Below, one piece after another: positions 1-64,000 of a stretch of 64,000 nt of DNA. Both the position numbers and the translations under genes were made by a program. The notes beneath the pieces were generated by a model. It was not told the origin of the DNA and did no database searches. It saw only the letters and a list, made by a program, of their open reading frames with translations. How positions within the stretch are numbered: position 1 is the first letter of the stretch; the number at the start of each line of letters is the position of its first letter. The stretch is from Paenibacillus sp. FSL H7-0357 (GTDB lineage: Bacteria > Bacillota > Bacilli > Paenibacillales > Paenibacillaceae): positions 2,852,001 to 2,916,000 of the forward strand of contig NZ_CP009241.1 of the NCBI RefSeq assembly GCF_000758525.1, given 5' to 3'.

Positions 1-2
1 GA

Positions 3-1574
3 GCGAACCGGCAAGGCCGTCTAGCGGCAGATCATATCAACGGTCACGCCATCTCCTACGATGGAGCTTTGGGAACGGCAATCATTAAGACCTTTAACCT
101 GACCTCAGCAGTTACCGGGAACAATGAGAAGACGCTCACAGCTCTCGGTGTCCCTTATGAGGCCATTCATATCCATCCCAATTCACATGCGGGTTATTAC
201 CCCGGGGCATCCCCGATTGCCATGAAGCTGCTGTTCAATCCCGACAATGGTGATATATACGGAGCACAGGCTGTGGGGGCAGACGGTGCTGACAAGCGGA
301 TTGATGTCATTGCCACTGCTATTCGCGGCAAGCTGAAAGTGAACGAGCTCGCAGATATAGAGCTGGCCTATGCACCGCCATATTCTTCAGCTAAGGACCC
401 TGTCAATATGGCCGGGTATGCCGCTTCCAATGTTGTGGATGGATTAGTCAGCAATCTGCAGTGGCATGAGGTGGATGCTTTCTCCGCCAAGGGCGGACTG
501 ATCATCGACGTCAGGGACGAGGTGGAACGGCTGGCAGGTTCCATTCCCGGCTCAGTGAACATTCCATTGTCCGAACTGAGAAACCGGCTTGCCGAGATTC
601 CTGCGGATCAGGAGATCGCGGTATCCTGCCAGGTAGGGCTTAGAGGCTATATTGCTGCAAGAATGCTGAGTCAGCATGGGTACAGCGTGAAGAATGTTGA
701 TGGTGGATACAAAACGTATGCTGTAATGGCAATGAAGGATATCCTGCCGCCAGAGGAGCGCAGCAAAGATACGGCAGCCCATTTGCCAACTTCTCCGGAT
801 TCACTAGATGACAGGGCACAAAGCGGCAGCGGGGAGCAGCTGCTGTTGCTGGATGCTTGCGGACTGCAGTGTCCGGGCCCTATACTCAAAGTATATGAGA
901 CTGTAAAGTCCATGCAGGAAGGACAGCAGCTGGAGATTGCTGCTACGGATTTCGGTTTTGCCGCAGATATTAAGCAGTGGTGCCTCAAGACGCAGAATAC
1001 ACTGGAATCGGTGGATGTGTCGGAAGGGAAAGTGAAGGCTCTTGTACGTAAAGGGTTAAACAGGGTGACGGGAGAAGCCTTGCCAGCAGTGCCTTCTGAA
1101 GCCAAGGAGGGTACGACGATGATCGTGTTCAGCGGTGATCTGGACAAGACGATTGCTTCCTTCATTATTGCCTCCGGTGCGGCAGCGATGGGCAAGCAGG
1201 TGACCATGTTCTTTACCTTCTGGGGATTGAATGTTCTTCGTCAGAGAAATGCTTCTCCGGTTAAGAAAAAAGGGTTGGATAAAATGTTCGGAATGATGAT
1301 GCCTCAGGGTACCACAAAGCTGCCGTTGTCCAGAATGAACATGGGCGGGCTGGGTGCAAGACTGATACGGCATGCAATGAAACGGAAAAATGTGGACTCT
1401 CTGGAACAGCTGATGCAGGGTGCGCTGAATGCCGGCGTAAAGATCATTGCCTGCACGATGAGTATGGACATCATGGGCATCAAGCAGGAAGAATTAATAG
1501 CTGGCGTTGATTTTGGCGGGGTAGCCAGTTATCTGGGAGCCGCTGAGGATTCGGGTGTGAATTTGTTTATCTAA
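3..1574 (+). CDS. CoA-disulfide reductase-type flavoprotein fused to rhodanese, TusA and DsrE2 domains (5' truncated)
   Basis: The frame is open to the window's left edge, so the N-terminal FAD/NAD-binding part is missing. The visible part starts in the C-terminal dimerisation domain of the pyridine nucleotide-disulfide oxidoreductase family. A rhodanese domain follows (about nt 490-730) with its persulfide-carrying cysteine at nt 627-629. Next comes a TusA domain with the CPGP motif (Cys at nt 870-872), then a DsrE2-like domain to the C-terminus. Known family roles suggest a membrane-free sulfur relay that moves persulfide sulfur between the four modules. The exact substrate (CoA disulfide, CoA persulfide or polysulfide) cannot be told. 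The stop codon lies 14 nt before the ATG of a CstR-like repressor, which supports a role in reactive-sulfur handling. Domain calls are confident; the pathway is inferred. Confidence 0.9.
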   Translation, partial: ANRQGRLAADHINGHAISYDGALGTAIIKTFNLTSAVTGNNEKTLTALGVPYEAIHIHPNSHAGYYPGASPIAMKLLFNPDNGDIYGAQAVGADGADKRIDVIATAIRGKLKVNELADIELAYAPPYSSAKDPVNMAGYAASNVVDGLVSNLQWHEVDAFSAKGGLIIDVRDEVERLAGSIPGSVNIPLSELRNRLAEIPADQEIAVSCQVGLRGYIAARMLSQHGYSVKNVDGGYKTYAVMAMKDILPPEERSKDTAAHLPTSPDSLDDRAQSGSGEQLLLLDACGLQCPGPILKVYETVKSMQEGQQLEIAATDFGFAADIKQWCLKTQNTLESVDVSEGKVKALVRKGLNRVTGEALPAVPSEAKEGTTMIVFSGDLDKTIASFIIASGAAAMGKQVTMFFTFWGLNVLRQRNASPVKKKGLDKMFGMMMPQGTTKLPLSRMNMGGLGARLIRHAMKRKNVDSLEQLMQGALNAGVKIIACTMSMDIMGIKQEELIAGVDFGGVASYLGAAEDSGVNLFI

Positions 1575-1588
1575 AGGATGTGGGATGT

Positions 1589-1849
1589 ATGGAATATGAT
1601 AAAGGCATCAAAAACAGATTGAAGCGTATTGAGGGCCAGGTGCGTGGTGTGCTGGGCATGCTGGAGGAAGGGCAGGATTGCCGGGAGATTGTGACCCAGC
1701 TGACGGCAATAAGAACAGCTGTAGACCGCACTGTGGGTGCTGTTATCGGCGCTAATCTGGAGCAATGCATTCAGGAGGAGCTGGAGCAGGGCAATTCACC
1801 GGATAAAGTGATTAAGGAAGCGGTAGAGATGCTTGTAAAAAGTCGTTAA
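1589..1849 (+). CDS. cstR: CsoR-family repressor, CstR-like persulfide sensor
   Basis: An 86-residue all-helical protein of the CsoR/RcnR/FrmR family (DUF156). Counting from the ATG at 1589, cysteines fall at residues 31 and 60, the positions used by the persulfide sensor CstR. The histidine that completes the copper site of CsoR, four residues before the second cysteine, is Asn56 here. That argues against copper sensing and for a dithiol that reacts with persulfide or polysulfide. The gene directly follows the rhodanese/TusA/DsrE2 fusion, the type of target CstR controls. An in-frame GTG at 1580 is an alternative start, but AAAGGA at 1573-1578 is better spaced for 1589. The family is certain; the persulfide ligand is inferred from residues and context. 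Confidence 0.85.
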   Translation: MEYDKGIKNRLKRIEGQVRGVLGMLEEGQDCREIVTQLTAIRTAVDRTVGAVIGANLEQCIQEELEQGNSPDKVIKEAVEMLVKSR

Positions 1850-1852
1850 CTC

Positions 1853-1893
1853 AAAAAAAGGAACAGTCGCGGATGAGCGCGCTGTTCCTTTTT
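1853..1893 (+). terminator. Rho-independent terminator after cstR
   Basis: Inverted repeat AAAAAGGAACAG / CTGTTCCTTTTT around a 15-nt loop, just after the cstR stop codon. A-runs and T-runs flank both sides, so it could also stop transcription from the opposite strand, where the MATE gene ends. Confidence 0.85.
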
Positions 1894-1961
1894 AATTAAC
1901 TGCGAGAACATCACACTTCTTCGGCATGGTGCCGAAAAAAGCAGTGCTGCACTCAAAGCCA

Positions 1962-3329
1962 TTATTGTTCTCCAGCCCCGGTGGCCAAAGCAAACCGCCG
2001 CTGGACTTTGACTAGCCGTGTCAGCAGCAGAATGGCTCCAATCGCCAGACCGGTAATCAGTCCAACCCAGTAGCCGTAGGCGCCCATATCGGTATAAGTC
2101 GCCAGCACATAGCCAGTAGGCAGGCCGATTACCCAATAGGCGGCGAAGCAAATGATGAATGCCGGGTTTACGTCCTTATAGCCCCGCAGCACCCCTTGCG
2201 TCGGTGTGGCAATGGCATCGGAGATCTGGAAGAAGATCGCGTAAATCAAAAAGTGCTGAATCAGGGAGATGACCTCGGGTTCGTCGGAATAAAGTCCGGC
2301 AACCGAATCGCCGGCGAATAAGAGGACGAGAGCTGTCAGCAGCGACAGCACGGCGGCCGAGGCAATGCCCATAATGCCGTATTGGCGGGCATCCTTCTGC
2401 CTGCCGGACCCGTTCTCAAAGCCGACGAGAATCGTCAGGCTCATACAGATGCTGAGCGGAATCATGTACAGGGTGGAGGCGAAGTTGATCGCCGCCTGAT
2501 GAGCTGCAATGGTTACTGTGTCGAACCGGCTCATGAGCAGTGTTACTGCCGAGAAAACCGCCGTTTCAAAAAAGATGGAAAATCCGATAGGCACGCCGAT
2601 CTTAAGCAGCTCTTTGAAGCTGCTCAGCGATATGGCGTAGAACTTGCGGAACAGCTGCAGGCTTTTGAAGGGCTCGGAGCGGTAAATGAAGGTCAGGGCA
2701 ATTCCGAAGATCACCCAGTAGGTGATCGCCGATGCGACCCCGGCTCCGACTCCGCCAAGGCGCGGGAAACCGAAATTCCCGAAGATAAGCAGATAGTTCA
2801 GCCCAACATTGACAGGTAAAGCAATTAGCGTGATGAACATCGAAACTCTTGTCTGCCCTAATGCATCGATACAGCTGCGGACTACCGTATAGCCGAACAG
2901 AGGGATGATGCCGAAGGAAATGGCACACAGGAAGCGGAAAGCGATATTCCGTACTTGCGGCTCCAGATTCATAAAATCAAGAACAGGCGACAGAGCGAAA
3001 CCGCCGATCATGAGGACGAGCAGAGAAACAATCAGCGAGAGCCAGATGCCCTGGGTCACCTGATAAGCGACATCTTTATCCCGGCGGTTGCCTATTAAAT
3101 TGGACACTATCGGTGTTATACCCATGAGTATGCCACTAAGCCCGGTTTGAATCGGGATCCATAAGCTGGTGCCGATGGCTACGCCGGCCAGATCATCCGT
3201 GCCGAATTTGCCGGACATATTGGTATCAAAGAAAGTAATGGCTGACAATGCAATCTGCGTTACAAGAATAGGAAATAAAATATGCAGGAATTGGCTTGCC
3301 TTTTGCTTAAGAGAAGAAGTATGTATCAT
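1962..3329 (-). CDS. MATE family multidrug/cation antiporter
   Basis: About 455 residues with twelve hydrophobic segments arranged as two homologous halves, the usual length and layout of MATE (NorM-type) exporters. These use a Na+ or H+ gradient to expel cationic drugs and metabolites. The N-terminal half has the family's first-helix stretch (PILVTQIALSAITFFDTNMSG) and a repeat of it opens the second half near residue 245. An upstream in-frame ATG exists at 3347. The ATG at 3329 is preferred because ACGAGG lies about nine bases before it, while nothing resembling a binding site precedes 3347. The gene is transcribed alone toward cstR. The substrate is unknown. Confidence 0.9.
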   Translation of the reverse strand: MIHTSSLKQKASQFLHILFPILVTQIALSAITFFDTNMSGKFGTDDLAGVAIGTSLWIPIQTGLSGILMGITPIVSNLIGNRRDKDVAYQVTQGIWLSLIVSLLVLMIGGFALSPVLDFMNLEPQVRNIAFRFLCAISFGIIPLFGYTVVRSCIDALGQTRVSMFITLIALPVNVGLNYLLIFGNFGFPRLGGVGAGVASAITYWVIFGIALTFIYRSEPFKSLQLFRKFYAISLSSFKELLKIGVPIGFSIFFETAVFSAVTLLMSRFDTVTIAAHQAAINFASTLYMIPLSICMSLTILVGFENGSGRQKDARQYGIMGIASAAVLSLLTALVLLFAGDSVAGLYSDEPEVISLIQHFLIYAIFFQISDAIATPTQGVLRGYKDVNPAFIICFAAYWVIGLPTGYVLATYTDMGAYGYWVGLITGLAIGAILLLTRLVKVQRRFALATGAGEQ

Positions 3330-3397
3330 CGGTTTCTGCCTCGTCATCTGAATTTTATAAAAGTGTGTAACCTATAAATCCTTATATTATCAGTAAA

Positions 3398-3424
3398 AGA
3401 CCCGGCAGGGCGCCGGGTCCTTGG
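3398..3424 (-). terminator. Terminator of the putative glycoside hydrolase gene
   Basis: Read on the minus strand, GGACCCGGCG and GCCGGGTC form a GC-rich stem followed by TTTT. It lies about 50 nt past the stop codon at 3470. Confidence 0.8.
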
Positions 3425-3469
3425 CTTATATTTGCTGATTGATTTCATCAAGGATAATTGCTGTAGTCA

Positions 3470-4726
3470 TTATTTCTCGTAATCTACACCCGAAGTATAA
3501 CGGTTGTTAGCATTCCAGAGGAGGAATTCATCCACTTTCTCGTCTTTCAAAGCCCGGATCTGGTCTTCCACCTGCGTCTTGCCGTATTTCACATAATGGC
3601 CGCTTCCAAGCCAGCTTGCGGTGAAGTCCTGAATCCAGGGGCGGATAATCGGTTTGTAGCTTCCCAGAGGGTCGAGCTTCTTATGTGTATCCACCATAGA
3701 ACCCTTAATGGTCGCGTAAGGGTCTTTGTCAGGGTCTTTCACATCGAACCATCCTGTTGAGTAATGGCTTGGGTATACCATCGGGCTGATGACGTCTACA
3801 TTCTTCGATATTTTCACGAAATCCTGGCCTATGCCTTCCGCAGCGGGAACAGAAGCGGCGTATCCGAAAATATCAACGGATACCCGTACGCCCAGCGGAT
3901 TTAGCTCTGCTTTGGCGTATTTAACGAAGTCGCCAATGATCTCTACACGTGGTCTGTCGTTCTTGGTATATTTAAGAGTATCAGCACGTTTCTCGAAGCC
4001 TTCCGGGAAACGGACGTAATCGAACTGGATTTCCTTGAAGCCCAATTTGGCGGCTTCCTTGGCGATGTCTACATTGTATTTCCATACATCTTCATTATAG
4101 GGATTGACGAAGCTGTCTCCGCCTTTATTGCTCCAGACTGTGCCATTTGTATTTACGAATGACATTTCCGGCTTCTTCTTGGCGAGAACAGAGTCCTTAA
4201 AGACTACGATCCGGGCAATCGGATATACGTCATGCTCCTTTAGGCGGGTCATCAGCTTGTTGATGTCACCGATGAACGGCTGGGGATGACCCAGCTTCTG
4301 AAGTTCCGCATTGTCTGTCTTGTAGGTAATATATCCCGCATCATCCTTAATATCGATGACCATGGAATTTAGTTCCGTTTTATCAAGCAGGTTAAGCAGC
4401 GTTTCCATCCGTGCTCCGCCTGCACTGTAGGCTGTCACATAAATACCTTTAACCTTGGGGGCATCCGGCTGCGGATCGGCAAGAATCGCGTCGTCAGTAC
4501 CTCCTGCTTCATTTCCGGGTGAAACGCTTGTAACCGGAGTAGGGGATGTGGTGCCGCCTGTGGCGTTTGGTGATGCCGATGCTCCGTTTGGATTGCTGCT
4601 GTGCTCTGCGATGATGGGGGGATTGGTGGCGGACTGTAATGCAGCCGTCACGTCAGAGTCGTGTCCGCCATGCGGCACGCCAACGCCTCCCAGGGCCATC
4701 ATCAGTAATGCCCAGGTGATGTTCAT
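3470..4726 (-). CDS. Putative glycoside hydrolase, DUF4015 (GH13-like TIM barrel)
   Basis: A 418-residue protein. Residues 1-20 form a short hydrophobic N-terminus that could be a signal peptide or anchor. A Ser/Thr/Pro-rich linker runs to about residue 90. The remainder matches the putative glycosyl hydrolase family DUF4015: it opens with KGIYVTAYSAGG, has VIDIKDD near residue 125, and QFDYVRFPEG near residue 240, a place where TIM-barrel hydrolases carry acidic active-site residues. Several cell-wall or spore-associated roles are conceivable; no substrate is established for the family. GGGAGAG about nine bases upstream supports the ATG at 4726. It stands alone between a terminator and a small unknown gene. 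Confidence 0.8.
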   Translation of the reverse strand: MNITWALLMMALGGVGVPHGGHDSDVTAALQSATNPPIIAEHSSNPNGASASPNATGGTTSPTPVTSVSPGNEAGGTDDAILADPQPDAPKVKGIYVTAYSAGGARMETLLNLLDKTELNSMVIDIKDDAGYITYKTDNAELQKLGHPQPFIGDINKLMTRLKEHDVYPIARIVVFKDSVLAKKKPEMSFVNTNGTVWSNKGGDSFVNPYNEDVWKYNVDIAKEAAKLGFKEIQFDYVRFPEGFEKRADTLKYTKNDRPRVEIIGDFVKYAKAELNPLGVRVSVDIFGYAASVPAAEGIGQDFVKISKNVDVISPMVYPSHYSTGWFDVKDPDKDPYATIKGSMVDTHKKLDPLGSYKPIIRPWIQDFTASWLGSGHYVKYGKTQVEDQIRALKDEKVDEFLLWNANNRYTSGVDYEK

Positions 4727-4891
4727 TTGCTATTCTCTCCCTTTATGTACATTCCCTTAAAGTATAAAGGAACGGCAGCTGCCAAAAAGAACAGACTTGT
4801 AACAATCCCTGTAATTTTTGGCTGTTAAAAATAACCGCTCTTGTTGTTTATAAACGGGATGTACAGATTTTAAACGGTCCTGTTAAAAAGT

Positions 4892-4936
4892 AAATGCCGC
4901 CCGGACCCGGCACATAGCCGAACCCCAAGCGGCAAC
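4892..4936 (-). terminator. Possible terminator of the small gene at 4965-5159
   Basis: On the minus strand, TTGCCGC and GCGGCA arms bracket about 30 nt that also contain short self-complementary GC blocks, followed by TTTACTTTTT. The stem is imperfect, so this is tentative. Confidence 0.45.
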
Positions 4937-4964
4937 TATGAAGACTTGCTTCGAAACGTCTTAC

Positions 4965-5159
4965 TCACTGAAGATACGCAGAATTCTGATGCTCGCAAAT
5001 GCTGTAATGGATGATATCCATGGCATCTGCCGGTTCCAGAATACTCAGACCGTCACGCAGAACGATTACGGAATTCAATTCATTCTGCTTGAGAAACGGC
5101 ATCATATCAGGATACCACCTCATGACGATTGCTGACAGTTTTACCGTTTCCATTTCCAT
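4965..5159 (-). CDS. Small conserved-looking protein of unknown function (64 aa)
   Basis: A 64-residue protein starting MEMETVKLSAIV. The ATG at 5159 is preceded by AAGGGTGA with five bases of spacing, a good binding site. The frame stays open upstream to 5252, but no start there has such a signal. The protein has no membrane segment or signal peptide and is rich in Met, Ile and acidic residues; a Leu/Asp-rich central part could form a small alpha/beta unit. I do not recognise the family. The gene lies between two minus-strand genes but is separated from each by more than 150 nt. It may be its own transcription unit. Confidence 0.55.
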   Translation of the reverse strand: MEMETVKLSAIVMRWYPDMMPFLKQNELNSVIVLRDGLSILEPADAMDIIHYSICEHQNSAYLQ

Positions 5160-5320
5160 AAAAATCACCCTTTCCTTTTTCGAATGGTACTGAATTGAAT
5201 TCAGGGTACACCCGTAAAACGAAGTGCCGGAAAAAAGAGGGGTAAATCCCAATCTTCATGAAATTGTAAGGGTCCTGTGTGAGTATAATATATCACAATT
5301 TTAATTTATGCGCATTTCTT

Positions 5321-6154
5321 TCAATGTGATCTTTTGCGGAAGGAACCCATGACTCCAACGGTTTCCACAATGTTCACAAAAGCCTGGGGATCGCTGGTTC
5401 TAATGATTCTTTTAAGCTCTGCGAGCTCGTAGCGGGTAGTCACTGTCATTAGCATGTCCCGTTCAACATGAGAATAAGCGCCCTCTGTTTTGATCTTTGT
5501 GACCCCGCGTTGCAGGCCCAGAAGCTGCTGAAGCAGTTCGTCTGTCCTTGTAGTTACGATGTACACAGTCACTTTAACATGACTGATGTGAATCAGGTCG
5601 ACGACCTTTCCGGTTACATAAATGGAGACCATCGAAGCAAGAGCTAAATTCCAATTGTCGTCAAAATAGGCAGCGGCCAGAATGACGATACCATTCAGCC
5701 CTACAAGCACATTCCCGATCGGGAAGTCGCGGTAGCGCGTAATAATGGAGCCGATAATGTCAAAGCCGCCTGTAGATCCTCCAACCCGGAAGGAAATACC
5801 GCTGCCGACACCTACCAGCACTCCGCCGAAAACGGAGGCAAGAAGCATATCCGACGCTACAGCTGTCTGCGGTACCAGCGTCATTAGCCAAGTTGTGGCC
5901 CCTACGGATAAAATGCTGAGAATAATAAATCTGCGCCCGAGCTGAAACCACCCTGCCACAAGCAGCGGCACATTGAAGAGCAGATATAGCAGACTGATGT
6001 TAAGGGGAGTGAAATAACCCACTAACATTGCCACACCGGATACCCCTCCGCTTAACAGCCGGTGGGGGATTAAGAACAGATTGAAGCCGCTCGCTATCAT
6101 CGCCGAACCCAAGATGATGGCAAGGTAATTTCCTAGTTGTCTTAGTCGTAACAA
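5321..6154 (-). CDS. yitT: YitT family membrane protein (DUF161 + DUF2179)
   Basis: A 277-residue protein with five or six membrane segments in the first 170 residues, followed by a soluble C-terminal domain (DUF2179, about residues 220-270). This is the standard YitT architecture and length. The glycine-rich stretch near residues 120-130 (GVGSGISFRVGGSTGGFD) is typical. The family is widespread in Firmicutes, often in several copies, and its transported substrate is not established. Translation starts at TTG: AGAGGTGA lies six bases before it and no ATG is better placed. It reads away from cshA, so the 6155-6228 region is a divergent promoter region. Confidence 0.88.
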   Translation of the reverse strand: MLRLRQLGNYLAIILGSAMIASGFNLFLIPHRLLSGGVSGVAMLVGYFTPLNISLLYLLFNVPLLVAGWFQLGRRFIILSILSVGATTWLMTLVPQTAVASDMLLASVFGGVLVGVGSGISFRVGGSTGGFDIIGSIITRYRDFPIGNVLVGLNGIVILAAAYFDDNWNLALASMVSIYVTGKVVDLIHISHVKVTVYIVTTRTDELLQQLLGLQRGVTKIKTEGAYSHVERDMLMTVTTRYELAELKRIIRTSDPQAFVNIVETVGVMGSFRKRSH

Positions 6155-6205
6155 GCAAATTCACCTCTGACGTGTAATGTAAGTAATGAAAGAAAGGAAT
6201 ACACT

Positions 6206-6234
6206 GGTATTCCTGATCGGGTTTGTGATATAAT
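6206..6234 (+). promoter_or_regulatory. cshA promoter with extended -10
   Basis: TGATATAAT at 6226-6234 gives a perfect TATAAT preceded by the TG of an extended -10 element. The -35 region is weak (GGTATT near 6206). Transcription from here would produce a leader of roughly 230 nt before the cshA start. Confidence 0.6.
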
Positions 6235-6240
6235 GTATAG

Positions 6241-6471
6241 GATATTCTTGAGTAGAACGTTACAATGGTACTTTTGCATTGCTTCGGATGTGAAGCTACA
6301 ATTGTTCAGGCTAAATAACCAAGCTTGATCATAGGACATTTTTTCGTCCCAATACGCGTAAACCATGCAGAGATTACGGCATGTTTGGACAGCCTATAAA
6401 TGTGTTTACCGCTACTTAAGAATACAGACAAGCATGTGGAATGTCCACTGTATAGAAGGAGCATGAATAAT
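6241..6471 (+). promoter_or_regulatory. Long untranslated leader of cshA
   Basis: About 230 nt separate the promoter from the cshA start and contain no convincing coding frame. Two hairpins are visible: GGACATTTTTTCGTCC near 6335 and GTGGAATGTCCAC near 6434-6449, the latter just upstream of the AGAAGGAG ribosome binding site. Cold-shock helicase genes are often controlled through long structured leaders, so this is a candidate temperature-responsive element. This is inference from length and hairpins only. Confidence 0.4.
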
Positions 6472-8118
<1,647 letters not shown>

Positions 8119-8135
8119 CAGCACCGGCGATAATG

Positions 8136-8176
8136 GAAGAAGACGAGTACCGGTTAACGGTTCTCGTCTTCTTTTT
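8136..8176 (+). terminator. cshA terminator
   Basis: Arms GAAGAAGACGAG and CTCGTCTTCTT followed by TTT form a long stem 17 nt after the cshA stop codon. Confidence 0.9.
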
Positions 8177-8213
8177 GTACAATTGAACATATTTAGGCTT
8201 TGTGTTTCATGCC

Positions 8214-8312
8214 TTAGATAACAAAAGTACGAGTGATAATAACGAGCAGGATGAACAGAACGAGGATAGTGCCTGTGGAAGTCCAGACGTTGCAGCCAAC
8301 TGGTGAGGACAT
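8214..8312 (-). CDS. Tiny YjcZ-like sporulation membrane protein (32 aa)
   Basis: A 32-residue protein starting MSSPVGC, with a hydrophobic core STGTILVLFILLVIITR. This resembles the C-terminal half of YjcZ-family small sporulation proteins. AAAGGAGG lies eight bases before the ATG, one of the best ribosome binding sites in the window, so the gene is very likely real despite its size. A near-identical core occurs in a second tiny gene at 30445-30534. The sequence CATATATTA on the minus strand about 47 nt upstream resembles a mother-cell sigma-E/sigma-K -10 element. It reads toward the cshA terminator, which can serve both strands. The precise role of this family in the spore is not established. 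Confidence 0.8.
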   Translation of the reverse strand: MSSPVGCNVWTSTGTILVLFILLVIITRTFVI

Positions 8313-8358
8313 AGGTAAAACCTCCTTTGAATTAAGGTGATTGTAATGGTTACGTTCC

Positions 8359-8367
8359 TAATATATG
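8359..8367 (-). promoter_or_regulatory. Possible sporulation -10 element for the 32-aa gene
   Basis: On the minus strand the bases read CATATATTA, fitting the CATANNNTA pattern of sigma-K and the CATA-type -10 of sigma-E. No convincing -35 is visible, so this is tentative. Confidence 0.4.
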
Positions 8368-8491
8368 GACGGATCGCCGGGCTTGCATAGACCATAACCC
8401 AGAATCTTAAGAATGGGCGCTGGAAAAGTCCGGGTCAAATAAGGTATAGTTAAGATACGCAGTATGCGCGAGACAGACAGGAGGAAGGGAA

Positions 8492-9364
8492 TTGGAGTTT
8501 AAAGGAGCAATGGGCGGTCTATACCGCGTCACGGAATGGATTTCACGTATCGCCTTCAGTAACATTTTGTGGGCAATCTGTTCGGTTCCGTTTCTGTTCA
8601 TGGGAGTAATGAAGATGATTATGTGGGGATCGGGTGCAGGCGGCCCCAATGAACAGATCACACTGAACTGGGCGATGGGCATTTTGGCACCGTTTACGGT
8701 GTTCCCGGCAACAGCGGCACTATTTACGGTTGTACGCAAATGGGTTATGGGCAATAGTGATGTTAGCACATTCCGCACTTTTTTCCAGGGGTACAAAGAA
8801 AATTATTTCAAGAGTATGCTTGGGGGATTAATCTACACAGTGCTGTTTGTTGTGATGTACGTAGATGTGACCGTATACATGACGCAAATGGCGAATTTCA
8901 GAATCGTCGGTATTTTGATGCTGGTGCTGATGATTATTTTGTTCGTCTCCATGTTTAATTTCTTCTCGATTGTGGTTCATTATCAAATGACCTTCAAAGA
9001 AGTGGTGACCAACTCCGTTCTGTTGACAATCGCCCGGCCGATCCGCGTATTCTCCACGCTTATTGGTGCAGCGGTTCTTGTCTATATAGGTCTGAAGTAT
9101 CCGGTGCTTTACGCCTTGTGTATTCCTACACTTATTGCCTTTTTCGCCTTCTTTAACTTTTACGCTACATACAACAAGCTGCAACTGCAGGTGGAGAAGA
9201 AGAAGCAACAGGAACTGGAAGCCCAAGAAGCCCAGGAGGCCGCTGAAAGAGAAGCTGCGGAATTGCTTGAGGCAGAAGATTACGATGAAGATGATGAAGA
9301 TGACGACGATGACGACGATGATGATGATGAGTATGATTCAGATAAAGATAAAAAACGGATTTAA
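8492..9364 (+). CDS. YesL-like (DUF624) membrane protein with a long acidic tail
   Basis: A 290-residue protein. Residues 1-215 contain five to six membrane segments and resemble the YesL/DUF624 family (GGLYRVTEWISRIAFSNILW at the start, PFTVFPATAALF near residue 70, and FxTFFxGYKENYFKS). After the last segment comes a charged coiled-coil-like stretch rich in Gln, Glu and Ala. The protein then ends in a block of more than 20 almost uninterrupted Asp/Glu residues (about 265-285) and a short Lys tail. TTG at 8492 follows GAGGAAGGGA with ideal spacing. YesL proteins usually accompany sugar ABC systems; this one stands alone. The acidic tail is unusual for the family and might bind cations or a basic partner. 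Confidence 0.75.
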   Translation: MEFKGAMGGLYRVTEWISRIAFSNILWAICSVPFLFMGVMKMIMWGSGAGGPNEQITLNWAMGILAPFTVFPATAALFTVVRKWVMGNSDVSTFRTFFQGYKENYFKSMLGGLIYTVLFVVMYVDVTVYMTQMANFRIVGILMLVLMIILFVSMFNFFSIVVHYQMTFKEVVTNSVLLTIARPIRVFSTLIGAAVLVYIGLKYPVLYALCIPTLIAFFAFFNFYATYNKLQLQVEKKKQQELEAQEAQEAAEREAAELLEAEDYDEDDEDDDDDDDDDDEYDSDKDKKRI

Positions 9365-9433
9365 CATTAATTACACATAAGCCGCGAAATTAGGCGAGAA
9401 ATTTATTCCAGTGTAAATTAAAGCGCATACAGG

Positions 9434-9462
9434 TTTACTTTTTCGTCAAAACGCAATATAAT
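9434..9462 (+). promoter_or_regulatory. Promoter of the 6S RNA candidate
   Basis: TTTACT at 9434-9439, a 17-nt spacer, then TATAAT at 9457-9462. Transcription would begin near 9469, in a region without any coding frame. Confidence 0.7.
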
Positions 9463-9468
9463 AGTAAC

Positions 9469-9665
9469 AAATCCTGCGATGTACGTTTACGGTTGCTCGT
9501 TGTTTTGAACCAATGATAATGTCTTGGGAGATCTATACGAAGCGCGGCTGAAAGGCCCTGTCTATACGACGCGGGGAATTCAAAAACGACTTCTGCGGTC
9601 ACCCACCTGCTATAGCAGGTTCAGAAGACACTGTAGCCGGACGGCATAGGCGGGTTTTCTACTGT
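9469..9665 (+). ncRNA. ssrS: 6S RNA candidate
   Basis: A 460-nt gap without a plausible gene carries its own sigma-A promoter and a terminator. The 5' and 3' parts pair over a distance: CGGTTGC (9490-9496) with GTAGCCG (9633-9639), and AAATCC near the start with GGGTTT near 9655. This encloses an open region containing TTGTTTTGAACC on the 5' side, comparable to the GUUUUGACC initiation site in the bubble of B. subtilis 6S-1 RNA. The 3' strand has a perfect hairpin ACCTGCTA-TAGCAGGT nested in CTTCTG/CAGAAG. A closing stem plus a large central bubble is the hallmark of 6S RNA, which binds RNA polymerase-sigma-A. The call rests on structure and on remembered similarity, not on a covariance-model search. 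Confidence 0.62.
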
Positions 9666-9672
9666 TTTTGAC

Positions 9673-9718
9673 AAGGTGCCCTGTTTCCCGCTTACCCGCG
9701 GGGATGGGGTACCTTTTT
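9673..9718 (+). terminator. Terminator downstream of the 6S RNA candidate
   Basis: AAGGTGCCC and GGGGTACCTT arms around a GC-rich centre, followed by TTT. Confidence 0.75.
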
Positions 9719-9821
9719 GTTTATAGTGAACAAGGTGAAAGTGAGCAATGCCCTTTTGTTCCTGGGATAAGAGTGTTACACTTAGACTAATGAACTTGGG
9801 ATTTGAAGAGGGGGAAGAATT

Positions 9822-10211
9822 TTGTCGTTGAAAAGAACCTTGGTCGGTTTATTTCGCAGTCATGACGGAACAAGCGACCGTGCAAAAGATCCGGCATTAA
9901 AGACGCGTTACTACACTCTTTCTAGAGATAAGGCGTGGGAAGAAGTATCCTCAACGCTGAAGAAGATTCCTGGCTTCAAGGTGCTTCATGAAGTGCAATC
10001 TGTAGGAGAGATTACGCTTGAGAAGAGAACGGCATTCGGGCGTACGCTGGATATTACCGTGTCGGTGCTAAATACCTCACCGGTGCGTTGCGGCGTAGAT
10101 ATGTACTCGGCATCCAGAGGTTCGCTTGGCGACCTGGGCGCCAACTATCGAGTAATTCAGCGTCTGTACCAGTCTCTTGATAGGAAGCTGGGCAAATTCA
10201 AGACAGAATAA
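9822..10211 (+). CDS. DUF1499-like protein
   Basis: A 129-residue soluble protein. The C-terminal stretch SASRGSLGDLGANYRVIQRL resembles the conserved end of DUF1499 proteins (Ser/Arg-rich, then D-L-G-x-N and an Arg-Ile pair). Residues 30-95 contain the alternating strands and helix expected of that small alpha/beta fold. No signal peptide or membrane segment is present. TTG at 9822 is preceded by GAGGGGGA with six bases of spacing. The gene is flanked by terminators on both sides, so it is a single-gene unit. The function of the family is not known, and the match is moderate because the N-terminal half is diverged. Confidence 0.6.
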   Translation: MSLKRTLVGLFRSHDGTSDRAKDPALKTRYYTLSRDKAWEEVSSTLKKIPGFKVLHEVQSVGEITLEKRTAFGRTLDITVSVLNTSPVRCGVDMYSASRGSLGDLGANYRVIQRLYQSLDRKLGKFKTE

Positions 10212-10303
10212 AGGCAAGCTGCACTTTTCTGTTCAGAGATTGTATACGGTTTCGTGAAGTGTGAAGATGCAGCCTATCATTGAACAATAAGGCTACCCAT
10301 AAG

Positions 10304-10343
10304 CAAAAAGCGGGAGAAGGATGACCTTCTGCCGCTTTTTTTT
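10304..10343 (+). terminator. Terminator after the DUF1499-like gene
   Basis: AAAAAGCGGGAGAAGG and CCTTCTGCCGCTTTTTT form a long stem with a four-base loop. It is symmetrical enough to act for the converging tpx gene as well. Confidence 0.9.
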
Positions 10344-10402
10344 AGAGAATAAGAACTTATAGATTTTCATGTACTACGAATGAAATACAATTCGGCTGCA
10401 GG

Positions 10403-10921
10403 CTACAGCAGTTCCTTTACAGCTGCAATTGCAGCCTCGTAATTGGGATGCTCGGACATTTCGCCGAGGTACTCCACATAAGCCAAAGTATCGTTTTTGT
10501 CGATTACGAAGATGGAACGCATGTCCAGACGGAATTCTTTAATCAGGACGCCGTAGGCTTGTCCAAAGGCTGCTTCCTTGTGATCAGACAGTGTGATGAC
10601 CCGGTCAATGCCGGCTGCGCCGCACCAGCGGGCTTGGGCGAACGGAAGATCCATACTGATGGTGAGAATAACGACATCATCGCCGAGCTCTGCGGCCTCG
10701 CTGTTGAAGCGGCGGGTCTGCGCATCGCATACACCGGTATCCAGAGAAGGCACCACGCTGATCAGCTTGATTTTGCCGGCGTAATCACTGAGGGAAGTAT
10801 CTTCCAGCAGATTCTTGCTCACTGTGAACTGTGGTGCGGAATCTCCGGCTTTGAGCTGCGGACCCACCAGTGTGATGGGGTTGCCTTTAAATGCGGCCAC
10901 GCCTGTTCTTTCTTGCGTCAT
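10403..10921 (-). CDS. tpx: Thiol peroxidase Tpx
   Basis: A 172-residue atypical 2-Cys peroxiredoxin of usual length. The peroxidatic cysteine is Cys65 in SLDTGVCDAQT and the resolving cysteine is Cys100 in ARWCGAAG. It reduces H2O2 and alkyl hydroperoxides using thioredoxin in the cytoplasm. AAGGAGGA stands nine bases before the ATG. On the minus strand TATAAT occurs at 10978-10973, a probable -10 element about 50 nt upstream. The gene is a single unit, ending at a terminator shared with the preceding gene. Confidence 0.95.
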   Translation of the reverse strand: MTQERTGVAAFKGNPITLVGPQLKAGDSAPQFTVSKNLLEDTSLSDYAGKIKLISVVPSLDTGVCDAQTRRFNSEAAELGDDVVILTISMDLPFAQARWCGAAGIDRVITLSDHKEAAFGQAYGVLIKEFRLDMRSIFVIDKNDTLAYVEYLGEMSEHPNYEAAIAAVKELL

Positions 10922-11031
10922 ATCCTTGGTTCCTCCTTGAATTGCAATATTGGATTCTTACTGCCACAATAAATTATAATCTTTTTAGAAGCTGGATGTC
11001 CAACCGACAACTTACATAAAGGGTGGGTGTT

Positions 11032-11658
11032 ATGATATTCATACGATATGAAAAGTGGAGAAGCTATCTCCGGTATTATCCGGTAACCTGTTTGCTTATT
11101 TTGGCGAATGTGATTATGTTTATTGTTCTGACGTTAAACGGCGGCTCCACAAATATCCAGACACTGATTGATTACGGGGGAACCGTTAATGTCAGCCCGC
11201 TGAAAGAGGAATTGTGGCGTTATGCGACAGCGATGTTTCTGCACAATGGCTTTGCCCATCTGTTCTTTAACTGTTTTGCGTTGTTGGTGTTTGCTCCGCC
11301 TTTGGAACGGCTGATGGGCTGGTGGCGCTACGCGCTGCTCTATCTGGCGGGAGGTTTCCTTGCCAATCTTCTGGGAGTCGCGGTCAGCAGCCGTTCAGTG
11401 GTGGATTACGGTACGGTGTCAGTAGGGGCTTCAGGAGCGATCTACGCCGTATACGGCGCATTCCTCTATATTGCGCTGCTGCAGAGAGCGATGATGGATG
11501 AGAGCTCACGTAAGACGTTGTACGGGCTTTTGGTGATGGGGATTATTATGTCCTTCGCTACACCTCATGTGGACTATACAGCCCATATTGGCGGCCTCGT
11601 GGCCGGGTTCTTTCTTTATGGACTTATTATACGGGTATTCAAAAAAAACCGAAGGTAG
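11032..11658 (+). CDS. Rhomboid family intramembrane serine protease
   Basis: A 208-residue protein with six predicted membrane helices. The catalytic serine is Ser134 in GASGA and the catalytic histidine is His185 in AHIGG. The conserved HLFFN (His76 to Asn80) of the second helix is also present. It cleaves membrane proteins within the bilayer; its substrate is unknown. The ATG at 11032 has AAAGGG eight bases upstream and is preferred over the GTG at 11023. A LysR-type regulator starts 15 nt after the stop with its ribosome binding site in the gap, so the two are probably cotranscribed. It is shorter than B. subtilis GluP because it lacks the long N-terminal cytosolic and TPR parts. Confidence 0.92.
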   Translation: MIFIRYEKWRSYLRYYPVTCLLILANVIMFIVLTLNGGSTNIQTLIDYGGTVNVSPLKEELWRYATAMFLHNGFAHLFFNCFALLVFAPPLERLMGWWRYALLYLAGGFLANLLGVAVSSRSVVDYGTVSVGASGAIYAVYGAFLYIALLQRAMMDESSRKTLYGLLVMGIIMSFATPHVDYTAHIGGLVAGFFLYGLIIRVFKKNRR

Positions 11659-11672
11659 GAGGTGTTGGATTC

Positions 11673-12587
11673 GTGGAACTTAGACAGCTGCAATATTTTT
11701 TGAAGGTAGCACAAAAAGAGCATGTTACCAGAGCGGCAGAAGAGCTGCATGTGGCGCAATCTGCGGTTAGCCGCCAGATTCATCAGCTGGAGCAGGAGCT
11801 TGGAGTGGACTTATTCATGCAAAAGGGGCGCAATCTGCAGCTCACCCCGGTGGGGCAGCTTTTTTGCAAACGGGTAGAGTCGGTGCTGAAGGAATTGGAG
11901 CGCTCGGTAGCTGAGGTGCATGAATTTCTGGACCCGGAGCTTGGAGAGATCCGCATCGGATTTCCGCATAGCCTGGGTACGCATCTTATACCTTCCATTG
12001 TGGCGGAGTTTCGCCGGCATTATCCTCAGGTTAAGTTTCGTTTCAAGCAGGGGTCTTTTCCGTCTTTGATTAAAGACGTGCTGTCCGGTGAAGTGGATCT
12101 GGCTTTTATTTCTCCCTTCCCCGAAAATGACGGTCATGTGGCCGGAGATATTGTAATGACAGAAGAGCTGTTTGCGATCCTTCCGCAGAATCATCCGCTT
12201 GCCGGAGAGAAGGTAATCCGGCTTGAACAGCTGCGGGAAGAAAAGTTCGTCTTGTTCAGCCAGGGATATTCACTGAGGCCGATCGTATGGCAAGCCTGCC
12301 TGCAGGCAGGGTTTAAGCCGCAGATTGCTTTTGAGGGCGGAGAGACTGATACCATACGGGGTTTGGTTGCCGCTGGCATGGGAGTGAGCCTGCTGCCGGA
12401 AACGGCATTGTATCAGACCAATCCTATGCAGCCGGCTCAAGTGAGGGTGATAGATCCCGTTGTGACCAGAACGGTGGGAATCATTCACCGCAGTGAGGGC
12501 AAGCTGCCGCTGGTAGCCCGCTCCTTCCGCACTTTCCTGCTGACATATTTCAAAGATAGAAATAACAATACCCCGGTCGGCTCGTAG
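11673..12587 (+). CDS. LysR-type regulator, GltC-like
   Basis: A 304-residue LysR regulator. The winged helix-turn-helix covers residues 1-60 (MELRQLQYFLKVAQKEHVTRAAEELHVAQSAVSRQ region), and the effector-binding domain covers residues 90-295. It resembles B. subtilis GltC along its whole length, including the IGFPHSLGTHLIPS stretch and the end of the effector domain (GMGVSLLPE). GltC activates glutamate synthase genes, but no gltAB is in this window, so the target is unknown. It starts at GTG with GGAGG upstream. The preceding gene is a rhomboid protease 15 nt away. Whether the pairing has functional meaning is unclear. Confidence 0.88.
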   Translation: MELRQLQYFLKVAQKEHVTRAAEELHVAQSAVSRQIHQLEQELGVDLFMQKGRNLQLTPVGQLFCKRVESVLKELERSVAEVHEFLDPELGEIRIGFPHSLGTHLIPSIVAEFRRHYPQVKFRFKQGSFPSLIKDVLSGEVDLAFISPFPENDGHVAGDIVMTEELFAILPQNHPLAGEKVIRLEQLREEKFVLFSQGYSLRPIVWQACLQAGFKPQIAFEGGETDTIRGLVAAGMGVSLLPETALYQTNPMQPAQVRVIDPVVTRTVGIIHRSEGKLPLVARSFRTFLLTYFKDRNNNTPVGS

Positions 12588-12603
12588 CCTTCCGGGGTAT
12601 TTG
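12567..12603. terminator. Bidirectional hairpin between converging genes
   Basis: AATACCCCGG and CCGGGGTATT form a ten-base stem overlapping the stop codon of the LysR gene. Neither side has a long T-run, but the position between two converging genes supports a terminator role. Confidence 0.55.
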
Positions 12604-12636
12604 CTCTGTATATCGACAGCGGGTTAACTAGATGGT

Positions 12637-13314
12637 TTAATCACGATTTCCCAAGAACATCATGATCAGACGCAGCAGTTCAAGCAGGGAGACCAGAGCG
12701 GCAGCAACATAAGTTAAGGCAGCTGCATTCAGGACCTTGGCTACGCCGCGCTCTTCCTCGTTGCGGATGTAGCCTTGCTCAACCATGACCTGGCGGGCCC
12801 GGCTGCTGGCGTTGAATTCAACCGGCAATGTGACAAGCTGAAAGGCTACTGCAGCCGAGAAGAAGATAATACCGAGACCAATAAGATTCAATGAGCTGAA
12901 AATAAATCCTGCCAACAGCATGAAGGGGGCTACGCCGGAAGCGAAATTGACAACCGGGAACATCCGGTGGCGCAGTGTGAGCATTGGATAATGTTCTTTA
13001 TGCTGAATGGCATGGCCGATCTCGTGACATGCGACAGAAACAGCGGCGATGGAGCTTTCATAGTATACAGGCTCCGACAGGCGCACAACCCGGTGGACCG
13101 GATCATAATGGTCGGAAAGGGTGCCGCGCACAGGCTCGATCGGTACATCATAAAGGCCATTGGCATCAAGCATGCGCCGTGCGGCTTCATAACCTGTCAA
13201 ACCATTCATGTTGGCAACCTTGGACCATTTATTAAAGTTGCCTTTAACTCTGAACTGAGCCCACAACGAGAATAGAAAAGCGATAATAACTAACAGGTAC
13301 ATCAAAGGCATCAT
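12637..13314 (-). CDS. yugP: YugP-type zinc metallopeptidase (membrane)
   Basis: A 225-residue membrane protein of the putative neutral zinc metallopeptidase family. An N-terminal membrane anchor (about residues 3-20) is followed by a domain with the zinc motif HEIGH in VACHEIGHAIQH, then two to three hydrophobic segments (about residues 120-165 and 195-220). ATG at 13314 is used because GTGGAGGAA sits eight bases before it; longer frames upstream lack a signal and would run into the MerR gene. The MerR gene ends 35 nt upstream on the same strand, so the two form an operon. The physiological substrate is unknown. Confidence 0.9.
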   Translation of the reverse strand: MMPLMYLLVIIAFLFSLWAQFRVKGNFNKWSKVANMNGLTGYEAARRMLDANGLYDVPIEPVRGTLSDHYDPVHRVVRLSEPVYYESSIAAVSVACHEIGHAIQHKEHYPMLTLRHRMFPVVNFASGVAPFMLLAGFIFSSLNLIGLGIIFFSAAVAFQLVTLPVEFNASSRARQVMVEQGYIRNEEERGVAKVLNAAALTYVAAALVSLLELLRLIMMFLGNRD

Positions 13315-13348
13315 ATAACATTCCTCCACTATGGTGTAAAAATAGTAT

Positions 13349-13780
13349 TTACATTGGCGGCCCCTGCAAGAGCAGCAGCCGGATCGCCTCCATGCACGCA
13401 ACGCCCTGCGGAAGCAGTGCTGACAGCGCTCGTTTGGCTTGGACCGGTTTCAGTCCGCTGATCATCGGTTCCAGTGCCTTCACTTCGCGCTCAAGCCGCT
13501 GCATCTGCAGCTCCAGCTCCACGAGTTTATCCGAAACATCGGTTTCTGGTGCGGCTGAATTCCACTTGCTCATCATGGTTTTAATTTCTTCCAATGTATA
13601 TTTCTCATGCTTTAACTGATTGATACGTTCCAGAGCGATTAAAGTTTCATGGCTGTACAGCCGATAGTTCTTCATGCTTCTGGTTTCTGGTACAATGAGT
13701 CCCAGCTTCGTATAATAATCGATTGTACGTTCACTGATGCTAGCAGCTTTGGCCAGTTCGCCAATCCGGTACAGGATCAT
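13349..13780 (-). CDS. MerR family transcriptional regulator
   Basis: A 143-residue protein. The N-terminal MerR helix-turn-helix and wing (residues 1-70, YRIGELAKAASISERTIDYY) is followed by a long coiled-coil dimerisation helix (about 75-110). The short C-terminus ends MEAIRLLLLQGPPM and lacks the cysteines or the large ligand domain of metal and drug sensors. The effector is unknown. The gene precedes the YugP-type metallopeptidase by 35 nt and probably controls that unit and itself. No very clear ribosome binding site precedes the ATG; AGAAG lies about eleven bases upstream. Confidence 0.85.
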   Translation of the reverse strand: MILYRIGELAKAASISERTIDYYTKLGLIVPETRSMKNYRLYSHETLIALERINQLKHEKYTLEEIKTMMSKWNSAAPETDVSDKLVELELQMQRLEREVKALEPMISGLKPVQAKRALSALLPQGVACMEAIRLLLLQGPPM

Positions 13781-14374
13781 ATCCCCAAGTTCTTCTCACC
13801 TCGCTAACAGAATCCGGCCGGTTTGATCCGGCGCTCTTCTTACTATATTTACACTTATAATGATATCAAATGATAAACCGTACAGTCAAACGTGACACTT
13901 ACTTTAAGTATATGCAGGGTTAAAGCCAAAGATACCTTCGGAAAAGCAGGTCTTCCTTCTATAAGATTGTACACCAAGATTGTACACCGAATGGACCTTG
14001 CGATCTGCGGCATAATAACAAGGTTGGATGGGATCTATAATTATATTACACGATGTGTCATGTTTATTGGAGTGACGGAAGAGTGCGCTGCTTCTTTTGC
14101 TCATGAAAAGAATAGGGTTCGGCAAAATAAGCGTCATTCTCTTGATATATGTTCAGGATACTTAACATACAATACAGCATCTTGGATCATTTACATTAAT
14201 GAAAATACATATTCATACATGGAGAAGTCCGTTTTTGCTGTATGCGTTTGCATGAATAAGTTTTGCTGATCGGCTGGAAACCTGTGATTCAACAACGAAA
14301 ATGCGTAGCTACAGGCAAACAGTGAAGAAATCATGTGCCTCAAGAAATAAATCGCAACATTCATAAAAATAGTC
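13781..14374. other. Intergenic region without a convincing gene
   Basis: About 600 nt of AT-rich sequence between the divergent MerR gene and amtB. A perfect tandem duplication of a 13-mer (AAGATTGTACACC, twice, 13963-13988) is present. One plus-strand frame at 13892-14269 is open but has no ribosome binding site and an odd composition, so I do not call it. The MerR promoter should lie near 13810-13870. Confidence 0.6.
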
Positions 14375-14404
14375 TTGTCAATTTACCTGACTTCTGATTA
14401 TAAT
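14375..14404 (+). promoter_or_regulatory. amtB promoter
   Basis: TTGTCA at 14375-14380, an 18-nt spacer, and TATAAT at 14399-14404. The -35 overlaps a near match (TGTCA-N7-TGACT) to the GlnR/TnrA consensus. Confidence 0.75.
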
Positions 14405-14425
14405 GACATTAAGAGTTTCACGCTT

Positions 14426-14442
14426 TGTTAGAAAATATAACA
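14426..14442 (+). promoter_or_regulatory. GlnR/TnrA operator
   Basis: TGTTAGAAAATATAACA matches the TGTNA-N7-TNACA consensus at every fixed position. It lies just downstream of the predicted transcription start and 20 nt before the amtB ATG. That position suits repression by GlnR when nitrogen is plentiful, rather than activation. Confidence 0.85.
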
Positions 14443-14461
14443 TTGGGGAGTGGGGTAAAGA

Positions 14462-15856
14462 ATGAAAAAAAAGATGATAATGATGTTTCTGGCCATGATT
14501 ACACTGATGGTCTACCCGGTCAGCGCATTTGCCGCTGAAGGTCCGGCAGCACCGGATCTCCAAATCGGATTGGATACGGCGTTTACTTTCCTGGCATTTA
14601 TTCTTGTATTCTTTATGCAAGCGGGGTTTGCGATGCTTGAAGCCGGTTCGGTCCGGATGAAGAATGCAGGCCACGTAGCTGGTAAGACCGTATTGACACT
14701 CGCAATTGCCAGCTTGTGTTTCTGGGCACTGGGTTTTGGCCTGGGCTTCGGTAACGGCAACGGGTTCTTCGGAACTACAGGCTTCTTCTATGGTGGTGAA
14801 ACACAAGCAGCATCATTCGATTCCCTGGCATTCTCAGATGTAACCTTAAACGTTAAATTCCTCTTCCAAATGGCTTTTGCCGCAGTTTCTCTGGCCATCG
14901 TATCCGGTGGTATGGCGGAACGCGCTAAGCTTAGTGTATACATTATCTTCGGAATTCTGTTCTCTGTAGTTATCTACCCTGTCGTAGCTCACTGGGTATG
15001 GGGCGGCGGCTGGTTGGCTGAACTGGGTATGCAGGACTATGCAGGTTCAACGGTTGTCCATCTTACAGGTGCAACGGCGGCTGTAGTCGCGACAATCTTG
15101 CTGAAACCCCGTCTTGGCAAGTTCAACAAAGAAGGCAAGCCGGTTATTATTCCGGGACATAACCAAGTATTCACAGTACTCGGTGTTATCATCCTCTGGT
15201 TCGGCTGGTTCGGATTTAACCCTGGTAGCGCGTTGTCTCCAATGGGCGGATTCTTCGGCCACGTAGCATTGACAACTAACCTGGCAGCTGCGGCTGGCGG
15301 TCTGGCTGCACTGATCGCTTCTTGGCTCTACTTCGGCAAGTCGGATATCCCGGCAATGCTGAACGGTGTTCTGGCTGCACTGGTTGCAATCACAGGCGCT
15401 TGTGCATTCGTAGTGCCTTGGGCGGCAATTCTTATCGGGTTTGTAGCGGGAGCATTCACTTTCATGACTTCACAATGGCTGGAACGTGCCGGCCTTGATG
15501 ATCCAATCTATGCCTTCTCTGTACATGGTATCGCTGGGATGTGGGGAGCGGTGTCCACCGGGTTGTTCGCAACACCTGATCTGATCGCGGAAGGCGCGCT
15601 TGTTGGTAAACCCGGATTGTTCTACGGCGGCGGATTCCACCAGCTCGGCGTACAGGTGCTGGGTGTGGCAGGTACCTTTGTCTTCGTAGCAGTTCTGTCC
15701 TTCATCATTCTCTACGTAATTAAGTTGGCTATCGGCTTGCGTGTTACCGAAGAGGAAGAATTGATGGGCCTTGATATCAGTGAACATGGTACTTACGGTT
15801 ATCCTGAACAAATGAAACTGATTGCAGAATCGGAATCCAAGACCCTTAAAAATTAA
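14462..15856 (+). CDS. amtB: Ammonium transporter AmtB
   Basis: A 464-residue Amt/Rh channel. It has a cleavable-looking signal peptide (MKKK start, hydrophobic core, AFAA at about residue 25), then eleven membrane helices. Conserved features include AGFAMLEAGSVR in the first helix, and HLTGATAA and HGIAGMWG carrying the twin pore histidines. It conducts NH4+/NH3 into the cell under nitrogen limitation. The perfect GlnR/TnrA box upstream fits that. In B. subtilis and most bacteria the next gene is the PII protein glnK, but here it is a DUF294-type nucleotidyltransferase 27 nt downstream. The cytoplasmic tail is rich in charged residues, the region PII normally contacts. Confidence 0.96.
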   Translation: MKKKMIMMFLAMITLMVYPVSAFAAEGPAAPDLQIGLDTAFTFLAFILVFFMQAGFAMLEAGSVRMKNAGHVAGKTVLTLAIASLCFWALGFGLGFGNGNGFFGTTGFFYGGETQAASFDSLAFSDVTLNVKFLFQMAFAAVSLAIVSGGMAERAKLSVYIIFGILFSVVIYPVVAHWVWGGGWLAELGMQDYAGSTVVHLTGATAAVVATILLKPRLGKFNKEGKPVIIPGHNQVFTVLGVIILWFGWFGFNPGSALSPMGGFFGHVALTTNLAAAAGGLAALIASWLYFGKSDIPAMLNGVLAALVAITGACAFVVPWAAILIGFVAGAFTFMTSQWLERAGLDDPIYAFSVHGIAGMWGAVSTGLFATPDLIAEGALVGKPGLFYGGGFHQLGVQVLGVAGTFVFVAVLSFIILYVIKLAIGLRVTEEEELMGLDISEHGTYGYPEQMKLIAESESKTLKN

Positions 15857-15883
15857 CTACTTCATAGATGGGGGGCGGACCGA

Positions 15884-16966
15884 GTGGCTTCGATGGAGTC
15901 AGCAGAGTGGAATGAAGATAATAATTATTTGTCCATCGCAACGGCCGGTTCGCCGCAGGAGCTTAAGGCAAGGCGCACGGCCTGTCAAACCGTACTTCTG
16001 GTACAGTTAAACGTTGTTCCAATCGGGGAATGGATGACTCGTGTCAATGCAATGCATGACAGTATTGCGAAGGCGGCAGTAATCATATGTGAGGCGCAGA
16101 TGAAAGAGGCGGGCTACGGCCCGCCTCCCTGCGCCTATTCCTTTATTGTGTTTGGCAGCGCAGGCAGGCAGGAAGCTACGCTCTGGAGTGATCAGGATAA
16201 CGGCCTGATTGTGGAAGGGGAACCGGATGGGCTCAAGAAGAGTTATTTCCGGGCCTTTGGTGCGATGTTGTCGGATTTATTTGAACAAGTGGGTTATGAG
16301 AAATGCAGCGGCAAGGTGATGTGCTCCGAGCCGCTCTGGTGCAAGACACTGACGGAATGGAAAGAACAGCTGCAGAGCTGGATGCACCAGCTGGAATGGG
16401 AGCCGATACGTTATCTGATTATTTCCTCCGATATGCGCCATGTAGCCGGGAACGCGGAGTTATCCGCGGAGTGGCGGGAGGCTTTTCATGCCGGATTTAT
16501 CGGCAACGAGAAGCTGTCCGCGGCGGTATTGCGCAATACAGTCCGCCACAAGGCGACACTAAATCTTCTTGGACAGGTACTGACGGAACGGTTCGGCGAT
16601 TATGCCGGGGGATTTGATGTCAAATATGGTGTTTATATTCCGCTCGTGAATATTGTTAGACATTTGTCTTTATTTGAGGGAGTCTGGGACAGCTCCACGC
16701 TGAAGAGGCTGGAAGTATTGGGGGCGCTTGACAAGTACCAGCACCTTGAAGAGATCCGCCGGGCATTTTTGACCGCACTGCGGATGCGTGCGAACACTCC
16801 CTACAGTGTAAACGACGGCTTGTTGTCCAGCAGTGATTATATTGCTGAAAGTGATCTGAAGAATAAGCAGCTCATGTCCGAGCTGCGGGAAAGTCTGCTG
16901 CTTGTCAGGCGCCTGCACAGGGCACTGCAGCGTCAGCTCCGGTCAGCGGAAAGGAGACAGTCATGA
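15884..16966 (+). CDS. DUF294-type putative nucleotidyltransferase
   Basis: A 360-residue protein of the DUF294 / DUF294_C arrangement. The signature FGSAGRQEATLWSDQD (about residues 89-104) is the GS-x-x-R/E plus D-x-D motif of the polymerase-beta-like superfamily, and the same class of motif as in the PII uridylyltransferase GlnD. A helical substrate-binding-like domain follows (about 200-345). The usual N-terminal CBS or cyclic-nucleotide domains of larger relatives are absent. GTG at 15884 follows GGGGGCGG. The gene sits 27 nt after amtB and its end overlaps the next gene by 4 nt (ATGA), so the three form an operon. A role in modifying a nitrogen-signalling protein is a reasonable guess, not shown. 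Confidence 0.85.
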   Translation: MASMESAEWNEDNNYLSIATAGSPQELKARRTACQTVLLVQLNVVPIGEWMTRVNAMHDSIAKAAVIICEAQMKEAGYGPPPCAYSFIVFGSAGRQEATLWSDQDNGLIVEGEPDGLKKSYFRAFGAMLSDLFEQVGYEKCSGKVMCSEPLWCKTLTEWKEQLQSWMHQLEWEPIRYLIISSDMRHVAGNAELSAEWREAFHAGFIGNEKLSAAVLRNTVRHKATLNLLGQVLTERFGDYAGGFDVKYGVYIPLVNIVRHLSLFEGVWDSSTLKRLEVLGALDKYQHLEEIRRAFLTALRMRANTPYSVNDGLLSSSDYIAESDLKNKQLMSELRESLLLVRRLHRALQRQLRSAERRQS

Positions 16967-17712
16967 AGGAGCCGAACAAAGGCGGCGGATTCTGGAACAA
17001 CCTGAGACAAGGCGGAATGCCGTCCGCCATCGCGTCGATGAGAGGCGGGGAATCGGCACAGCAAACGGCGCAGCAAATGGCCTTTATCCGTTCCCTGATG
17101 CGCGAGAAACGGCGTCCTGAAGTGCTGCATACCCCTCTCGCTGAACTTGAGACCGTTATTTTTGACCTGGAAACGACAGGTTTCTCCCACCAGCATGGGG
17201 ATGAGATTATGTCGTTTGGTGCGATTCGTGTAGTAGGGGAAGAAATAAAAGAAGATGAATGCTTTTATACACTGGTAAACTGCCAGACGGCGATACCGGA
17301 TAATATCACCAAGCTTACAGGAATTTCCAAAGAGATGACATCCGCTGCACCTTCGTTAATGGACGGGCTGCATAATTTCATGTCCTTTGTGGGCCAGCGG
17401 GTGCTGGTGGCGCACGGAAGTGCACATGACAAGTCTTTTCTGAATGCTGCATTATGGAAAACCTCCAAAGTGCAGCTTACCCACAGAGTGCTGGATACGA
17501 TGATGCTGGCCCGCTGGCTTGAGCCGCACCGCAGCAATTATACGCTGGATGAACTTCTTGCCGTACACGAAATTCCGATCCAAGGGCGGCATCATGCGCT
17601 GGAGGATGCCAAAATGACTGCGCGGTTATGGGTGTCTTATCTGAATGAGATCTCCCAGAAGCGGCAGGTTGATACCTTGGGAGATCTTTATGCTTATTTA
17701 AGCAGAGCATAG
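16963..17712 (+). CDS. DnaQ-like 3'-5' exonuclease
   Basis: A 249-residue DEDDh exonuclease similar to the epsilon subunit/PolC exonuclease domain. Motif I is FDLETTG (Asp and Glu), motif II contains the Asp of NCQTAIPDNITKLTGIS onward to AHGSAHDKSF, and motif III is HHALEDA with the catalytic His and Asp. About 60 N-terminal residues precede the domain and are basic and probably flexible. ATG overlaps the stop of the nucleotidyltransferase (ATGA), which implies translational coupling. In proteobacteria, DUF294 proteins and such exonucleases are also often neighbours near a transporter gene (recalled, not searched). The gene converges with a JAMM peptidase and overlaps it by 19 nt. Confidence 0.9.
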   Translation: MKEPNKGGGFWNNLRQGGMPSAIASMRGGESAQQTAQQMAFIRSLMREKRRPEVLHTPLAELETVIFDLETTGFSHQHGDEIMSFGAIRVVGEEIKEDECFYTLVNCQTAIPDNITKLTGISKEMTSAAPSLMDGLHNFMSFVGQRVLVAHGSAHDKSFLNAALWKTSKVQLTHRVLDTMMLARWLEPHRSNYTLDELLAVHEIPIQGRHHALEDAKMTARLWVSYLNEISQKRQVDTLGDLYAYLSRA

Positions 17713-18170
17713 AGCGGAGCATGCAGCAGCCTGTAACCCGCTGTTCCACTTGAATCAGGCAGCCGGTTGATATGAAAGCCCCTCAACGTTATTTCCTCAT
17801 TCTTGTCCGTACCCGGAGAACCGATCAGGTATACCTTGAATTCGGGACCCAGTGCGCTTAGTCCCTTAATGTCGGAGGGAGAAGGCCAGGGGGCAGAATG
17901 GGGATGGGAGTGGAACAAACCGACAGGGGCGGGGTCGTTATAGAGTGCCTTTACCCATTCGCGGGGATCGGGAACGAAGGCATGCAGCGGGTCAGGCGCT
18001 ACGTTGCTCATGGGGACATAGTCCTTGATGTGCATGCCGCCCGCTGCGGCAGCACCCAGCAGTACGCCGCAAGCTTCATGCGGATAACAGGTCAGCAAAT
18101 GCTTCCCCAGCATGAGCTGTACGGAGCTATCCAGTCTGATGGGCTGGGTTTTTCCCTGGTATGCTGTCAT
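17694..18170 (-). CDS. JAMM/MPN+ metallopeptidase (M67 family)
   Basis: A 158-residue single-domain protein with the complete JAMM zinc signature: Glu32 in HEACG, then His87, His89, Ser97 and Asp100 in HSHPHSAPWPSPSD. Bacterial members of this size remove small modifiers from sulfur-carrier proteins or cleave isopeptide-like bonds; the target here is unknown. GGGGTGA lies four bases before the ATG. Its last codons overlap the exonuclease gene on the other strand by 19 nt. It is transcribed alone, divergent from the TlpA-like gene. Confidence 0.88.
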   Translation of the reverse strand: MTAYQGKTQPIRLDSSVQLMLGKHLLTCYPHEACGVLLGAAAAGGMHIKDYVPMSNVAPDPLHAFVPDPREWVKALYNDPAPVGLFHSHPHSAPWPSPSDIKGLSALGPEFKVYLIGSPGTDKNEEITLRGFHINRLPDSSGTAGYRLLHAPLYALLK

Positions 18171-18333
18171 ATATTCACCCCTCTCTCTTCATAGGATTTC
18201 GTCTCTGACGGAATCCTCTTTTTTTGGTACAGAAGAAGCTGATTTTACTTGGATGTAAAGGATGGTTTGAAACTGCACATATTGGGGGTACAATAGGAGC
18301 AAACCATCCCATTTGCAAAGGAACGGTCTTCCC

Positions 18334-18897
18334 ATGAGAGCTGTGAATAAACGAAATGTAACTGTTGTGGCCTTGATTGTGATATTGGCCGTTCTCGTAA
18401 TTGCGCATGAATTCAGGGCTGAGCCCGAGTCAGTACCAGTAGTGCAGCAATCAACCAAGCTGGAAAGCGGTGCAGGTGCTGGCTTGCTGGCTCCCCCCTT
18501 CACTTTGCAGGGAAACGACAGCACTGTTTATGACGTAGGAGGACCTCGGGAGAAGGCGCTGATGCTTAATTTCTGGGCTTCCTGGTGTGAACCATGTCAG
18601 CTGGAGGCTCCAGAGCTGAATGCAATGGCTGTTAAATATAAGAATGTTCTTGATATTTATGGAATCAATGTGACCAGCCAGGATTATAAGCCCAATGCCG
18701 AACGTTTCATCAAAAAATATATGCTGTCCTTTCCGGTCATGTTTGATCTAAAGGGCAAGGTGTTCGATAAATATAACGGTGCGGTGTTTCCTACCAATGT
18801 GTTGATTGACAAAAATGGGGTAATCTCCGAGATCATTCTCGGTGTCTTGACTCCCGAAGAGCTGGAGAAGAAAATCATCACACTAACCGGCTCTTAA
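18334..18897 (+). CDS. TlpA/ResA-like membrane-anchored thiol-disulfide oxidoreductase
   Basis: A 187-residue protein. An N-terminal membrane anchor (about residues 8-25) is followed by a thioredoxin-fold domain facing outward, with the active site WCEPC (Cys85, Cys88) and the cis-proline region VFPTNVLID. It probably reduces disulfides outside the membrane, for example in cytochrome c maturation or spore coat assembly, as ResA and StoA do. The start at 18334 is supported by AAAGGA eleven bases upstream; the in-frame TTG at 18313 is less likely. It stands alone before a strong terminator. Confidence 0.9.
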   Translation: MRAVNKRNVTVVALIVILAVLVIAHEFRAEPESVPVVQQSTKLESGAGAGLLAPPFTLQGNDSTVYDVGGPREKALMLNFWASWCEPCQLEAPELNAMAVKYKNVLDIYGINVTSQDYKPNAERFIKKYMLSFPVMFDLKGKVFDKYNGAVFPTNVLIDKNGVISEIILGVLTPEELEKKIITLTGS

Positions 18898-18913
18898 AGA
18901 AACGGCAACTATT

Positions 18914-18960
18914 AAAGCCCCCCTGCGGAACGGGTGTTTTCCCGGCTGCAGGGGGGCTTT
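18914..18960. terminator. Strong bidirectional terminator
   Basis: AAAGCCCCCCTGCGG and CTGCAGGGGGGCTTT form a long GC-rich stem between the converging TlpA-like and cimA genes. Confidence 0.92.
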
Positions 18961-18987
18961 GTCAGAGGCATTTGTGAGGCCGAATCT

Positions 18988-20607
18988 TTAATGGTTGACT
19001 AAGCCTCTAGGCTCACTGCTGGACTTCTTGTCGTTTTCGCGTGAGATTTGTCCCAAAAGGGCATAGCGCATACTGTCGACCAATGCTTCCCAGCTGGCCT
19101 CAATGACATTGCTGGATACTCCAACCGTACTCCAGGTATTAGTATAATTTCTGGATTCGATCAGAACCCGTACCTTCGCAGCGGTCTGATCCTGTTCATC
19201 CAGCACGCGAACCTTATAGTCAGAGAGATGCATCTCATCCAATTGCGGGAAGTAGGGCAGCAGTGCCTTGCGCAGGGCGTTGTCCAGCGCGTTGACCGGG
19301 CCGTTGCCTTCTGCAGCGGTATACAGGTTCTCTCCGCCGGCCTTCAGCTTGACGAAGGCCTCGGAAACGACCGGACTGCCGGCTGTCTTCTCCACAAGCA
19401 TTTTGAACGATTCAAAAGTGAACAGCTCGTTCATCTCGCCGGTGGCTTCACGCAGCAGCAGCTCTAGTGAGGCGTCGGCACCTTCGAATTGATATCCCTG
19501 ATGCTCCAGGTTCTTGATCTTGTCAATCACCTTGCGGGCCTGCTCGCTGCTTGGGTCAAGACTGAGGCCCATATCCTGGGCTTTAGACAGGACATTGCTC
19601 TGGCCGGCCAGCTCAGAGACCAGCACGCGCTGTTTGTTGCCCACCAGTTCAGGAGCAATATGCTCATAGGTACGCGAGTCGCGCATGATCGCAGAGACGT
19701 GAATGCCGCCTTTGTGGGCGAATGCGGCCGTTCCAACATAAGGCTGATTAACCGGCATATTCACATTGGCAACTTCGCTCACGAAGCGTGCGGTGTTGGT
19801 CAGCTGGGGGAGGGAATCCCCCGGAATACAGTGATAGCCCATCTTAAGCTGCAGAGTGGGAATGATCGAGCACAGGTTGGCGTTGCCGCAGCGCTCACCA
19901 TAACCGTTGATTGTGCCTTGCACCTGCCGGGCACCTGCGCCAATGGCACTGAGCGTATTGGCGACCGCAAGCTCACAATCATTATGGGTATGGATACCCA
20001 ACGAAGCGCCCGGAAGGATCCCGGCCATACCGGATACAATGTCTTGAATCTCATTCGGGAGTGTGCCGCCGTTTGTATCGCACATGACCAGCCAGTCCGC
20101 ACCGGCTTCCCGTGCTTTAGCCAGGACGGCAGCTGCATACTCCGGATTGTTCTTATAGCCGTCGAAGAAATGTTCGGCATCGAAGATCACTTCGAGGCCT
20201 TTGCGTTTCAGATAAGCGATGGAGTCGCCGATCATCGCCAGATTCTCTTCTAATGTAGTTTGTAGGGCAGTATGCACATGGAAATCCCACGATTTCCCGA
20301 CCAGAGTAGCCGCCGGTACGCCGGCATCAATCATTCTTTGGAGATTGTCGTCGTTCTCGGCTACAGAGTTCTTGCGCCGGGTACTGCCGAATGCGGTGAT
20401 TTTGGCATTTAAATGAAATTCCTTGACCCTTTTGAAAAATTCGATATCCTTATTGTTGCTTCCCGGGATGCCACCTTCAATGTAGTGCACACCCAGATCA
20501 TCGAGTTTTCTGGCAATCTTCAGCTTATCATCCGCCGACAGGCTGATGCCTTCGCCTTGGGTGCCGTCGCGTAGTGTCGTATCGAAGATGGAGATGGACT
20601 TAGACAT
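18988..20607 (-). CDS. cimA: (R)-citramalate synthase CimA
   Basis: A 539-residue DRE-TIM metallolyase. Residues 1-270 form the HMGL-like barrel with DTTLRDGTQGEG at the start and the metal-binding HTHND near residue 210. Residues 395-520 form the LeuA dimer/allosteric domain. The length and the EGISLS and HFFDGY motifs fit CimA of the Leptospira/Firmicutes type rather than LeuA. It condenses pyruvate and acetyl-CoA to citramalate, the entry to threonine-independent isoleucine synthesis. AGGAGG is seven bases before the ATG. A good minus-strand promoter lies about 100 nt upstream. No T-box leader is visible; the interval is too short for one. Confidence 0.93.
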   Translation of the reverse strand: MSKSISIFDTTLRDGTQGEGISLSADDKLKIARKLDDLGVHYIEGGIPGSNNKDIEFFKRVKEFHLNAKITAFGSTRRKNSVAENDDNLQRMIDAGVPAATLVGKSWDFHVHTALQTTLEENLAMIGDSIAYLKRKGLEVIFDAEHFFDGYKNNPEYAAAVLAKAREAGADWLVMCDTNGGTLPNEIQDIVSGMAGILPGASLGIHTHNDCELAVANTLSAIGAGARQVQGTINGYGERCGNANLCSIIPTLQLKMGYHCIPGDSLPQLTNTARFVSEVANVNMPVNQPYVGTAAFAHKGGIHVSAIMRDSRTYEHIAPELVGNKQRVLVSELAGQSNVLSKAQDMGLSLDPSSEQARKVIDKIKNLEHQGYQFEGADASLELLLREATGEMNELFTFESFKMLVEKTAGSPVVSEAFVKLKAGGENLYTAAEGNGPVNALDNALRKALLPYFPQLDEMHLSDYKVRVLDEQDQTAAKVRVLIESRNYTNTWSTVGVSSNVIEASWEALVDSMRYALLGQISRENDKKSSSEPRGLVNH

Positions 20608-20704
20608 GGGAGTCCTCCTAAAAGTTTTGTGAGAATGGCTTCCTGGATTTACTCCGTACAGAATTTACTTCGGAAGCATCCGCTTAAGGGAAATGAATTT
20701 TTAT

Positions 20705-20733
20705 ATTATAGCATTTTTACGCGGGAATGTAAC
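20705..20733 (-). promoter_or_regulatory. cimA promoter
   Basis: On the minus strand: GTTACA at 20733-20728, a 17-nt spacer, and TATAAT at 20710-20705, about 100 nt ahead of the cimA start. Confidence 0.65.
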
Positions 20734-20833
20734 AAAGAACTTTACAGCGTTTCTGCTTTTGTTGACCTTCCGGCAGTTGAAGAGGTATGCTAAATCCGAC
20801 AATGGAAACCCTGAAGATAAGAAGGTAGATATT

Positions 20834-22126
20834 GTGCAGAACGTGGATCAGTATTACCCAACGAGCGGCAGGGTTATTCTGCATGTGGATATGAATGCTT
20901 TCTACTGCTCAGTGCATGAGGCGGAGGATCCGGAGCAATACAAAGGCAAACCGACGGCGGTTGCCGGAAGCGTGGAGCTGCGAAGAGGGATTATTGTCAC
21001 CTGCTCCTATGCTGCACGCAGGCTGGGAATCTCAACAGGCATGCAGGTGCAGAAGGCACTCCGGATTTGTCCATCCTTAATTGTTATTCAACCGAACTTT
21101 CATCTATACCGTAAGTATTCGAATGCATTCATGCAGATTGCCTACAGCTATACTCCGCTGCTTGAAGCAGTCTCAATAGATGAATGTTATCTCGACATTA
21201 CCGGCTCCAGACAGTTCGGGACTCCACTGGAGATTGCCGGGGCCATCCAGCGCAGGATCATGGAGGAGCTTGGACTGCCTTGCTCCATTGGGGTTGCCCC
21301 CAATAAGCTGCTGGCCAAAATTGCCTCGGATCTGAAAAAGCCCAACGGAATCTCCGTCCTCCGGCTGCGTGATGTGCCGGATATTCTGTGGAACAAGCCA
21401 TGTAATGAAATGTTCGGCATTGGCGGAAAAACAGCCGAAAAGCTCCGGAAGCTTGGCATCTACAGCATCGGCCAGCTGGCTGCGGCCGATGAGAAGATGC
21501 TGGTGGATTATTTCGGGGTCATGGGCTCATGGCTGAAACGGGCGGGCAACGGTATTGACCACGGCATTGTGAATCCCGAGCGCGAACAGAGCAAGTCGAT
21601 CGGGCATACGACAACCTTGCCGAGAGATGTAGTCGGTCTGGCAGAGGCCCGGCCGATTCTGCTGAATCTTAGCGACCAGGTTGCCCGGCGGCTGAGGAAG
21701 CAGGGCTTGGTGGCAGCAGGTGTGCAGCTCACGATCCGCACACCCGACATGAAGACCATTACCCGGTCGCGCCAGCTGGAGACTCCTTCGGAAAGCGCTG
21801 AAGACATCTATAAGACGGTGTGCGAGCAGTTTGCCAAGCACTGGAAGGGGGACAAGCCGGTGCGTCTGCTGGGTGTTACCCTGCAGGGACTGAGCCCCAA
21901 GGAGGACTCCGCTATCCAGCTGGATTTGTTCGATTATGAACGTCAGCCGAAGAAGGAGTCCCTGAACAAAACGATGGATATGCTGCGCAACAAATTCGGC
22001 GAGAATGCGGTGCTGACGGCCGGCATGCTCAGTGACAGCCACTCGGCCCGCCTCCGCAATCATAAGGAGCGCGGCACCTCACTGCAGAAGGACAATCTCG
22101 AAAGTGTTGATCCTGATAAAACATGA
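20834..22126 (+). CDS. dinB: DNA polymerase IV (Y family)
   Basis: A 430-residue Y-family polymerase. The catalytic acidic residues appear in LHVDMNAFY near the start and in SIDECYLD, followed by helix-hairpin-helix elements (MFGIGGKTAEKLRKLGI) and the little-finger domain (about 250-350). Close to the C-terminus, IQLDLF is a beta-clamp binding motif. It performs translesion synthesis. GTG at 20834 with AGAAGG eight bases upstream is chosen. The frame extends upstream to 20693 but that part is hydrophobic, lies over the cimA promoter and is unlike the family. It is divergent from cimA. Confidence 0.93.
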   Translation: MQNVDQYYPTSGRVILHVDMNAFYCSVHEAEDPEQYKGKPTAVAGSVELRRGIIVTCSYAARRLGISTGMQVQKALRICPSLIVIQPNFHLYRKYSNAFMQIAYSYTPLLEAVSIDECYLDITGSRQFGTPLEIAGAIQRRIMEELGLPCSIGVAPNKLLAKIASDLKKPNGISVLRLRDVPDILWNKPCNEMFGIGGKTAEKLRKLGIYSIGQLAAADEKMLVDYFGVMGSWLKRAGNGIDHGIVNPEREQSKSIGHTTTLPRDVVGLAEARPILLNLSDQVARRLRKQGLVAAGVQLTIRTPDMKTITRSRQLETPSESAEDIYKTVCEQFAKHWKGDKPVRLLGVTLQGLSPKEDSAIQLDLFDYERQPKKESLNKTMDMLRNKFGENAVLTAGMLSDSHSARLRNHKERGTSLQKDNLESVDPDKT

Positions 22127-22528
<402 letters not shown>

Positions 22529-22591
22529 TCCAGAGGTTTTTCGTTGACTACAGGATATAAGGATCGCTCAGCGCGAACCTTATATTTACAT

Positions 22592-22640
22592 AAAGACATC
22601 TCTTCGCCGGCGTAAATTCGGTTGGGGGATGTCTTTTTTT
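22592..22640 (+). terminator. Ferredoxin gene terminator
   Basis: AAAGACATC and GATGTCTTTTTTT arms about 65 nt after the stop codon, with an internal loop. Confidence 0.85.
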
Positions 22641-22693
22641 GATGGACTGACCGATATATATATAGAAAGAATCACAAACCCGCGGAGGCCCCG

Positions 22694-24160
22694 ATGAAAA
22701 ACTCGCAGCATCTTAAGGCGTATGTTCAGTTGCATCCTGAAAACAAGATGGCATGGTACTTGCTTGGTAAGGAATACTATAAGAACGGCCAGCAAGGCAA
22801 AGCGAATTACTGCTTCAATCAGGCCGGTGAAGTATACGAAGCTTTCGAGCACAGCAAGGTGCCGGCCGAAATGCTGCGTGAATATGAAGACGGCCTGCTT
22901 CAGGCTGCCCGGCAGCGTCACCAGAACAAGCAGAGAATGCGCCGTATTCTGCTTACGCTAGTTCTGCTGCTGCTGGTGTTTCTGCCGGATGCAGCTGCGC
23001 CGGGTACCCTTCCCGGTCCCGGTGAAACGGACAACTCGGCTCCAGAGATTGCCGGCGGAGCTCCGGTAGATTTACCGGAGGAGCTTACGGCAACGGCGGT
23101 GCCTGAGACTGGAGTACAGCCGGCCCCGGATCCGGTAAAGCTGGCTTTTACGGCACAGCCGGGGGATGCTGCCGGACCTGGCAAGGCGCTGGCGGGCTTG
23201 CTGCAGAGCAGCCAGCCGACCGGCTCAACGGCGATCCTGCGAATGGAGCGCTCCGGCAAATGGCTTATATGGAAGAAGGAGCTGCCGCTCGAGGCAAGGC
23301 TGGAGAAGAGTGAGGAAGGTCGGATTGTATACCAATCCTACAATTCGGCGGTCTGTGCCTGCCAGCCCCCGGATTCAGCAGAGCTGAAGAAACAGGCGGC
23401 AGGATGGCAGGAGGACCAGGAGGAGCTGGCAGTGCTGTGGAGCGCCATGCGATCCTACAAGAGCAGCAAGGGCGTGCTGCCGAAATCCCTTGGGGAGCTG
23501 GAGGCGCCGTTTCCGGGAAATTGGCTGGGTGGAACGACTCCGCTGATGAAAGCGAAGTTTGCCTCGCTGCGTGCAGCAGCTTCCCCGGCAGTCCCGCAGG
23601 CCCCGGCGGCTACTGCCAAGCCGGATACTGCCACGGCAACGGGGATTCCTGCAGCTGGCCAGAACGGCAATTCTTCTGGAGCAAGCGGTGATGCGGCGGC
23701 GGAAATGCCCTTTTTTACAGGACCGCTGACTATTATTGTAGATAAACAAAAACACCGCCTGGCAGTGACCAGCGGCTCGATAATTCTGCGGAACTATGAG
23801 ATTGGACTCGGCGGCGACAAAACACCTGAAGGGACTTTTACGATCACAGACAAGGTGGTCAATCCGAATGGCCATGACAACGGGGAATTCGGCAGCCGCG
23901 GGATGCAGCTCTCGGACAGCAACTATGCCATACACGGCACAAATGAGCCTGACAGCATAGGCAAAGATGAATCGCTGGGATGTATCCGGATGAACCGCAA
24001 AGATGTGGAGGAATTATTCGCTATGGTACCGATGGGAACGAAGGTTCAGATTACTAAAGGGGTTCTGCCTGAGGAGCTGCTGCTTCCGGAGGAAGCCTAT
24101 CCCTCTGGAGCACCTCAAAATCAGACCAACCCCCACAAAGTCTACCACTGGCTGAATTAA
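22694..24160 (+). CDS. L,D-transpeptidase with N-terminal TPR and membrane anchor
   Basis: A 488-residue protein. Residues 1-55 look like a TPR unit on the cytoplasmic side. One membrane segment lies at about 84-98, followed by Ala/Pro-rich linkers, a middle region of unknown fold (about 145-285) and a YkuD catalytic domain (about 345-455). The catalytic motif is HGTN followed by SLGCIRM with nucleophile Cys430. Such enzymes form 3-3 cross-links in peptidoglycan or attach proteins to it. GGAGG stands six bases before the ATG. The cytoplasmic TPR fused to an extracytoplasmic transpeptidase is a less common layout. The stop codon overlaps the stop of a small convergent gene. Confidence 0.9.
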   Translation: MKNSQHLKAYVQLHPENKMAWYLLGKEYYKNGQQGKANYCFNQAGEVYEAFEHSKVPAEMLREYEDGLLQAARQRHQNKQRMRRILLTLVLLLLVFLPDAAAPGTLPGPGETDNSAPEIAGGAPVDLPEELTATAVPETGVQPAPDPVKLAFTAQPGDAAGPGKALAGLLQSSQPTGSTAILRMERSGKWLIWKKELPLEARLEKSEEGRIVYQSYNSAVCACQPPDSAELKKQAAGWQEDQEELAVLWSAMRSYKSSKGVLPKSLGELEAPFPGNWLGGTTPLMKAKFASLRAAASPAVPQAPAATAKPDTATATGIPAAGQNGNSSGASGDAAAEMPFFTGPLTIIVDKQKHRLAVTSGSIILRNYEIGLGGDKTPEGTFTITDKVVNPNGHDNGEFGSRGMQLSDSNYAIHGTNEPDSIGKDESLGCIRMNRKDVEELFAMVPMGTKVQITKGVLPEELLLPEEAYPSGAPQNQTNPHKVYHWLN

Positions 24161-24294
24161 TTACCTGCTACAAGAAATAGAACAATAATAAGAAGAATCA
24201 GCAAGGCCAGACTTACACTAATCCACAGGATTGCTTTGCGGTTGACTTCTTCCTTCTTCTGCTGGAGTGTAGGAGGTTTGCGTTTAGTTGACAT
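24157..24294 (-). CDS. Small single-span membrane protein (45 aa)
   Basis: A 45-residue protein: a basic, Gln/Lys/Glu-rich N-terminus (MSTKRKPPTLQQKKEE) followed by one hydrophobic helix of about 21 residues and a short AGN end. AAGGA lies eight bases before the ATG at 24294. An in-frame ATG nine bases earlier is too close to that site. The stop codon overlaps the stop codon of the convergent L,D-transpeptidase gene by two bases. I do not recognise a family. The topology would place the charged end in the cytoplasm. Confidence 0.6.
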   Translation of the reverse strand: MSTKRKPPTLQQKKEEVNRKAILWISVSLALLILLIIVLFLVAGN

Positions 24295-24504
24295 ACTGGT
24301 CATCCTTCTTTCTCTCTTGATCGGTGATTACCCTTACATTGTAATGCGTTTGCAAGAAAAATACTATACTCTGCATTTCGCTCGCAGACATCACCTGGGC
24401 AAAAAACTTTTCTTTTCTTCCCGAAACGGATAAAATTAAGAAGAAACCTATAGAAACGGGGAGTCGCGGGACATCACGTATTATCCCTTGAAGGAGCGAG
24501 AACG

Positions 24505-25599
24505 GTGCTGTATCGAAATTTAGGTAAACCAATTTTCTTTAAAATGGACCCGGAGAAGGCACATCATCTCGTCATAGGCGGTTTGAACAAAGCGGCCTTG
24601 GTTCCGGGCGGCAGCGCGGCCATGCGCTTGATGTACGGCGTTCCAGAGACAGCCGATCTTGCGGTAGACCTGTTCGGTCTGCATTTCCCTACTCCGGTGG
24701 GTCTTGCAGCAGGACTGGATAAGAACGCTGAAGCGGTGGGCGGCTTCTCATCAATTGGCTTCGGATTTATGGAAGTGGGTACGGTTACGCCCAAGAGCCA
24801 GCCGGGCAATGACAGCCCGCGGTTATTCCGTCTTCTTCCGGACGAAGCGCTGATTAACCGGATGGGCTTCAATAATGAAGGCGCAGAGGCCATGGCCCAG
24901 CGGCTGAAGGTGCTGAAGAAACGCAGAATTCCTGTGGCGGTCAATATCGGGCGCAATAAAGTGACCCCAAATGAATCAGCACATGAGGACTACCGGCAGT
25001 GTATCCGTACGCTTTATCCGTACGGTGATTTTTTTGTGGTTAATATCAGCTCTCCGAATACACCGGATTTACGGAGTCTCCAGCATGGCAGTGAATTATC
25101 GAACCTGCTGGCCCAAGTGAAAGAAGAAATGGAACTCCAGCGTGAGAAAAGCGGTATGGCCAAAAGTCTGCTGGTCAAGATTGCTCCCGATGTCAGCGAC
25201 ACCGAGCTTGAATATATGGTACATACACTCTCGGAAGCCGGTGTGGACGGCGTGATCGCTACGAACACCACACTCAACCGTGAGGGGCTGAAGAGTGACA
25301 AAGCCGGAGAGACAGGGGGCCTCAGCGGCAAACCGCTGCGCGACCGTTCCACAGAGATTATTCGCAGCATTTATCGCCAGACCGGCGGCAAGCTGCCGAT
25401 TATTGGTTCAGGCGGTATTTTTACCAGCCAGGATGCTTATGACAAAATCCGGGCGGGTGCCAGCCTGGTTGAAATTTATACAGCTCTCATCTATGAAGGA
25501 CCGGAGGTTAACCGCAGATTGCATGCCGGACTTAGGCAGCTTCTGCGGCGGGACGGATTCCGTAATATCCTAGAAGCGGTGGGCGCTGATCATCACTGA
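24505..25599 (+). CDS. pyrD: Dihydroorotate dehydrogenase (quinone), class 2
   Basis: A 364-residue class 2 enzyme. It oxidises dihydroorotate to orotate with FMN and passes electrons to membrane quinone. The N-terminal amphipathic extension (about 1-45) that attaches class 2 enzymes to the membrane is present. The catalytic serine lies in NISSPNTPDLR, the FMN-phosphate site in IIGSGGIFT, and the substrate site in NRMGFNNEG. GTG at 24505 follows AAGGAGCG. B. subtilis uses the class 1B enzyme PyrD-PyrK inside the pyr operon; here the gene stands apart from other pyr genes, just upstream of a small alarmone synthetase. Confidence 0.95.
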   Translation: MLYRNLGKPIFFKMDPEKAHHLVIGGLNKAALVPGGSAAMRLMYGVPETADLAVDLFGLHFPTPVGLAAGLDKNAEAVGGFSSIGFGFMEVGTVTPKSQPGNDSPRLFRLLPDEALINRMGFNNEGAEAMAQRLKVLKKRRIPVAVNIGRNKVTPNESAHEDYRQCIRTLYPYGDFFVVNISSPNTPDLRSLQHGSELSNLLAQVKEEMELQREKSGMAKSLLVKIAPDVSDTELEYMVHTLSEAGVDGVIATNTTLNREGLKSDKAGETGGLSGKPLRDRSTEIIRSIYRQTGGKLPIIGSGGIFTSQDAYDKIRAGASLVEIYTALIYEGPEVNRRLHAGLRQLLRRDGFRNILEAVGADHH

Positions 25600-25627
25600 A
25601 GGATGAATGGACAGGAGGACGAAGGCG

Positions 25628-26440
25628 ATGGACGGCAGGGACTGGGGAACTTTTTTGCTTCCATATGAACAGACTGTGGAGGAACTTAAGGTTAAATTCA
25701 AGACGATGCGCTCGGAGCTCAAGAAGAGAGAGGAATATACGCCGATCGAGTTTGTAACCGGACGCGTGAAGCGGCTGTCCAGCATTCTGGAGAAGGCCAA
25801 GCGGCTGAATGTGAAGATGGAAGATCTGGAGACAGGCATTGAGGATATCGCCGGCATACGCATCATGTGCCAATTCGTTGAGGATATCCGCAGAGTGGCG
25901 GAGTATATCCGTGCCCGCAAGGATCTTGAAGTGCTTTACGAGAAGGACTACATCACCAATTACAAGGAAAGCGGCTACCGCAGCTTCCATATGATTATTA
26001 AATATCCTGTTCAGACGGCTCTGGGGCAAAAGATTGTGCTCGCCGAGATTCAAATCCGCACACTGGCGATGAATTTCTGGGCAACCATCGAGCATTCGCT
26101 GAACTATAAATACCGTGAAAGCCTGCCCGATGAAATGCGGGTGCGGCTCAAGACGGCGGCAGAGGCCGCTTCCATACTGGACAGTGAAATGTCCAGCATC
26201 CGTGAAGAAATTCTAGAGGCTCAAAAAACCTTCGAAGAAAATTCCAATATGACGACTCAATTGCTCAAGGCGATTCATCAATTGTATTTCTATCATCTGG
26301 TGAACGAGGCGATTGAAAGCCAGGAACGTTTCAATGTGATCTGGCAGGCGCAGGATATGGATGCGATGAAGGAATTGCTGGACCATGTGCGTGAGCTGCT
26401 CTCTAATGCGAAGAAGGACAGTCTGCCGGATGGTCTATGA
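25628..26440 (+). CDS. Small alarmone synthetase SAS1/RelQ (YjbM-type)
   Basis: A 270-residue (p)ppGpp synthetase. The RelA/SpoT synthetase domain shows DIAGIRIMCQF, ESGYRSFHMI and the conserved EIQIRTLAMNFWATIEHSLNY region, close to B. subtilis YjbM. The hydrolase, TGS and ACT domains of long Rel proteins are absent. It makes pppGpp/ppGpp from ATP and GTP or GDP, linking growth to cell-wall or other stress. ATG at 25628 has AGGAGG nine bases upstream. It follows pyrD by 28 nt, so cotranscription with pyrimidine synthesis is likely. Its C-terminus (about 210-270) is longer than YjbM. The next gene overlaps its end by 11 nt. Confidence 0.93.
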   Translation: MDGRDWGTFLLPYEQTVEELKVKFKTMRSELKKREEYTPIEFVTGRVKRLSSILEKAKRLNVKMEDLETGIEDIAGIRIMCQFVEDIRRVAEYIRARKDLEVLYEKDYITNYKESGYRSFHMIIKYPVQTALGQKIVLAEIQIRTLAMNFWATIEHSLNYKYRESLPDEMRVRLKTAAEAASILDSEMSSIREEILEAQKTFEENSNMTTQLLKAIHQLYFYHLVNEAIESQERFNVIWQAQDMDAMKELLDHVRELLSNAKKDSLPDGL

Positions 26441-26885
26441 ACCGCTGTATCTGGCGTACCTGGTCTATTTCAATAGAGACAGAGATTATTTTGAATGTCA
26501 TGAGGTGCTTGAAGAGCTGTGGCTGGCTAAAGACCGTGATCCGCTGTACAAAGCACTTCTTCAGGTAGCGGTCGGGTTGTATCATTTCCGCAACGGGAAT
26601 GTGCGCGGCGGGAGGATTATGCTGGGCGGGGCACATATTGTGCTGCAGAAGTATCCGGATGAAACGCTGGGAATTCATCTTGCGAAGCTTGTACAGGAGA
26701 CTGGTGAGTATGTCCGCAAGCTGGAAGGCTATGATGAACAGCCGTTTCCCTATTATGATCTGACCCTTGAAATTGCAGATCCCGGTCTGGAAGAGGCTGT
26801 AAGGATTGCAGCTGCCCGGATTACACCCAACTTGCCGCAGCGCAGGGGGCCCCAGCGGCCGGCTCACTCACCGCACCGCAAATGA
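26430..26885 (+). CDS. DUF309 family protein
   Basis: A 151-residue helical protein. HEVLEELW, near residue 25, together with KALLQVAVGLYHFRNGN is the DUF309 signature; the conserved His/Glu arrangement suggests a ligand or metal site, but no activity is known. ATG at 26430 lies within the last codons of the alarmone synthetase gene, giving translational coupling. AAGGA about 12 bases upstream is a weak binding site. The C-terminal 20 residues are basic and Pro/Arg-rich, probably disordered. Confidence 0.82.
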   Translation: MVYEPLYLAYLVYFNRDRDYFECHEVLEELWLAKDRDPLYKALLQVAVGLYHFRNGNVRGGRIMLGGAHIVLQKYPDETLGIHLAKLVQETGEYVRKLEGYDEQPFPYYDLTLEIADPGLEEAVRIAAARITPNLPQRRGPQRPAHSPHRK

Positions 26886-26908
26886 AGCATTAAATACCAG
26901 CAAGACAA

Positions 26909-26937
26909 CAAGGAGCACTCCACCGGGGTGTTCCTTG
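26909..26937 (+). terminator. Hairpin between DUF309 and rsmF-like gene
   Basis: CAAGGAGCACTCC and GGGGTGTTCCTTG can form a 13-base stem with wobble pairs and a three-base loop. No T-run follows, so it may be a weak terminator or an RNA-stabilising element. Confidence 0.5.
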
Positions 26938-26984
26938 AATTATTCATTCCTACATTCAGAAACAACAAGCAGGAGGAAAGCAAC

Positions 26985-28511
26985 ATGGCGGCACAATTGC
27001 CCGGCACGTTCACGCAGCGGATGAAAGAACTGTTGGGAACGGAGTATGAACAATTTGCGGAGACCTACAAGGAAACTCCTTATGGCGGCATCCGCGCCAA
27101 TACCTTGAAAATATCGGTGAAGGACCTGCTGGCGCTAGCACCTTTTGAGCTGGAGCCGATTCCCTGGTGTCCGACCGGATTCTATACCGGGGAAGGCGCC
27201 AGACCTGGCAAACATCCGTATTACCATGCCGGCCTATATTACATACAGGAGCCGAGTGCAATGGCTCCTGTAGAGCTGCTTGATGTGCAGCCGGGTGACC
27301 GGGTGCTGGATTTATGTGCCGCACCGGGCGGCAAATCTACGCAGATCGCCGCTAAGCTGCAAGGCGAAGGTCTTCTGGTCAGCAATGATCTTCATCCGGA
27401 GCGGACCAAGGCTTTGGCCAAAAATTTGGAGCTTTACGGTGTCCGCAATGGCATTGTACTGAATGAAAGCCCGGAACGGATCGCAGCAGCATTTCCCGGG
27501 TTCTTTGACCGGATTCTAATCGACGCGCCATGCTCCGGTGAAGGCATGTTCCGCAAGGATGAAGACATGGTGAAGCAGTGGGAGCCGGGAACGCCGGAGA
27601 AATATGCGGCGATGCAGCGGGACATTCTTGTCTCTGCCGCTGCGGCGCTGAAGCCCGGCGGGACATTGGTCTATTCGACCTGCACGTTTGCTGTAGAAGA
27701 GAATGAGGGGACGATAGCCGATTTTCTGGCCGCACATCCCCGGTTCTCACCGGTTCCGGCAGGAGGCACAGGCTCTTTCGCCCCGGGGTTCGGCGAATTG
27801 CCGGAGACGGCCCGGCTGTGGCCGCATAAGGTCAAGGGCGAGGGGCATTTCATGGCCGTGCTGCGCCATGATGGAAGCCTCGCTCCGGAAGAGGAAGACG
27901 GAGACCGGGACATTGCGCTTGGGATCGCTGCGCGGAACAAGTCAGGCAAAGCATCACCTTCAGCTAAAGCAGCTGGAGGCAAAACAGAAAGAGGACGCGG
28001 CGGCAAAGGCGGCCGTGCATTCGGCAAATCCGGCAACGGCTCCGGCAGAGAACAACAAAGCATAGGAGAAGAGACACGGCTTGCCGCCTATACCGATTTC
28101 TTTAAGGAGCAGCTCGGCTGGCAGCCTGCGGGATATCCCGTGTGGTTCGGCGAACATTTGTATATCTCGCCATTGCCGAAGGAAGCCTTGGATGGACTGA
28201 AGACGATCCGTCCAGGCTGGTATGTAGGTCATGTGCGCAGCGGCCGGTTTATTCCCGGGCATCCGCTCGCTACGGCCCTGCACCCGGAGGAGAGTTGCCG
28301 CAGTCTTTCCCTGTCCGGCAGCAGCGGTGAAGCGGTCTCCTATCTTAAAGGCGAAACATTATCCATTCCGGCAGAACGACTGTCTGTGAAGTCAGGCAGT
28401 GCACTCAAAGGGTATGTGCTGGTCTGTATCGACGGGTACAGCGCAGGCTGGGCGAAGTGGCAGGACGGAATGCTGAAGAATGAATATCCGGCTGGGTGGA
28501 GGTGGACATAA
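26985..28511 (+). CDS. rRNA cytosine-C5 methyltransferase, RsmF-like (copy 1)
   Basis: A 508-residue NOL1/NOP2/Sun family enzyme. The SAM site is LDLCAAPGGKSTQ (about residue 105). Catalysis uses the cysteines of DAPCSGEGMF and YSTCTF. A low-complexity Gly/Lys/Arg linker follows (about 305-350). The C-terminal part (about 360-508) matches the RsmF C-terminal RNA-binding region. It methylates a cytosine in 16S rRNA at C5 by family analogy. The ATG at 26985 follows AGGAGGAAAG. A second full-length paralogue lies 2.1 kb downstream on the other strand. An RsuA-type pseudouridine synthase starts 3 nt after the stop, so the two rRNA-modifying genes are an operon. Confidence 0.9.
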   Translation: MAAQLPGTFTQRMKELLGTEYEQFAETYKETPYGGIRANTLKISVKDLLALAPFELEPIPWCPTGFYTGEGARPGKHPYYHAGLYYIQEPSAMAPVELLDVQPGDRVLDLCAAPGGKSTQIAAKLQGEGLLVSNDLHPERTKALAKNLELYGVRNGIVLNESPERIAAAFPGFFDRILIDAPCSGEGMFRKDEDMVKQWEPGTPEKYAAMQRDILVSAAAALKPGGTLVYSTCTFAVEENEGTIADFLAAHPRFSPVPAGGTGSFAPGFGELPETARLWPHKVKGEGHFMAVLRHDGSLAPEEEDGDRDIALGIAARNKSGKASPSAKAAGGKTERGRGGKGGRAFGKSGNGSGREQQSIGEETRLAAYTDFFKEQLGWQPAGYPVWFGEHLYISPLPKEALDGLKTIRPGWYVGHVRSGRFIPGHPLATALHPEESCRSLSLSGSSGEAVSYLKGETLSIPAERLSVKSGSALKGYVLVCIDGYSAGWAKWQDGMLKNEYPAGWRWT

Positions 28512-28514
28512 GGC

Positions 28515-29279
28515 ATGGGGGCATCGGGAAATAATGCTAAGAAACAACGGATCGATAAAGTGCTGTCCCATATGGGCGCAGGTTCCCGCAGTGATATCCG
28601 CAAGCAGGCGAAGCAGGGGCTGATTACTGTTAATGGGATTGTGGTAAAGGACAGCGGGTTTCATGTTGACCCCTATCTTGACAGGGTAGAGCTCAATGGG
28701 GAGCCGATTCTGTACCGCGAGCATATCTATCTGATGATGAACAAGCCCCCAGGTGTCTTGTCTGCTACAGAAGACAAACGGGACCGGACTGTTCTTGATT
28801 TATTAAAGCCGGCGTATGCGCAGTTCGAGCCGTTTCCGGTCGGGAGACTGGACAAGGATACGGTTGGACTGCTGCTGCTTACCAATGACGGCAAGCTCGC
28901 CCATGAGCTGCTGTCCCCGCGAAAACATGTGCCGAAGACGTATGAGGCTATCGTGGAGGGCGAAGTAGACGCAACGGATGTGGCTGCATTTGCCGCAGGT
29001 GTGGAACTGGAAGATGGTTATGTTACTCTCCCGGCACAGCTGAGAATCCTTGGCAGAGAGCGCGGCAGCAAAATCACCTCACAAATCTCCCTAACCATTA
29101 CCGAAGGGAAATTCCATCAGGTGAAGCGGATGTTTATTGCGGTTGGCAAAAAAGTGACGTTTCTGAAGCGGGTGTCTATGGGGGATTTGAAGCTGGACGA
29201 GAGCCTGCCATTGGGCGCTTGCCGGGAGTTGACGGCAGAAGAGCTGAGTCTGCTCGGTGCAGACGGCCGGGAAACATGA
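28515..29279 (+). CDS. RsuA-type rRNA pseudouridine synthase
   Basis: A 254-residue enzyme. An N-terminal S4 RNA-binding domain (about residues 11-55, RIDKVLSHMGAGSRSDIRKQ) precedes the pseudouridine synthase domain with the catalytic aspartate in GRLDKDTVGLLLLTNDG and the family motif KFHQVKRMF. It converts a specific uridine in 16S rRNA to pseudouridine. It begins 3 nt after the RsmF-like gene, whose last codons (GGAGGTGG) supply its ribosome binding site. The coupled layout suggests a shared ribosome maturation role. Confidence 0.92.
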   Translation: MGASGNNAKKQRIDKVLSHMGAGSRSDIRKQAKQGLITVNGIVVKDSGFHVDPYLDRVELNGEPILYREHIYLMMNKPPGVLSATEDKRDRTVLDLLKPAYAQFEPFPVGRLDKDTVGLLLLTNDGKLAHELLSPRKHVPKTYEAIVEGEVDATDVAAFAAGVELEDGYVTLPAQLRILGRERGSKITSQISLTITEGKFHQVKRMFIAVGKKVTFLKRVSMGDLKLDESLPLGACRELTAEELSLLGADGRET

Positions 29280-29393
29280 GAAATAGCCCCGCTGCTGATT
29301 TAATACCGGCTTAATTAAAGTACGTGTTTTAGTTGACGGGGGTTTTGTAAGCTTGCATATATAGATATAAAAGACAGACAAGGATGGTGGGGT

Positions 29394-30194
29394 ATGAGAT
29401 ACAAACTGATTGCGCTGGATGTAGACGGAACACTGTTGAATGATGATCACCACTTAAGTGATGAGAACAAAGAGGCAATTGCTGAGGTTACGCGGCTGGG
29501 CGGCCAGATAGTATTATGCACAGGCCGCAGCCCGCAGAACTCGATTCCATTTATGGAAGAAATGGGCCTGTCGGGGTATGTGCTGGGACACAACGGAGCG
29601 GCGACTGTCCGAGTCAATGACCGCAAAGTGCTGCATCAATTTGGGCTGGATGCCCGTGGACTCGACCCTTACATTGATTATTGCCGGCAGCATGATATCC
29701 ATTTCGATGTTAATACCGCTTTTGATATGTACGTCGATAATGTGGAGAATCTGACCCAAGAGGCTAATTTTATGTACGAGCACTTCCGGATTATGCCTGC
29801 TTCACTGCCGGCCTGGGATGATTTCCGTGAACCGATTGTAAAATTCACGGTTTTCACCCAGTCGGACATTCTGGATGAAGCACAGCGTGAATGGGGCACT
29901 TGGACGCAGCAGTACAACATTTTGCGCAGCGGCGAATTTTTTGTAGACTTCATGCATCCCGAGGCTTCCAAGGGGAATGCGCTGAAGAATCTGGCTGTGC
30001 AGCTTGGGATTCCTCAGGAGGAAGTCTTATCAATCGGGAATTATTATAATGATATTTCGATGCTTACCTACGCCGGACTGGGTGTTGCGATGGAGAATTC
30101 ACCACTCGAGGTCAAAGCAGCGGCAAACGCGGTTACTGGAACCAACAACGACAGCGGGGTCCGCGACGCGCTGGTGAAGTACTGCCTATCGTAA
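29394..30194 (+). CDS. Cof-type HAD phosphatase (HAD-IIB)
   Basis: A 266-residue HAD-superfamily hydrolase. The nucleophile and acid/base aspartates are Asp9 and Asp11 in LDVDGTLL, motif II is LCTGRS, and the conserved Lys lies in ASKGNAL. Motif IV, normally GDxxND, reads GNYYND, so the first metal-binding Asp is replaced by Asn and only the second remains. The large type IIB cap (about 85-185) is present. Likely substrates are sugar phosphates or FMN-like compounds. GGATGGTGGGG precedes the ATG. TTGACG at 29333-29338 may be its -35. Confidence 0.9.
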   Translation: MRYKLIALDVDGTLLNDDHHLSDENKEAIAEVTRLGGQIVLCTGRSPQNSIPFMEEMGLSGYVLGHNGAATVRVNDRKVLHQFGLDARGLDPYIDYCRQHDIHFDVNTAFDMYVDNVENLTQEANFMYEHFRIMPASLPAWDDFREPIVKFTVFTQSDILDEAQREWGTWTQQYNILRSGEFFVDFMHPEASKGNALKNLAVQLGIPQEEVLSIGNYYNDISMLTYAGLGVAMENSPLEVKAAANAVTGTNNDSGVRDALVKYCLS

Positions 30195-30245
30195 TGCTTG
30201 AGAAAGTATGAAGTAAGAATAGTGTGAAGTGAGAATATAAATGTG

Positions 30246-30291
30246 AAAGCATAGACTGGTGCCCTGAGGCGCTGGTTTATGCTTTTTTTCT
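30246..30291 (+). terminator. HAD phosphatase gene terminator
   Basis: AAAGCATA and TATGCTTTTTTT with inner pairing GGTGCC/GGCGC form a hairpin about 50 nt after the stop. Confidence 0.88.
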
Positions 30292-30369
30292 GCTTATTTG
30301 ATCTGCTTTATCAATCTGCGATCACTGATAAAACATTGCTAGATATAAACAGCAGTGCACTAGAAATGC

Positions 30370-30412
30370 AAAAAAGCGGCTGCACCGCCCCTTAAAGGGA
30401 CGGCGGGCCGCT
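30370..30412 (-). terminator. Terminator of the 29-aa YjcZ-like gene
   Basis: On the minus strand, AAGCGGC / GCCGCTT with an inner GCCGTCCC/GGGGCGG stem is followed by TTTTT, 33 nt past the small gene's stop. Confidence 0.88.
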
Positions 30413-30444
30413 TGGTGCCACCGTGCGTTGCTGCTTGAGCGGAA

Positions 30445-30534
30445 TTAGACAAACAACGAACGGGAAATGATGACAAGTAAAATAAAGAGCACCAAAATCG
30501 CACCGGTCGATGTAAAGCCTGGATGTGCACCCAT
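30445..30534 (-). CDS. Tiny YjcZ-like sporulation membrane protein (29 aa), second copy
   Basis: A 29-residue protein starting MGAHPGF with core TSTGAILVLFILLVIISRS, nearly the same as the 32-aa protein at 8214-8312. AAGGGAGGAA lies nine bases before the ATG. It has its own strong terminator and, upstream, AC-N16-CATAGCATA, which fits the sigma-K promoter pattern. That points to late mother-cell expression. The N-terminal ends of the two copies differ while the hydrophobic core is conserved, as expected of an old duplication. The role of the family is unknown beyond a link to sporulation. Confidence 0.8.
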   Translation of the reverse strand: MGAHPGFTSTGAILVLFILLVIISRSLFV

Positions 30535-30580
30535 GTCTGATTCCTCCCTTAATTCATGTCTAGTTCCCATGCCGCGCTGT

Positions 30581-30607
30581 TATGCTATGGCGTCTTTGGG
30601 ATAATGT
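30581..30607 (-). promoter_or_regulatory. Possible sigma-K promoter for the 29-aa gene
   Basis: Minus strand: AC at 30607-30606, 16 nt, then CATAGCATA at 30589-30581, in agreement with the AC...CATANNNTA sigma-K pattern. Confidence 0.5.
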
Positions 30608-30647
30608 CATCATATGCCGGGGGAGGCATCACGAACTGGTCAGTTGC

Positions 30648-32045
30648 CTATTGCTCGTCAATATGGGCTTTTAGGATCCTCAGCCCTTTGGGCAGGTGAT
30701 TCTTCAGTTGACCGGAGCTGGCTTTGCCCCAGCCAACGGGAAGTCCGTCAACCGTGACCAGTGTCCAGCCGTGCAGCTCAGCCGGAACCGTCAGGCTCTC
30801 TCCGCGCAGCCAGACCTGAATTTCATGACTATCGGCCGCAAGGTCCCAGCTACGGGCAGCTTGACTGGGCTGAAGAGACATTGCCAGGGCATGGGCCGGT
30901 TCGATCCGGTTTTTCTTCAGATGGGCCACATGCAGCCCGGCCCGCGGGATTTTGAGGCCTTCGAGCAGACCGGCATGCAGGCTATCGTTAAATGTCTCCG
31001 GGAGCAGGTACAAGGATTCTCCAAAGAGCAGAGGTACACCCTGGCCGGTGAATCCTGGCAGATGCTCCGCTGCCCAGCCCAGAAACTGCTGGTAAGCATC
31101 GCGCACGGAAGAGGTTGTTCGCGGGCTGTTTTTGCCCCGTCCGCTGCCCCGTTTGCTGCGGCTATTCGCAGTTTCTTCTGCAGGTGCCTTGCGCAGCAGG
31201 GCGACGAAATGTCCTTCGCCTTTCTCCAGATGCGGCCAGAGGCGTTTCTCAGCAATCAGCTCCATATCGGGATAGTGCTCTATAAACCGGGCGATGGTAT
31301 CTTCATTCTCGCTGCGGTTGAAGGTACAGGTCGAATACGCCAGGCTGCCGCCCGGTTTCAGCATGATATAGGCATCCTGCAATATATCCCATTGTCTTGC
31401 CGCACACATCTCGACATGGCCCGGAGACCATTCGCTTACAGCAGCGGGATCTTTGCGGAACATGCCTTCACCAGAACAGGGGGCATCCAGCATAATCCGG
31501 TCGAAGACCTGCGGGAAACGCCGTGACAGCTCCCCTGGAGCTGCACTGGTCACCAGTGCGTGGGAGATGCCGTGGCGTTCGACGTTTTCGGCTAGAATTT
31601 TGGCCCGCTCGGGATGGATCTCATTGGACACAAGCAGACCTTGTCCCTGCATTAGAGAGGCGATATGTGTTGTCTTTCCGCCGGGAGCGGCGGCAAGATC
31701 CAGCACCGTCTCACCGGGAAGCGGCCCCAGCAGCTCGGCCGCGGACATTGCCGAGGGCTCCTGAATATAATATAGTCCGGCGGTGTGGTAGGGATGCCGT
31801 CCGGGCCGGGCCGGATGTTCGTAGTAATACCCTGAGGGGCACCAAGGTACCGGTGTAAGGCCGAATAGTGAAACCGCATGTTCGGCAGCGCGGATGCCGG
31901 TTCCAAGCTGGCTTTTTAAAGTGTTGAATCGCAGACCCTGGGTCCGCAGCAAAGTATAGCTTTGCAGAAAAGCGTCCGCCTCCTGCCCCAGCATTTCTCT
32001 CATGGAAGTGGTATAAGCGGCGGGCAGCTGTTCTTCCGTCATCAT
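30648..32045 (-). CDS. rRNA cytosine-C5 methyltransferase, RsmF-like (copy 2)
   Basis: A 465-residue paralogue of the gene at 26985. Both share PWCPSGYY/PWCPTGFY, GLYYIQEPSAM, the SAM motif (LDLAAAPGGKTTH) and both catalytic cysteines (DAPCSGEGMF, YSTCTF), so the enzyme should be active. The linker after the catalytic domain (about residues 290-320) is again Ser/Arg/Lys/Gly-rich. The C-terminal domain is shorter and diverged. GAGGAGA precedes the double ATG; the second ATG (32042) has slightly better spacing. It reads opposite to copy 1 and is divergent from the glycosyltransferase. The two enzymes may modify different cytosines. Confidence 0.9.
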   Translation of the reverse strand: MMTEEQLPAAYTTSMREMLGQEADAFLQSYTLLRTQGLRFNTLKSQLGTGIRAAEHAVSLFGLTPVPWCPSGYYYEHPARPGRHPYHTAGLYYIQEPSAMSAAELLGPLPGETVLDLAAAPGGKTTHIASLMQGQGLLVSNEIHPERAKILAENVERHGISHALVTSAAPGELSRRFPQVFDRIMLDAPCSGEGMFRKDPAAVSEWSPGHVEMCAARQWDILQDAYIMLKPGGSLAYSTCTFNRSENEDTIARFIEHYPDMELIAEKRLWPHLEKGEGHFVALLRKAPAEETANSRSKRGSGRGKNSPRTTSSVRDAYQQFLGWAAEHLPGFTGQGVPLLFGESLYLLPETFNDSLHAGLLEGLKIPRAGLHVAHLKKNRIEPAHALAMSLQPSQAARSWDLAADSHEIQVWLRGESLTVPAELHGWTLVTVDGLPVGWGKASSGQLKNHLPKGLRILKAHIDEQ

Positions 32046-32226
32046 TCATTCTCCTCTTGTCAAAATCAATTCAGGCTCAAGCGTTCTTCTTGGTTGCTGT
32101 TTCAGGTGGATACCGATAAAATCAAGGTAGGGGACCTTAGCGTACCAGTAATTGTACATATTTATTACTATATCATAATTGCCGGGTCTCACCGTAATCA
32201 GGGCAATTGTAAAGGGGATGTACCAG

Positions 32227-33363
32227 ATGAACTTGCTGCAAGCGCTATTCTTTCCGCCGGAACAGCCCGGTGGTGTTTCTTCAATGATTCCTTATCTCCA
32301 GGAACGTTTCCGTTCCAGCCGCTGGGATATGGATCTCTTCTGGTTGCCCAAACGGATTCGCGGCAAGGGGCGCGAAGAGATTGTATTTGAGACCTTTGAT
32401 TGGACTAAGTATGGCGAAAGTCCGGTTGTACAAAAATATATTCAGACCTACCGCGATTATATATGGTGGACTAAGCTGCGGATGAGTAAAAAGTATGATC
32501 TGATCCATGCCCATCATCCGATTGCCGGTCTGGCGATGAAAAAGATCTATCCGGAAATCCCGCTGATCCAGACCCTGCATTCCAGCTATGAACGTGAGCT
32601 GATTCTGAATGGAATCATTGAAGAAGGCGGTCCGGAGCATCAATTTCTTGTCTCGGTATACCGTGAGCTGGAGCATGTCAGTGACCGCCTGATGACGGTT
32701 TCACGCTCTTTTGCCGATTATTTAGCGCCATATATTGACCAGCCCTCGAGCGTTGGCGTCATTCCAAACGGCTTCGATGAGAAAAGATTCAAGCCTGTTC
32801 CGCATGACAACAGCATCCCGCAATTGGTGACCGTAACCCGGCTTGTGCCGGCCAAAGGGATAGATACGTTGTTTAAAGCTTGTGCCGAGCTGAACAAACG
32901 GGGCCATGAATATGTGCTGCACATCATTGGGGATGGTCCCAGCCGCGGTGAGCTGGAGTCATTAGCCCAGAATCTGGGCATTTATAATGAGACGATTTTT
33001 TACGGATACACTTTACACCCGGAAGAATTCATGCCTTTCTTTGATATTTTTGTACTCCCTTCACGCGCGGAGGCCTTTGGCTCGGTGTTTGCGGAGGCGG
33101 CGCTCAGCTGTCTGGCTCTTGTCGGCACGAATGTGGGAGGGATTCCGGAACAAATTGAGGACGGGGTGAACGGACTTCTGGTCAATCCTGACGATGAGGT
33201 GGCATTGGCGGATGCGCTGGAAAAAGTAATCAGCGATCCGGGTTACCGCTATGAGCTGTCCCGTTCGGCTTGGGATAAAGCAAAAAGCCTGTATTCGCTG
33301 ACCCGGGTGGCCAATGAGCTCAAAAAAACCTATCTGCAATATCAGCCGGGAACGAAAGGGTGA
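32227..33363 (+). CDS. GT4 family glycosyltransferase
   Basis: A 378-residue GT-B enzyme. The N-terminal Rossmann domain contains PPEQPGGVSSMI and HAHHPIAGLA. The C-terminal domain carries VTRLVPAKGID and the nucleotide-sugar motif PSRAEAFGSVFAEAALS, with the E-x7-E spacing of GT4. It transfers a sugar from a nucleotide or lipid-linked donor with retention; acceptor unknown. AAAGGGG lies nine bases before the ATG at 32227. The stop is 4 nt before the start of the YhaO-like nuclease, so it is cotranscribed with the DNA-repair pair, an unexpected partner. Confidence 0.9.
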   Translation: MNLLQALFFPPEQPGGVSSMIPYLQERFRSSRWDMDLFWLPKRIRGKGREEIVFETFDWTKYGESPVVQKYIQTYRDYIWWTKLRMSKKYDLIHAHHPIAGLAMKKIYPEIPLIQTLHSSYERELILNGIIEEGGPEHQFLVSVYRELEHVSDRLMTVSRSFADYLAPYIDQPSSVGVIPNGFDEKRFKPVPHDNSIPQLVTVTRLVPAKGIDTLFKACAELNKRGHEYVLHIIGDGPSRGELESLAQNLGIYNETIFYGYTLHPEEFMPFFDIFVLPSRAEAFGSVFAEAALSCLALVGTNVGGIPEQIEDGVNGLLVNPDDEVALADALEKVISDPGYRYELSRSAWDKAKSLYSLTRVANELKKTYLQYQPGTKG

Positions 33364-33367
33364 GCAG

Positions 33368-34750
33368 ATGATTCCTTTTCGTTTCCTGCATGCCGCGGAT
33401 CTGCACCTAGACAGCCGTTTTGCCGGATTGGCGCAGCTTCCGCAGGCTATACGCTCCTATTTACGGGAGTCCACCTTCGCCGCCCTCGGGCGGCTTGTTA
33501 ACGTAGCCGTTCATGAAGAAGTTGATTTTGTGGTCATCAGCGGGGATGTGTACGATGTCTCCGATGCTTCGCTGCAGGGACAGCTGCGGTTTCAGGAAGC
33601 GCTGCAGGAATTGGGAAGGCATGGCATCCAGGTCTTTCTGATTCATGGCAACCATGATCCGCTCGACGGGCCGCGTCTGGCAACAGAACCGCCGGAGCAT
33701 GTTACTGTATTCAGTTCCGGAGAGCCGGGACAGGCCATCGCCCGCCGCCGGAGTGACGGGAAGGAGGCTGCTGTGGTCAGCGGAATTTCCTATCCAACAG
33801 CAAAGGTAACGGAGAATACTGCCTTGAAATTTAGCCGCAGGCCCGGAAGCAGCCTGTTTCATATTGCGCTGCTGCATGGCAACGTGGATGGGGATCTTCA
33901 GCACGAAACCTATTCCCCTTGCACCCGCAAGGATTTGATCAGCCGGGGATTTGACTATTGGGCGCTGGGACATATACATAAACGCAGTATTCTGCATGAG
34001 CGCCCGTCTATTGTGTATCCGGGCAATATCCAGGGCCGCAGCATTAAAGAGACCGGACCCAAAGGTTGTTATGTGGTGGATGTGGATGAAGCAGGAGCTG
34101 CATCGCTCCAGTTTCATGAACTGGATTCCATCCGCTGGCAGGTGCGGGAGATTTCCATTGAAGGATTGGCGGATGAGGTGAAATGGATTGAAGCTGTCGA
34201 GCAGGCAGTTGAGGAAATCAGGAATGAGCTTCCGCAAATGATGTCGGTTGTGCGGTTTCGGCTTACGGGTAGGGGAGGCGTGCACAGGATACTGGCAGAA
34301 AAGGGTGCAGCGGATGATTTGCTCTCTGAGCTGCAGCGGCGTGAGGCGAACCGTGCGGAGCGGAAAGAATATGCCGGTCTCGTGTGGACAGAGGGTTTCT
34401 CGGTGGAAACGGGCCTAGCGATAGACCGGGAACGGCTGCTGCAGGAGGACAGCTTCCTGGGTGAAATGCTGCGGCTGTCGGGGCGCAGCGGGGAGACGAC
34501 AGAAGGACTGGATGAACTAATCGGAAGTGCATTGAAGCCGCTCATGGAGAACCAGGAGCTCCGCAGACTGCTGTCCTCGGCAGATGAAGAGGAGAAACGG
34601 GGCTGGCTGAAAAGCGCGTCAGAGCTGGGGATTACACTGCTTAGCGGGGTGGAAGAGACCGCTGAGGGGGAGAAAGCAGACATCAGACTGCCAGGTGCAA
34701 CGGGTACAGCCAGCGAAGGGACCGGGCAGGAGCGGGGGAGTACAGGATGA
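33368..34750 (+). CDS. yhaO: YhaO-like metallophosphoesterase (SbcD-type exonuclease)
   Basis: A 460-residue protein. The calcineurin-like phosphoesterase domain (residues 1-270) has HAADLHLDSRF, SGDVYDVSDAS, HGNHDP, a later LHG and GHIHKR, all the metal-binding motifs of the Mre11/SbcD class. A C-terminal region (about 300-445) is acidic and helical. It is expected to pair with the ATPase encoded next, as SbcD pairs with SbcC, in processing DNA ends. AAAGGGTG precedes the ATG at 33368. ATGA overlap with the following gene shows tight coupling. Confidence 0.9.
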   Translation: MIPFRFLHAADLHLDSRFAGLAQLPQAIRSYLRESTFAALGRLVNVAVHEEVDFVVISGDVYDVSDASLQGQLRFQEALQELGRHGIQVFLIHGNHDPLDGPRLATEPPEHVTVFSSGEPGQAIARRRSDGKEAAVVSGISYPTAKVTENTALKFSRRPGSSLFHIALLHGNVDGDLQHETYSPCTRKDLISRGFDYWALGHIHKRSILHERPSIVYPGNIQGRSIKETGPKGCYVVDVDEAGAASLQFHELDSIRWQVREISIEGLADEVKWIEAVEQAVEEIRNELPQMMSVVRFRLTGRGGVHRILAEKGAADDLLSELQRREANRAERKEYAGLVWTEGFSVETGLAIDRERLLQEDSFLGEMLRLSGRSGETTEGLDELIGSALKPLMENQELRRLLSSADEEEKRGWLKSASELGITLLSGVEETAEGEKADIRLPGATGTASEGTGQERGSTG

Positions 34751-37700
34751 AGATACAGCATGTGCAGATCGGAGGCTTCGGGCGTCTGCATAACCGGGAA
34801 CTGGAGCTGCAGGAGGGCGTAACTGTTCTGTTTGGACGTAATGAGGCTGGTAAAAGTACTACGATGCAGTTCATCCGGGCGATGCTTTTTGGGATCCCGA
34901 CCAGGGTGAATCTGGCGGAAAGATATGAGCCCGCACAGGGTGGTCTGCATGGCGGCATGCTGACGGCGAATGACGAGCAGGGAGGTCTATGGAGAATCCG
35001 CCGTTATGCCGCAGGTGGAGAGACGGCGGGACGCAGCGAAAAGCTGAACATTACCGTCAGCTATCCGGATGGACGGTCCGAGGAAGTGGGGCAGGCGGAA
35101 ATGGAGCGCCGTCTGCTCGGCGGCATTTCCAGAAGCATGTTCCGGCAGCTGTTTGCCGTGTCGCTGGACGAGCTTCAGGAGCTTGGGGCACTGCAGTCCG
35201 AGGAGATGAGCAGCTATCTGTTCCATGCCGGGATGGGCGGTGGCGGCGAAATTATGCGGGCCGAACGGCGGTTGATCCAGGAAGCCGAGAAGCTGTATAA
35301 GCCGCGCGGCAAAGTGCAGGATGCGGCCAAAATCCTGCAAAGCATCGACAAGCTGGAACGTGAAATGGCTGAGAGCCGTTCTTATCTTCCCCGGTATAAT
35401 GAGAATACTGCTGCTTTGGAAAATGCACAGCTGGAGCTGGCGAGGCTGGAAAAGTTGCGGACTTCCACCGGGGAGATGCTGGTCAAACTTCGGAAGGTGC
35501 AGGACATCCGCGAGTTGTGGCTGAAGTGGCGGGAAGCGGGGCTGGAGCTGGCAGAGCTGCCGGTGATTGAGGTCTTTCCGGAGAACGGTGCAGTTCGCTG
35601 GCAGTCCCTTGAAGGGGAGATCCGCAGCAGCGAAGCAGCGGTATTCCGCATGGAGCGTGTGGAGCAGGAACTTATCGCTGAGCTTGCCCAGCATCCGCCG
35701 GATCTGTTGCTGATTGCTCAAGGACCGGCACTTGAGCGTCTGGACCGCCGGCGTTCCAGTTATGAGGACCGGAGGGCGGAACGGCAGCGTCTCACGGGCG
35801 AGCTTGCTGCGCTGCATGAGCATCTGGAGCGCATCCTGCGCGGGATTGGCGCAGGCTGGAGCCTAGCCGAGCTGGCGGACTTCTCCGGTGCGGCGGCGGA
35901 TCGTGAAGCCGCACGGCGCTTCGCGGCATCCTTCGCCGGGTATGACCGGCGAATGGAAGCGCGTGAGGCGGAGCGGCAGAGCCTCCGCTCCCGTCTCGCC
36001 GCAGCGGGCGCTGCGCTGCAGGCGGCGGAACGTTCGCTTGCGCGCGAGCACGCAAGCGGCGCCGCGGACTTCGCGGGCCTCGCCCCGCGCAGCCCGCGTG
36101 AAGTGCTGCAGCTGTGGGACGAGCTGCAGCAGGCCGCCGAGCGCTGGCGCGAAGCGCAACTCGGCGGGGCAGGGCCGCTGCGCGGCCCCAGCGCCGGTGG
36201 CGGCTCCGGCGCGGGAGAGCGCCGGGCTGCACTGTACCGGCGCTTGCTTGCGGCAGGTGCAGCGCTGACGCTGCTGCTGCCGGCCGCGCTGTACCTGACC
36301 GGTGCGCCGCCGGTCAGCACCTGGACCGCGCTCGGCCTGCTGACCGCCGCGGACCTTGCCCTGTGGGCCGGTCTGCACGCCGCGCGCAGACCGGGAACGT
36401 CCCCGCCGGAGCATGGCGGGGACGGGAGCGTGGCCGCAGCGGAGATGCTGCGGCTGCGCGGGCTGCTGCTCTCCGGGGCGGAGCCGGAGAGTGCTTTAAG
36501 CCGGCCGGGCCGCAGGCCGGCGGCAGCGCCCAGCCCTGAAGCAAGCGGGCTGGAGGCTGGCATGAAGGAGCTTCGCAGGCTCATGGAAGCCTGGAATGCC
36601 TGGCGGCAGCGGGTGGAACGGCTGGCCGGGGAGCGGGAAACCTGCCTGACAGAGGTAGAGACGCTCTCCGGGCAGGAGCGGGCGCTGGCCGAAGAGATGG
36701 ACCGTGCTGAGGCTGAATTTACCCAGCTGGATGAGAGCTATGAAACATGGCTGCGCCAGCACAGATTGCCGGAAGGCTTGTCGCCCGAAGGGCTGCCGGA
36801 TATATTCGCCAGAGTGGAGCAGGGGAACGAGCTGCTGCGCCAGGAGAGCAAACTGGCGGCCCGGCTTAAGGAGCTGCAAGAAGAGTGTGCTGCTTATGAA
36901 CAAGAATGCCTGAATTTATGGCATGAGGCAGCATCGGGAGGCGAACTGTCGTCAGCTGCCGCCGACAACGCTGCAGCAAGATTAGCAGATCCCTCGGGTT
37001 TGTTGCCATCCGTAAATTCTGAGGTTTTATCCCTGAACGATATAGCAAGTACAGGTAATACACGGGTTCTGCCATTAATAGAACCTGTCGCTGGAACTGC
37101 CGCGCTCACCTTGCTGAGCTGGCTGGAGATCAGGAAGCGGGATTGGGACCAGCTCAAGACGGAACTGCTCCGCCGGGAAGCTGCCCAAGAGCGGCTGCAT
37201 GAAGTACAGGCGGAGCTTGCCGGGGGCCGTAAAGCGCTTGAGGTATTGAATGGGCGCAGCGGCAGATTGCTGCAGGAGGGCGGTGCTACGGACGGCGAGG
37301 GATTTCTGCGCCGTTCGTCAGCCGTGCAGCGGCGTCTGGAGCTGACCAGATCGATCCGCCAGTGGGAGCTGGCCATGTTCGGCGGATGGGAGAACGGGGA
37401 AGCGGTGGAACTGCAGAAGCTGCTGGAGCATCATGATGCTGCTGCGCTGGAGCGGGAACGGTCCGCAGCGGAGGATGCTGCGGCAAGTATTGAGGAAGAA
37501 CGTAATGCGCTGCTTCAGCACCGGGGCAAGCTGCTGCAGGAGCGCGAGTATTTGAAGGAGCGCTGCCTGGAAGACACGGTGCTCCAGCAGCTGGAGGAGC
37601 AGCGGGCGGCGCTGAAGATTCTGGCCGGACAGTATGCTGTATCAGCCTTGGCTGCCGAACTGATGGGAAGGACACGCCGCATCTACGAGCAGGAGAAGCA

Positions 37701-38091
37701 GCCGCAGGTACTGCAGCTGGCTTCGGCGTATTTCAACAAGCTGACGGAAGGGGAATACCTGAGAATCGTGATGACGCTTGGGCACAAGGAGTTGAAGGCT
37801 GAGCATAAGGCTGCCGGGCTTCTGGACAGCGGACTGCTCAGCCGGGGAACGGCGGAGCAGCTGTATCTGGCTATCCGCCTGGCCCTGGCAGAGACGATGA
37901 CCCGCCAGGCCAGCCTGCCGCTGCTCTTCGATGACCTGTTCGTCAACTTTGATGAACGCCGCCTGCATGCGGCACTGGCACTGATCGGTGAATTATCGGT
38001 TACCCGGCAGATTGTCATGATGACCTGCCATCGGCATGTAGCCGAAGCGGCTGCACGTTTGATACCGGCAGCCGCTGTGATCTCTGTATAG
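34747..38091 (+). CDS. yhaN: YhaN-like SMC/SbcC-type ATPase
   Basis: A 1114-residue AAA protein. Walker A is GRNEAGKS (residues 30-37). Near the C-terminus come LSRGTAEQLYLAIRLALAE (signature) and PLLFDDLFVNFDE (Walker B). Long coiled-coil arms lie between. In the middle, two adjacent hydrophobic helices (about residues 500-518 and 525-543) could insert into the membrane, as also recorded for YhaN relatives. Nucleotides 35860-36560 are very GC-rich (46 of 60 bases in 36001-36060) and code for Ala/Arg/Gly-rich sequence. Together with YhaO it probably forms a membrane-associated nuclease complex. B. subtilis yhaM is not present here. Confidence 0.9.
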   Translation: MKIQHVQIGGFGRLHNRELELQEGVTVLFGRNEAGKSTTMQFIRAMLFGIPTRVNLAERYEPAQGGLHGGMLTANDEQGGLWRIRRYAAGGETAGRSEKLNITVSYPDGRSEEVGQAEMERRLLGGISRSMFRQLFAVSLDELQELGALQSEEMSSYLFHAGMGGGGEIMRAERRLIQEAEKLYKPRGKVQDAAKILQSIDKLEREMAESRSYLPRYNENTAALENAQLELARLEKLRTSTGEMLVKLRKVQDIRELWLKWREAGLELAELPVIEVFPENGAVRWQSLEGEIRSSEAAVFRMERVEQELIAELAQHPPDLLLIAQGPALERLDRRRSSYEDRRAERQRLTGELAALHEHLERILRGIGAGWSLAELADFSGAAADREAARRFAASFAGYDRRMEAREAERQSLRSRLAAAGAALQAAERSLAREHASGAADFAGLAPRSPREVLQLWDELQQAAERWREAQLGGAGPLRGPSAGGGSGAGERRAALYRRLLAAGAALTLLLPAALYLTGAPPVSTWTALGLLTAADLALWAGLHAARRPGTSPPEHGGDGSVAAAEMLRLRGLLLSGAEPESALSRPGRRPAAAPSPEASGLEAGMKELRRLMEAWNAWRQRVERLAGERETCLTEVETLSGQERALAEEMDRAEAEFTQLDESYETWLRQHRLPEGLSPEGLPDIFARVEQGNELLRQESKLAARLKELQEECAAYEQECLNLWHEAASGGELSSAAADNAAARLADPSGLLPSVNSEVLSLNDIASTGNTRVLPLIEPVAGTAALTLLSWLEIRKRDWDQLKTELLRREAAQERLHEVQAELAGGRKALEVLNGRSGRLLQEGGATDGEGFLRRSSAVQRRLELTRSIRQWELAMFGGWENGEAVELQKLLEHHDAAALERERSAAEDAAASIEEERNALLQHRGKLLQEREYLKERCLEDTVLQQLEEQRAALKILAGQYAVSALAAELMGRTRRIYEQEKQPQVLQLASAYFNKLTEGEYLRIVMTLGHKELKAEHKAAGLLDSGLLSRGTAEQLYLAIRLALAETMTRQASLPLLFDDLFVNFDERRLHAALALIGELSVTRQIVMMTCHRHVAEAAARLIPAAAVISV

Positions 38092-38093
38092 AA

Positions 38094-38131
38094 GCTGTAC
38101 GGCTGCGAACCAAGCGGCCGTACGGCTCTTT
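38094..38131 (+). terminator. Terminator after yhaN
   Basis: GCTGTACGGCTGC and GCGGCCGTACGGC form a 13-base stem with two wobble/mismatch positions, followed by TCTTT. Confidence 0.85.
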
Positions 38132-38231
38132 AAATTAAAAGAAATTATATGCTTCACGCTATAAATTATCCTTCTATTTCCCGCTGAAGTGGAGTCATCC
38201 GGAGGGAATAGTTGCTTTATCCTTCCAGCTG

Positions 38232-39353
38232 TTATTTCCGTGTGATCCGAATCACCGGTTTGACAGCTACAATGGTGATGGCTTTGCCTTCCGGGCCGGA
38301 AGGGTCAGCTATCCGGGGCGGAGGAGACATAGGCGCGCGCAGCAGCATAATAACCCAGACTAGCGCCAAGGCACCGAATATAGGGTAGAAAACTCCCAAT
38401 AGTGAGCTGAAGCCAAATTGGCTGAATAAATAACAAATCAGCATCAGCAGGGGAGTGACGAGGGACGGGGCGATGGGCAAATGTTGCTTAAGCTGTACTC
38501 CGACTCCATAGATGTTGGCTACAAAAGTGCTGAAGATTTCCAGAAAGATCAGCAGCAGATAAATGCTCTGCACAAGCGGGCCTAGCCGGAAGGCGATGCT
38601 GCCCATAGGGATTTCAAACTGCAGGATGCCAGGCATTTGCGAGCTCATGGCAAAATGAGCGGCCAGCAGCATGAACCCGATCCCTGCCCCGCCGAGGATG
38701 CCGCCCCGCACCAGGGATTTTTCATCATCGGTATGGCGGGCCAGCGGAACAAGCACGGCTTGGGCCATCCCGAGGTTGAAGGCGGTATAGAGCAGTGGCG
38801 ACATCCACGCCCCGAAGATGCTGCGATCGGTTTCAAGGAACAGAAAGCGCCCTGCTCCCGGCACACCGAGCGTATTGGAAATGATGATTAGCGACAAAGT
38901 AAGCATTAAGGGCACGACAACACTGTTGATTTGCAGGATACCGGAAATTCCGCGTTTCAGTAAAAAGTATGAGCCGAATATTGTAATTAACAGACCTGCC
39001 TGGAACGGCAATCCCAGATTCTCCTGGAATATCGCCCCTGCCCCTGCCAGCATGATGCTGTTGACTGCGACGAGAACGATCAAGGTAAAGAGGCTGATGC
39101 TGCTGCCAACCCGCTCGCCGAAGAGATGGCGGTTAAAGTCTTCATAAGAATCAGCTTCGATGCGCCGGGCAATCACCATCATTTTGGTGCCCAGCCAAAT
39201 AAAGAGCACCGTCGCGAGCAGAATGGTTAATACCGCCCAGTGGCCGTACCGGGTGAAAAACCTTAGGATTTCCTGGCCGGTGGCAAATCCGGCGCCTACA
39301 ATTGTGCCAATATAAGTGAAAGCGATTTGCAATGTGCGGACATGGGATTTCAT
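38232..39353 (-). CDS. ykvI: YkvI-type membrane transporter (LeuT-fold)
   Basis: A 373-residue protein with ten or eleven membrane helices. The opening IAFTYIGTIVGAGFATGQEI is the unwound first helix with the glycine-rich substrate site seen in LeuT/APC-fold carriers and is typical of YkvI. The length fits the family. The C-terminal 25 residues are soluble. The transported compound is unknown. AAGGAGGCG lies six bases before the ATG. It is divergent from xpt and stands alone. Confidence 0.88.
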   Translation of the reverse strand: MKSHVRTLQIAFTYIGTIVGAGFATGQEILRFFTRYGHWAVLTILLATVLFIWLGTKMMVIARRIEADSYEDFNRHLFGERVGSSISLFTLIVLVAVNSIMLAGAGAIFQENLGLPFQAGLLITIFGSYFLLKRGISGILQINSVVVPLMLTLSLIIISNTLGVPGAGRFLFLETDRSIFGAWMSPLLYTAFNLGMAQAVLVPLARHTDDEKSLVRGGILGGAGIGFMLLAAHFAMSSQMPGILQFEIPMGSIAFRLGPLVQSIYLLLIFLEIFSTFVANIYGVGVQLKQHLPIAPSLVTPLLMLICYLFSQFGFSSLLGVFYPIFGALALVWVIMLLRAPMSPPPRIADPSGPEGKAITIVAVKPVIRITRK

Positions 39354-39533
39354 GGCTCGCCTCCTTCAATGCTATGAATATAAAAAATGGGCACCGCCCG
39401 CAGGATTGCCTTGTGCAGTCCATATAGTACAGGTTATGATGAGGAACAGAAGGACATGACTTCCGCCTAATGGCAAATGGGTGTATTAGAGTGGAACGTC
39501 TGGAATTATAAAGGGTAATGGAGGTTCAAAGTT

Positions 39534-40106
39534 ATGGAAGTATTGAAACAGCGGATTTTGCAGGAAGGGGTCGTCGTTTCGGATCAGGTACTGAAACTAG
39601 ACGGTCTGCTCAACCATCAGGTGGATCCCATGCTGACGATGGAAATGGGACGGGAGTTTGCCGGGAGATTTGCGGACGCCGGAGTTACGCGGGTAGTTAC
39701 CGTGGAGTCCTCGGGTATTGCCGTGGCATTTGCCACCGCTTATGAAATGAAGGTGCCGCTTGTATTTGCCCGCCGCAAAAAAACATTGCTCGCCGATCCT
39801 GATGCTTTGTGCGAAAGAGTACCATCGTTCACCAAGGGAATCGTTACTGATATTATGTTGTCCCGCCAGTATATCTCCCCGGATGATAAGATTCTTTTTA
39901 TTGATGATATTATCGCCAATGGTGATGCAGCACGCGGACTGATCAAGATCATCCAGCGTTCAGGGGCCGAACTGGTGGGGCTGGGCGTAGTGGTGGAAAA
40001 AAGCTTTCAGGCAGGAGCCCGCACCATCCGGGAACAGGGCATCCGTCTGGAGTCGCTGGTCCGAATTATGTCTCTAAGTGAAGGAACAATAGTCTTTGGC
40101 GACTAA
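39534..40106 (+). CDS. xpt: Xanthine phosphoribosyltransferase
   Basis: A 190-residue type I phosphoribosyltransferase. The PRPP-binding motif FIDDIIANGDA (about residues 121-131) and the N-terminal VDPMLTMEMGREFA are characteristic of Xpt. It salvages xanthine to XMP. AATGGAGG is located ten bases upstream of the ATG. In B. subtilis xpt-pbuX is under a purine riboswitch; here the 180-nt upstream gap does not show the conserved purine-aptamer segments, and no permease gene follows. TTGTGC/TATGAT near 39410-39440 may be the promoter. Confidence 0.93.
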   Translation: MEVLKQRILQEGVVVSDQVLKLDGLLNHQVDPMLTMEMGREFAGRFADAGVTRVVTVESSGIAVAFATAYEMKVPLVFARRKKTLLADPDALCERVPSFTKGIVTDIMLSRQYISPDDKILFIDDIIANGDAARGLIKIIQRSGAELVGLGVVVEKSFQAGARTIREQGIRLESLVRIMSLSEGTIVFGD

Positions 40107-40151
40107 GCAGTGGCAATTAATAGGTGTATAGCCTATTTTTAAAACATCTGC

Positions 40152-40180
40152 TTTTCACCCTATGACTTTTCCTTTATAAT
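40152..40180 (+). promoter_or_regulatory. Promoter of the 105-aa gene
   Basis: TATAAT at 40175-40180 with a weak -35 TTTTCA 17 nt upstream; the ribosome binding site and ATG follow within 35 nt. Confidence 0.5.
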
Positions 40181-40211
40181 AAACATTAGACATAGGAGAG
40201 GAGGCGTCACA

Positions 40212-40529
40212 ATGGGGAAAGAACCGGTGACAGAGCAATTCTTTATAGATAAATTATCCGAGGCCAAGGATCATTTCGAGCGTGCGCTGGATTGTAAACA
40301 CACGGAGTTCGACGATCTGTATCCCTATATGATTGAACATCCTCAATTTTTCTGGTACAAACGTTATGTAGCCTGGTCGGAACTTTTGACAATCACAGGT
40401 TTGTGTAAAGAACTGGATTTCAACTGGAAACAGAATTTCAGTGATCATCAGGTTGAATATCTGGAAGAACGTGTGATGTCCGCTAAAGTTCTTGATTTCT
40501 GGTTTGAGAAGAATGAAGCGCTGATATAG
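40212..40529 (+). CDS. Hypothetical protein (105 aa)
   Basis: A 105-residue soluble acidic protein, rich in aromatic residues (Trp, Tyr, Phe) and probably all-helical. I do not recognise the family. GAGAGGAGGCG lies directly upstream of the ATG, a strong ribosome binding site, and a TATAAT box and a terminator frame the gene, so it is a well-supported single-gene unit. There is no signal peptide, membrane segment or cysteine pair. It could be a small regulator or an enzyme accessory; nothing in its neighbours tells which. Confidence 0.75.
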   Translation: MGKEPVTEQFFIDKLSEAKDHFERALDCKHTEFDDLYPYMIEHPQFFWYKRYVAWSELLTITGLCKELDFNWKQNFSDHQVEYLEERVMSAKVLDFWFEKNEALI

Positions 40530-40572
40530 TATCTTCATAAGACATACAGAATTGCTTTCTAGTAAGGAACTG

Positions 40573-40605
40573 AGGCCCAGATGATTTATCATTCGGGCCT
40601 TTTTC
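40573..40605 (+). terminator. Terminator after the 105-aa gene
   Basis: AGGCCC-AGATGA and TCATTCGGGCCT form a hairpin followed by TTTT. Confidence 0.88.
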
Positions 40606-40666
40606 ATGAGTGAATTGCGGGAGACAATGGACAAGCTAACTAACGGAGGGAGGGGAGTATTACCAC

Positions 40667-40885
40667 ATGATCAGTGATGAACAGCTGGATGCGTACCGGA
40701 TATCCGGAGAGAAAATACGTGTCGTACGTGATGCGTTGGAGAGCAATGACGTCAAGGGTATTGTATTGGCCTGGGACGAGTCACAGGTGATGGTGCGCCG
40801 TCCCAATAAGCGGATAGTGAAGCTTGACCGTAATTACGTGTATCAGCCTTTTTCGGAGCCTAGACAAGATCCGGACAATATATAA
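40667..40885 (+). CDS. Hypothetical protein (72 aa)
   Basis: A 72-residue soluble protein with alternating short strands (IRVVRDAL, KGIVLAWDESQVMVRRPNKRIVKLDR), which suggests a small beta-barrel of the SH3/KOW kind; that is only an impression from the pattern. GGAGGGAGGGG is about ten bases before the ATG. Basic strands near the C-terminus might contact nucleic acid. I do not recognise the family. It is followed by a strong terminator. Confidence 0.7.
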   Translation: MISDEQLDAYRISGEKIRVVRDALESNDVKGIVLAWDESQVMVRRPNKRIVKLDRNYVYQPFSEPRQDPDNI

Positions 40886-40897
40886 GCAACTCACAGC

Positions 40898-40938
40898 ATG
40901 ACAGCCCTTGTCCGGTTATGGATAAGGGCTGTCATTAT
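40898..40938. terminator. Bidirectional terminator
   Basis: ATGACAGCCCTTGTCC and GGATAAGGGCTGTCAT form a long stem between the converging 72-aa and 151-aa genes; T-rich sequence follows on the plus strand. Confidence 0.88.
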
Positions 40939-40958
40939 TTATATACTTCATTATGATA

Positions 40959-41414
40959 TTAGATGGACATAGCCATCTGTTCGACGCTGTCTTCCTTGGG
41001 GAGAACGGCGAGCTCGGGATTCAATCCGAGATAAGCGCGCATGCGCAGCATCATTTCATTGCGGAATCCAGGCCACAGGATGTTGATCTCTCCCACATAA
41101 CCGCGGCAGGCATACTGTGCTTCAACGCCTCGCTGATCCTGGCGGATGGTGGTGATCTTCAAATGATGTGAAGCCAGCTCACGGGTTACCTCTTGCAGCA
41201 TTAGCGAGGTCTTCTTAGTTGCGCTGGACACCAGTTCCATGTAAAGCTGTGGCGTCTTAAACAGACCACTCTTGCCGATCACCCGGCAATCCCGTTCAAA
41301 TACTTTATGAATAAACGTTAGCAACAGATAGCTTCTGACAAGGGACAATTCGTCTTTGGTTATATCTTCAGGAATAGCTGGTGTGATTAGTGTACTTCTC
41401 TTGGTAGTCGCCAT
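40959..41414 (-). CDS. Hypothetical protein (151 aa)
   Basis: A 151-residue soluble protein. The N-terminal 20 residues are Thr/Pro-rich and probably flexible. A helical region follows (about 22-95) with many Leu, Lys and Arg residues, then RGYVGEINILWPGFRNEMMLRM, an aromatic segment containing a single cysteine just before it. No known motif is recognised. GAGGTGA precedes the ATG with seven bases of spacing. It is divergent from the tRNA-Leu gene and ends at a strong terminator, so it is an independent unit. Confidence 0.72.
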   Translation of the reverse strand: MATTKRSTLITPAIPEDITKDELSLVRSYLLLTFIHKVFERDCRVIGKSGLFKTPQLYMELVSSATKKTSLMLQEVTRELASHHLKITTIRQDQRGVEAQYACRGYVGEINILWPGFRNEMMLRMRAYLGLNPELAVLPKEDSVEQMAMSI

Positions 41415-41528
41415 TATAAATCACCTCATTTATATTATGCGAACCCTTGTTCTTATTATACCTCTTATTCATCAATAAAAGCAATATTTAACCAAAAATT
41501 AATGAAACCAAAGAAAAATCGAAAAAGA

Positions 41529-41557
41529 TTGACTCTGATTTCTCTGTATGATATGAT
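41529..41557 (+). promoter_or_regulatory. tRNA-Leu promoter
   Basis: TTGACT at 41529-41534, a 17-nt spacer, TATGAT at 41552-41557, then about 36 nt to the tRNA. Confidence 0.8.
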
Positions 41558-41593
41558 CTATCTTGTGACCGCGAAAGCGAGTCATCATAATAT

Positions 41594-41677
41594 GCGGTCA
41601 TGGCGGAATTGGCAGACGCGCTGGCTTCAGGTGCCAGTGGTAGCAATATCGTGGAGGTTCGAGTCCTCTTGACCGCA
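41594..41677 (+). tRNA. tRNA-Leu (anticodon CAG)
   Basis: An 84-nt class II tRNA. The acceptor arms are GCGGTCA and TGACCGC with discriminator A. The anticodon stem is CTGGC/GCCAG around the loop TTCAGGT, giving anticodon CAG, which reads CUG leucine codons. A variable arm follows, and the T loop is GGTTCGAGTCC. The 3' CCA is not encoded (TCC follows the discriminator), so it must be added enzymatically. It has its own promoter and terminator. Confidence 0.96.
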
Positions 41678-41692
41678 TCCTGTTTTACAAAG

Positions 41693-41720
41693 AAACCCCT
41701 TCCTAGGAAGGGGTTTTTCT
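41693..41720 (+). terminator. tRNA-Leu terminator
   Basis: AAACCCCTTCC-TAGGAAGGGGTTTTT is a perfect hairpin with T-tail 15 nt after the tRNA. Confidence 0.92.
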
Positions 41721-41868
41721 TTTGTGTGGCTTAGTATATTTAGGCGAATTGAACGTGCCGCCAGCGTTAGTTGCCTTTTCTTCTGGCATGTGAATGTCTT
41801 TGTTCAGCTCTTATGGAGTATAAGAATCCGGGGCAAGAAAACAGGGAGGCCTATTGATTTCAAGGAGT

Positions 41869-41910
41869 AATAACGTTATTCTATGACTATAAAATCAAAA
41901 TCGGTCATAG
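41869..41910 (+). promoter_or_regulatory. Probable TetR operator region
   Basis: Two palindromes lie just before the TetR gene: AATAACGTTATT (41869-41880, perfect) and CTATGAC-N16-GTCATAG (41881-41910). The second encloses TATAAAAT, a possible -10 element. Binding of the regulator here would block its own promoter. Confidence 0.6.
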
Positions 41911-41927
41911 AGTATTGAGGAGGCGGC

Positions 41928-42524
41928 ATGGCGAAGAAATTTAGCGATAAGGAAAAGGAAATTATACAGGGAAGGCTCCTAAGCAAGGCTGAGATATGCT
42001 GGGGAAAGTATGGAATTAAAAAAACCAGCGTGGACGAGCTCGTCAGAATGGCGGGTATTTCAAAAGGTGCATTTTATTTATTTTATCCATCAAAAGAACT
42101 GCTTTTTTTCGATGTTCTTAAAAGCGTTGATAAACGTATAAAGAATGCAATGCTTGAAGCATTAAAAACCTCTAATGAGCCTCCAAAGCAGAGTTTTATC
42201 CAGGGTCTAAAGCAAATGTTTATAGAGGTCCAGAAAAACCCGTGGATTCTAAATCTTCAAAACGGTGATTACGAGCTTTTGATCCAAAAGCTGCCGGAAG
42301 AAACTGTTAAAGAACATCTATCGGATGACGAGGACAAGATCTCAATGCTCTTAAAGTACCTTGAGGTTGAATGTGATATAGGCTTTGTATCATCTGCGAT
42401 GAGGGCGATATTTTTCACAGTACTTCATAAAAATGAGATTAGCGGAGAGCATCATGAAGAAGTGGTACATTTCTTTATCGAAAGTCTTGCGGAGAGGATT
42501 TTTGAAGGGAGAGTGGAGCGATGA
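41928..42524 (+). CDS. TetR/AcrR family regulator
   Basis: A 198-residue protein. The N-terminal helix-turn-helix (about residues 10-60, KYGIKKTSVDELVRMAGISKGAFYLFYPSKELL) is typical of TetR; the C-terminal ligand domain is family-specific. GAGGAGGCGGC lies upstream of the ATG. The gene overlaps the following alpha/beta-hydrolase by 4 nt (ATGA), so the hydrolase is its likely target. Base composition is much lower in GC than surrounding genes (16 of 60 bases in 42061-42120), a sign of horizontal transfer for the pair. Confidence 0.92.
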   Translation: MAKKFSDKEKEIIQGRLLSKAEICWGKYGIKKTSVDELVRMAGISKGAFYLFYPSKELLFFDVLKSVDKRIKNAMLEALKTSNEPPKQSFIQGLKQMFIEVQKNPWILNLQNGDYELLIQKLPEETVKEHLSDDEDKISMLLKYLEVECDIGFVSSAMRAIFFTVLHKNEISGEHHEEVVHFFIESLAERIFEGRVER

Positions 42525-43387
42525 AGTCAATCTATAAAAGTCCCTTGGGTAAAGAAAAAATACTTCACATCTATGACAAGCTGCAATCCCGGCTGGATAC
42601 GAAATTTGAGAGCAGATACGTGGATACGCGATTTGGCAAAACCCATATTTTAGTCGGGGGTGATGAAACGGCACCACCCTTAATTTGCTTTCATGGAGGA
42701 AATGTAGTAAATCCAATAACGCTCAAGTGGTTTGAACCTCTATCGAAGAACTATCGTATTTATGCGCCAGATACCATCGGACATCCGGGCAAAAGTGATG
42801 AAATCCGGCTCAATCCCAAAACAAATGAATATGCTGAGTGGGTTTGTGATTTTATGGATGGTCTGGGTCTAGCGAAGGCGAAATTTATCGGCCCCTCATA
42901 CGGAGGCGGAATACTTATACGTTTGGCTGCCTACGCACCTGAGCGTATTGAAAAAGCAGTATTTCTTGTACCTTCAGGTATTGCGGGAGGTAAAATGACC
43001 GGCATGATGAGGAAGATACTCATTCCGCTTGCTGTATATAAAGTTATTTCTACCGATAAAAATTTATACAAGGCTTGTGCAGCAATGTTCGATGATGAAA
43101 TCCATGAAGATTTGTTGTTGCAGATACAATACATATATGATTATGTCCGGTTGGAAACGGTATTTCCCAAGTATGCAACCAAGGAAGAATTGATGGCGTA
43201 CACCGCACCTTCCTTACTAATTGTCGCTGATCAAGATATATTTTTTCCTGCTGAACAGGTTGTTCCAAGGTCGAAAGAGATTTTTAATCAGCTGCAAAAA
43301 ATTGTTGTCCTGGAAAATGCAAGCCATTTTCAAAACAACAGAAACCTTGAAACTATTATTAATGAAATAGAGAATTTTTTTGAATAG
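42521..43387 (+). CDS. Alpha/beta hydrolase
   Basis: A 288-residue alpha/beta-hydrolase. The oxyanion-hole motif is CFHGGN, the nucleophile elbow is GPSYGGG (Ser near residue 128), an acidic residue is found in LIVADQDIFF and the catalytic histidine in NASHFQNN near the C-terminus. A cap domain (about 150-210) is present. The substrate is unknown; the TetR regulator encoded in the same operon suggests an inducible small-molecule hydrolase. It shares the AT-rich composition of that regulator. The stop is followed by a clear terminator. Confidence 0.9.
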   Translation: MKSIYKSPLGKEKILHIYDKLQSRLDTKFESRYVDTRFGKTHILVGGDETAPPLICFHGGNVVNPITLKWFEPLSKNYRIYAPDTIGHPGKSDEIRLNPKTNEYAEWVCDFMDGLGLAKAKFIGPSYGGGILIRLAAYAPERIEKAVFLVPSGIAGGKMTGMMRKILIPLAVYKVISTDKNLYKACAAMFDDEIHEDLLLQIQYIYDYVRLETVFPKYATKEELMAYTAPSLLIVADQDIFFPAEQVVPRSKEIFNQLQKIVVLENASHFQNNRNLETIINEIENFFE

Positions 43388-43403
43388 TTCTGCCCGTATT
43401 GGC

Positions 43404-43447
43404 AGGCTCTTGATTTGGCAGTGATGCCATCAAGGGCCTTTTTTGTA
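43404..43447 (+). terminator. Terminator after the hydrolase gene
   Basis: GGCTCTTGATTTGGCA and TGCCATCAAGGGCC pair around GTGA, followed by TTTTTT. Confidence 0.88.
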
Positions 43448-43480
43448 TTTATTAGAGTTATGAGGAAATGGAAAGTGTGC

Positions 43481-43528
43481 TTTACATTGAAAAAGGTGAA
43501 TGCTATTATTATGGAAAGTTAACTTTCC
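43481..43528 (+). promoter_or_regulatory. Promoter and palindromic operator of the XRE operon
   Basis: TTTACA at 43481-43486, 17 nt, TATTAT at 43504-43509. It is followed at 43513-43528 by the perfect 16-bp palindrome GGAAAGTTAACTTTCC, which covers the expected start of transcription. This arrangement fits autorepression by the XRE protein. Confidence 0.75.
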
Positions 43529-43548
43529 GTAATCAGTGAGGTGAAAGC

Positions 43549-43752
43549 ATGGAAAACAGATTGGAGCAGCTTCGTAAGGAGCGGGGGATTAAGCAGGAGG
43601 AGCTTGCCGAGGCATTAGAAGTTTCGCGGCAGACCATTGGTTCGCTCGAAAATGGGAGATATAATCCGTCCATTATTCTAGCCTTTAAAATTGCCCGCTA
43701 TTTCAAGCTGGCCATTGAAGATATTTTTATCTATGAGGAGGAATCGGAATGA
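43549..43752 (+). CDS. XRE family regulator (67 aa)
   Basis: A 67-residue protein that is almost only a helix-turn-helix (LRKERGIKQEELAEALEVSRQTIGSLENGRYNPS), the size of YozG-type regulators. GAGGTGAAAG lies before the ATG. The palindrome at 43513-43528 is its probable operator. The stop overlaps the start of a membrane protein (ATGA), a common XRE plus membrane-protein pairing in Firmicutes in which the membrane protein may relay a signal or be the regulated product. Confidence 0.92.
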   Translation: MENRLEQLRKERGIKQEELAEALEVSRQTIGSLENGRYNPSIILAFKIARYFKLAIEDIFIYEEESE

Positions 43753-44171
43753 AAATGAACAAGACAGTTTGGCTGTTTACTATTCTGCTGCTGCTTGGAG
43801 GTATTTTGACTGTAGTCGGCCTTCTGGTGATTGATGAAAGTACAGAAAAGCTTGCCGGAATATGTGTGGGGATAGGCTCGGGGCTGTTCAGTATGAGTGC
43901 TGCTAATCTTATCGTTCAAGGGTATTACCGGAAGCACCCCAAGCTCAAAAAGCAGGCTGTGATTGATTTCCGCGACGAACGCAATACAGCTATCCGGATG
44001 AAAGCCAAGGCCAAAGCCTTCGATATTATGTTTGTGGTCATGATTGCACTGCCGTTTCTGTTTATCTTTGCAGGGATTTCTCTATGGGTGGTGTTGACTA
44101 CCATTGGCCTTTATTTATTTGGCTATTTTACGCAACTCTTCTACATGATTAAATACAGCAAACAGATGTAG
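43749..44171 (+). CDS. Four-helix membrane protein paired with the XRE regulator
   Basis: A 140-residue protein with four membrane helices in two pairs (about 8-28, 38-58, 92-110, 113-132). They are separated by a basic cytoplasmic segment (KHPKLKKQAVIDFRDERNTAIRMKAKAKA). Such proteins regularly follow small XRE regulators; their function is not known. Translation is coupled to the regulator by the ATGA overlap. The conserved-looking Arg-Asp-Glu-Arg-Asn block could be a binding site. Confidence 0.75.
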   Translation: MKMNKTVWLFTILLLLGGILTVVGLLVIDESTEKLAGICVGIGSGLFSMSAANLIVQGYYRKHPKLKKQAVIDFRDERNTAIRMKAKAKAFDIMFVVMIALPFLFIFAGISLWVVLTTIGLYLFGYFTQLFYMIKYSKQM

Positions 44172-44227
44172 CCGATTTAGGAGAAGCGGGAATACAAGGA
44201 GTTACATAACACTGGAGGAAGATCACA

Positions 44228-44884
44228 ATGGATGTTGCTGCGAAGAACAGGATGCATTGGGAATTAACCTATATTTTTTTTCTTACGGCGCTGATAACGA
44301 CATTGGCGGGAATTGTTCGTGAGTTGCCACATGCGATTGCCATTGCCGGATTCACAGCTGCGTTTGCGGCAAATATTTGGATCTGGAAGAAGAGTATCAG
44401 CCGGACTGTTATTTATCTGCACAATGGTTTGAACATCGTCTGCGCACTGTTTCTGGCGTATATGCTGTCAGCCTACATATTCGTCTCGGAGAGTGCGATT
44501 ATTGGTGCTGCCCTCGGAGTGGTGGTAATGGATGTGTTTAGTTTCACCAAGAGAGGGCGGTTCACACTTAATGCCAAACTAATGGGACAAAATAATACAG
44601 CCGTGCGGCTGTCCATCTGTCTTCCGGTTCCCGGGAAACGGGGGCTGATTCCGGTTATCGGTGTGGGGGATTTGGTCTTTTATTCGATGCTGACAATGGT
44701 TGCATTGAAATCGGACAGTGAGTTCGGCCTGTTATTTGCTGTATTGCCCATTCTGGCAGGACAGCTGCTGAACATTGCCGTGATTCTTGCTGTTAAAGAT
44801 AAAAAGGGATTCAAAGGCTTCCCGGCAACCTTAATGCCCGGATTGTTGTTTATTGGTTTTTATTTTACAGGTATCCCGGCATAA
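44228..44884 (+). CDS. Presenilin/SPP-like GxGD intramembrane aspartyl protease candidate
   Basis: A 218-residue protein with about seven membrane helices. Residues Asp102 (in VVMDVFSFTKRG) and Asp148 (in IPVIGVGDLVFYSML) lie within helices. The second fits the GxGD motif of presenilin, signal peptide peptidase and their archaeal relatives, and the following FYS matches presenilin closely. A basic loop follows Asp102, as in presenilin. The last helix opens with FPATLMPG after a lysine-rich loop, in the place of the PAL motif. Prepilin peptidases also use GxGD but have different surroundings. Found 56 nt after the XRE/membrane-protein pair, with GGAGG before the ATG. The protease call is inference from motifs; length is shorter than eukaryotic presenilin. 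Confidence 0.6.
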   Translation: MDVAAKNRMHWELTYIFFLTALITTLAGIVRELPHAIAIAGFTAAFAANIWIWKKSISRTVIYLHNGLNIVCALFLAYMLSAYIFVSESAIIGAALGVVVMDVFSFTKRGRFTLNAKLMGQNNTAVRLSICLPVPGKRGLIPVIGVGDLVFYSMLTMVALKSDSEFGLLFAVLPILAGQLLNIAVILAVKDKKGFKGFPATLMPGLLFIGFYFTGIPA

Positions 44885-45542
44885 AAAGCGGCTTCCAGAC
44901 CTCGGGGATTTGCCCGGGGTCGGAGCAATATACCGTTTGCAGATAGCGGCTTACCGGAGTCAATTGCTGTTCAACCAGCACTTCTTTGATCTCGGAAGGT
45001 TTGGTTGGGATCGAATGTCCGGCAGCTTCCATGAAACGTTCAATGGGCAGCAGCATCCCGCAGCTCTTGCGGTAAGACATCCGGTGCGGATAACGCGGGG
45101 AGCTTCCGGAGTCATATTTGGACAGCCTGATATGTTCAAAATGATCACTCAGCAGTTCATAGGCGGAGAATTTCAGGATGGCAAAATGTTCGCCGGGTTC
45201 TCTGCGGGAGTACATAGCAGCCATGGCAAGGCAATCACGCTCTGTCGGCCACAGGAAGACATGCCGGTCAAGGCAGGCGCGGAATTGCTCCGGTGTTGTT
45301 TCCGGGTCCATGGCCTCAGGAGTGATCCGCAGATGGGCATTTAACCAGACTGAGCGGCCTTGATAGCGGGACTGCTGCAGCGTCGTCCGGTGCACACCGC
45401 ATGCATGCTCAGGGTCCAAAAGCACGGATGCGGCCAGTCTGTCCAGTCCGGCAATAGCCGGAAGATTACGTGCTCTGGTGAAATGGTAGAGCGAGCGTCT
45501 TAACGGGCTTTTAGTGATAGCTGCTAGGGTGGTTGTTTTCAT
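44865..45542 (-). CDS. DUF7002-like protein, possibly ADP-ribosyltransferase fold
   Basis: A 225-residue soluble protein. LYHFTRARNLPAI near residues 18-30, a WLNA segment near residue 70 and RVFLWP-type HVFLWPTERD near 95 resemble DUF7002/DUF4433-like proteins. In these an H-x-T...NLxxI start, as in the DNA ADP-ribosyltransferase DarT, marks the NAD site. No activity is established. The ATG at 45542 begins 16 nt downstream of the DUF2812 gene's stop, so it belongs to the PadR operon; AAAGGA is eleven bases upstream. It overlaps the convergent presenilin-like gene by 20 nt. The family assignment is tentative. Confidence 0.55.
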   Translation of the reverse strand: MKTTTLAAITKSPLRRSLYHFTRARNLPAIAGLDRLAASVLLDPEHACGVHRTTLQQSRYQGRSVWLNAHLRITPEAMDPETTPEQFRACLDRHVFLWPTERDCLAMAAMYSRREPGEHFAILKFSAYELLSDHFEHIRLSKYDSGSSPRYPHRMSYRKSCGMLLPIERFMEAAGHSIPTKPSEIKEVLVEQQLTPVSRYLQTVYCSDPGQIPEVWKPLFMPGYL

Positions 45543-45558
45543 ATTGGCATTTTGTCCT

Positions 45559-46713
45559 TTACGGTCTACTGTTTTTGAGACGCCGGTAATACAGCCAGGT
45601 TCTGCCCGCAAACGACCCGAAGAGGAGCATGCAGATGAACATTAGCGAAGTGTTCCATGCCCGGGAAGCGGTGATTCCGTCATTTAGCATGCCATCAATG
45701 AATGCCCCCAAATTCACGCTATAGAGCAGAAGCAGCGGGAGGAATAGCGAAGTATAGCTGATGGCGATTTTTCGGGCGTGCTTCAAGCGGTGGAATTGAT
45801 CGCTGTATATTTCAGGGCGCTCAGCGCCTTCCGAATATTCCCGGCTCCAGATCGTCCATTTCTGCAAGGAGGAGAGGGAGCTATAGACGTTCTTCCAGCC
45901 GGCTTCCCTGTGCAGCTCCAAATAACCTTCATCGGAAATCACTTGATAGTCGGCATGATAGTTCATCCGCCGTGGGCTGCCTTTGCAGAAATAGAACAGC
46001 GTCCCGCCTAGACCGACTTTACACAGATTAAATCCAAGCCGTTCTTTGTTCTCAAGCCACTGCTCCAGCCGGTCCGGAGCGTACATCCAGGCTAGTTTGA
46101 TCCGGATGATCTTGGGTCCGGCAGGGTCGGGCTGTACGTCAAGTTCGTAGCTGTCTTGATTGTCCCCGCGTAATGTTTTATTGGCTGCCCTGATCTTGAT
46201 AACGGAATAGAACGCGAGTACCAGCAGAGCGATGGCAAAGGCTCCAGCGATATAGGTAACCAGCCACATGGGGCTTTTCACTACCCGGAGGGGCGTATCA
46301 TGGGAAAGGGAAAAACCTATCGTGATTAGCGGAATTAGTGCAATTAATAACAAATAAAAGATAATCGCCATGAAAAAATAAGAAATCTTCCGGTTTCGCT
46401 TGATCGCTTCCTGGCGGGAGGGGTAGGCGTTAATTTGGCCGGGTTGCCGTTCATTGGCATAAATGGTCCACTTCCCTTGATGCACGTTCCTTGTCCAGCC
46501 CTCAGCGGCCAGATAGGTGGACAAGGAGGTTTGAGCTGATGGAGCATACCCGATTTGATAGGTAATGTTACCCGGCTTGCCCTGCCGGAAAATAAACCGC
46601 CGAAGTTTAATATTCCATCCTTCAAGCAGCCATCCCTGGCTGGCCATCCCGGTCAGCCAGGTTTCTGTTTTGAGCAAGTCATAGCTCCAGAAAGGCCGAA
46701 ATACAGTCTTCAT
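45559..46713 (-). CDS. DUF2812 membrane protein with two DUF2812 units
   Basis: A 384-residue protein. Residues 1-90 form a DUF2812 unit (FWSYDLLKTETWLTGMASQGW). Two membrane helices follow (about 112-132 and 150-170), then a second DUF2812-like unit (about 205-275, LEQWLENKERLGFNLCKVGLGG), and two more helices at the C-terminus. DUF2812 proteins are nearly always coupled to PadR regulators, as here (ATGA overlap with the upstream padR gene). They are thought to act as membrane partners or anti-sigma-like regulators, but their function is not settled. GAGGAGGAA precedes the ATG. Confidence 0.85.
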   Translation of the reverse strand: MKTVFRPFWSYDLLKTETWLTGMASQGWLLEGWNIKLRRFIFRQGKPGNITYQIGYAPSAQTSLSTYLAAEGWTRNVHQGKWTIYANERQPGQINAYPSRQEAIKRNRKISYFFMAIIFYLLLIALIPLITIGFSLSHDTPLRVVKSPMWLVTYIAGAFAIALLVLAFYSVIKIRAANKTLRGDNQDSYELDVQPDPAGPKIIRIKLAWMYAPDRLEQWLENKERLGFNLCKVGLGGTLFYFCKGSPRRMNYHADYQVISDEGYLELHREAGWKNVYSSLSSLQKWTIWSREYSEGAERPEIYSDQFHRLKHARKIAISYTSLFLPLLLLYSVNLGAFIDGMLNDGITASRAWNTSLMFICMLLFGSFAGRTWLYYRRLKNSRP

Positions 46714-47042
46714 AAGAATTCCTCCTCGCAGTTAATCGCATTGTTGTGCAGTTCTTTCAATCTGCCAATTTCTACGGTCATCACTTTTTTTCCAAGCTCC
46801 GATACCTCATATACCGTTTTTCTCTCTTCATCGGCAAATACGGTGATCAAGCCGTCTTTGTTCATTTTGGTCAATGTTCCATAGACCGTACCTGACCCCA
46901 GTCTGAGCCGTCCGCCTGACAATTCTTCAACATGCTTGATGATTCCGTATCCGTGGCGCGGTTTGGTCAGGGACAACAGAATGTAGAATGCTGTCTCGGT
47001 CATCGGCACGTACTTTTTAAGTGCTTTTTCAATGGAGGACAC
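46710..47042 (-). CDS. PadR family regulator
   Basis: A 110-residue PadR winged-helix protein (PMTETAFYILLSLTKPRHGYGIIK, GSGTVYGTLTKMNKDGLI, RKTVYEVSELG). A GTG at 47042 with AAGGTGAT four bases upstream is the likely start, although the frame is open to a GTG at 47060. Three direct repeats just upstream (47077-47114) are the probable operator. It heads an operon with the DUF2812 protein and the DUF7002-like protein. Ligand unknown. Confidence 0.88.
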   Translation of the reverse strand: MSSIEKALKKYVPMTETAFYILLSLTKPRHGYGIIKHVEELSGGRLRLGSGTVYGTLTKMNKDGLITVFADEERKTVYEVSELGKKVMTVEIGRLKELHNNAINCEEEFL

Positions 47043-47076
47043 CAGGATCACCTTTTTCACAAAATATATGTCTCAT

Positions 47077-47114
47077 CGTGACTATGTCATAACGTGACTA
47101 TATCACGACGTGAC
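47077..47114. promoter_or_regulatory. Three CGTGAC direct repeats, PadR operator candidate
   Basis: CGTGAC occurs at 47077, 47093 and 47109, an exact 16-nt period. The first two copies continue as TATGTCAT and TATATCAC, so each is also an imperfect inverted repeat (GTGAC/GTCAT, GTGA/TCAC). It lies 35 nt upstream of the padR start. Confidence 0.65.
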
Positions 47115-47288
47115 TTATTATGCAAAAAACTTTCCCGGGAAATAAGAAATGAGGGGGATTACAATCCATTAATCCTACTTTTTATTATTTTTGCAGGAGA
47201 ATATCTTAATCGGTTGAAATTTTTTACAATGAAATAAGGTATTTAATTCTGTGAAACAAATAATCTCATACAGAGAGGAACTGATATT

Positions 47289-49019
47289 ATGAAAACATTA
47301 GTCATTGTGGATGATGAGCCCTCGGTGGTGAACGGGCTGCGCACTTATGTAGACTGGGCAGCACAAGGGATTCAATTGATCGGAACTGCGGATGACGGAG
47401 ATACAGGGCTTACGCTCATACGTGAGCTTAGGCCGGATATTGTGCTGACGGATGTGCAGATGCCTTCCATGGACGGAATTACGATGGCTGCGGAGGTCCG
47501 TGCGCTGCTGCCGGATGCCAAAATTGTGTTCATCAGCGGGCATAACGATGCAGAGTATTTGAAATCGGCGCTGCAGATGCATGCGGCTGATTATATTTTC
47601 AAACCAGTCAGCAGAAAAGAATTGTACGCCGTGATGGGAAAAGTGACTGCTGCACTGGATGCGGAGAGGCGGGAGCGGGACCGGGTAAAGGAAATGCAGG
47701 TTAAGCTGACCCAGAGCATGCCGCTGCTGCGCGAGAAATTTCTGCTGTCAGTGGTCACCGACAACTTCAACATGGCCCAGGTGCAGGATAAACTGCAATT
47801 TCTGGGACTGCCGCTGCTCTCTGCGGACAGCTATATCATTATGGTCATCGTAATTGATGATGTTCCGCAGGTAATGGATTCACGCAGTGAGCGGGATAAA
47901 CAGCTTTTGTCCTATACGGTGCTGAATATCATTCAAGAGTTAACGGATAAGCAAATGCGCGGTGTGACGTTTGAGAAGGAGCCGGGAGAGTATGTCGGCA
48001 TTTTGTTGACCCGTTCTTTTGGAGGGCAGGAGGCGGACAGGGAGATCAAACCGGAGCTTGCGGGCAGGGCGGCAGATGTTCTAGATGCAGTGCCCCGGCC
48101 AGGAGAAGCTGGAGAAAATGCGGAGCCTTCAGCTGACCGCTCTCCCGAGAACGAATTGCTGCTGCTGGCGGAATCGATCCGCGACAATCTGCGGAAATGG
48201 CTGAAGCTGAGCGTAACCATCGGGGTGGGGGATGGAGTAGGCAGCCTTTCTGAGGTGCCGGCCTCCTATAAGCAGGCAAGAGCTGCCGCCGACCAGAAAT
48301 GGTATCTGGGTAAAAATCGCATTCTGACGATGGACAACATTGAGTCCGGAGAGAATCTGCGTTACCGCTTTGAGCCGGAATGGAGCGAACGCGTAATCAC
48401 CGCACTTAAGTCAGGCGATCAAAGCCGGCTGCAGGGGGAACTGAGTGGAATATTTGGACTGCTGGAGCTGAACCGGGGGCAGGGCTCCCGTTACGCGCAG
48501 AATGTCAGTCTCCACCTGATTCTGCAGTCCAGCCAGGTGCTGCTGGAGCTGAACGGCATGACGGCAGAGTGGGAGAAACGGGAAATGGAAGCCTGGAAGC
48601 TGGTTATGCGCCAGGAAACGATACAGGATTTGCTGCGGTATACGGAATCGTATTTGCGGCATGTCTGTGATTTTGTGGAGGCCAAACGCAGCGGAAAGTC
48701 CAGTGAGGTCATTGAACGGGTCCGCCGCCTAATCGGAGAGCGTTATGCGGACAATTTGACGATCGCCGATATTGCAGCAGGCGTATATCTCAGTCCTACC
48801 TATGTAAGGCTGCTGTATAAGCAGGAAACGGGCGAAACCGTGTTTGAATATTTGACCAAAGTACGGATTGAAAAGGCGAAAATGCTGCTGAGAGATCCGC
48901 AGAACAAATTTTACGAGGTCTGCTATGCCGTAGGTTATACCGATCCCAGCCATTTCAGCAAGCTGTTCAAAAAAATGACCGGGAGCACACCCAGCGCCTA
49001 CAGAGAACAGCAAAATTAG
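47289..49019 (+). CDS. YesN-type response regulator with AraC DNA-binding domain
   Basis: A 576-residue response regulator. The receiver domain (1-120) has phosphoacceptor Asp55 (LTDVQMP) and Lys105 (FKPVS). A long middle region (about 140-450) is typical of this subgroup. The C-terminal AraC domain has two helix-turn-helix units (about 478-572: DNLTIADIAAGVYLSPTYV and PSHFSKLFKKMTG). It is activated by the sensor kinase encoded 59 nt downstream and should switch on the ABC importer genes. GAGAGGAACTG precedes the ATG. Confidence 0.93.
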   Translation: MKTLVIVDDEPSVVNGLRTYVDWAAQGIQLIGTADDGDTGLTLIRELRPDIVLTDVQMPSMDGITMAAEVRALLPDAKIVFISGHNDAEYLKSALQMHAADYIFKPVSRKELYAVMGKVTAALDAERRERDRVKEMQVKLTQSMPLLREKFLLSVVTDNFNMAQVQDKLQFLGLPLLSADSYIIMVIVIDDVPQVMDSRSERDKQLLSYTVLNIIQELTDKQMRGVTFEKEPGEYVGILLTRSFGGQEADREIKPELAGRAADVLDAVPRPGEAGENAEPSADRSPENELLLLAESIRDNLRKWLKLSVTIGVGDGVGSLSEVPASYKQARAAADQKWYLGKNRILTMDNIESGENLRYRFEPEWSERVITALKSGDQSRLQGELSGIFGLLELNRGQGSRYAQNVSLHLILQSSQVLLELNGMTAEWEKREMEAWKLVMRQETIQDLLRYTESYLRHVCDFVEAKRSGKSSEVIERVRRLIGERYADNLTIADIAAGVYLSPTYVRLLYKQETGETVFEYLTKVRIEKAKMLLRDPQNKFYEVCYAVGYTDPSHFSKLFKKMTGSTPSAYREQQN

Positions 49020-49078
49020 AACTTGAGCCTCCCAAGGGCGATACGACAAAAAGGCCGGAGAAATGAGGTGTCACCTTT

Positions 49079-50926
49079 ATGAAATTGGGATGGAGCTATC
49101 TGACTGGACTTGGACAGGGGATTCTGGCCGCAAGAAAGTGGCTGCTTGTCTATGCCCTGCTAATCTTGCTGCCGGTGTCCATTTTACTGGCCTCCTTCTA
49201 TCAGCGGTCCAATGAAATTCTGGAACAGGAAGTTACCCGTTCGATGCAGCTTACACTTAAGCAGGCAGGGCTGAATTTAACCTACAAGCTGGAACACATC
49301 CGCGACAGCAGCAATTCAGTGTTTATGAACCAAATCCTCTACGATAATCTGCTCCAGAAGGTCAGTATCACGGAGCAGCTAAAACAAATTAAGGAGCTCC
49401 GCAATCTGGCCGAAACCGCACAGGAGAATGAGGATATTTTCCGCCTGCGGTTTTTTGTTGATCCTTCCCGCCTGTATGCCGGAGACCGGATTAATCTGTA
49501 TTCCTTTGAGGATGCAAAGCAATATCCATGGTATGAATCGGTGATAGAGGCCGGTGGGGGGATGGTATGGACCGGTGTTTATCAGGAGAAGTATAACGAC
49601 ATTGGTAAAAAGAATATTTTCTCCGTTGCCCGGATGCTGCGCAATCCCCAGGAATATGAAGAGATTGTAGGTATTCTCGTGATGGATGTGTCCGAAGGTC
49701 TGATCGGGGAGATTATGTCGGAGCTGCAGTTCTCGGACAAGTACGCTCCTTTTCTATCGGATGCCAGCGGCAGATTGATCTACAGTTCAGATAGTGCCGG
49801 TCTGAATAAGTCGGATAATAAAGCAGGGAATTTGCAAAAGGACGCGGATGTCCTGCCTAAAGAGCTGTTTGATACCATCGAACACTCGGAGGAAGGCATA
49901 CTAAAGCGCTCGTTAGGCCGTGAAGAAGTAAACGTAGTGTACACCACCATCGGAACGACTGGCTGGAAGCTGGTCGCACAGGTATCGGAGCCTGAGATTT
50001 CACACAGGGCTACAGCGATGAATCAGTTCACCAGTATTGCTACACTCGCGGGAATTACGGTTTTGTTCCTGGTACTGGTCTTTGTTCTCTTCATGTTCAT
50101 GATTCAAGGCATGCAGCGCAGAGTGCAGATGATTCTTAAAATGATCCGCAAGGAAGGGATCGGCTGGCTGGAAGACCGCCGTTCTATGCCTGATGGTGAT
50201 TTCCGGCTGCTGGAGCGCAGTGTGGACCATCTTATTCACAAGGTCAATAACCTGATGGAAGAATCGTATCAGGCCAAGATGCAGGAGCGGGAGGCTCAGC
50301 TTCGCACACTTCAGGCGCAGATCAATCCCCATTTCCTGTACAATGCCCTCGATATGATCAACTGGTCGGCCATTGCCCATGACGCTGAGGACACGAGCCA
50401 GATGATTGAAGCGCTGGCCCGTTATTTCCGGCTCAGCCTGAACCAAGGGCGCGACAACGTCAGCATTGTGGATGAGCTGAATCTGGCCAAGGTGTTCCTT
50501 GAGATTCAGCAGAACCGCTTCCCGTCCACGTTTACGTTCACCATTCAAGCGGAACCGGGGCTTGAACAATATATGATGCCGAAGCTGACGCTGCAGCCTC
50601 TGGTGGAGAACGCTCTGCTTCACGGCATTCGCAAGACGAAGCAAAAACAAGGGGGAATCATGATCACAGCTGCTCATGAGCAGGGGGATATCGTGCTCAC
50701 AGTCTCTGATGACGGGATCGGTATGAGCCAGGATCAGGCCAACCGTCTGCTGATCGATCCCTCTGCCGGGAGTCAGCCGGGCGGTTTGGAGGGCTCGTTT
50801 GGGCTCTATAATGTCAATGAAAGAATCCGCTATTTCTCAGGCAACCGGTATGGCTTGTCCATTGAGACGGAGATCGGAAAGGGAACCCTTGTTACTGTGA
50901 GATTTAAAGCGGTTTCATCAGAATAG
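49079..50926 (+). CDS. YesM-type sensor histidine kinase
   Basis: A 615-residue membrane kinase. One helix at about 20-42, an extracytoplasmic sensor domain to about residue 315, a second helix (about 320-345) and a HAMP-like segment are followed by the His_kinase domain with phosphoacceptor His418 in QINPHFLYNAL. The ATP-binding domain shows VENALLHGI and DDGIGM. GAGGTG stands nine bases before the ATG. The extracytoplasmic part presumably senses a sugar directly or through the lipoprotein encoded downstream. Confidence 0.93.
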   Translation: MKLGWSYLTGLGQGILAARKWLLVYALLILLPVSILLASFYQRSNEILEQEVTRSMQLTLKQAGLNLTYKLEHIRDSSNSVFMNQILYDNLLQKVSITEQLKQIKELRNLAETAQENEDIFRLRFFVDPSRLYAGDRINLYSFEDAKQYPWYESVIEAGGGMVWTGVYQEKYNDIGKKNIFSVARMLRNPQEYEEIVGILVMDVSEGLIGEIMSELQFSDKYAPFLSDASGRLIYSSDSAGLNKSDNKAGNLQKDADVLPKELFDTIEHSEEGILKRSLGREEVNVVYTTIGTTGWKLVAQVSEPEISHRATAMNQFTSIATLAGITVLFLVLVFVLFMFMIQGMQRRVQMILKMIRKEGIGWLEDRRSMPDGDFRLLERSVDHLIHKVNNLMEESYQAKMQEREAQLRTLQAQINPHFLYNALDMINWSAIAHDAEDTSQMIEALARYFRLSLNQGRDNVSIVDELNLAKVFLEIQQNRFPSTFTFTIQAEPGLEQYMMPKLTLQPLVENALLHGIRKTKQKQGGIMITAAHEQGDIVLTVSDDGIGMSQDQANRLLIDPSAGSQPGGLEGSFGLYNVNERIRYFSGNRYGLSIETEIGKGTLVTVRFKAVSSE

Positions 50927-51040
50927 TTCCTGCGTTTTTTTTTACAGTCGCCTGAGACCAGAAATAATCGCTTTACCTCCTACAAGAGTACCAGGGTCGA
51001 TCTTTATAATTAACCCATAAACAGTTGGGGGTGAGCCATC

Positions 51041-52006
51041 TTGGGCGCAGGTGTCACGGATTTGAACCCGAAGAGCAAGGTTAAGCCAACCAGAATCAGG
51101 TCCGCAAGCAGGTGGAGATATGCATGGAGAAACAGGGATTATTATGTACTGCTGATCCCCGGATTATTGTTTCTCCTGCTCTTCAAATATACACCGCTTT
51201 ACGGGGTGCTGATTGCTTTTCAGGACTTCAACATTTTTGAAGGCATTAAGGGCAGCGAGTGGGTGGGGCTTGAGCAATTCCATAAGCTGATCCAGTCGGA
51301 AGAATTCGGAAGGGTGTTTATGAATACGCTGTTAATCAGCGTTTATAAAATTGTGCTGCTTTTTCCGGTTCCCATCTTCATCGCGCTGGTGCTGAACGAG
51401 GTTCGGCTGATGTTCTTCAAACGGACGATTCAGACGATCATTTATCTTCCGCATTTTCTGTCTTGGGTCATTATCTCTGGCTTATTCGTGACCATCCTCT
51501 CTACATCGGGCGGGCTGGTCAACAACATCATCCAGTGGTTTGGCGGAGAGCCGATCAGTTTTTTTGTCAGTAATGAGTATTTCCGCAGTCTCGTGGTTTT
51601 TACCGCAGGCTGGAAGGAAACGGGCTGGAATGCCATCGTCTTCATTGCCGCCATTGCCGGTATCGATCAGGAGCAATATGAAGCGGCTGCTATTGACGGG
51701 GCGGGCAGAATCCGTCGGATGCTGCATATTTCCATTCCGGGAATTCTGCCGACGGTGGTGCTGATGTTCATACTCCGTCTCGGTTCAGTACTCGACGCGG
51801 GTACAGAGCAAATTCTCACAATGTACAATCCGGTGGTATATGAAACAGCTGATGTCATCGGAACCTTCGTGTACCGGATCGGTCTTGGCAAGATGGACTA
51901 CAGCTTCAGTACAGCAGTCGGGCTGTTTAACTCCGTCGTCGGTTTCATCCTGATTGTCTCAGGCAACTATATCAGCCGCAAGCTGCTTAAGCGCGGAATC
52001 TGGTAA
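51041..52006 (+). CDS. ABC transporter permease, LplB-type
   Basis: A 321-residue permease with six membrane helices and the cytoplasmic EAA loop (EQYEAAAIDGAGRIRRMLHISIPG). The N-terminal extension is basic. LplB-type permeases take up oligosaccharides, often uronate-containing or plant-derived. TTG at 51041 with GGGGGTGAG upstream. A TATAAT at 51005-51010 lacks a good -35, in line with activator dependence. No ATPase gene is in the locus, so a shared MsmX-type ATPase encoded elsewhere probably energises it. Confidence 0.93.
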   Translation: MGAGVTDLNPKSKVKPTRIRSASRWRYAWRNRDYYVLLIPGLLFLLLFKYTPLYGVLIAFQDFNIFEGIKGSEWVGLEQFHKLIQSEEFGRVFMNTLLISVYKIVLLFPVPIFIALVLNEVRLMFFKRTIQTIIYLPHFLSWVIISGLFVTILSTSGGLVNNIIQWFGGEPISFFVSNEYFRSLVVFTAGWKETGWNAIVFIAAIAGIDQEQYEAAAIDGAGRIRRMLHISIPGILPTVVLMFILRLGSVLDAGTEQILTMYNPVVYETADVIGTFVYRIGLGKMDYSFSTAVGLFNSVVGFILIVSGNYISRKLLKRGIW

Positions 52007-52030
52007 TCCGGGAAGGGAGAGAAGATAACA

Positions 52031-52906
52031 ATGACCAAACGAACCAAAGGAGATCTGGTGCTCGATATCTCCGTGTATGTCTTCCTGATCGCCCTGGGGA
52101 TTATTATGCTTCTGCCGCTGCTGAACGTGTTATCCAAATCGGTCAGTGAAGAATGGGCAATCACTTCCGGTAAGGTGGGCATCCTGCCTGTTGGATTCCA
52201 GCTTGACACTTTGAAGGAGGTTATTTCCTCCTCGATGTTCATACGCGCCTTTTGTGTATCCATTGGTGTCACTGTAGTAGGAACGGCTATTTCGATCCTG
52301 ATGACCGCACTTACCGCGTACCCGTTATCCAAACGTAATCTGCCGGGTATTTCCTTCATTATGGTGCTGTTCATCTTCACTATGCTGTTCAACGGAGGGC
52401 TGATTCCCAATTATCTGCTGATGCGCCAGCTGCATTTGATCAACAATCTATGGGTGCTGATTCTGCCCGGGATGATCAGTGTCTTTAATATGCTGGTTAT
52501 CAAGAGTTATTACGAGAGTCTTCCCGAAGCGCTGGAGGAATCGGCACGGATTGACGGTGCCAAGACGTACACTATCCTGTTCCGGATCATCCTGCCGCTC
52601 AGCATGCCGGTTATCGCCACCATTGCCCTGTTCTATGCCGTGGGTTTCTGGAATGATTATTTCGGCCCGATGATCTATATCAACGATACCGCGCTTAAGA
52701 CTTTGCAGCTGTATCTGCAGGATGTCGTAATGGATGCCAGTGCGGCCAATGCCGTGAACAAAAGCGTGGACGATCTCATGAATATGTCACCGGAAGGCAT
52801 ACGCGCAGCGACTGTGGTAGCTTCCACTGTCCCGATCCTGTTTGTGTATCCGTTTCTGCAGAAGTATTTTATCAAAGGGGTGCTGATCGGCTCTGTAAAG
52901 GGCTGA
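52031..52906 (+). CDS. ABC transporter permease, YtcP-type
   Basis: A 291-residue partner permease with six membrane helices. The EAA loop reads EALEESARIDGAKTYTILFRIILP, the usual form of the CUT1-like carbohydrate family. GGGAAGGGAGAG precedes the ATG by a few bases. It follows the first permease after 24 nt. The C-terminal FIKGVLIGSVKG ending is typical of YtcP-like proteins. Confidence 0.93.
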   Translation: MTKRTKGDLVLDISVYVFLIALGIIMLLPLLNVLSKSVSEEWAITSGKVGILPVGFQLDTLKEVISSSMFIRAFCVSIGVTVVGTAISILMTALTAYPLSKRNLPGISFIMVLFIFTMLFNGGLIPNYLLMRQLHLINNLWVLILPGMISVFNMLVIKSYYESLPEALEESARIDGAKTYTILFRIILPLSMPVIATIALFYAVGFWNDYFGPMIYINDTALKTLQLYLQDVVMDASAANAVNKSVDDLMNMSPEGIRAATVVASTVPILFVYPFLQKYFIKGVLIGSVKG

Positions 52907-52928
52907 GTTTTGTCCCCGCAGCTTGCGC

Positions 52929-52960
52929 TATGAAGCCGCTCTTTGACAGAGCGTTTCATA
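52929..52960 (+). other. Intercistronic hairpin before the binding-protein gene
   Basis: TATGAA...GCTCT and AGAGC...TTCATA form a stem between the permease and lipoprotein genes, without a T-tail. Such stems often mark RNA processing sites that raise expression of the binding protein over the permeases. Confidence 0.45.
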
Positions 52961-52999
52961 TACAGCATCACCCCATATTATTGGAGGAGGGTTATAAGG

Positions 53000-54556
53000 A
53001 TGAAATATAGAAAAGGATTGTCTCTCATGATGTGCACCGGGCTGCTGCTTGCAGCAACGGCCTGCGGTTCATCGGGCAACAATGGCAACAAAGAGAGCAA
53101 GGGAACAGAGGAGGGGGCGAAGGCTCCGGCGGCTACAACCGCTGCAGTAACTGAAAGCGATTCCAAACCTGAGCTGAAATCGCTCAATCTGTGGTCAAAG
53201 GATGATTACAACACGTATCCGCTTGCCAAAGTGATTGAAGAACAGACCGGCTACAAGGTGAAATACGAAATGCTACCGGCGGACAAAGCGATGGATAAGC
53301 TAAACCTGCTGATTTCCTCCGGTGAGCCTTATGACGTCATTACCATTTCCGGTGAAAAAGCTGTGTATACCGATTACGCCAAAATGGGTGCCCTGGTGGA
53401 TCTGGGACCGCTAATTGATGAGTTTGGTCCCAATATTAAAGCTTCTATCTCGGAGGCGTCCTTTGATGCCATGAAGGTAGACGGCAAAATCTACGCTATT
53501 CCGAACAGTTCTTCGCAGTTTGCCGGGGCTGATCTGATGATCCGCCAGGATTGGCTCGACAAGCTGGGGCTTAAGATGCCGACGACGCTGGATGAATTTA
53601 CAGCAGTGCTCAAGGCGTTCAAGGAAAAAGATCCCGGCGGCAACGGCAGCAACGGCGCACCGATGTCAATTGACGGTGCTCTCGCAACGACAGCCAATAT
53701 TACTGGTGCATTCGGAATTGGCACAAGCTGGAACCAGGTCGACGGCAAGCTGGTGCCGACACCGCTGCACCCGGGATTCAAGGAATATTTAACTTATATG
53801 TCCGATTTGTATAAGCAGGGTCTTCTGGACAAGGAATTTGCAGTAAACAAGGATGCTACCCTGAAGGAGAAGTTCACCAGCGGCAAGGTGGGTGTGATTC
53901 AGCTTCCCTGGTATGACATTCCGGGCATTGCTGATGCGCTGGCTGCGAATTTCCCGGACGCCAAGTTTGCCTACCTTCCTGCCTTAAAAGGGAAAGACGG
54001 GCAAATGGGCCTAGGAATGAGCGGCGGGTTCGACCGCATTACCTTTATTCCGAAATCTGCCAAACATCCGGAAGATGCGATTAAATGGATCAATGCCAAG
54101 CTGGAGAAAGAAACGTTCAAGCTGATCGCCATCGGAGAGGAAGGCAAACATCATACGTTTAAAGATGGCGTGTACAGCCCGATTCTGCCGCTGTTCACGG
54201 ATGAACGGGGCAATGCCAGCAACTATCTGACCGGTATCGACGAAAAGCTGTATCCAATCTATTGGCAGGCCCGTGTCCAGAAGGATGCACGTCTGTTTGC
54301 CGGCTTCTCCTTCCTTAACAATGAGCTGCCAGCAGAGGCCAGAATTTCCGATCCGCTTGCGCTTGCTCCATCCCTGCCGGAGTATTCCAAGAGCAATGCT
54401 TCACTGGGTCAGATGATCAATGACTTTGCTGTCAAGGTAATCGTAGGTGAGGAGTCCCCTGATGCGGTAACAACATTTGTTGAAAAGTACAATGCAGCTG
54501 GCGGAGAAGCGAGTGTCAAAGAAGTTAATGACTGGTATGCGGCATCCGCTAAATAA
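53000..54556 (+). CDS. Lipoprotein solute-binding protein of the ABC importer
   Basis: A 518-residue extracellular lipoprotein, large like LipO-type proteins. A signal peptide ends in AATAC with lipid-modified Cys22, followed by an Asn/Gly/Ser/Lys/Glu-rich tether to about residue 60 and the bilobal binding domain. GGAGGAGGG is located before the ATG at 53000; the frame open upstream to 52943 has no such signal. It delivers the sugar ligand to the two permeases encoded upstream. Trp/Tyr-rich stretches fit carbohydrate binding. The ligand cannot be predicted. Confidence 0.93.
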   Translation: MKYRKGLSLMMCTGLLLAATACGSSGNNGNKESKGTEEGAKAPAATTAAVTESDSKPELKSLNLWSKDDYNTYPLAKVIEEQTGYKVKYEMLPADKAMDKLNLLISSGEPYDVITISGEKAVYTDYAKMGALVDLGPLIDEFGPNIKASISEASFDAMKVDGKIYAIPNSSSQFAGADLMIRQDWLDKLGLKMPTTLDEFTAVLKAFKEKDPGGNGSNGAPMSIDGALATTANITGAFGIGTSWNQVDGKLVPTPLHPGFKEYLTYMSDLYKQGLLDKEFAVNKDATLKEKFTSGKVGVIQLPWYDIPGIADALAANFPDAKFAYLPALKGKDGQMGLGMSGGFDRITFIPKSAKHPEDAIKWINAKLEKETFKLIAIGEEGKHHTFKDGVYSPILPLFTDERGNASNYLTGIDEKLYPIYWQARVQKDARLFAGFSFLNNELPAEARISDPLALAPSLPEYSKSNASLGQMINDFAVKVIVGEESPDAVTTFVEKYNAAGGEASVKEVNDWYAASAK

Positions 54557-54583
54557 AAGGCTGAGTGTTTGGAGGAAAACAGA

Positions 54584-55975
54584 ATGAAAACCTACAGGAT
54601 GCGGAGCAATGAAGTTCCGCTCCAGGACAACTGGGATGTGATCGTTGTGGGCGGCGGCCCTGCGGGCTGCACGGCTGCCGCCGCCGCCGCGCGTGAAGGG
54701 GCAAAAACACTGCTGATTGAAGCGACGGGAAGCCTTGGCGGAATGGGAACCTCGGGACTGGTGCCGGCATGGTGTCCATTCTCTGACATGGAGACTATCA
54801 TCTACAGAGGGCTGGCGATGAAAGTATTTGAAGCCCTGAAAGCTCAGATGCCGCATGTTGACAAGGATGCCATGGACTGGGTGCCGATTGAACCGGAGAA
54901 GCTGAAGGTCATCTATGATGAGCTGGTTCAAGAAGCCGGTGTAACTGTATTGTTCCAGACCCTGCTCGGCTCTGTGGAAACCGGTGAAGACGGTAGAGTG
55001 GAAGCACTGATTACGGCCAGCAAAAACGGACTGCAGGCTATGCAGGCCAAAGTATATATCGACTGTACAGGAGATGCCGATGTTGCGGCTTGGGCAGGGG
55101 CGGAATACCTCAAGGGCGATACCGAAACCGGTGACCTCATGCCGGCCACGCACTGCTTCAACCTCGGGAATGTGGATGAATATGCTTATCTGAACGGACC
55201 GTTGCTGCATGGCAATAATAAAACCAGTCCGATCTATGACATTCTGCGGTCCGGTAAATATCCGATGATCCCGGATTCGCATATCTGCAACAATATGATT
55301 GCTCCCCGTACGGTAGGCTTCAACGCCGGCCATTTATGGGAAGTGGACAACACGGATGCCTTTTCGGTATCGGCTGCCCTGATGCAGGGAAGGAAGCTTG
55401 CCGCAGTTTACAGGGATGCGCTTGCCGAGTTTATGCCGGCTTCCTTCGGCAGCTCTTTTGTAGCCAGTACAGGTTCGTTAATGGGAGTGCGTGAGACAAG
55501 AAGAATTACCGGGGATTACGTACTGAGTGTGGATGATTATGTGAACCGCCGCAGCTTCGCGGATGAAATCTGCCGCAACAGCTATTTCATTGATATCCAT
55601 GGGACGGAAAAGGAAGAGAAGCAGGCTGGAGGCAAGCAGGAAGTCATTAAACGTTACGGTCCGGGCGAATCGCATGGCATTCCTTACCGTTGTTTGACCC
55701 CACGGACGTTGAGAAACGTCCTGGTCGCCGGGCGTTCCATCTCTTGTGTGCGCGAGGTCCAAGGCAGTGTCAGGGTGATGCCGGTCTGTCTGGCCATGGG
55801 CGAAGCCGCCGGGATTGCCGCAGCACTGGCAGTGAAGCTTCCTGACAATGACGTGCATGCCGTGGATATCCCTACCTTGCGCAGACGTCTGCAAGAAGAA
55901 GGAGCATACCTGCCGGAGATAGCCGGGGCAGAAGCCGTCAAACCGCACGATGAAGCGAAGAATGGTGTAGTCTAA
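54584..55975 (+). CDS. FAD-dependent oxidoreductase (FAD_oxidored family)
   Basis: A 463-residue flavoprotein. The dinucleotide-binding motif VIVVGGGPAGCTAA lies at about residues 19-32, with a following EATGSLGGMGTSGL typical of the PF12831 group. CTGDADVAAWAGAE and the C-terminal ASxGxGxA-like AMGEAAGIAAA complete the FAD site. It has no signal peptide, so it acts in the cytoplasm. GGAGGAAAAC stands before the ATG. It follows the binding-protein gene by 27 nt and ends the transporter operon, so it probably oxidises or reduces a group on the imported compound; the reaction is unknown. Confidence 0.88.
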   Translation: MKTYRMRSNEVPLQDNWDVIVVGGGPAGCTAAAAAAREGAKTLLIEATGSLGGMGTSGLVPAWCPFSDMETIIYRGLAMKVFEALKAQMPHVDKDAMDWVPIEPEKLKVIYDELVQEAGVTVLFQTLLGSVETGEDGRVEALITASKNGLQAMQAKVYIDCTGDADVAAWAGAEYLKGDTETGDLMPATHCFNLGNVDEYAYLNGPLLHGNNKTSPIYDILRSGKYPMIPDSHICNNMIAPRTVGFNAGHLWEVDNTDAFSVSAALMQGRKLAAVYRDALAEFMPASFGSSFVASTGSLMGVRETRRITGDYVLSVDDYVNRRSFADEICRNSYFIDIHGTEKEEKQAGGKQEVIKRYGPGESHGIPYRCLTPRTLRNVLVAGRSISCVREVQGSVRVMPVCLAMGEAAGIAAALAVKLPDNDVHAVDIPTLRRRLQEEGAYLPEIAGAEAVKPHDEAKNGVV

Positions 55976-55997
55976 AATACCTTAGCCTCACCGAAAT

Positions 55998-56840
55998 CTA
56001 TTTGCGGATGGGCCTGCGATTGAACAGGAGCGCATTGATCTCGCCGCCGACCAGTATAATGATTGAACTGATGTACAGCCAGATCAGCAGGATCATGACG
56101 CCTCCGAGACTTCCGTAGGTTTTGGTGAAATCACTGAACTGGTTGACGTAAATGGAGAAGAGAATGGAGGTTATGATCCAGCCGATGGTGGAGAACATCG
56201 CGCCGGGCATAACCTCTTTTAGCGTAAGCCTCCGGCTGGGTGCAATCCAGTAGAGCAGAGTGAACACGACGAACAGCACGAACAGCGGTACAATATATTG
56301 CAGCAGATCCCATACCTTCTGCAGACCGTAGGGCAGATCAGCAAGCAGAAAGATCTGTGTCTTCAGCCAGCTCCCCAGTACGAGCAGCAGAATGCTGAGC
56401 AGAACAACCACACCGATGATCATGGTGGCCAGGAAAGCAATCCCCCGTATTTTCCAGAACACCCTGCTCTCATCAATATCGTAGGCGCGGTTAAGCCCTT
56501 TGATGATAGCGTTGATGCCTTTGGAGGCAGCCCACAGCGTGGCCAGCATCCCGAAGGACAGCAGGGCCTCACTCCGTCCCTCGGACACATCCTGCAGAAT
56601 CTCTTCAATTATGGAGACGGCTTCGGCAGGCATGATCTGCTGTAGCTCCGCAATCCTGTCCTCGATAGAAATATGGGCGTAACCAATCAGCGTCATAATA
56701 AAGATCAGGAAAGGAAACAGGGAGAGGATCAGATAATAAGTCAACTGCGCACTGATACCCTGCACATCGTCGAGTTTGATTTTTTGAAACAGCTGCTTCA
56801 TCAAAGAGAACAAACCTGCGGTATCCTTAGTCTTGTTCAT
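55998..56840 (-). CDS. YihY/BrkB family membrane protein
   Basis: A 280-residue protein with six membrane helices. The family hallmark AQLTYYLILSLFPFLIF at about residues 30-46 and the final GGVMILLIWLYISSIIILVGGEINA are present. The family was once annotated as RNase BN, which is now regarded as wrong; no activity is established. GAGGAGTGA precedes the ATG. It converges with the FAD oxidoreductase gene. Confidence 0.92.
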   Translation of the reverse strand: MNKTKDTAGLFSLMKQLFQKIKLDDVQGISAQLTYYLILSLFPFLIFIMTLIGYAHISIEDRIAELQQIMPAEAVSIIEEILQDVSEGRSEALLSFGMLATLWAASKGINAIIKGLNRAYDIDESRVFWKIRGIAFLATMIIGVVVLLSILLLVLGSWLKTQIFLLADLPYGLQKVWDLLQYIVPLFVLFVVFTLLYWIAPSRRLTLKEVMPGAMFSTIGWIITSILFSIYVNQFSDFTKTYGSLGGVMILLIWLYISSIIILVGGEINALLFNRRPIRK

Positions 56841-56941
56841 AGTTCACTCCTCTACCCGCTTTTTCTTTTATGTTATGCATGTACATATTTTTAATATTAA
56901 CATAACCGCAATTTTTCCAAACATAAACGAAAGATTAATTG

Positions 56942-56970
56942 TTTACTGATCGTTCCCGATATACTATGAT
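56942..56970 (+). promoter_or_regulatory. Promoter of the toroid-fold gene
   Basis: TTTACT at 56942-56947, a 17-nt spacer, TATGAT at 56965-56970. The leader to the ATG at 57160 is about 180 nt and contains a small hairpin, GCTATCTACATAGC, followed by a T-rich stretch near 57070-57090; no gene is visible in it. Confidence 0.6.
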
Positions 56971-57159
56971 AGCTGTGTAAAGAATGATTTAGGTAGTGGG
57001 GTAACAGAAGATGAATTTTTTGCTAATATGAGAACAATCATTCTAAAAAAATAATGAGTGATGTCATAGCTATCTACATAGCGGGTTTTGTTTAATACAA
57101 GTATATACTTTAGCTCCAAAGACTTACAGGCTGATCTAATTACGGGAAGGAGAATCATA

Positions 57160-58092
57160 ATGAGTTTACCGCTTATGGATTATAACAGAATTCGCAGCTG
57201 GTTTTACCGCAATGCCCGCCCTTTGGATCTCGCCAGATGGAGGTTCCATTTTGAAGAAGGGTCTTTGTCCGCAGTGTTGGAGGCCTTATCTGCTTATCAG
57301 AATGAAGAAGGCGGTTTTGGACATGCGCTTGAAGCCGACTCATGGAATCCGAACTCCACACCGATTCAGACAGCGACAGCGGTAGAGAAGCTGCTGGAGG
57401 TTCATTTTGATGACCGGACCCATCCGATCGTTCAAGGGATGATGAGGTATCTGGACAGTGGAGCCGAGATGGATGAAGGTATCTGGAGGAATGTAGTGGA
57501 CTCCAATAATGATTATCCTCATGCCCCATGGTGGCATACGGATTCGAACAGCACTGCCCGCAGTATGTATAATCCGACAGCGATTCTGGCCGGGGCAATC
57601 CTCAAATTTGCTGACAGAGACAGCCGGCTCTATGAACAAGGCATGCAAACTGCCAAAGATTTGGCAGGCAGGTTTCTGGAGCATCCCGATATAGAGATGC
57701 ATCCGCTGAAATGTGTGCTCACGATGCTGGAGTGTATCTCTGCCGCTAAGGCCGAGGAGCATTTCGCTTATCCGCAGCTAATAGTAGCTGCCAGAGCCCA
57801 AATCGCAGTGCTGCTGGCACGCGGAGCCGGGGATTGGAACGGATACAGCTGCAGACCTTCTGCATTTATCAAAACTCCGGATAGTTTGGGTGCCGCGGAT
57901 CACGCAGCGCTGGTTCAACAAGAGCTGGACTACATACTGAGCACCCGAAATCCGGAGGGGGTTTGGAATTTAACCTGGAGCTGGGCTGCTTATGAGAAAG
58001 AATTTGCAGTCGCCGAAAACTGGTGGAAAGCGAGTATTGCGATTGAAAAATTGCTGCTGCTGCGCGCATTTAAAGGATTGGGATATTCTTGA
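57160..58092 (+). CDS. Alpha-alpha toroid (terpenoid cyclase/prenyltransferase-like) protein
   Basis: A 310-residue protein. YQNEEGGFGHALEAD near residues 45-60 is a QW-type repeat, and ILSTRNPEGVWNLTWSW near 275-290 resembles another, so the chain probably forms an alpha-alpha toroid like squalene cyclase or protein prenyltransferase subunits. The catalytic DxDD motif of cyclases is not seen, so another activity, or binding only, is likely. AAGGAGAATC precedes the ATG at 57160. It is a single gene with its own promoter; the cat promoter begins inside its stop codon region. Confidence 0.7.
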   Translation: MSLPLMDYNRIRSWFYRNARPLDLARWRFHFEEGSLSAVLEALSAYQNEEGGFGHALEADSWNPNSTPIQTATAVEKLLEVHFDDRTHPIVQGMMRYLDSGAEMDEGIWRNVVDSNNDYPHAPWWHTDSNSTARSMYNPTAILAGAILKFADRDSRLYEQGMQTAKDLAGRFLEHPDIEMHPLKCVLTMLECISAAKAEEHFAYPQLIVAARAQIAVLLARGAGDWNGYSCRPSAFIKTPDSLGAADHAALVQQELDYILSTRNPEGVWNLTWSWAAYEKEFAVAENWWKASIAIEKLLLLRAFKGLGYS

Positions 58093-58118
58093 TGTTTTGG
58101 TTATGATGATGGTATACT
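58089..58118 (+). promoter_or_regulatory. cat promoter
   Basis: TTGATG at 58089-58094, 18 nt, TATACT at 58113-58118. A further TATAAT-like stretch lies at 58129-58134. Confidence 0.65.
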
Positions 58119-58159
58119 CATCGGCATAATATAATTTCTCAAGGGATTGTGATGAGGAT

Positions 58160-58189
58160 ATGGTGAAATCAGTCGAACTGACCTCCTAA
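58160..58189 (+). CDS. cat leader peptide MVKSVELTS
   Basis: A nine-codon reading frame (MVKSVELTS, stop TAA at 58187-58189) ends inside the 5' arm of the attenuator hairpin. It resembles the inducible cat-86 leader peptide MVKTDKISS. GAGG at 58154-58157 lies just upstream, and the GTG at 58163 could also serve as start. A ribosome stalled by chloramphenicol in this frame would open the hairpin and expose the cat ribosome binding site. Confidence 0.8.
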   Translation: MVKSVELTS

Positions 58190-58220
58190 AATGAAAAATG
58201 CAATAATTTTAGGAGGTCAG
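58178..58220 (+). promoter_or_regulatory. Translational attenuator hairpin of cat
   Basis: CTGACCTCCTAAAAT (58178-58192) is perfectly complementary to ATTTTAGGAGGTCAG (58206-58220), with a 13-nt loop. The 3' arm contains the cat ribosome binding site AGGAGG at 58211-58216, so the site is buried unless the stem is opened. This is the standard layout of chloramphenicol-induced cat genes in Gram-positive bacteria. Confidence 0.93.
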
Positions 58221-58225
58221 AATAT

Positions 58226-58885
58226 ATGAATTTTAATCACATTGTCATGGATAACTGGAGTAGAAAGCCCTATTTTGAACATTATTTAAATAATGTCAGA
58301 TGCACCTATAGCATGACTTCAAATATTGACATAACCCGTCTGCTTTCAGAACTTAAGACTAAGGGGATTAAGTTGTACCCGGTACTAATCCACATGATAA
58401 CTACGGTGGTAAACCGACATAGTGAGTTTCGCACCTGTTTTGATTCTGAAGGCCGGTTAGGTTATTGGGACAGCCTGTCACCTAGCTTTACAATCTTCCA
58501 TGATGATGATAAGACTTTTTCAAGCATCTGGACTTTGTACGGTGAAGATTTTGGTGATTTCTACAGCCGTTATCTTGATGATATGAAGATGTACGGAAGT
58601 GTTAAACAATTTGCCGCTAAAGCGAACGAACCACCTAACACCTTCCCCATTTCTAGCATTCCGTGGGTCAGCTTCACGGGCTTTAACCTGAACGTGTATA
58701 ACGAGGGAACCTATTTGCTGCCCATCTTTACAATGGGGAAATATTTTCAGCATGACAAAAAAATACTGTTGCCCTTATCGGGACAATTCCACCATGCCGT
58801 TTGCGACGGCTACCACGCCAGCGTGCTGTATAATGAACTGCAATTACGTGCAGATACCTATAAGGAGTGGTTGCACAACAATTAA
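58226..58885 (+). CDS. cat: Type A chloramphenicol O-acetyltransferase
   Basis: A 219-residue trimeric-type CAT of usual length. The catalytic motif HHAVCDGYH lies at about residues 189-197, and SIPWVSFTGFN near 142-152 forms part of the substrate pocket. It inactivates chloramphenicol using acetyl-CoA. Expression is probably induced by the drug through the leader peptide and hairpin upstream. The gene is AT-rich (19 of 60 bases are G or C in 58261-58320) compared with its neighbours, which points to acquisition. No transposase, integrase or plasmid gene is seen nearby, so it appears chromosomally settled. Confidence 0.95.
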   Translation: MNFNHIVMDNWSRKPYFEHYLNNVRCTYSMTSNIDITRLLSELKTKGIKLYPVLIHMITTVVNRHSEFRTCFDSEGRLGYWDSLSPSFTIFHDDDKTFSSIWTLYGEDFGDFYSRYLDDMKMYGSVKQFAAKANEPPNTFPISSIPWVSFTGFNLNVYNEGTYLLPIFTMGKYFQHDKKILLPLSGQFHHAVCDGYHASVLYNELQLRADTYKEWLHNN

Positions 58886-58905
58886 TTAGCCTGTACAGTT
58901 CATTA

Positions 58906-59766
58906 TCAAGAGTTGCTGTAGGCAGGAACATATTCATGTTCATAAATGGCCTGCACTTTTTCCAGAACTTTGCGGCTCTCGGAGGCGAACTTCAGGCGGC
59001 TCACCTCATCTTTGACGAGAAATACTCCGGGTACATGGCTGTGCTTGCCGAAAGCCGCTTTGTACAGCAGACCGGCCCCGTAGCTGGGATGGGGGAAGAA
59101 CAGCTTGATAATCGGCTTCAGATAAAAAGGTAAACCCGATTTTTTGCCGCTGCGGATCGTATTATTGCCCCCCGGGTCTGCGCTGCGGATCATTATTCCT
59201 TCAGCGGCTAGCTGCGTGGAGATTTCTTTGGTCCAGAGTGAAAGTGCCATTTTGGAAGTAGCGTAGGGGCCGAACAGTTTTTTGAAGGATGACGGACGTT
59301 CCAGGGTATCCGGATTAAATTCCTTCAGTGTCAGAACTGCATTGGAGGCAGTGTTGATCACCGTTTTATGAGTTCCTTTCAGGAGCAGTCCTTTTAGTTC
59401 CATCATTATAATGTACGGGACCACTGTTTGCAGCTCAAAGTGCAGCTCCCGCCCCTGCTTGGAATAACTCAATTCCGCAAAGCTGCCGCCGGCGTTGTTA
59501 AACAGCAGATCAATCCGGGGTTCAGCCGTGACAATCTCCCCGAGCGCTTTTCCCAGACTATGAAAATCTGAAAGGTCCGCCTTATAAATCCGCAGCCGCT
59601 TGCTGCTTAGTGCTTCAAGGATAGGGGCATCATCTTCGGGAAATCCTGAGCGGATGAGTGCGATCACCTCCCAGCCTTCACCCAGCAGTTTGCGGGTCAA
59701 TTCCAGGCCAATTCCGTTGTTGGCTCCTGTAATCAGCGCGGTTCCGCGCTGTGTTTGTGTTGTCAT
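58906..59766 (-). CDS. Short-chain dehydrogenase/reductase
   Basis: A 286-residue SDR. The NAD(P) motif TGANNGIG is at residues 13-20, NNAG follows near residue 90, and the catalytic Ser and YxxxK are found in NTASN and YATSK. The C-terminal extension is of the retinol dehydrogenase-like kind. The substrate is unknown. GAGGAGAG precedes the ATG. The promoter region holds a MerR-type operator with a 19-bp spacer (59828-59858), so induction by an electrophile or aldehyde through a MerR regulator encoded elsewhere is plausible. Confidence 0.9.
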   Translation of the reverse strand: MTTQTQRGTALITGANNGIGLELTRKLLGEGWEVIALIRSGFPEDDAPILEALSSKRLRIYKADLSDFHSLGKALGEIVTAEPRIDLLFNNAGGSFAELSYSKQGRELHFELQTVVPYIIMMELKGLLLKGTHKTVINTASNAVLTLKEFNPDTLERPSSFKKLFGPYATSKMALSLWTKEISTQLAAEGIMIRSADPGGNNTIRSGKKSGLPFYLKPIIKLFFPHPSYGAGLLYKAAFGKHSHVPGVFLVKDEVSRLKFASESRKVLEKVQAIYEHEYVPAYSNS

Positions 59767-59827
59767 AGTAATCTCTCCTCAAAGTGCAGTAATAGTGGCC
59801 TTAGGCCTGACGGTTGATGATGCGCTC

Positions 59828-59858
59828 ATTGTATAACTTGGAGCCGACTCCAAGTCAA
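59828..59858 (-). promoter_or_regulatory. MerR-type promoter/operator of the SDR gene
   Basis: On the minus strand: TTGACT, a 19-bp spacer, TACAAT. The spacer contains CTTGGAG-TCGG-CTCCAAG, a perfect palindrome with a 4-bp centre, similar to the AdhR/NmlR group of MerR operators. The over-long spacer is the hallmark of MerR-activated promoters. Confidence 0.8.
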
Positions 59859-59984
59859 GGAGAGGTGGGTTTGAAGTTGAATAGATTAGGGGATTAGAAA
59901 AGTGCAGAGGATGTCTGCTTTGTCCTTGCCGGGCGGCGGGTTCTTCCTTAAACTGATAGGGATTGGAAAAAGGAGGAACTTTAT

Positions 59985-61079
59985 ATGAATCAAGTCATCT
60001 ATTCCCCGTCAAAATATATTCAAGGCGGCGGTGAAATCTCGAAGCTGGGCGCTTATTGCAGACAAATGGGAGCCACAGGGGCTTATGCCATTGTAGATCC
60101 TTACATCCTCGCTACCTACGGAAATGATATTGTCAGCAGCTTTGACGCTGAGTCTATGCCGCTTGTTCAGCGTGAGTTCAAGGGAGAATGTTGTCTAAAG
60201 CTGGTGGAGCAAATTGTTGCGGAGCTGGACTTGAACGCGACAGGTGTAATTCTGGGCATCGGCGGCGGCAAAACACTGGACACGGCCAAAGCCGTAAGCC
60301 GTTATACCGGATTGCCGGTGGTCATTGTTCCGACAGTGGCTTCTACGGATGCGCCCTGCAGCGCATTGTCGGTACTTTATTCGGAGGAGGGCGAGTTTGA
60401 CCGCTATCTCCCTCTGCTGCAAAGTCCTAATGCCGTAATCGCCGACGTAGATATTATTGCTAAAGCCCCTCCGAGATTGCTGGCGGCAGGAATGGGCGAT
60501 GCGTTGTCCACTTTTTTTGAAGCAAGGGCTTGCCGTAATTCCGGCGCTGTGACCCATGCAGGGGGACAGAGCTCGATCGCCGCATTTGCGCTGGCGCGTG
60601 CTTGTCTGGATACGCTTCTCGCTGAAGGAGCTGAGGCCTTAGAGGATGCCCGCCAAGGAATAGCCTCGGCGGCTGTCGGCCGTATCGTGGAAGCGAATAT
60701 TTACCTTAGCGGCATCGGCTTTGAGAGCGGCGGACTTGCCGCCGCCCATGCCATTCATAACGGACTGACTGTGCTTGAGGAATGCCGGCATATGCTTCAC
60801 GGGGAAAAGGTGGCGTTCGCCACGCTGGCGCAGCTGATGCTGGAGCATGCAGCGGAGGAGGAGATCGCTGCCGTTGTTACTTTCTGCCGGGAGGTCGGCC
60901 TGCCTGTAACGCTTAAGGATATGGGCCTTTCTGGGATGGAGCCGGGGAAACTTATGGCTGCGGCCCAAGCCAGCTGTGAGGCAGACAGCCCGATGGCAAA
61001 TATGCCGTTTGAGGTATCCCCGCAGGATGTATTTGATGCGATCATTGCCGCTGACCGCCGGGGGCAGCAGGCCGGATAA
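59985..61079 (+). CDS. gldA: Glycerol dehydrogenase
   Basis: A 364-residue iron/zinc-dependent alcohol dehydrogenase. The NAD site GIGGGKTLDTAK is near residue 94, VPTVASTDAPCSALSV follows, and metal ligands are the Asp of GMGDALST and the histidines of AHAIHNG and LHGEKV. It oxidises glycerol to dihydroxyacetone with NAD+. AAAAAGGAGGAAC is located before the ATG. It is divergent from the SDR gene and has no dihydroxyacetone kinase beside it. Confidence 0.94.
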   Translation: MNQVIYSPSKYIQGGGEISKLGAYCRQMGATGAYAIVDPYILATYGNDIVSSFDAESMPLVQREFKGECCLKLVEQIVAELDLNATGVILGIGGGKTLDTAKAVSRYTGLPVVIVPTVASTDAPCSALSVLYSEEGEFDRYLPLLQSPNAVIADVDIIAKAPPRLLAAGMGDALSTFFEARACRNSGAVTHAGGQSSIAAFALARACLDTLLAEGAEALEDARQGIASAAVGRIVEANIYLSGIGFESGGLAAAHAIHNGLTVLEECRHMLHGEKVAFATLAQLMLEHAAEEEIAAVVTFCREVGLPVTLKDMGLSGMEPGKLMAAAQASCEADSPMANMPFEVSPQDVFDAIIAADRRGQQAG

Positions 61080-61177
61080 CGATTGTTAATTATTGCGTAC
61101 CTGTCCCGTACATATTTCTCCTTCAGGTTCCAAACAATGAGAACAATGGCACCATAGCATCGAAGGAGGAGATCCTC

Positions 61178-62116
61178 TTGAAAAAGAGCAATCATACGGG
61201 CAAACGCACCATTCTGTATCCATTCATTACTGTTGTCGCATTGATGACGGCGCTGGTTCCGGCCGCTGCAACTGCGCACGGAACATCAGCTGGTTCAGTT
61301 TCACATCACGTCAGGGGCAGCCGGTCTGTAGTGTCTTCATCCGTCCTTGCCGAACCTGCCGTGATCGGCAGCGCTAAGGCTGAAGGAACCCAGGAGAAGA
61401 AACAACATACCCGCAGCAGGGTAGCCATCATTGTCGATGATTTCGGCAATGACATGCGTGGTACGGAGGAAATGTTCAAATTGCCGGTTAAGATCACTGT
61501 TGCCGTAATGCCGTTTCTACCGACTACAGAGAAGGATGCACGGCGCGCACATGAGCAGGGCTTCGATGTGCTGGTGCATTTGCCGATGGAACCGAAGCAA
61601 GGCAAACCCGAGTGGCTGGGTCCGGGTGCAGTTCTGACCCGGATGAGCGATTCCGAGGTACGCAAGCAGGTCGAGGCTGCACTGGACAATGTTCCTTTTG
61701 CCGTGGGAATCAACAATCACATGGGCTCCAAGGTAACCGGTGATGAGCGGGTGATGGGCATTGTGCTGGCGGTCTGCAAGGAACGCGGATTATTTTTTGT
61801 GGACAGCCATACGAATTACCGTTCGGTAGCCGGCAGAATGGCCCGTGAGATCGGGCTGCCGCCTGTGGAGAATCATATCTTTCTGGACGATGTTCATACG
61901 GCAAGCCATGTCGTGAAGCAAATGCGGCTGGTGCAGGAAAGGGCGCTGAACCAGAACTATTGTGTAACGATCGGCCATGTTGGCATCCAGGGCAAAGAGA
62001 CCGCTGCGGGCATCCGCAGCGGCATTGGTGAAATAAAGGACAGTGTCGAGTTTGTAGGCATTTCCGAACTGGTCCGGGACGAATGGCAATGGAATTCGAA
62101 GCTTACACTTCCATAA
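61178..62116 (+). CDS. Divergent polysaccharide deacetylase family protein
   Basis: A 312-residue exported protein. A signal peptide (KKSNHTGKR, hydrophobic core, ending about residue 33) is followed by a low-complexity Ser/His region, and then the divergent deacetylase domain (about 80-305). Its conserved segments are VAIIVDDFGND, VAVMPFLPTT, VLVHLPMEPK, INNHMGSKVT and FVDSHTN. The metal-site Asp/His residues of polysaccharide deacetylases are partly conserved. TTG at 61178 follows GAAGGAGGAG. The substrate is probably a cell-envelope or capsular glycan. Its end overlaps the convergent amidase gene by 14 nt. Confidence 0.9.
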   Translation: MKKSNHTGKRTILYPFITVVALMTALVPAAATAHGTSAGSVSHHVRGSRSVVSSSVLAEPAVIGSAKAEGTQEKKQHTRSRVAIIVDDFGNDMRGTEEMFKLPVKITVAVMPFLPTTEKDARRAHEQGFDVLVHLPMEPKQGKPEWLGPGAVLTRMSDSEVRKQVEAALDNVPFAVGINNHMGSKVTGDERVMGIVLAVCKERGLFFVDSHTNYRSVAGRMAREIGLPPVENHIFLDDVHTASHVVKQMRLVQERALNQNYCVTIGHVGIQGKETAAGIRSGIGEIKDSVEFVGISELVRDEWQWNSKLTLP

Positions 62117-62879
62117 GATACCCGGCAATACCGTTAGCAATCGCTTCAGCAATTTCCTCTTGGCCCTTCGGACTGCAAAGCTTCTCGCGGTCGGTCGGGC
62201 TGCTCACAAATCCCGCCTCAACGATCACTGTTGTGGCGGTTATTTTGTTGAGCAGATAAAAAGGCTTACCCTGTCTCGGGCTGGCTTTTACATTATAGAG
62301 CTGATTGAGCTGGTCCTGTATCGAACTGGCCAGCAGGAAGCTGCGGCCTTCCTGGCGGTACAGCACGAGCGGCCCGTGTTTGGAGGGGGAAGCGGCCCAG
62401 TTAATATGAACGCTGACCACGACATTTGCCGGAAGCGTCTCGGCCAGCTCCTTGCGCTGGGCAAGATCCCGCAAATGGCGGGAGGAGCTGCGCAGCCAGC
62501 GGTTCTCATCGCTGGGGGCATAGTCACCGGTCCGGTTAAGGATCGCATCAAAGCCGTCACTGCGCAGCAGCAGGAACAGCCGGCGGGAGATAGCGAGCGT
62601 GATATCCTTTTCAAGGATGGTGCCATATGACGTACCACCGTCAATTCCCCCATGCCCGGCATCAATCAGAATGATCCGCTGATCATGGCCGAGCATATGC
62701 TGGCGCTCTTCTTTCGCCCCGGCTCCTGAAGGCGCCGGAGACGCCTGCACAATTCCTGCATGTCCCAGGGGAAGCATAAGCAGCAGGGCGGTTGACACGA
62801 TAACGAACAGCCGGCGCAGTGTAACGTTTCCCCGGGTGGATTGGTTTCTGGTTTGGTTCAGGTAGTTCAAGTAGTTCAA
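62103..62879 (-). CDS. N-acetylmuramoyl-L-alanine amidase (Amidase_3)
   Basis: A 258-residue exported enzyme. A signal peptide or anchor lies at about residues 22-46, then the Amidase_3 domain with zinc ligands in DAGHGGIDGG, an acidic residue in LEKDITL, the His of VSVHINW and the catalytic Glu of VIVEAGF. It cleaves the amide bond between MurNAc and the stem peptide; similarity and size suggest a CwlD-like role. The start is TTG with AAGGAGGTC nine bases upstream. The first codons contain a repeat of TTGAACTAC. Confidence 0.92.
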   Translation of the reverse strand: MNYLNYLNQTRNQSTRGNVTLRRLFVIVSTALLLMLPLGHAGIVQASPAPSGAGAKEERQHMLGHDQRIILIDAGHGGIDGGTSYGTILEKDITLAISRRLFLLLRSDGFDAILNRTGDYAPSDENRWLRSSSRHLRDLAQRKELAETLPANVVVSVHINWAASPSKHGPLVLYRQEGRSFLLASSIQDQLNQLYNVKASPRQGKPFYLLNKITATTVIVEAGFVSSPTDREKLCSPKGQEEIAEAIANGIAGYLMEV

Positions 62880-63081
62880 GCTGGATGACCTCCTTGTGCG
62901 GTAATGATCTTTTGACCGGACTGGATACTTTGTTAGATTGTGCTGGAACAGGCAAACCTATACGAAAAGCAGTATCACGGTTTAGATATAGCTGTTCTAG
63001 AGCACACTAGGAACATGGAGATCCAGACAGAAGTCAAAGGTGTGTGCCCAAATTCAGCATTCAGTTACAGGAGGTGGCGAA

Positions 63082-63270
63082 ATGGCTTCCAGCGGTGATG
63101 AACTGGTGAAGTATATTACGGAAAAGGTAGTCGTTTATATCGAAGATCCGCGTGCCAGCCGGGCGCGCCGAAAGGCCGAGAAAGAGCCGTGGGCAGAGAA
63201 ATGGTTTGGCATGCTGCCGCTCGGCTGGTCGATCTGGCGGAGCAAATGGAGCCGGAACGACAAGAAATGA
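63082..63270 (+). CDS. yqzE: YqzE family protein
   Basis: A 62-residue basic protein starting MASSGDELVKYITEKVVVYIEDP and with WFGMLPLGWSIWRSKW near the end, as in B. subtilis YqzE. The mid-region is rich in Arg and Lys, and the C-terminal hydrophobic segment may touch the membrane. In B. subtilis it lies near the comG competence operon; here no com gene adjoins. CAGGAGGTGG lies just before the ATG. Function unknown. Confidence 0.85.
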   Translation: MASSGDELVKYITEKVVVYIEDPRASRARRKAEKEPWAEKWFGMLPLGWSIWRSKWSRNDKK

Positions 63271-63315
63271 TCCGGGTGCAAGAGTACCGGCAAATCGCAA
63301 GTACAGCTTGAACTA

Positions 63316-63367
63316 AAAACAACCTTCCAAGATGCCCTGTATATGGCACTGTGGAAGGTTGTTTTGT
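63316..63367. terminator. Bidirectional terminator between yqzE and the last gene
   Basis: AAAACAACCTTCCA and TGGAAGGTTGTTTT form a perfect 14-bp stem with a 22-nt loop between converging genes; T-runs flank both sides. Confidence 0.9.
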
Positions 63368-63409
63368 TGCATACTAGCAGGAAAGACGTTGTACTGACAA
63401 AGGGTAAGC

Positions 63410-64000
63410 TTAACGTTTTGAATTTGTAAGCGCACCGATCACTGTTTTGGCGGCTAGAGGCAGCTGGTGCAGGGTACCGCTTTGTTGAAGCGCTGAGAGA
63501 GGGAGGTAACGTTTGCCTTTCGGACCCGCAGCGGCATAGACGATGGCCGGACTGCTGCCGCTTGTCTTTCCGCTGGAACCGGCAGGCAGCCAGCGCTGAT
63601 ACCCCGTAATCATAAAAGGCGCTCCGGTCGTATCGTTCCTGCCAGCAGACTGAAAGACGAGACTGCCGCTTTGATTCAGCAGAACAGTGAAGTTTTCTGC
63701 GCTGTCCAGCATCAGCTTGGGGCTGGTCAGCCACTGCAAATCAGCGTATGGATCATCCAGACCTTCACTCCGGTAGGTCTGCAGGGGAGACCAGTCCGAG
63801 TCCAGCCCGGAGATTGTATTGACTCCATCTAACTGTACCTTCAGGACCTCTTCTGCTTTGTCTGAACTCCACGGCAGAACTTGCGGTACCGAAGCATTGA
63901 TATATATATCCGTATGGTCGAGCGTTAATTTCCACACCGGGAGCAAAGAGGCGTAAAGAGGTGTCAGTTCAAGCTTTCCTGAATAATTTGAAGAGATGAG
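63410..64000 (-). CDS. Unknown protein, 5' end beyond the window
   Basis: The frame runs from the right edge of the window (first complete codons read LISSNYSGKLELTPLYASL) to a stop at 63410, about 196 visible residues. The TTG at 63946 is internal and not a likely start. The visible part has no recognised motif. It is Ser/Gly/Leu-rich with a segment of alternating strands, and ends basic. Extracellular beta-rich domains look similar, but without the N-terminus no signal peptide can be judged. It ends at the shared terminator 63316-63367. Confidence 0.65.
   Translation of the reverse strand, partial: LISSNYSGKLELTPLYASLLPVWKLTLDHTDIYINASVPQVLPWSSDKAEEVLKVQLDGVNTISGLDSDWSPLQTYRSEGLDDPYADLQWLTSPKLMLDSAENFTVLLNQSGSLVFQSAGRNDTTGAPFMITGYQRWLPAGSSGKTSGSSPAIVYAAAGPKGKRYLPLSALQQSGTLHQLPLAAKTVIGALTNSKR

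Follow-up and report, generated by a model that had tools for sequence, protein, structure and literature searches.

The locus and its regulatory sites

We analyzed a window of 64,000 nucleotides (the whole stretch of DNA considered here) from Paenibacillus sp. FSL H7-0357. Positions 44228 to 44884 of its plus strand carry a gene for a 218-residue GxGD membrane protein with seven predicted transmembrane (TM) helices, a candidate relative of presenilin as judged from the open reading frame, its homologs, a structure model, and fold and profile matches. The frame is as the sequence-only reading had described it, with D102 and, in GVGDLVFYS, D148; GGAGG stands nine bases 5' of the ATG. The two upstream genes named in that reading are also present. 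The first (43549 to 43752, plus strand) encodes a 67-residue regulator of the XRE/Cro-CI type (Pfam HTH_3, 9.3e-18) and overlaps by four bases (ATGA) the second (43749 to 44171, plus strand), which encodes the putative partner of the regulator, a 140-residue polytopic membrane protein with probably four TM helices by eye. The membrane protein has only below-cut-off matches in Pfam (DUF6442, DUF4064 and DUF2178) and its single-sequence model is poor (pTM 0.42). Its gene is followed, after 56 bp free of terminator-like sites, by the GxGD gene.

Several other genes surround this group. On the minus strand, a DUF7002 gene (44865-45611, Pfam E 9.7e-47) overlaps the GxGD gene, ending inside its final 20 bases, and a DUF2812 membrane-protein gene together with a PadR regulator gene (45559-47060) makes up a second small regulator/membrane-protein pair adjoining the operon. 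Farther upstream the window holds TetR and alpha/beta hydrolase genes (Pfam). We dropped these two as members of the unit: upstream of XRE, by eye, one related locus (L013) has a TetR gene and another (L034) has neither.

A sigma-A-like promoter, TTTACA-17-TATTAT, lies at 43481 to 43509 (plus strand) and is the sole one found between 43380 and 45000. Its score alone is no evidence, shuffled sequences giving a mean of 2.8 such promoters; we call it on account of its place, because it stands between two operator-like copies. The first copy, TGGAAAGN4CTTT (43469 to 43483, plus strand), overlaps the -35 hexamer, and the second (43512 to 43528, plus strand) includes a perfect 16-bp palindrome, GGAAAGTTAACTTTCC, at 43513. 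When one mismatch to ATGKAAAGN4CTTTMCAT is allowed, the 7.69-Mb genome contains no such sites other than these two. An exact GGAAAGN4CTTT core was found at least once in the 160 bp before XRE in 27 of 29 XRE-bearing loci, which belong to related species and are not independent. Such cores stand before XRE in most of the examined relatives without the protease gene. Given the uniqueness of the sites and the cores in these relatives, the XRE operon gives the impression of being closed and autoregulated, with the protease gene as an optional third member.

The order XRE, membrane protein, GxGD gene recurs in all four carriers (4/4) within the genus, where a dedicated operon of the three exists, presumably co-transcribed. 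Conservation of this order, which the sequence-only reading had proposed to survey, held among the carriers in the genus but not among the Lachnospiraceae carriers examined, which have other neighbors. Homologs of the membrane protein occur in 44 of 100 genus genomes. Of 30 of these 44 loci, 29 carry XRE and 4 the protease; in 21 of the 26 loci without protease, the first downstream open reading frame is on the opposite strand. Two loci (L039 and L040) have a same-strand gene, ABC-ATPase-like by eye, after the XRE/membrane-protein pair, in the place of the protease.

The membrane partner is beside the protease in none of the six Lachnospiraceae loci examined. Four of them, from related genera, have an AraC-type gene directly upstream, identified by Pfam in L011, L012 and L014 and by eye in the incomplete L015; the two loci with divergent members (L106 and L107) do not. 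Hydrolase-like genes precede both divergent members (by eye): in L106 (3759-5189) such a gene is directly in front, and in L107 (minus strand) an HNH-like gene comes directly before the divergent member, with TetR-, hydrolase- and methyltransferase-like genes farther upstream. In an Anaerocolumna metagenome-assembled genome (MAG; L015:5170-5837), an AraC gene without its 3' part abuts a GxGD gene without its 5' part, through either a deletion or an assembly fault. Overall, linkage of the GxGD gene to a regulator is common yet not universal, and the protease does not as a rule have the membrane protein as its partner.

Conservation, topology and predicted fold

Two protein searches yielded 85 homologs of the window protein. 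The named ones are all hypothetical or uncharacterized proteins and come from Paenibacillus (the nearest), Anaerocolumna, Anaerosacchariphilus, Velocimicrobium and a Lachnospiraceae bacterium. In the 86-row alignment (A2), D102, S105, F106, G110, N115, G145, G147 and D148 are invariant. GxGD is present in 86/86 rows and PAT in 85/86, the remaining row being gapped there; the aspartate pair and the two GxGD glycines persist even in three rows at only 20-23% identity. The residue preceding the first aspartate is more variable (MD in 65/86, YD in 2/86, another xD in 19/86). A genome search added two divergent members (L104 and L105, which we read from the longer loci L106 and L107), which keep both aspartates and have FPGT in one case and IPAT in the other. 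A search for homologs lacking either aspartate, suggested with the sequence-only reading, found none among the 86 rows and these two members. Since D102, G145, G147 and D148 are invariant in every row and PAT in all but one, we do not regard the motif pattern as chance. Comparison with the L034 ortholog (dN 0.215 versus dS 1.05) indicates purifying selection on the gene.

The distribution of the gene is sporadic. It was found in 4 of 100 genus genomes and in 4 of 299 genomes sampled from the Anaerocolumna family (Lachnospiraceae), and the only full-length match to A2 in a 398-genome phylum sample was in its own genome. Three short matches in 3 of these 398 genomes (E 1.5e-4 to 0.0074) were taken as chance; two of them contain stops. 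One scan of viral contigs found no relatives of the protein.

D102, in VVMDVFSF, is the predicted first catalytic aspartate (codon at 44531 to 44533, plus strand), and D148, in IGVGDLVFY, the predicted second (44669 to 44671, plus strand). They correspond to D202 (of WD) and D256 (of GIGD) in a Lokiarchaeal presenilin, L016, and to D180 (of YD) and D219 (of GLGD) in an archaeal signal peptide peptidase (SPP), L096. The model has seven TM helices, as opposed to the nine of presenilin, and places D102 in TM4 (helix 88-106) and D148 in TM5 (helix 146-161), in consecutive helices and near the loop-side ends of both. Two short strands are predicted between them. In most rows for presenilin 1 (PS1), the ranges matched by structural comparison (VIA) begin at residue 4-9 of the model and at residue 73-78 of PS1. 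With Foldseek no E-value fell below 0.001, the best being 0.007, and the archaeal homolog PSH appeared at a probability of 0.44 only. The fold as modeled is that of presenilin/SPP.

The basic loop claimed after the first aspartate was borne out, with 7 K/R and 0 D/E in residues 106-145 of the window protein and family means of 6.30 K/R and 0.16 D/E over 86 rows. Mean K+R per segment, calculated over the 72-86 rows with letters at each segment, was 2.36 for the N-terminus, 0.79, 3.23 and 0.62 for loops 1 to 3, 6.30 for the catalytic loop, 0.52 and 3.42 for loops 5 and 6, and 0.27 for the C-terminus. Orientation can be read from such charges by the positive-inside rule, and on this basis the N-terminus would be inside, the C-terminus outside and the catalytic loop cytosolic. 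The charge pattern suggests the orientation of presenilin, opposite to that of SPP.

The region equivalent to the presenilin PAL motif comprises codons 196-205, KGFPATLMPG (44813 to 44842, plus strand), of which GFPATLMPG is residues 197-205. FPATLMP had been proposed as the motif itself. The region was right, but in the profile register it is KGFP rather than FPAT that aligns on PALP: K196-G197-F198-P199 fall on PGLP of L016 (302-305) and L096 (264-267), so that P199 meets the second PALP proline and K196 occupies the position of the first. In the structural comparison several PS1 rows end on the pair 218/452, from which an alternative register follows by arithmetic; with TM7 ungapped, it puts P199 on what we take to be P433 in PS1 numbering. 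The first PALP proline is reportedly, by the title of one paper, obligatory in presenilins. The lack of that proline in the profile register lowered our confidence in the protease reading and raised that in a dead enzyme. PSH is itself described as having no obvious PAL motif (PMC2947513).

Sequence relation to presenilin and SPP

Searched against Pfam, the window protein had Presenilin (PF01080) as its sole match, with E 0.54 and a score of 9.4 bits that falls short of the gathering threshold (34.3). Among the 53 members of a second alignment (A1), 4 matched PF01080 at E <= 1, the best at 0.0036; one A1 member matched the unrelated DUF4131 at 0.0022. The relation to presenilin is not decided by Pfam alone. 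PF06550 (archaeal SPP) is absent from the Pfam matches of the window protein and had no match in its own genome at E <= 10. NCBIfam gave just weak SMR-transporter matches (E 0.41 and 0.61), and neither single-sequence nor profile searches with the GxGD protein matched a PDB sequence.

A pattern scan of genome contigs returned six bacterial and three Lokiarchaeota loci. The latter (L016:7248-8225, L017:7248-8231 and L018:7248-8231) encode proteins of 325-327 residues. Two of these were scanned and matched PF01080 above the Pfam cut-off (1.3e-22 and 5.3e-22), and L016 matched human PS1 at E 2.3e-9. By these sequence matches the three proteins are presenilins, with WD for YD and PGL for PAL. The window protein matched L016 at E 7e-8 over residues 144-206, a value that is not fully independent because the scan patterns contained GxGD and FPAT stretches. 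For the same reason we gave more weight to whole-profile tests.

Aligned with hhalign against 33 Asgard-type presenilins, the bacterial profile gave a probability of 92.5 and E 4.9e-7 across 114 columns; in this alignment D102 falls on the WD aspartate and D148 on the GIGD aspartate. The 33 were chosen from 123, 120 of which were the best 120 of 486 matches. Reversed profiles scored 18.0 and 17.3 against 53.8, and none of 100 block-shuffled profiles reached 53.8 (maximum 27.3). Against four archaeal SPPs the probability was 84 and E 7e-6. Similarly, an hmmsearch with the bacterial profile over 723 open reading frames from locus DNA and 120 presenilins matched all 120 presenilins (E 4.3e-7 to 0.38), which are closely alike, come from the top of one list and do not amount to 120 independent tests. 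It also matched three Lokiarchaeal and five archaeal SPP frames (E 2.2e-5 to 9.3e-4); the sixth SPP locus (L097) contributed no SPP frame, its frame having no stop there. The best decoy, at E 0.81, came behind all presenilin, Lokiarchaeal and SPP frames. By these profile measures, homology to the presenilin/SPP superfamily (A22) is detectable along the catalytic core. The claim of a di-aspartyl membrane protein of presenilin/SPP type is backed by the predicted fold, the controlled profile comparisons and the invariant aspartate pair.

Over the 398-genome phylum sample, PF01080 gave one match, below cut-off (E 8e-4), and PF06550 over 199 phylum genomes gave three, all below cut-off. PF01080 also missed the gene studied here, and for that reason these searches leave room for other divergent bacterial members. 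A PF01080 match at 3.0e-6 in a Herbinix MAG (L025) was rejected as a low-complexity SSRNASND repeat protein.

Possible function and comparison with known systems

Starting from what was observed (the sequence family, its invariance, the predicted fold, profile similarity, gene order and operator uniqueness), we put the probability at roughly 0.78 that the protein is a compact bacterial member of the presenilin/SPP superfamily with seven TM helices and acts as an intramembrane aspartyl protease. D102 in TM4 and D148 in TM5 would form the catalytic pair, the TM4-TM5 segment would take the place of the TM6-TM7 segment of presenilin, and the KGFPAT segment before TM7 that of PALP. A catalytic loop that is cytosolic, as its charge suggests, points to N-out TM segments as likely substrates; these could belong to single-pass proteins, to small peptides of the membrane or to stubs that another protease has left behind. 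The XRE protein probably regulates the operon through the twin operators, presumably as a repressor, and the membrane partner probably modulates XRE. As a more tentative extension, at less than even odds, the bacterial branch could be a self-sufficient seven-helix core placed in one-component regulatory operons (autoregulated XRE in Paenibacillus, AraC in Lachnospiraceae), where it would perform regulated intramembrane proteolysis while oriented like presenilin.

Within the protease class, two other roles come into question. The enzyme might be SPP-like, clearing away what is left of signal peptides, or small hydrophobic peptides, and taking no part in signaling. The variable neighbors among lineages would fit such a role, as would the several substrates that PSH is reported to cleave (PMC9282858), but the loop charges suggest a presenilin-like orientation, and the rarity of the gene (4/100 in the genus, 4/299 in the Anaerocolumna family sample) argues against housekeeping; on balance we find it rather unlikely. 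It is still about twice as probable as the signaling unit of the sequence-only reading, in which the protease cuts the neighboring membrane protein and thereby changes XRE activity. The constant gene order in the four genus carriers and the closed look of an operon with unique twin sites speak for that unit. Yet of 100 genomes 44 hold homologs of the membrane protein and 4 the protease, 26 of the 30 loci examined have no protease, and the Lachnospiraceae neighbors differ, the partner being beside the protease in none of the six loci. Moreover, polytopic proteins are unusual as presenilin substrates. We consider this cleavage quite improbable. The first reading is supported on the protein and not on its substrate; the protein stands outside the curated family models tested.

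More doubtful still is a superfamily member that kept the fold and is catalytically dead or an ion leak. It would suit the absence of the first PALP proline in the profile register, and GxGD proteases are said, in the title of Kuo 2015, to be capable of acting as ion channels too; set against it, the aspartate pair and the GxGD glycines are invariant in 86/86 rows, including those at 20-23% identity, and L104 and L105 retain them as well. An offshoot of the type IV prepilin peptidases (A24) of the PilD/FlaK kind, which are known bacterial GxGD proteases and present in 38 of 40 relatives, is highly improbable, given that hhalign against 28 A24 proteins from relatives gave a probability of 0.13 and E 0.45 with the match outside the motif, and that frames from A24 loci stayed at decoy level in hmmsearch (E 1.1 and worse). 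None of the 50 structural-comparison matches listed was an A24 enzyme, which we did not count as evidence.

Presenilin is the membrane-cutting enzyme known from Alzheimer's disease; the relative proposed here, from Paenibacillus and Lachnospiraceae, is shorter and unannotated. Among GxGD proteases, those usually associated with bacteria are the prepilin peptidases; presenilin and SPP are chiefly familiar from eukaryotes and archaea. In MEROPS, presenilin belongs to A22A, and SPP and SPPL2a to A22B. Bacterial intramembrane proteases are described as including an aspartyl class exemplified by eukaryotic presenilin (PMC7593790), and presenilin homologs are reported in Asgard archaea (PMC7997004). 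Among the matches listed in PMC full-text searches we found no paper on a bacterial presenilin/SPP family; subscription literature lies mostly outside that source and we claim no priority. If the protease reading is true, we know of no smaller natural gamma-secretase-type catalytic core than this one of about 218 residues, which would lend itself to bacterial expression and to genetics. It would then show what the first PAL proline and the two helices that it lacks are for, and would extend presenilin-type cleavage to all three domains of life. PF01080 misses a branch backed by both its profile neighbors and its predicted fold.

Compared with known systems, the protein shares with the A24 prepilin and preflagellin peptidases (PF01478) a GxGD motif and a second aspartate in a polytopic membrane protein; it has no profile similarity to them, and we know of no PAL-like segment in A24 enzymes. 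SPP, SPPL2a and the archaeal SPP/PSH proteins (PF06550) differ in having more TM helices and, for SPP, the opposite orientation to that predicted from the loop charges of the bacterial protein, which PF06550 does not match. Presenilin (PF01080) comes closest, sharing one aspartate in each of two adjacent TM helices, the GxGDLxFYS motif, a GxP segment ahead of the final TM helix, the same predicted fold and a catalytic loop that is cytosolic by charge. From presenilin the bacterial protein differs in its seven rather than nine TM helices, in KGFP for PALP/PGLP, in MD for YD/WD, in a score below the Pfam cut-off and in size, at 218 residues against 325-327 for the Lokiarchaeal presenilins and 467 for human PS1.
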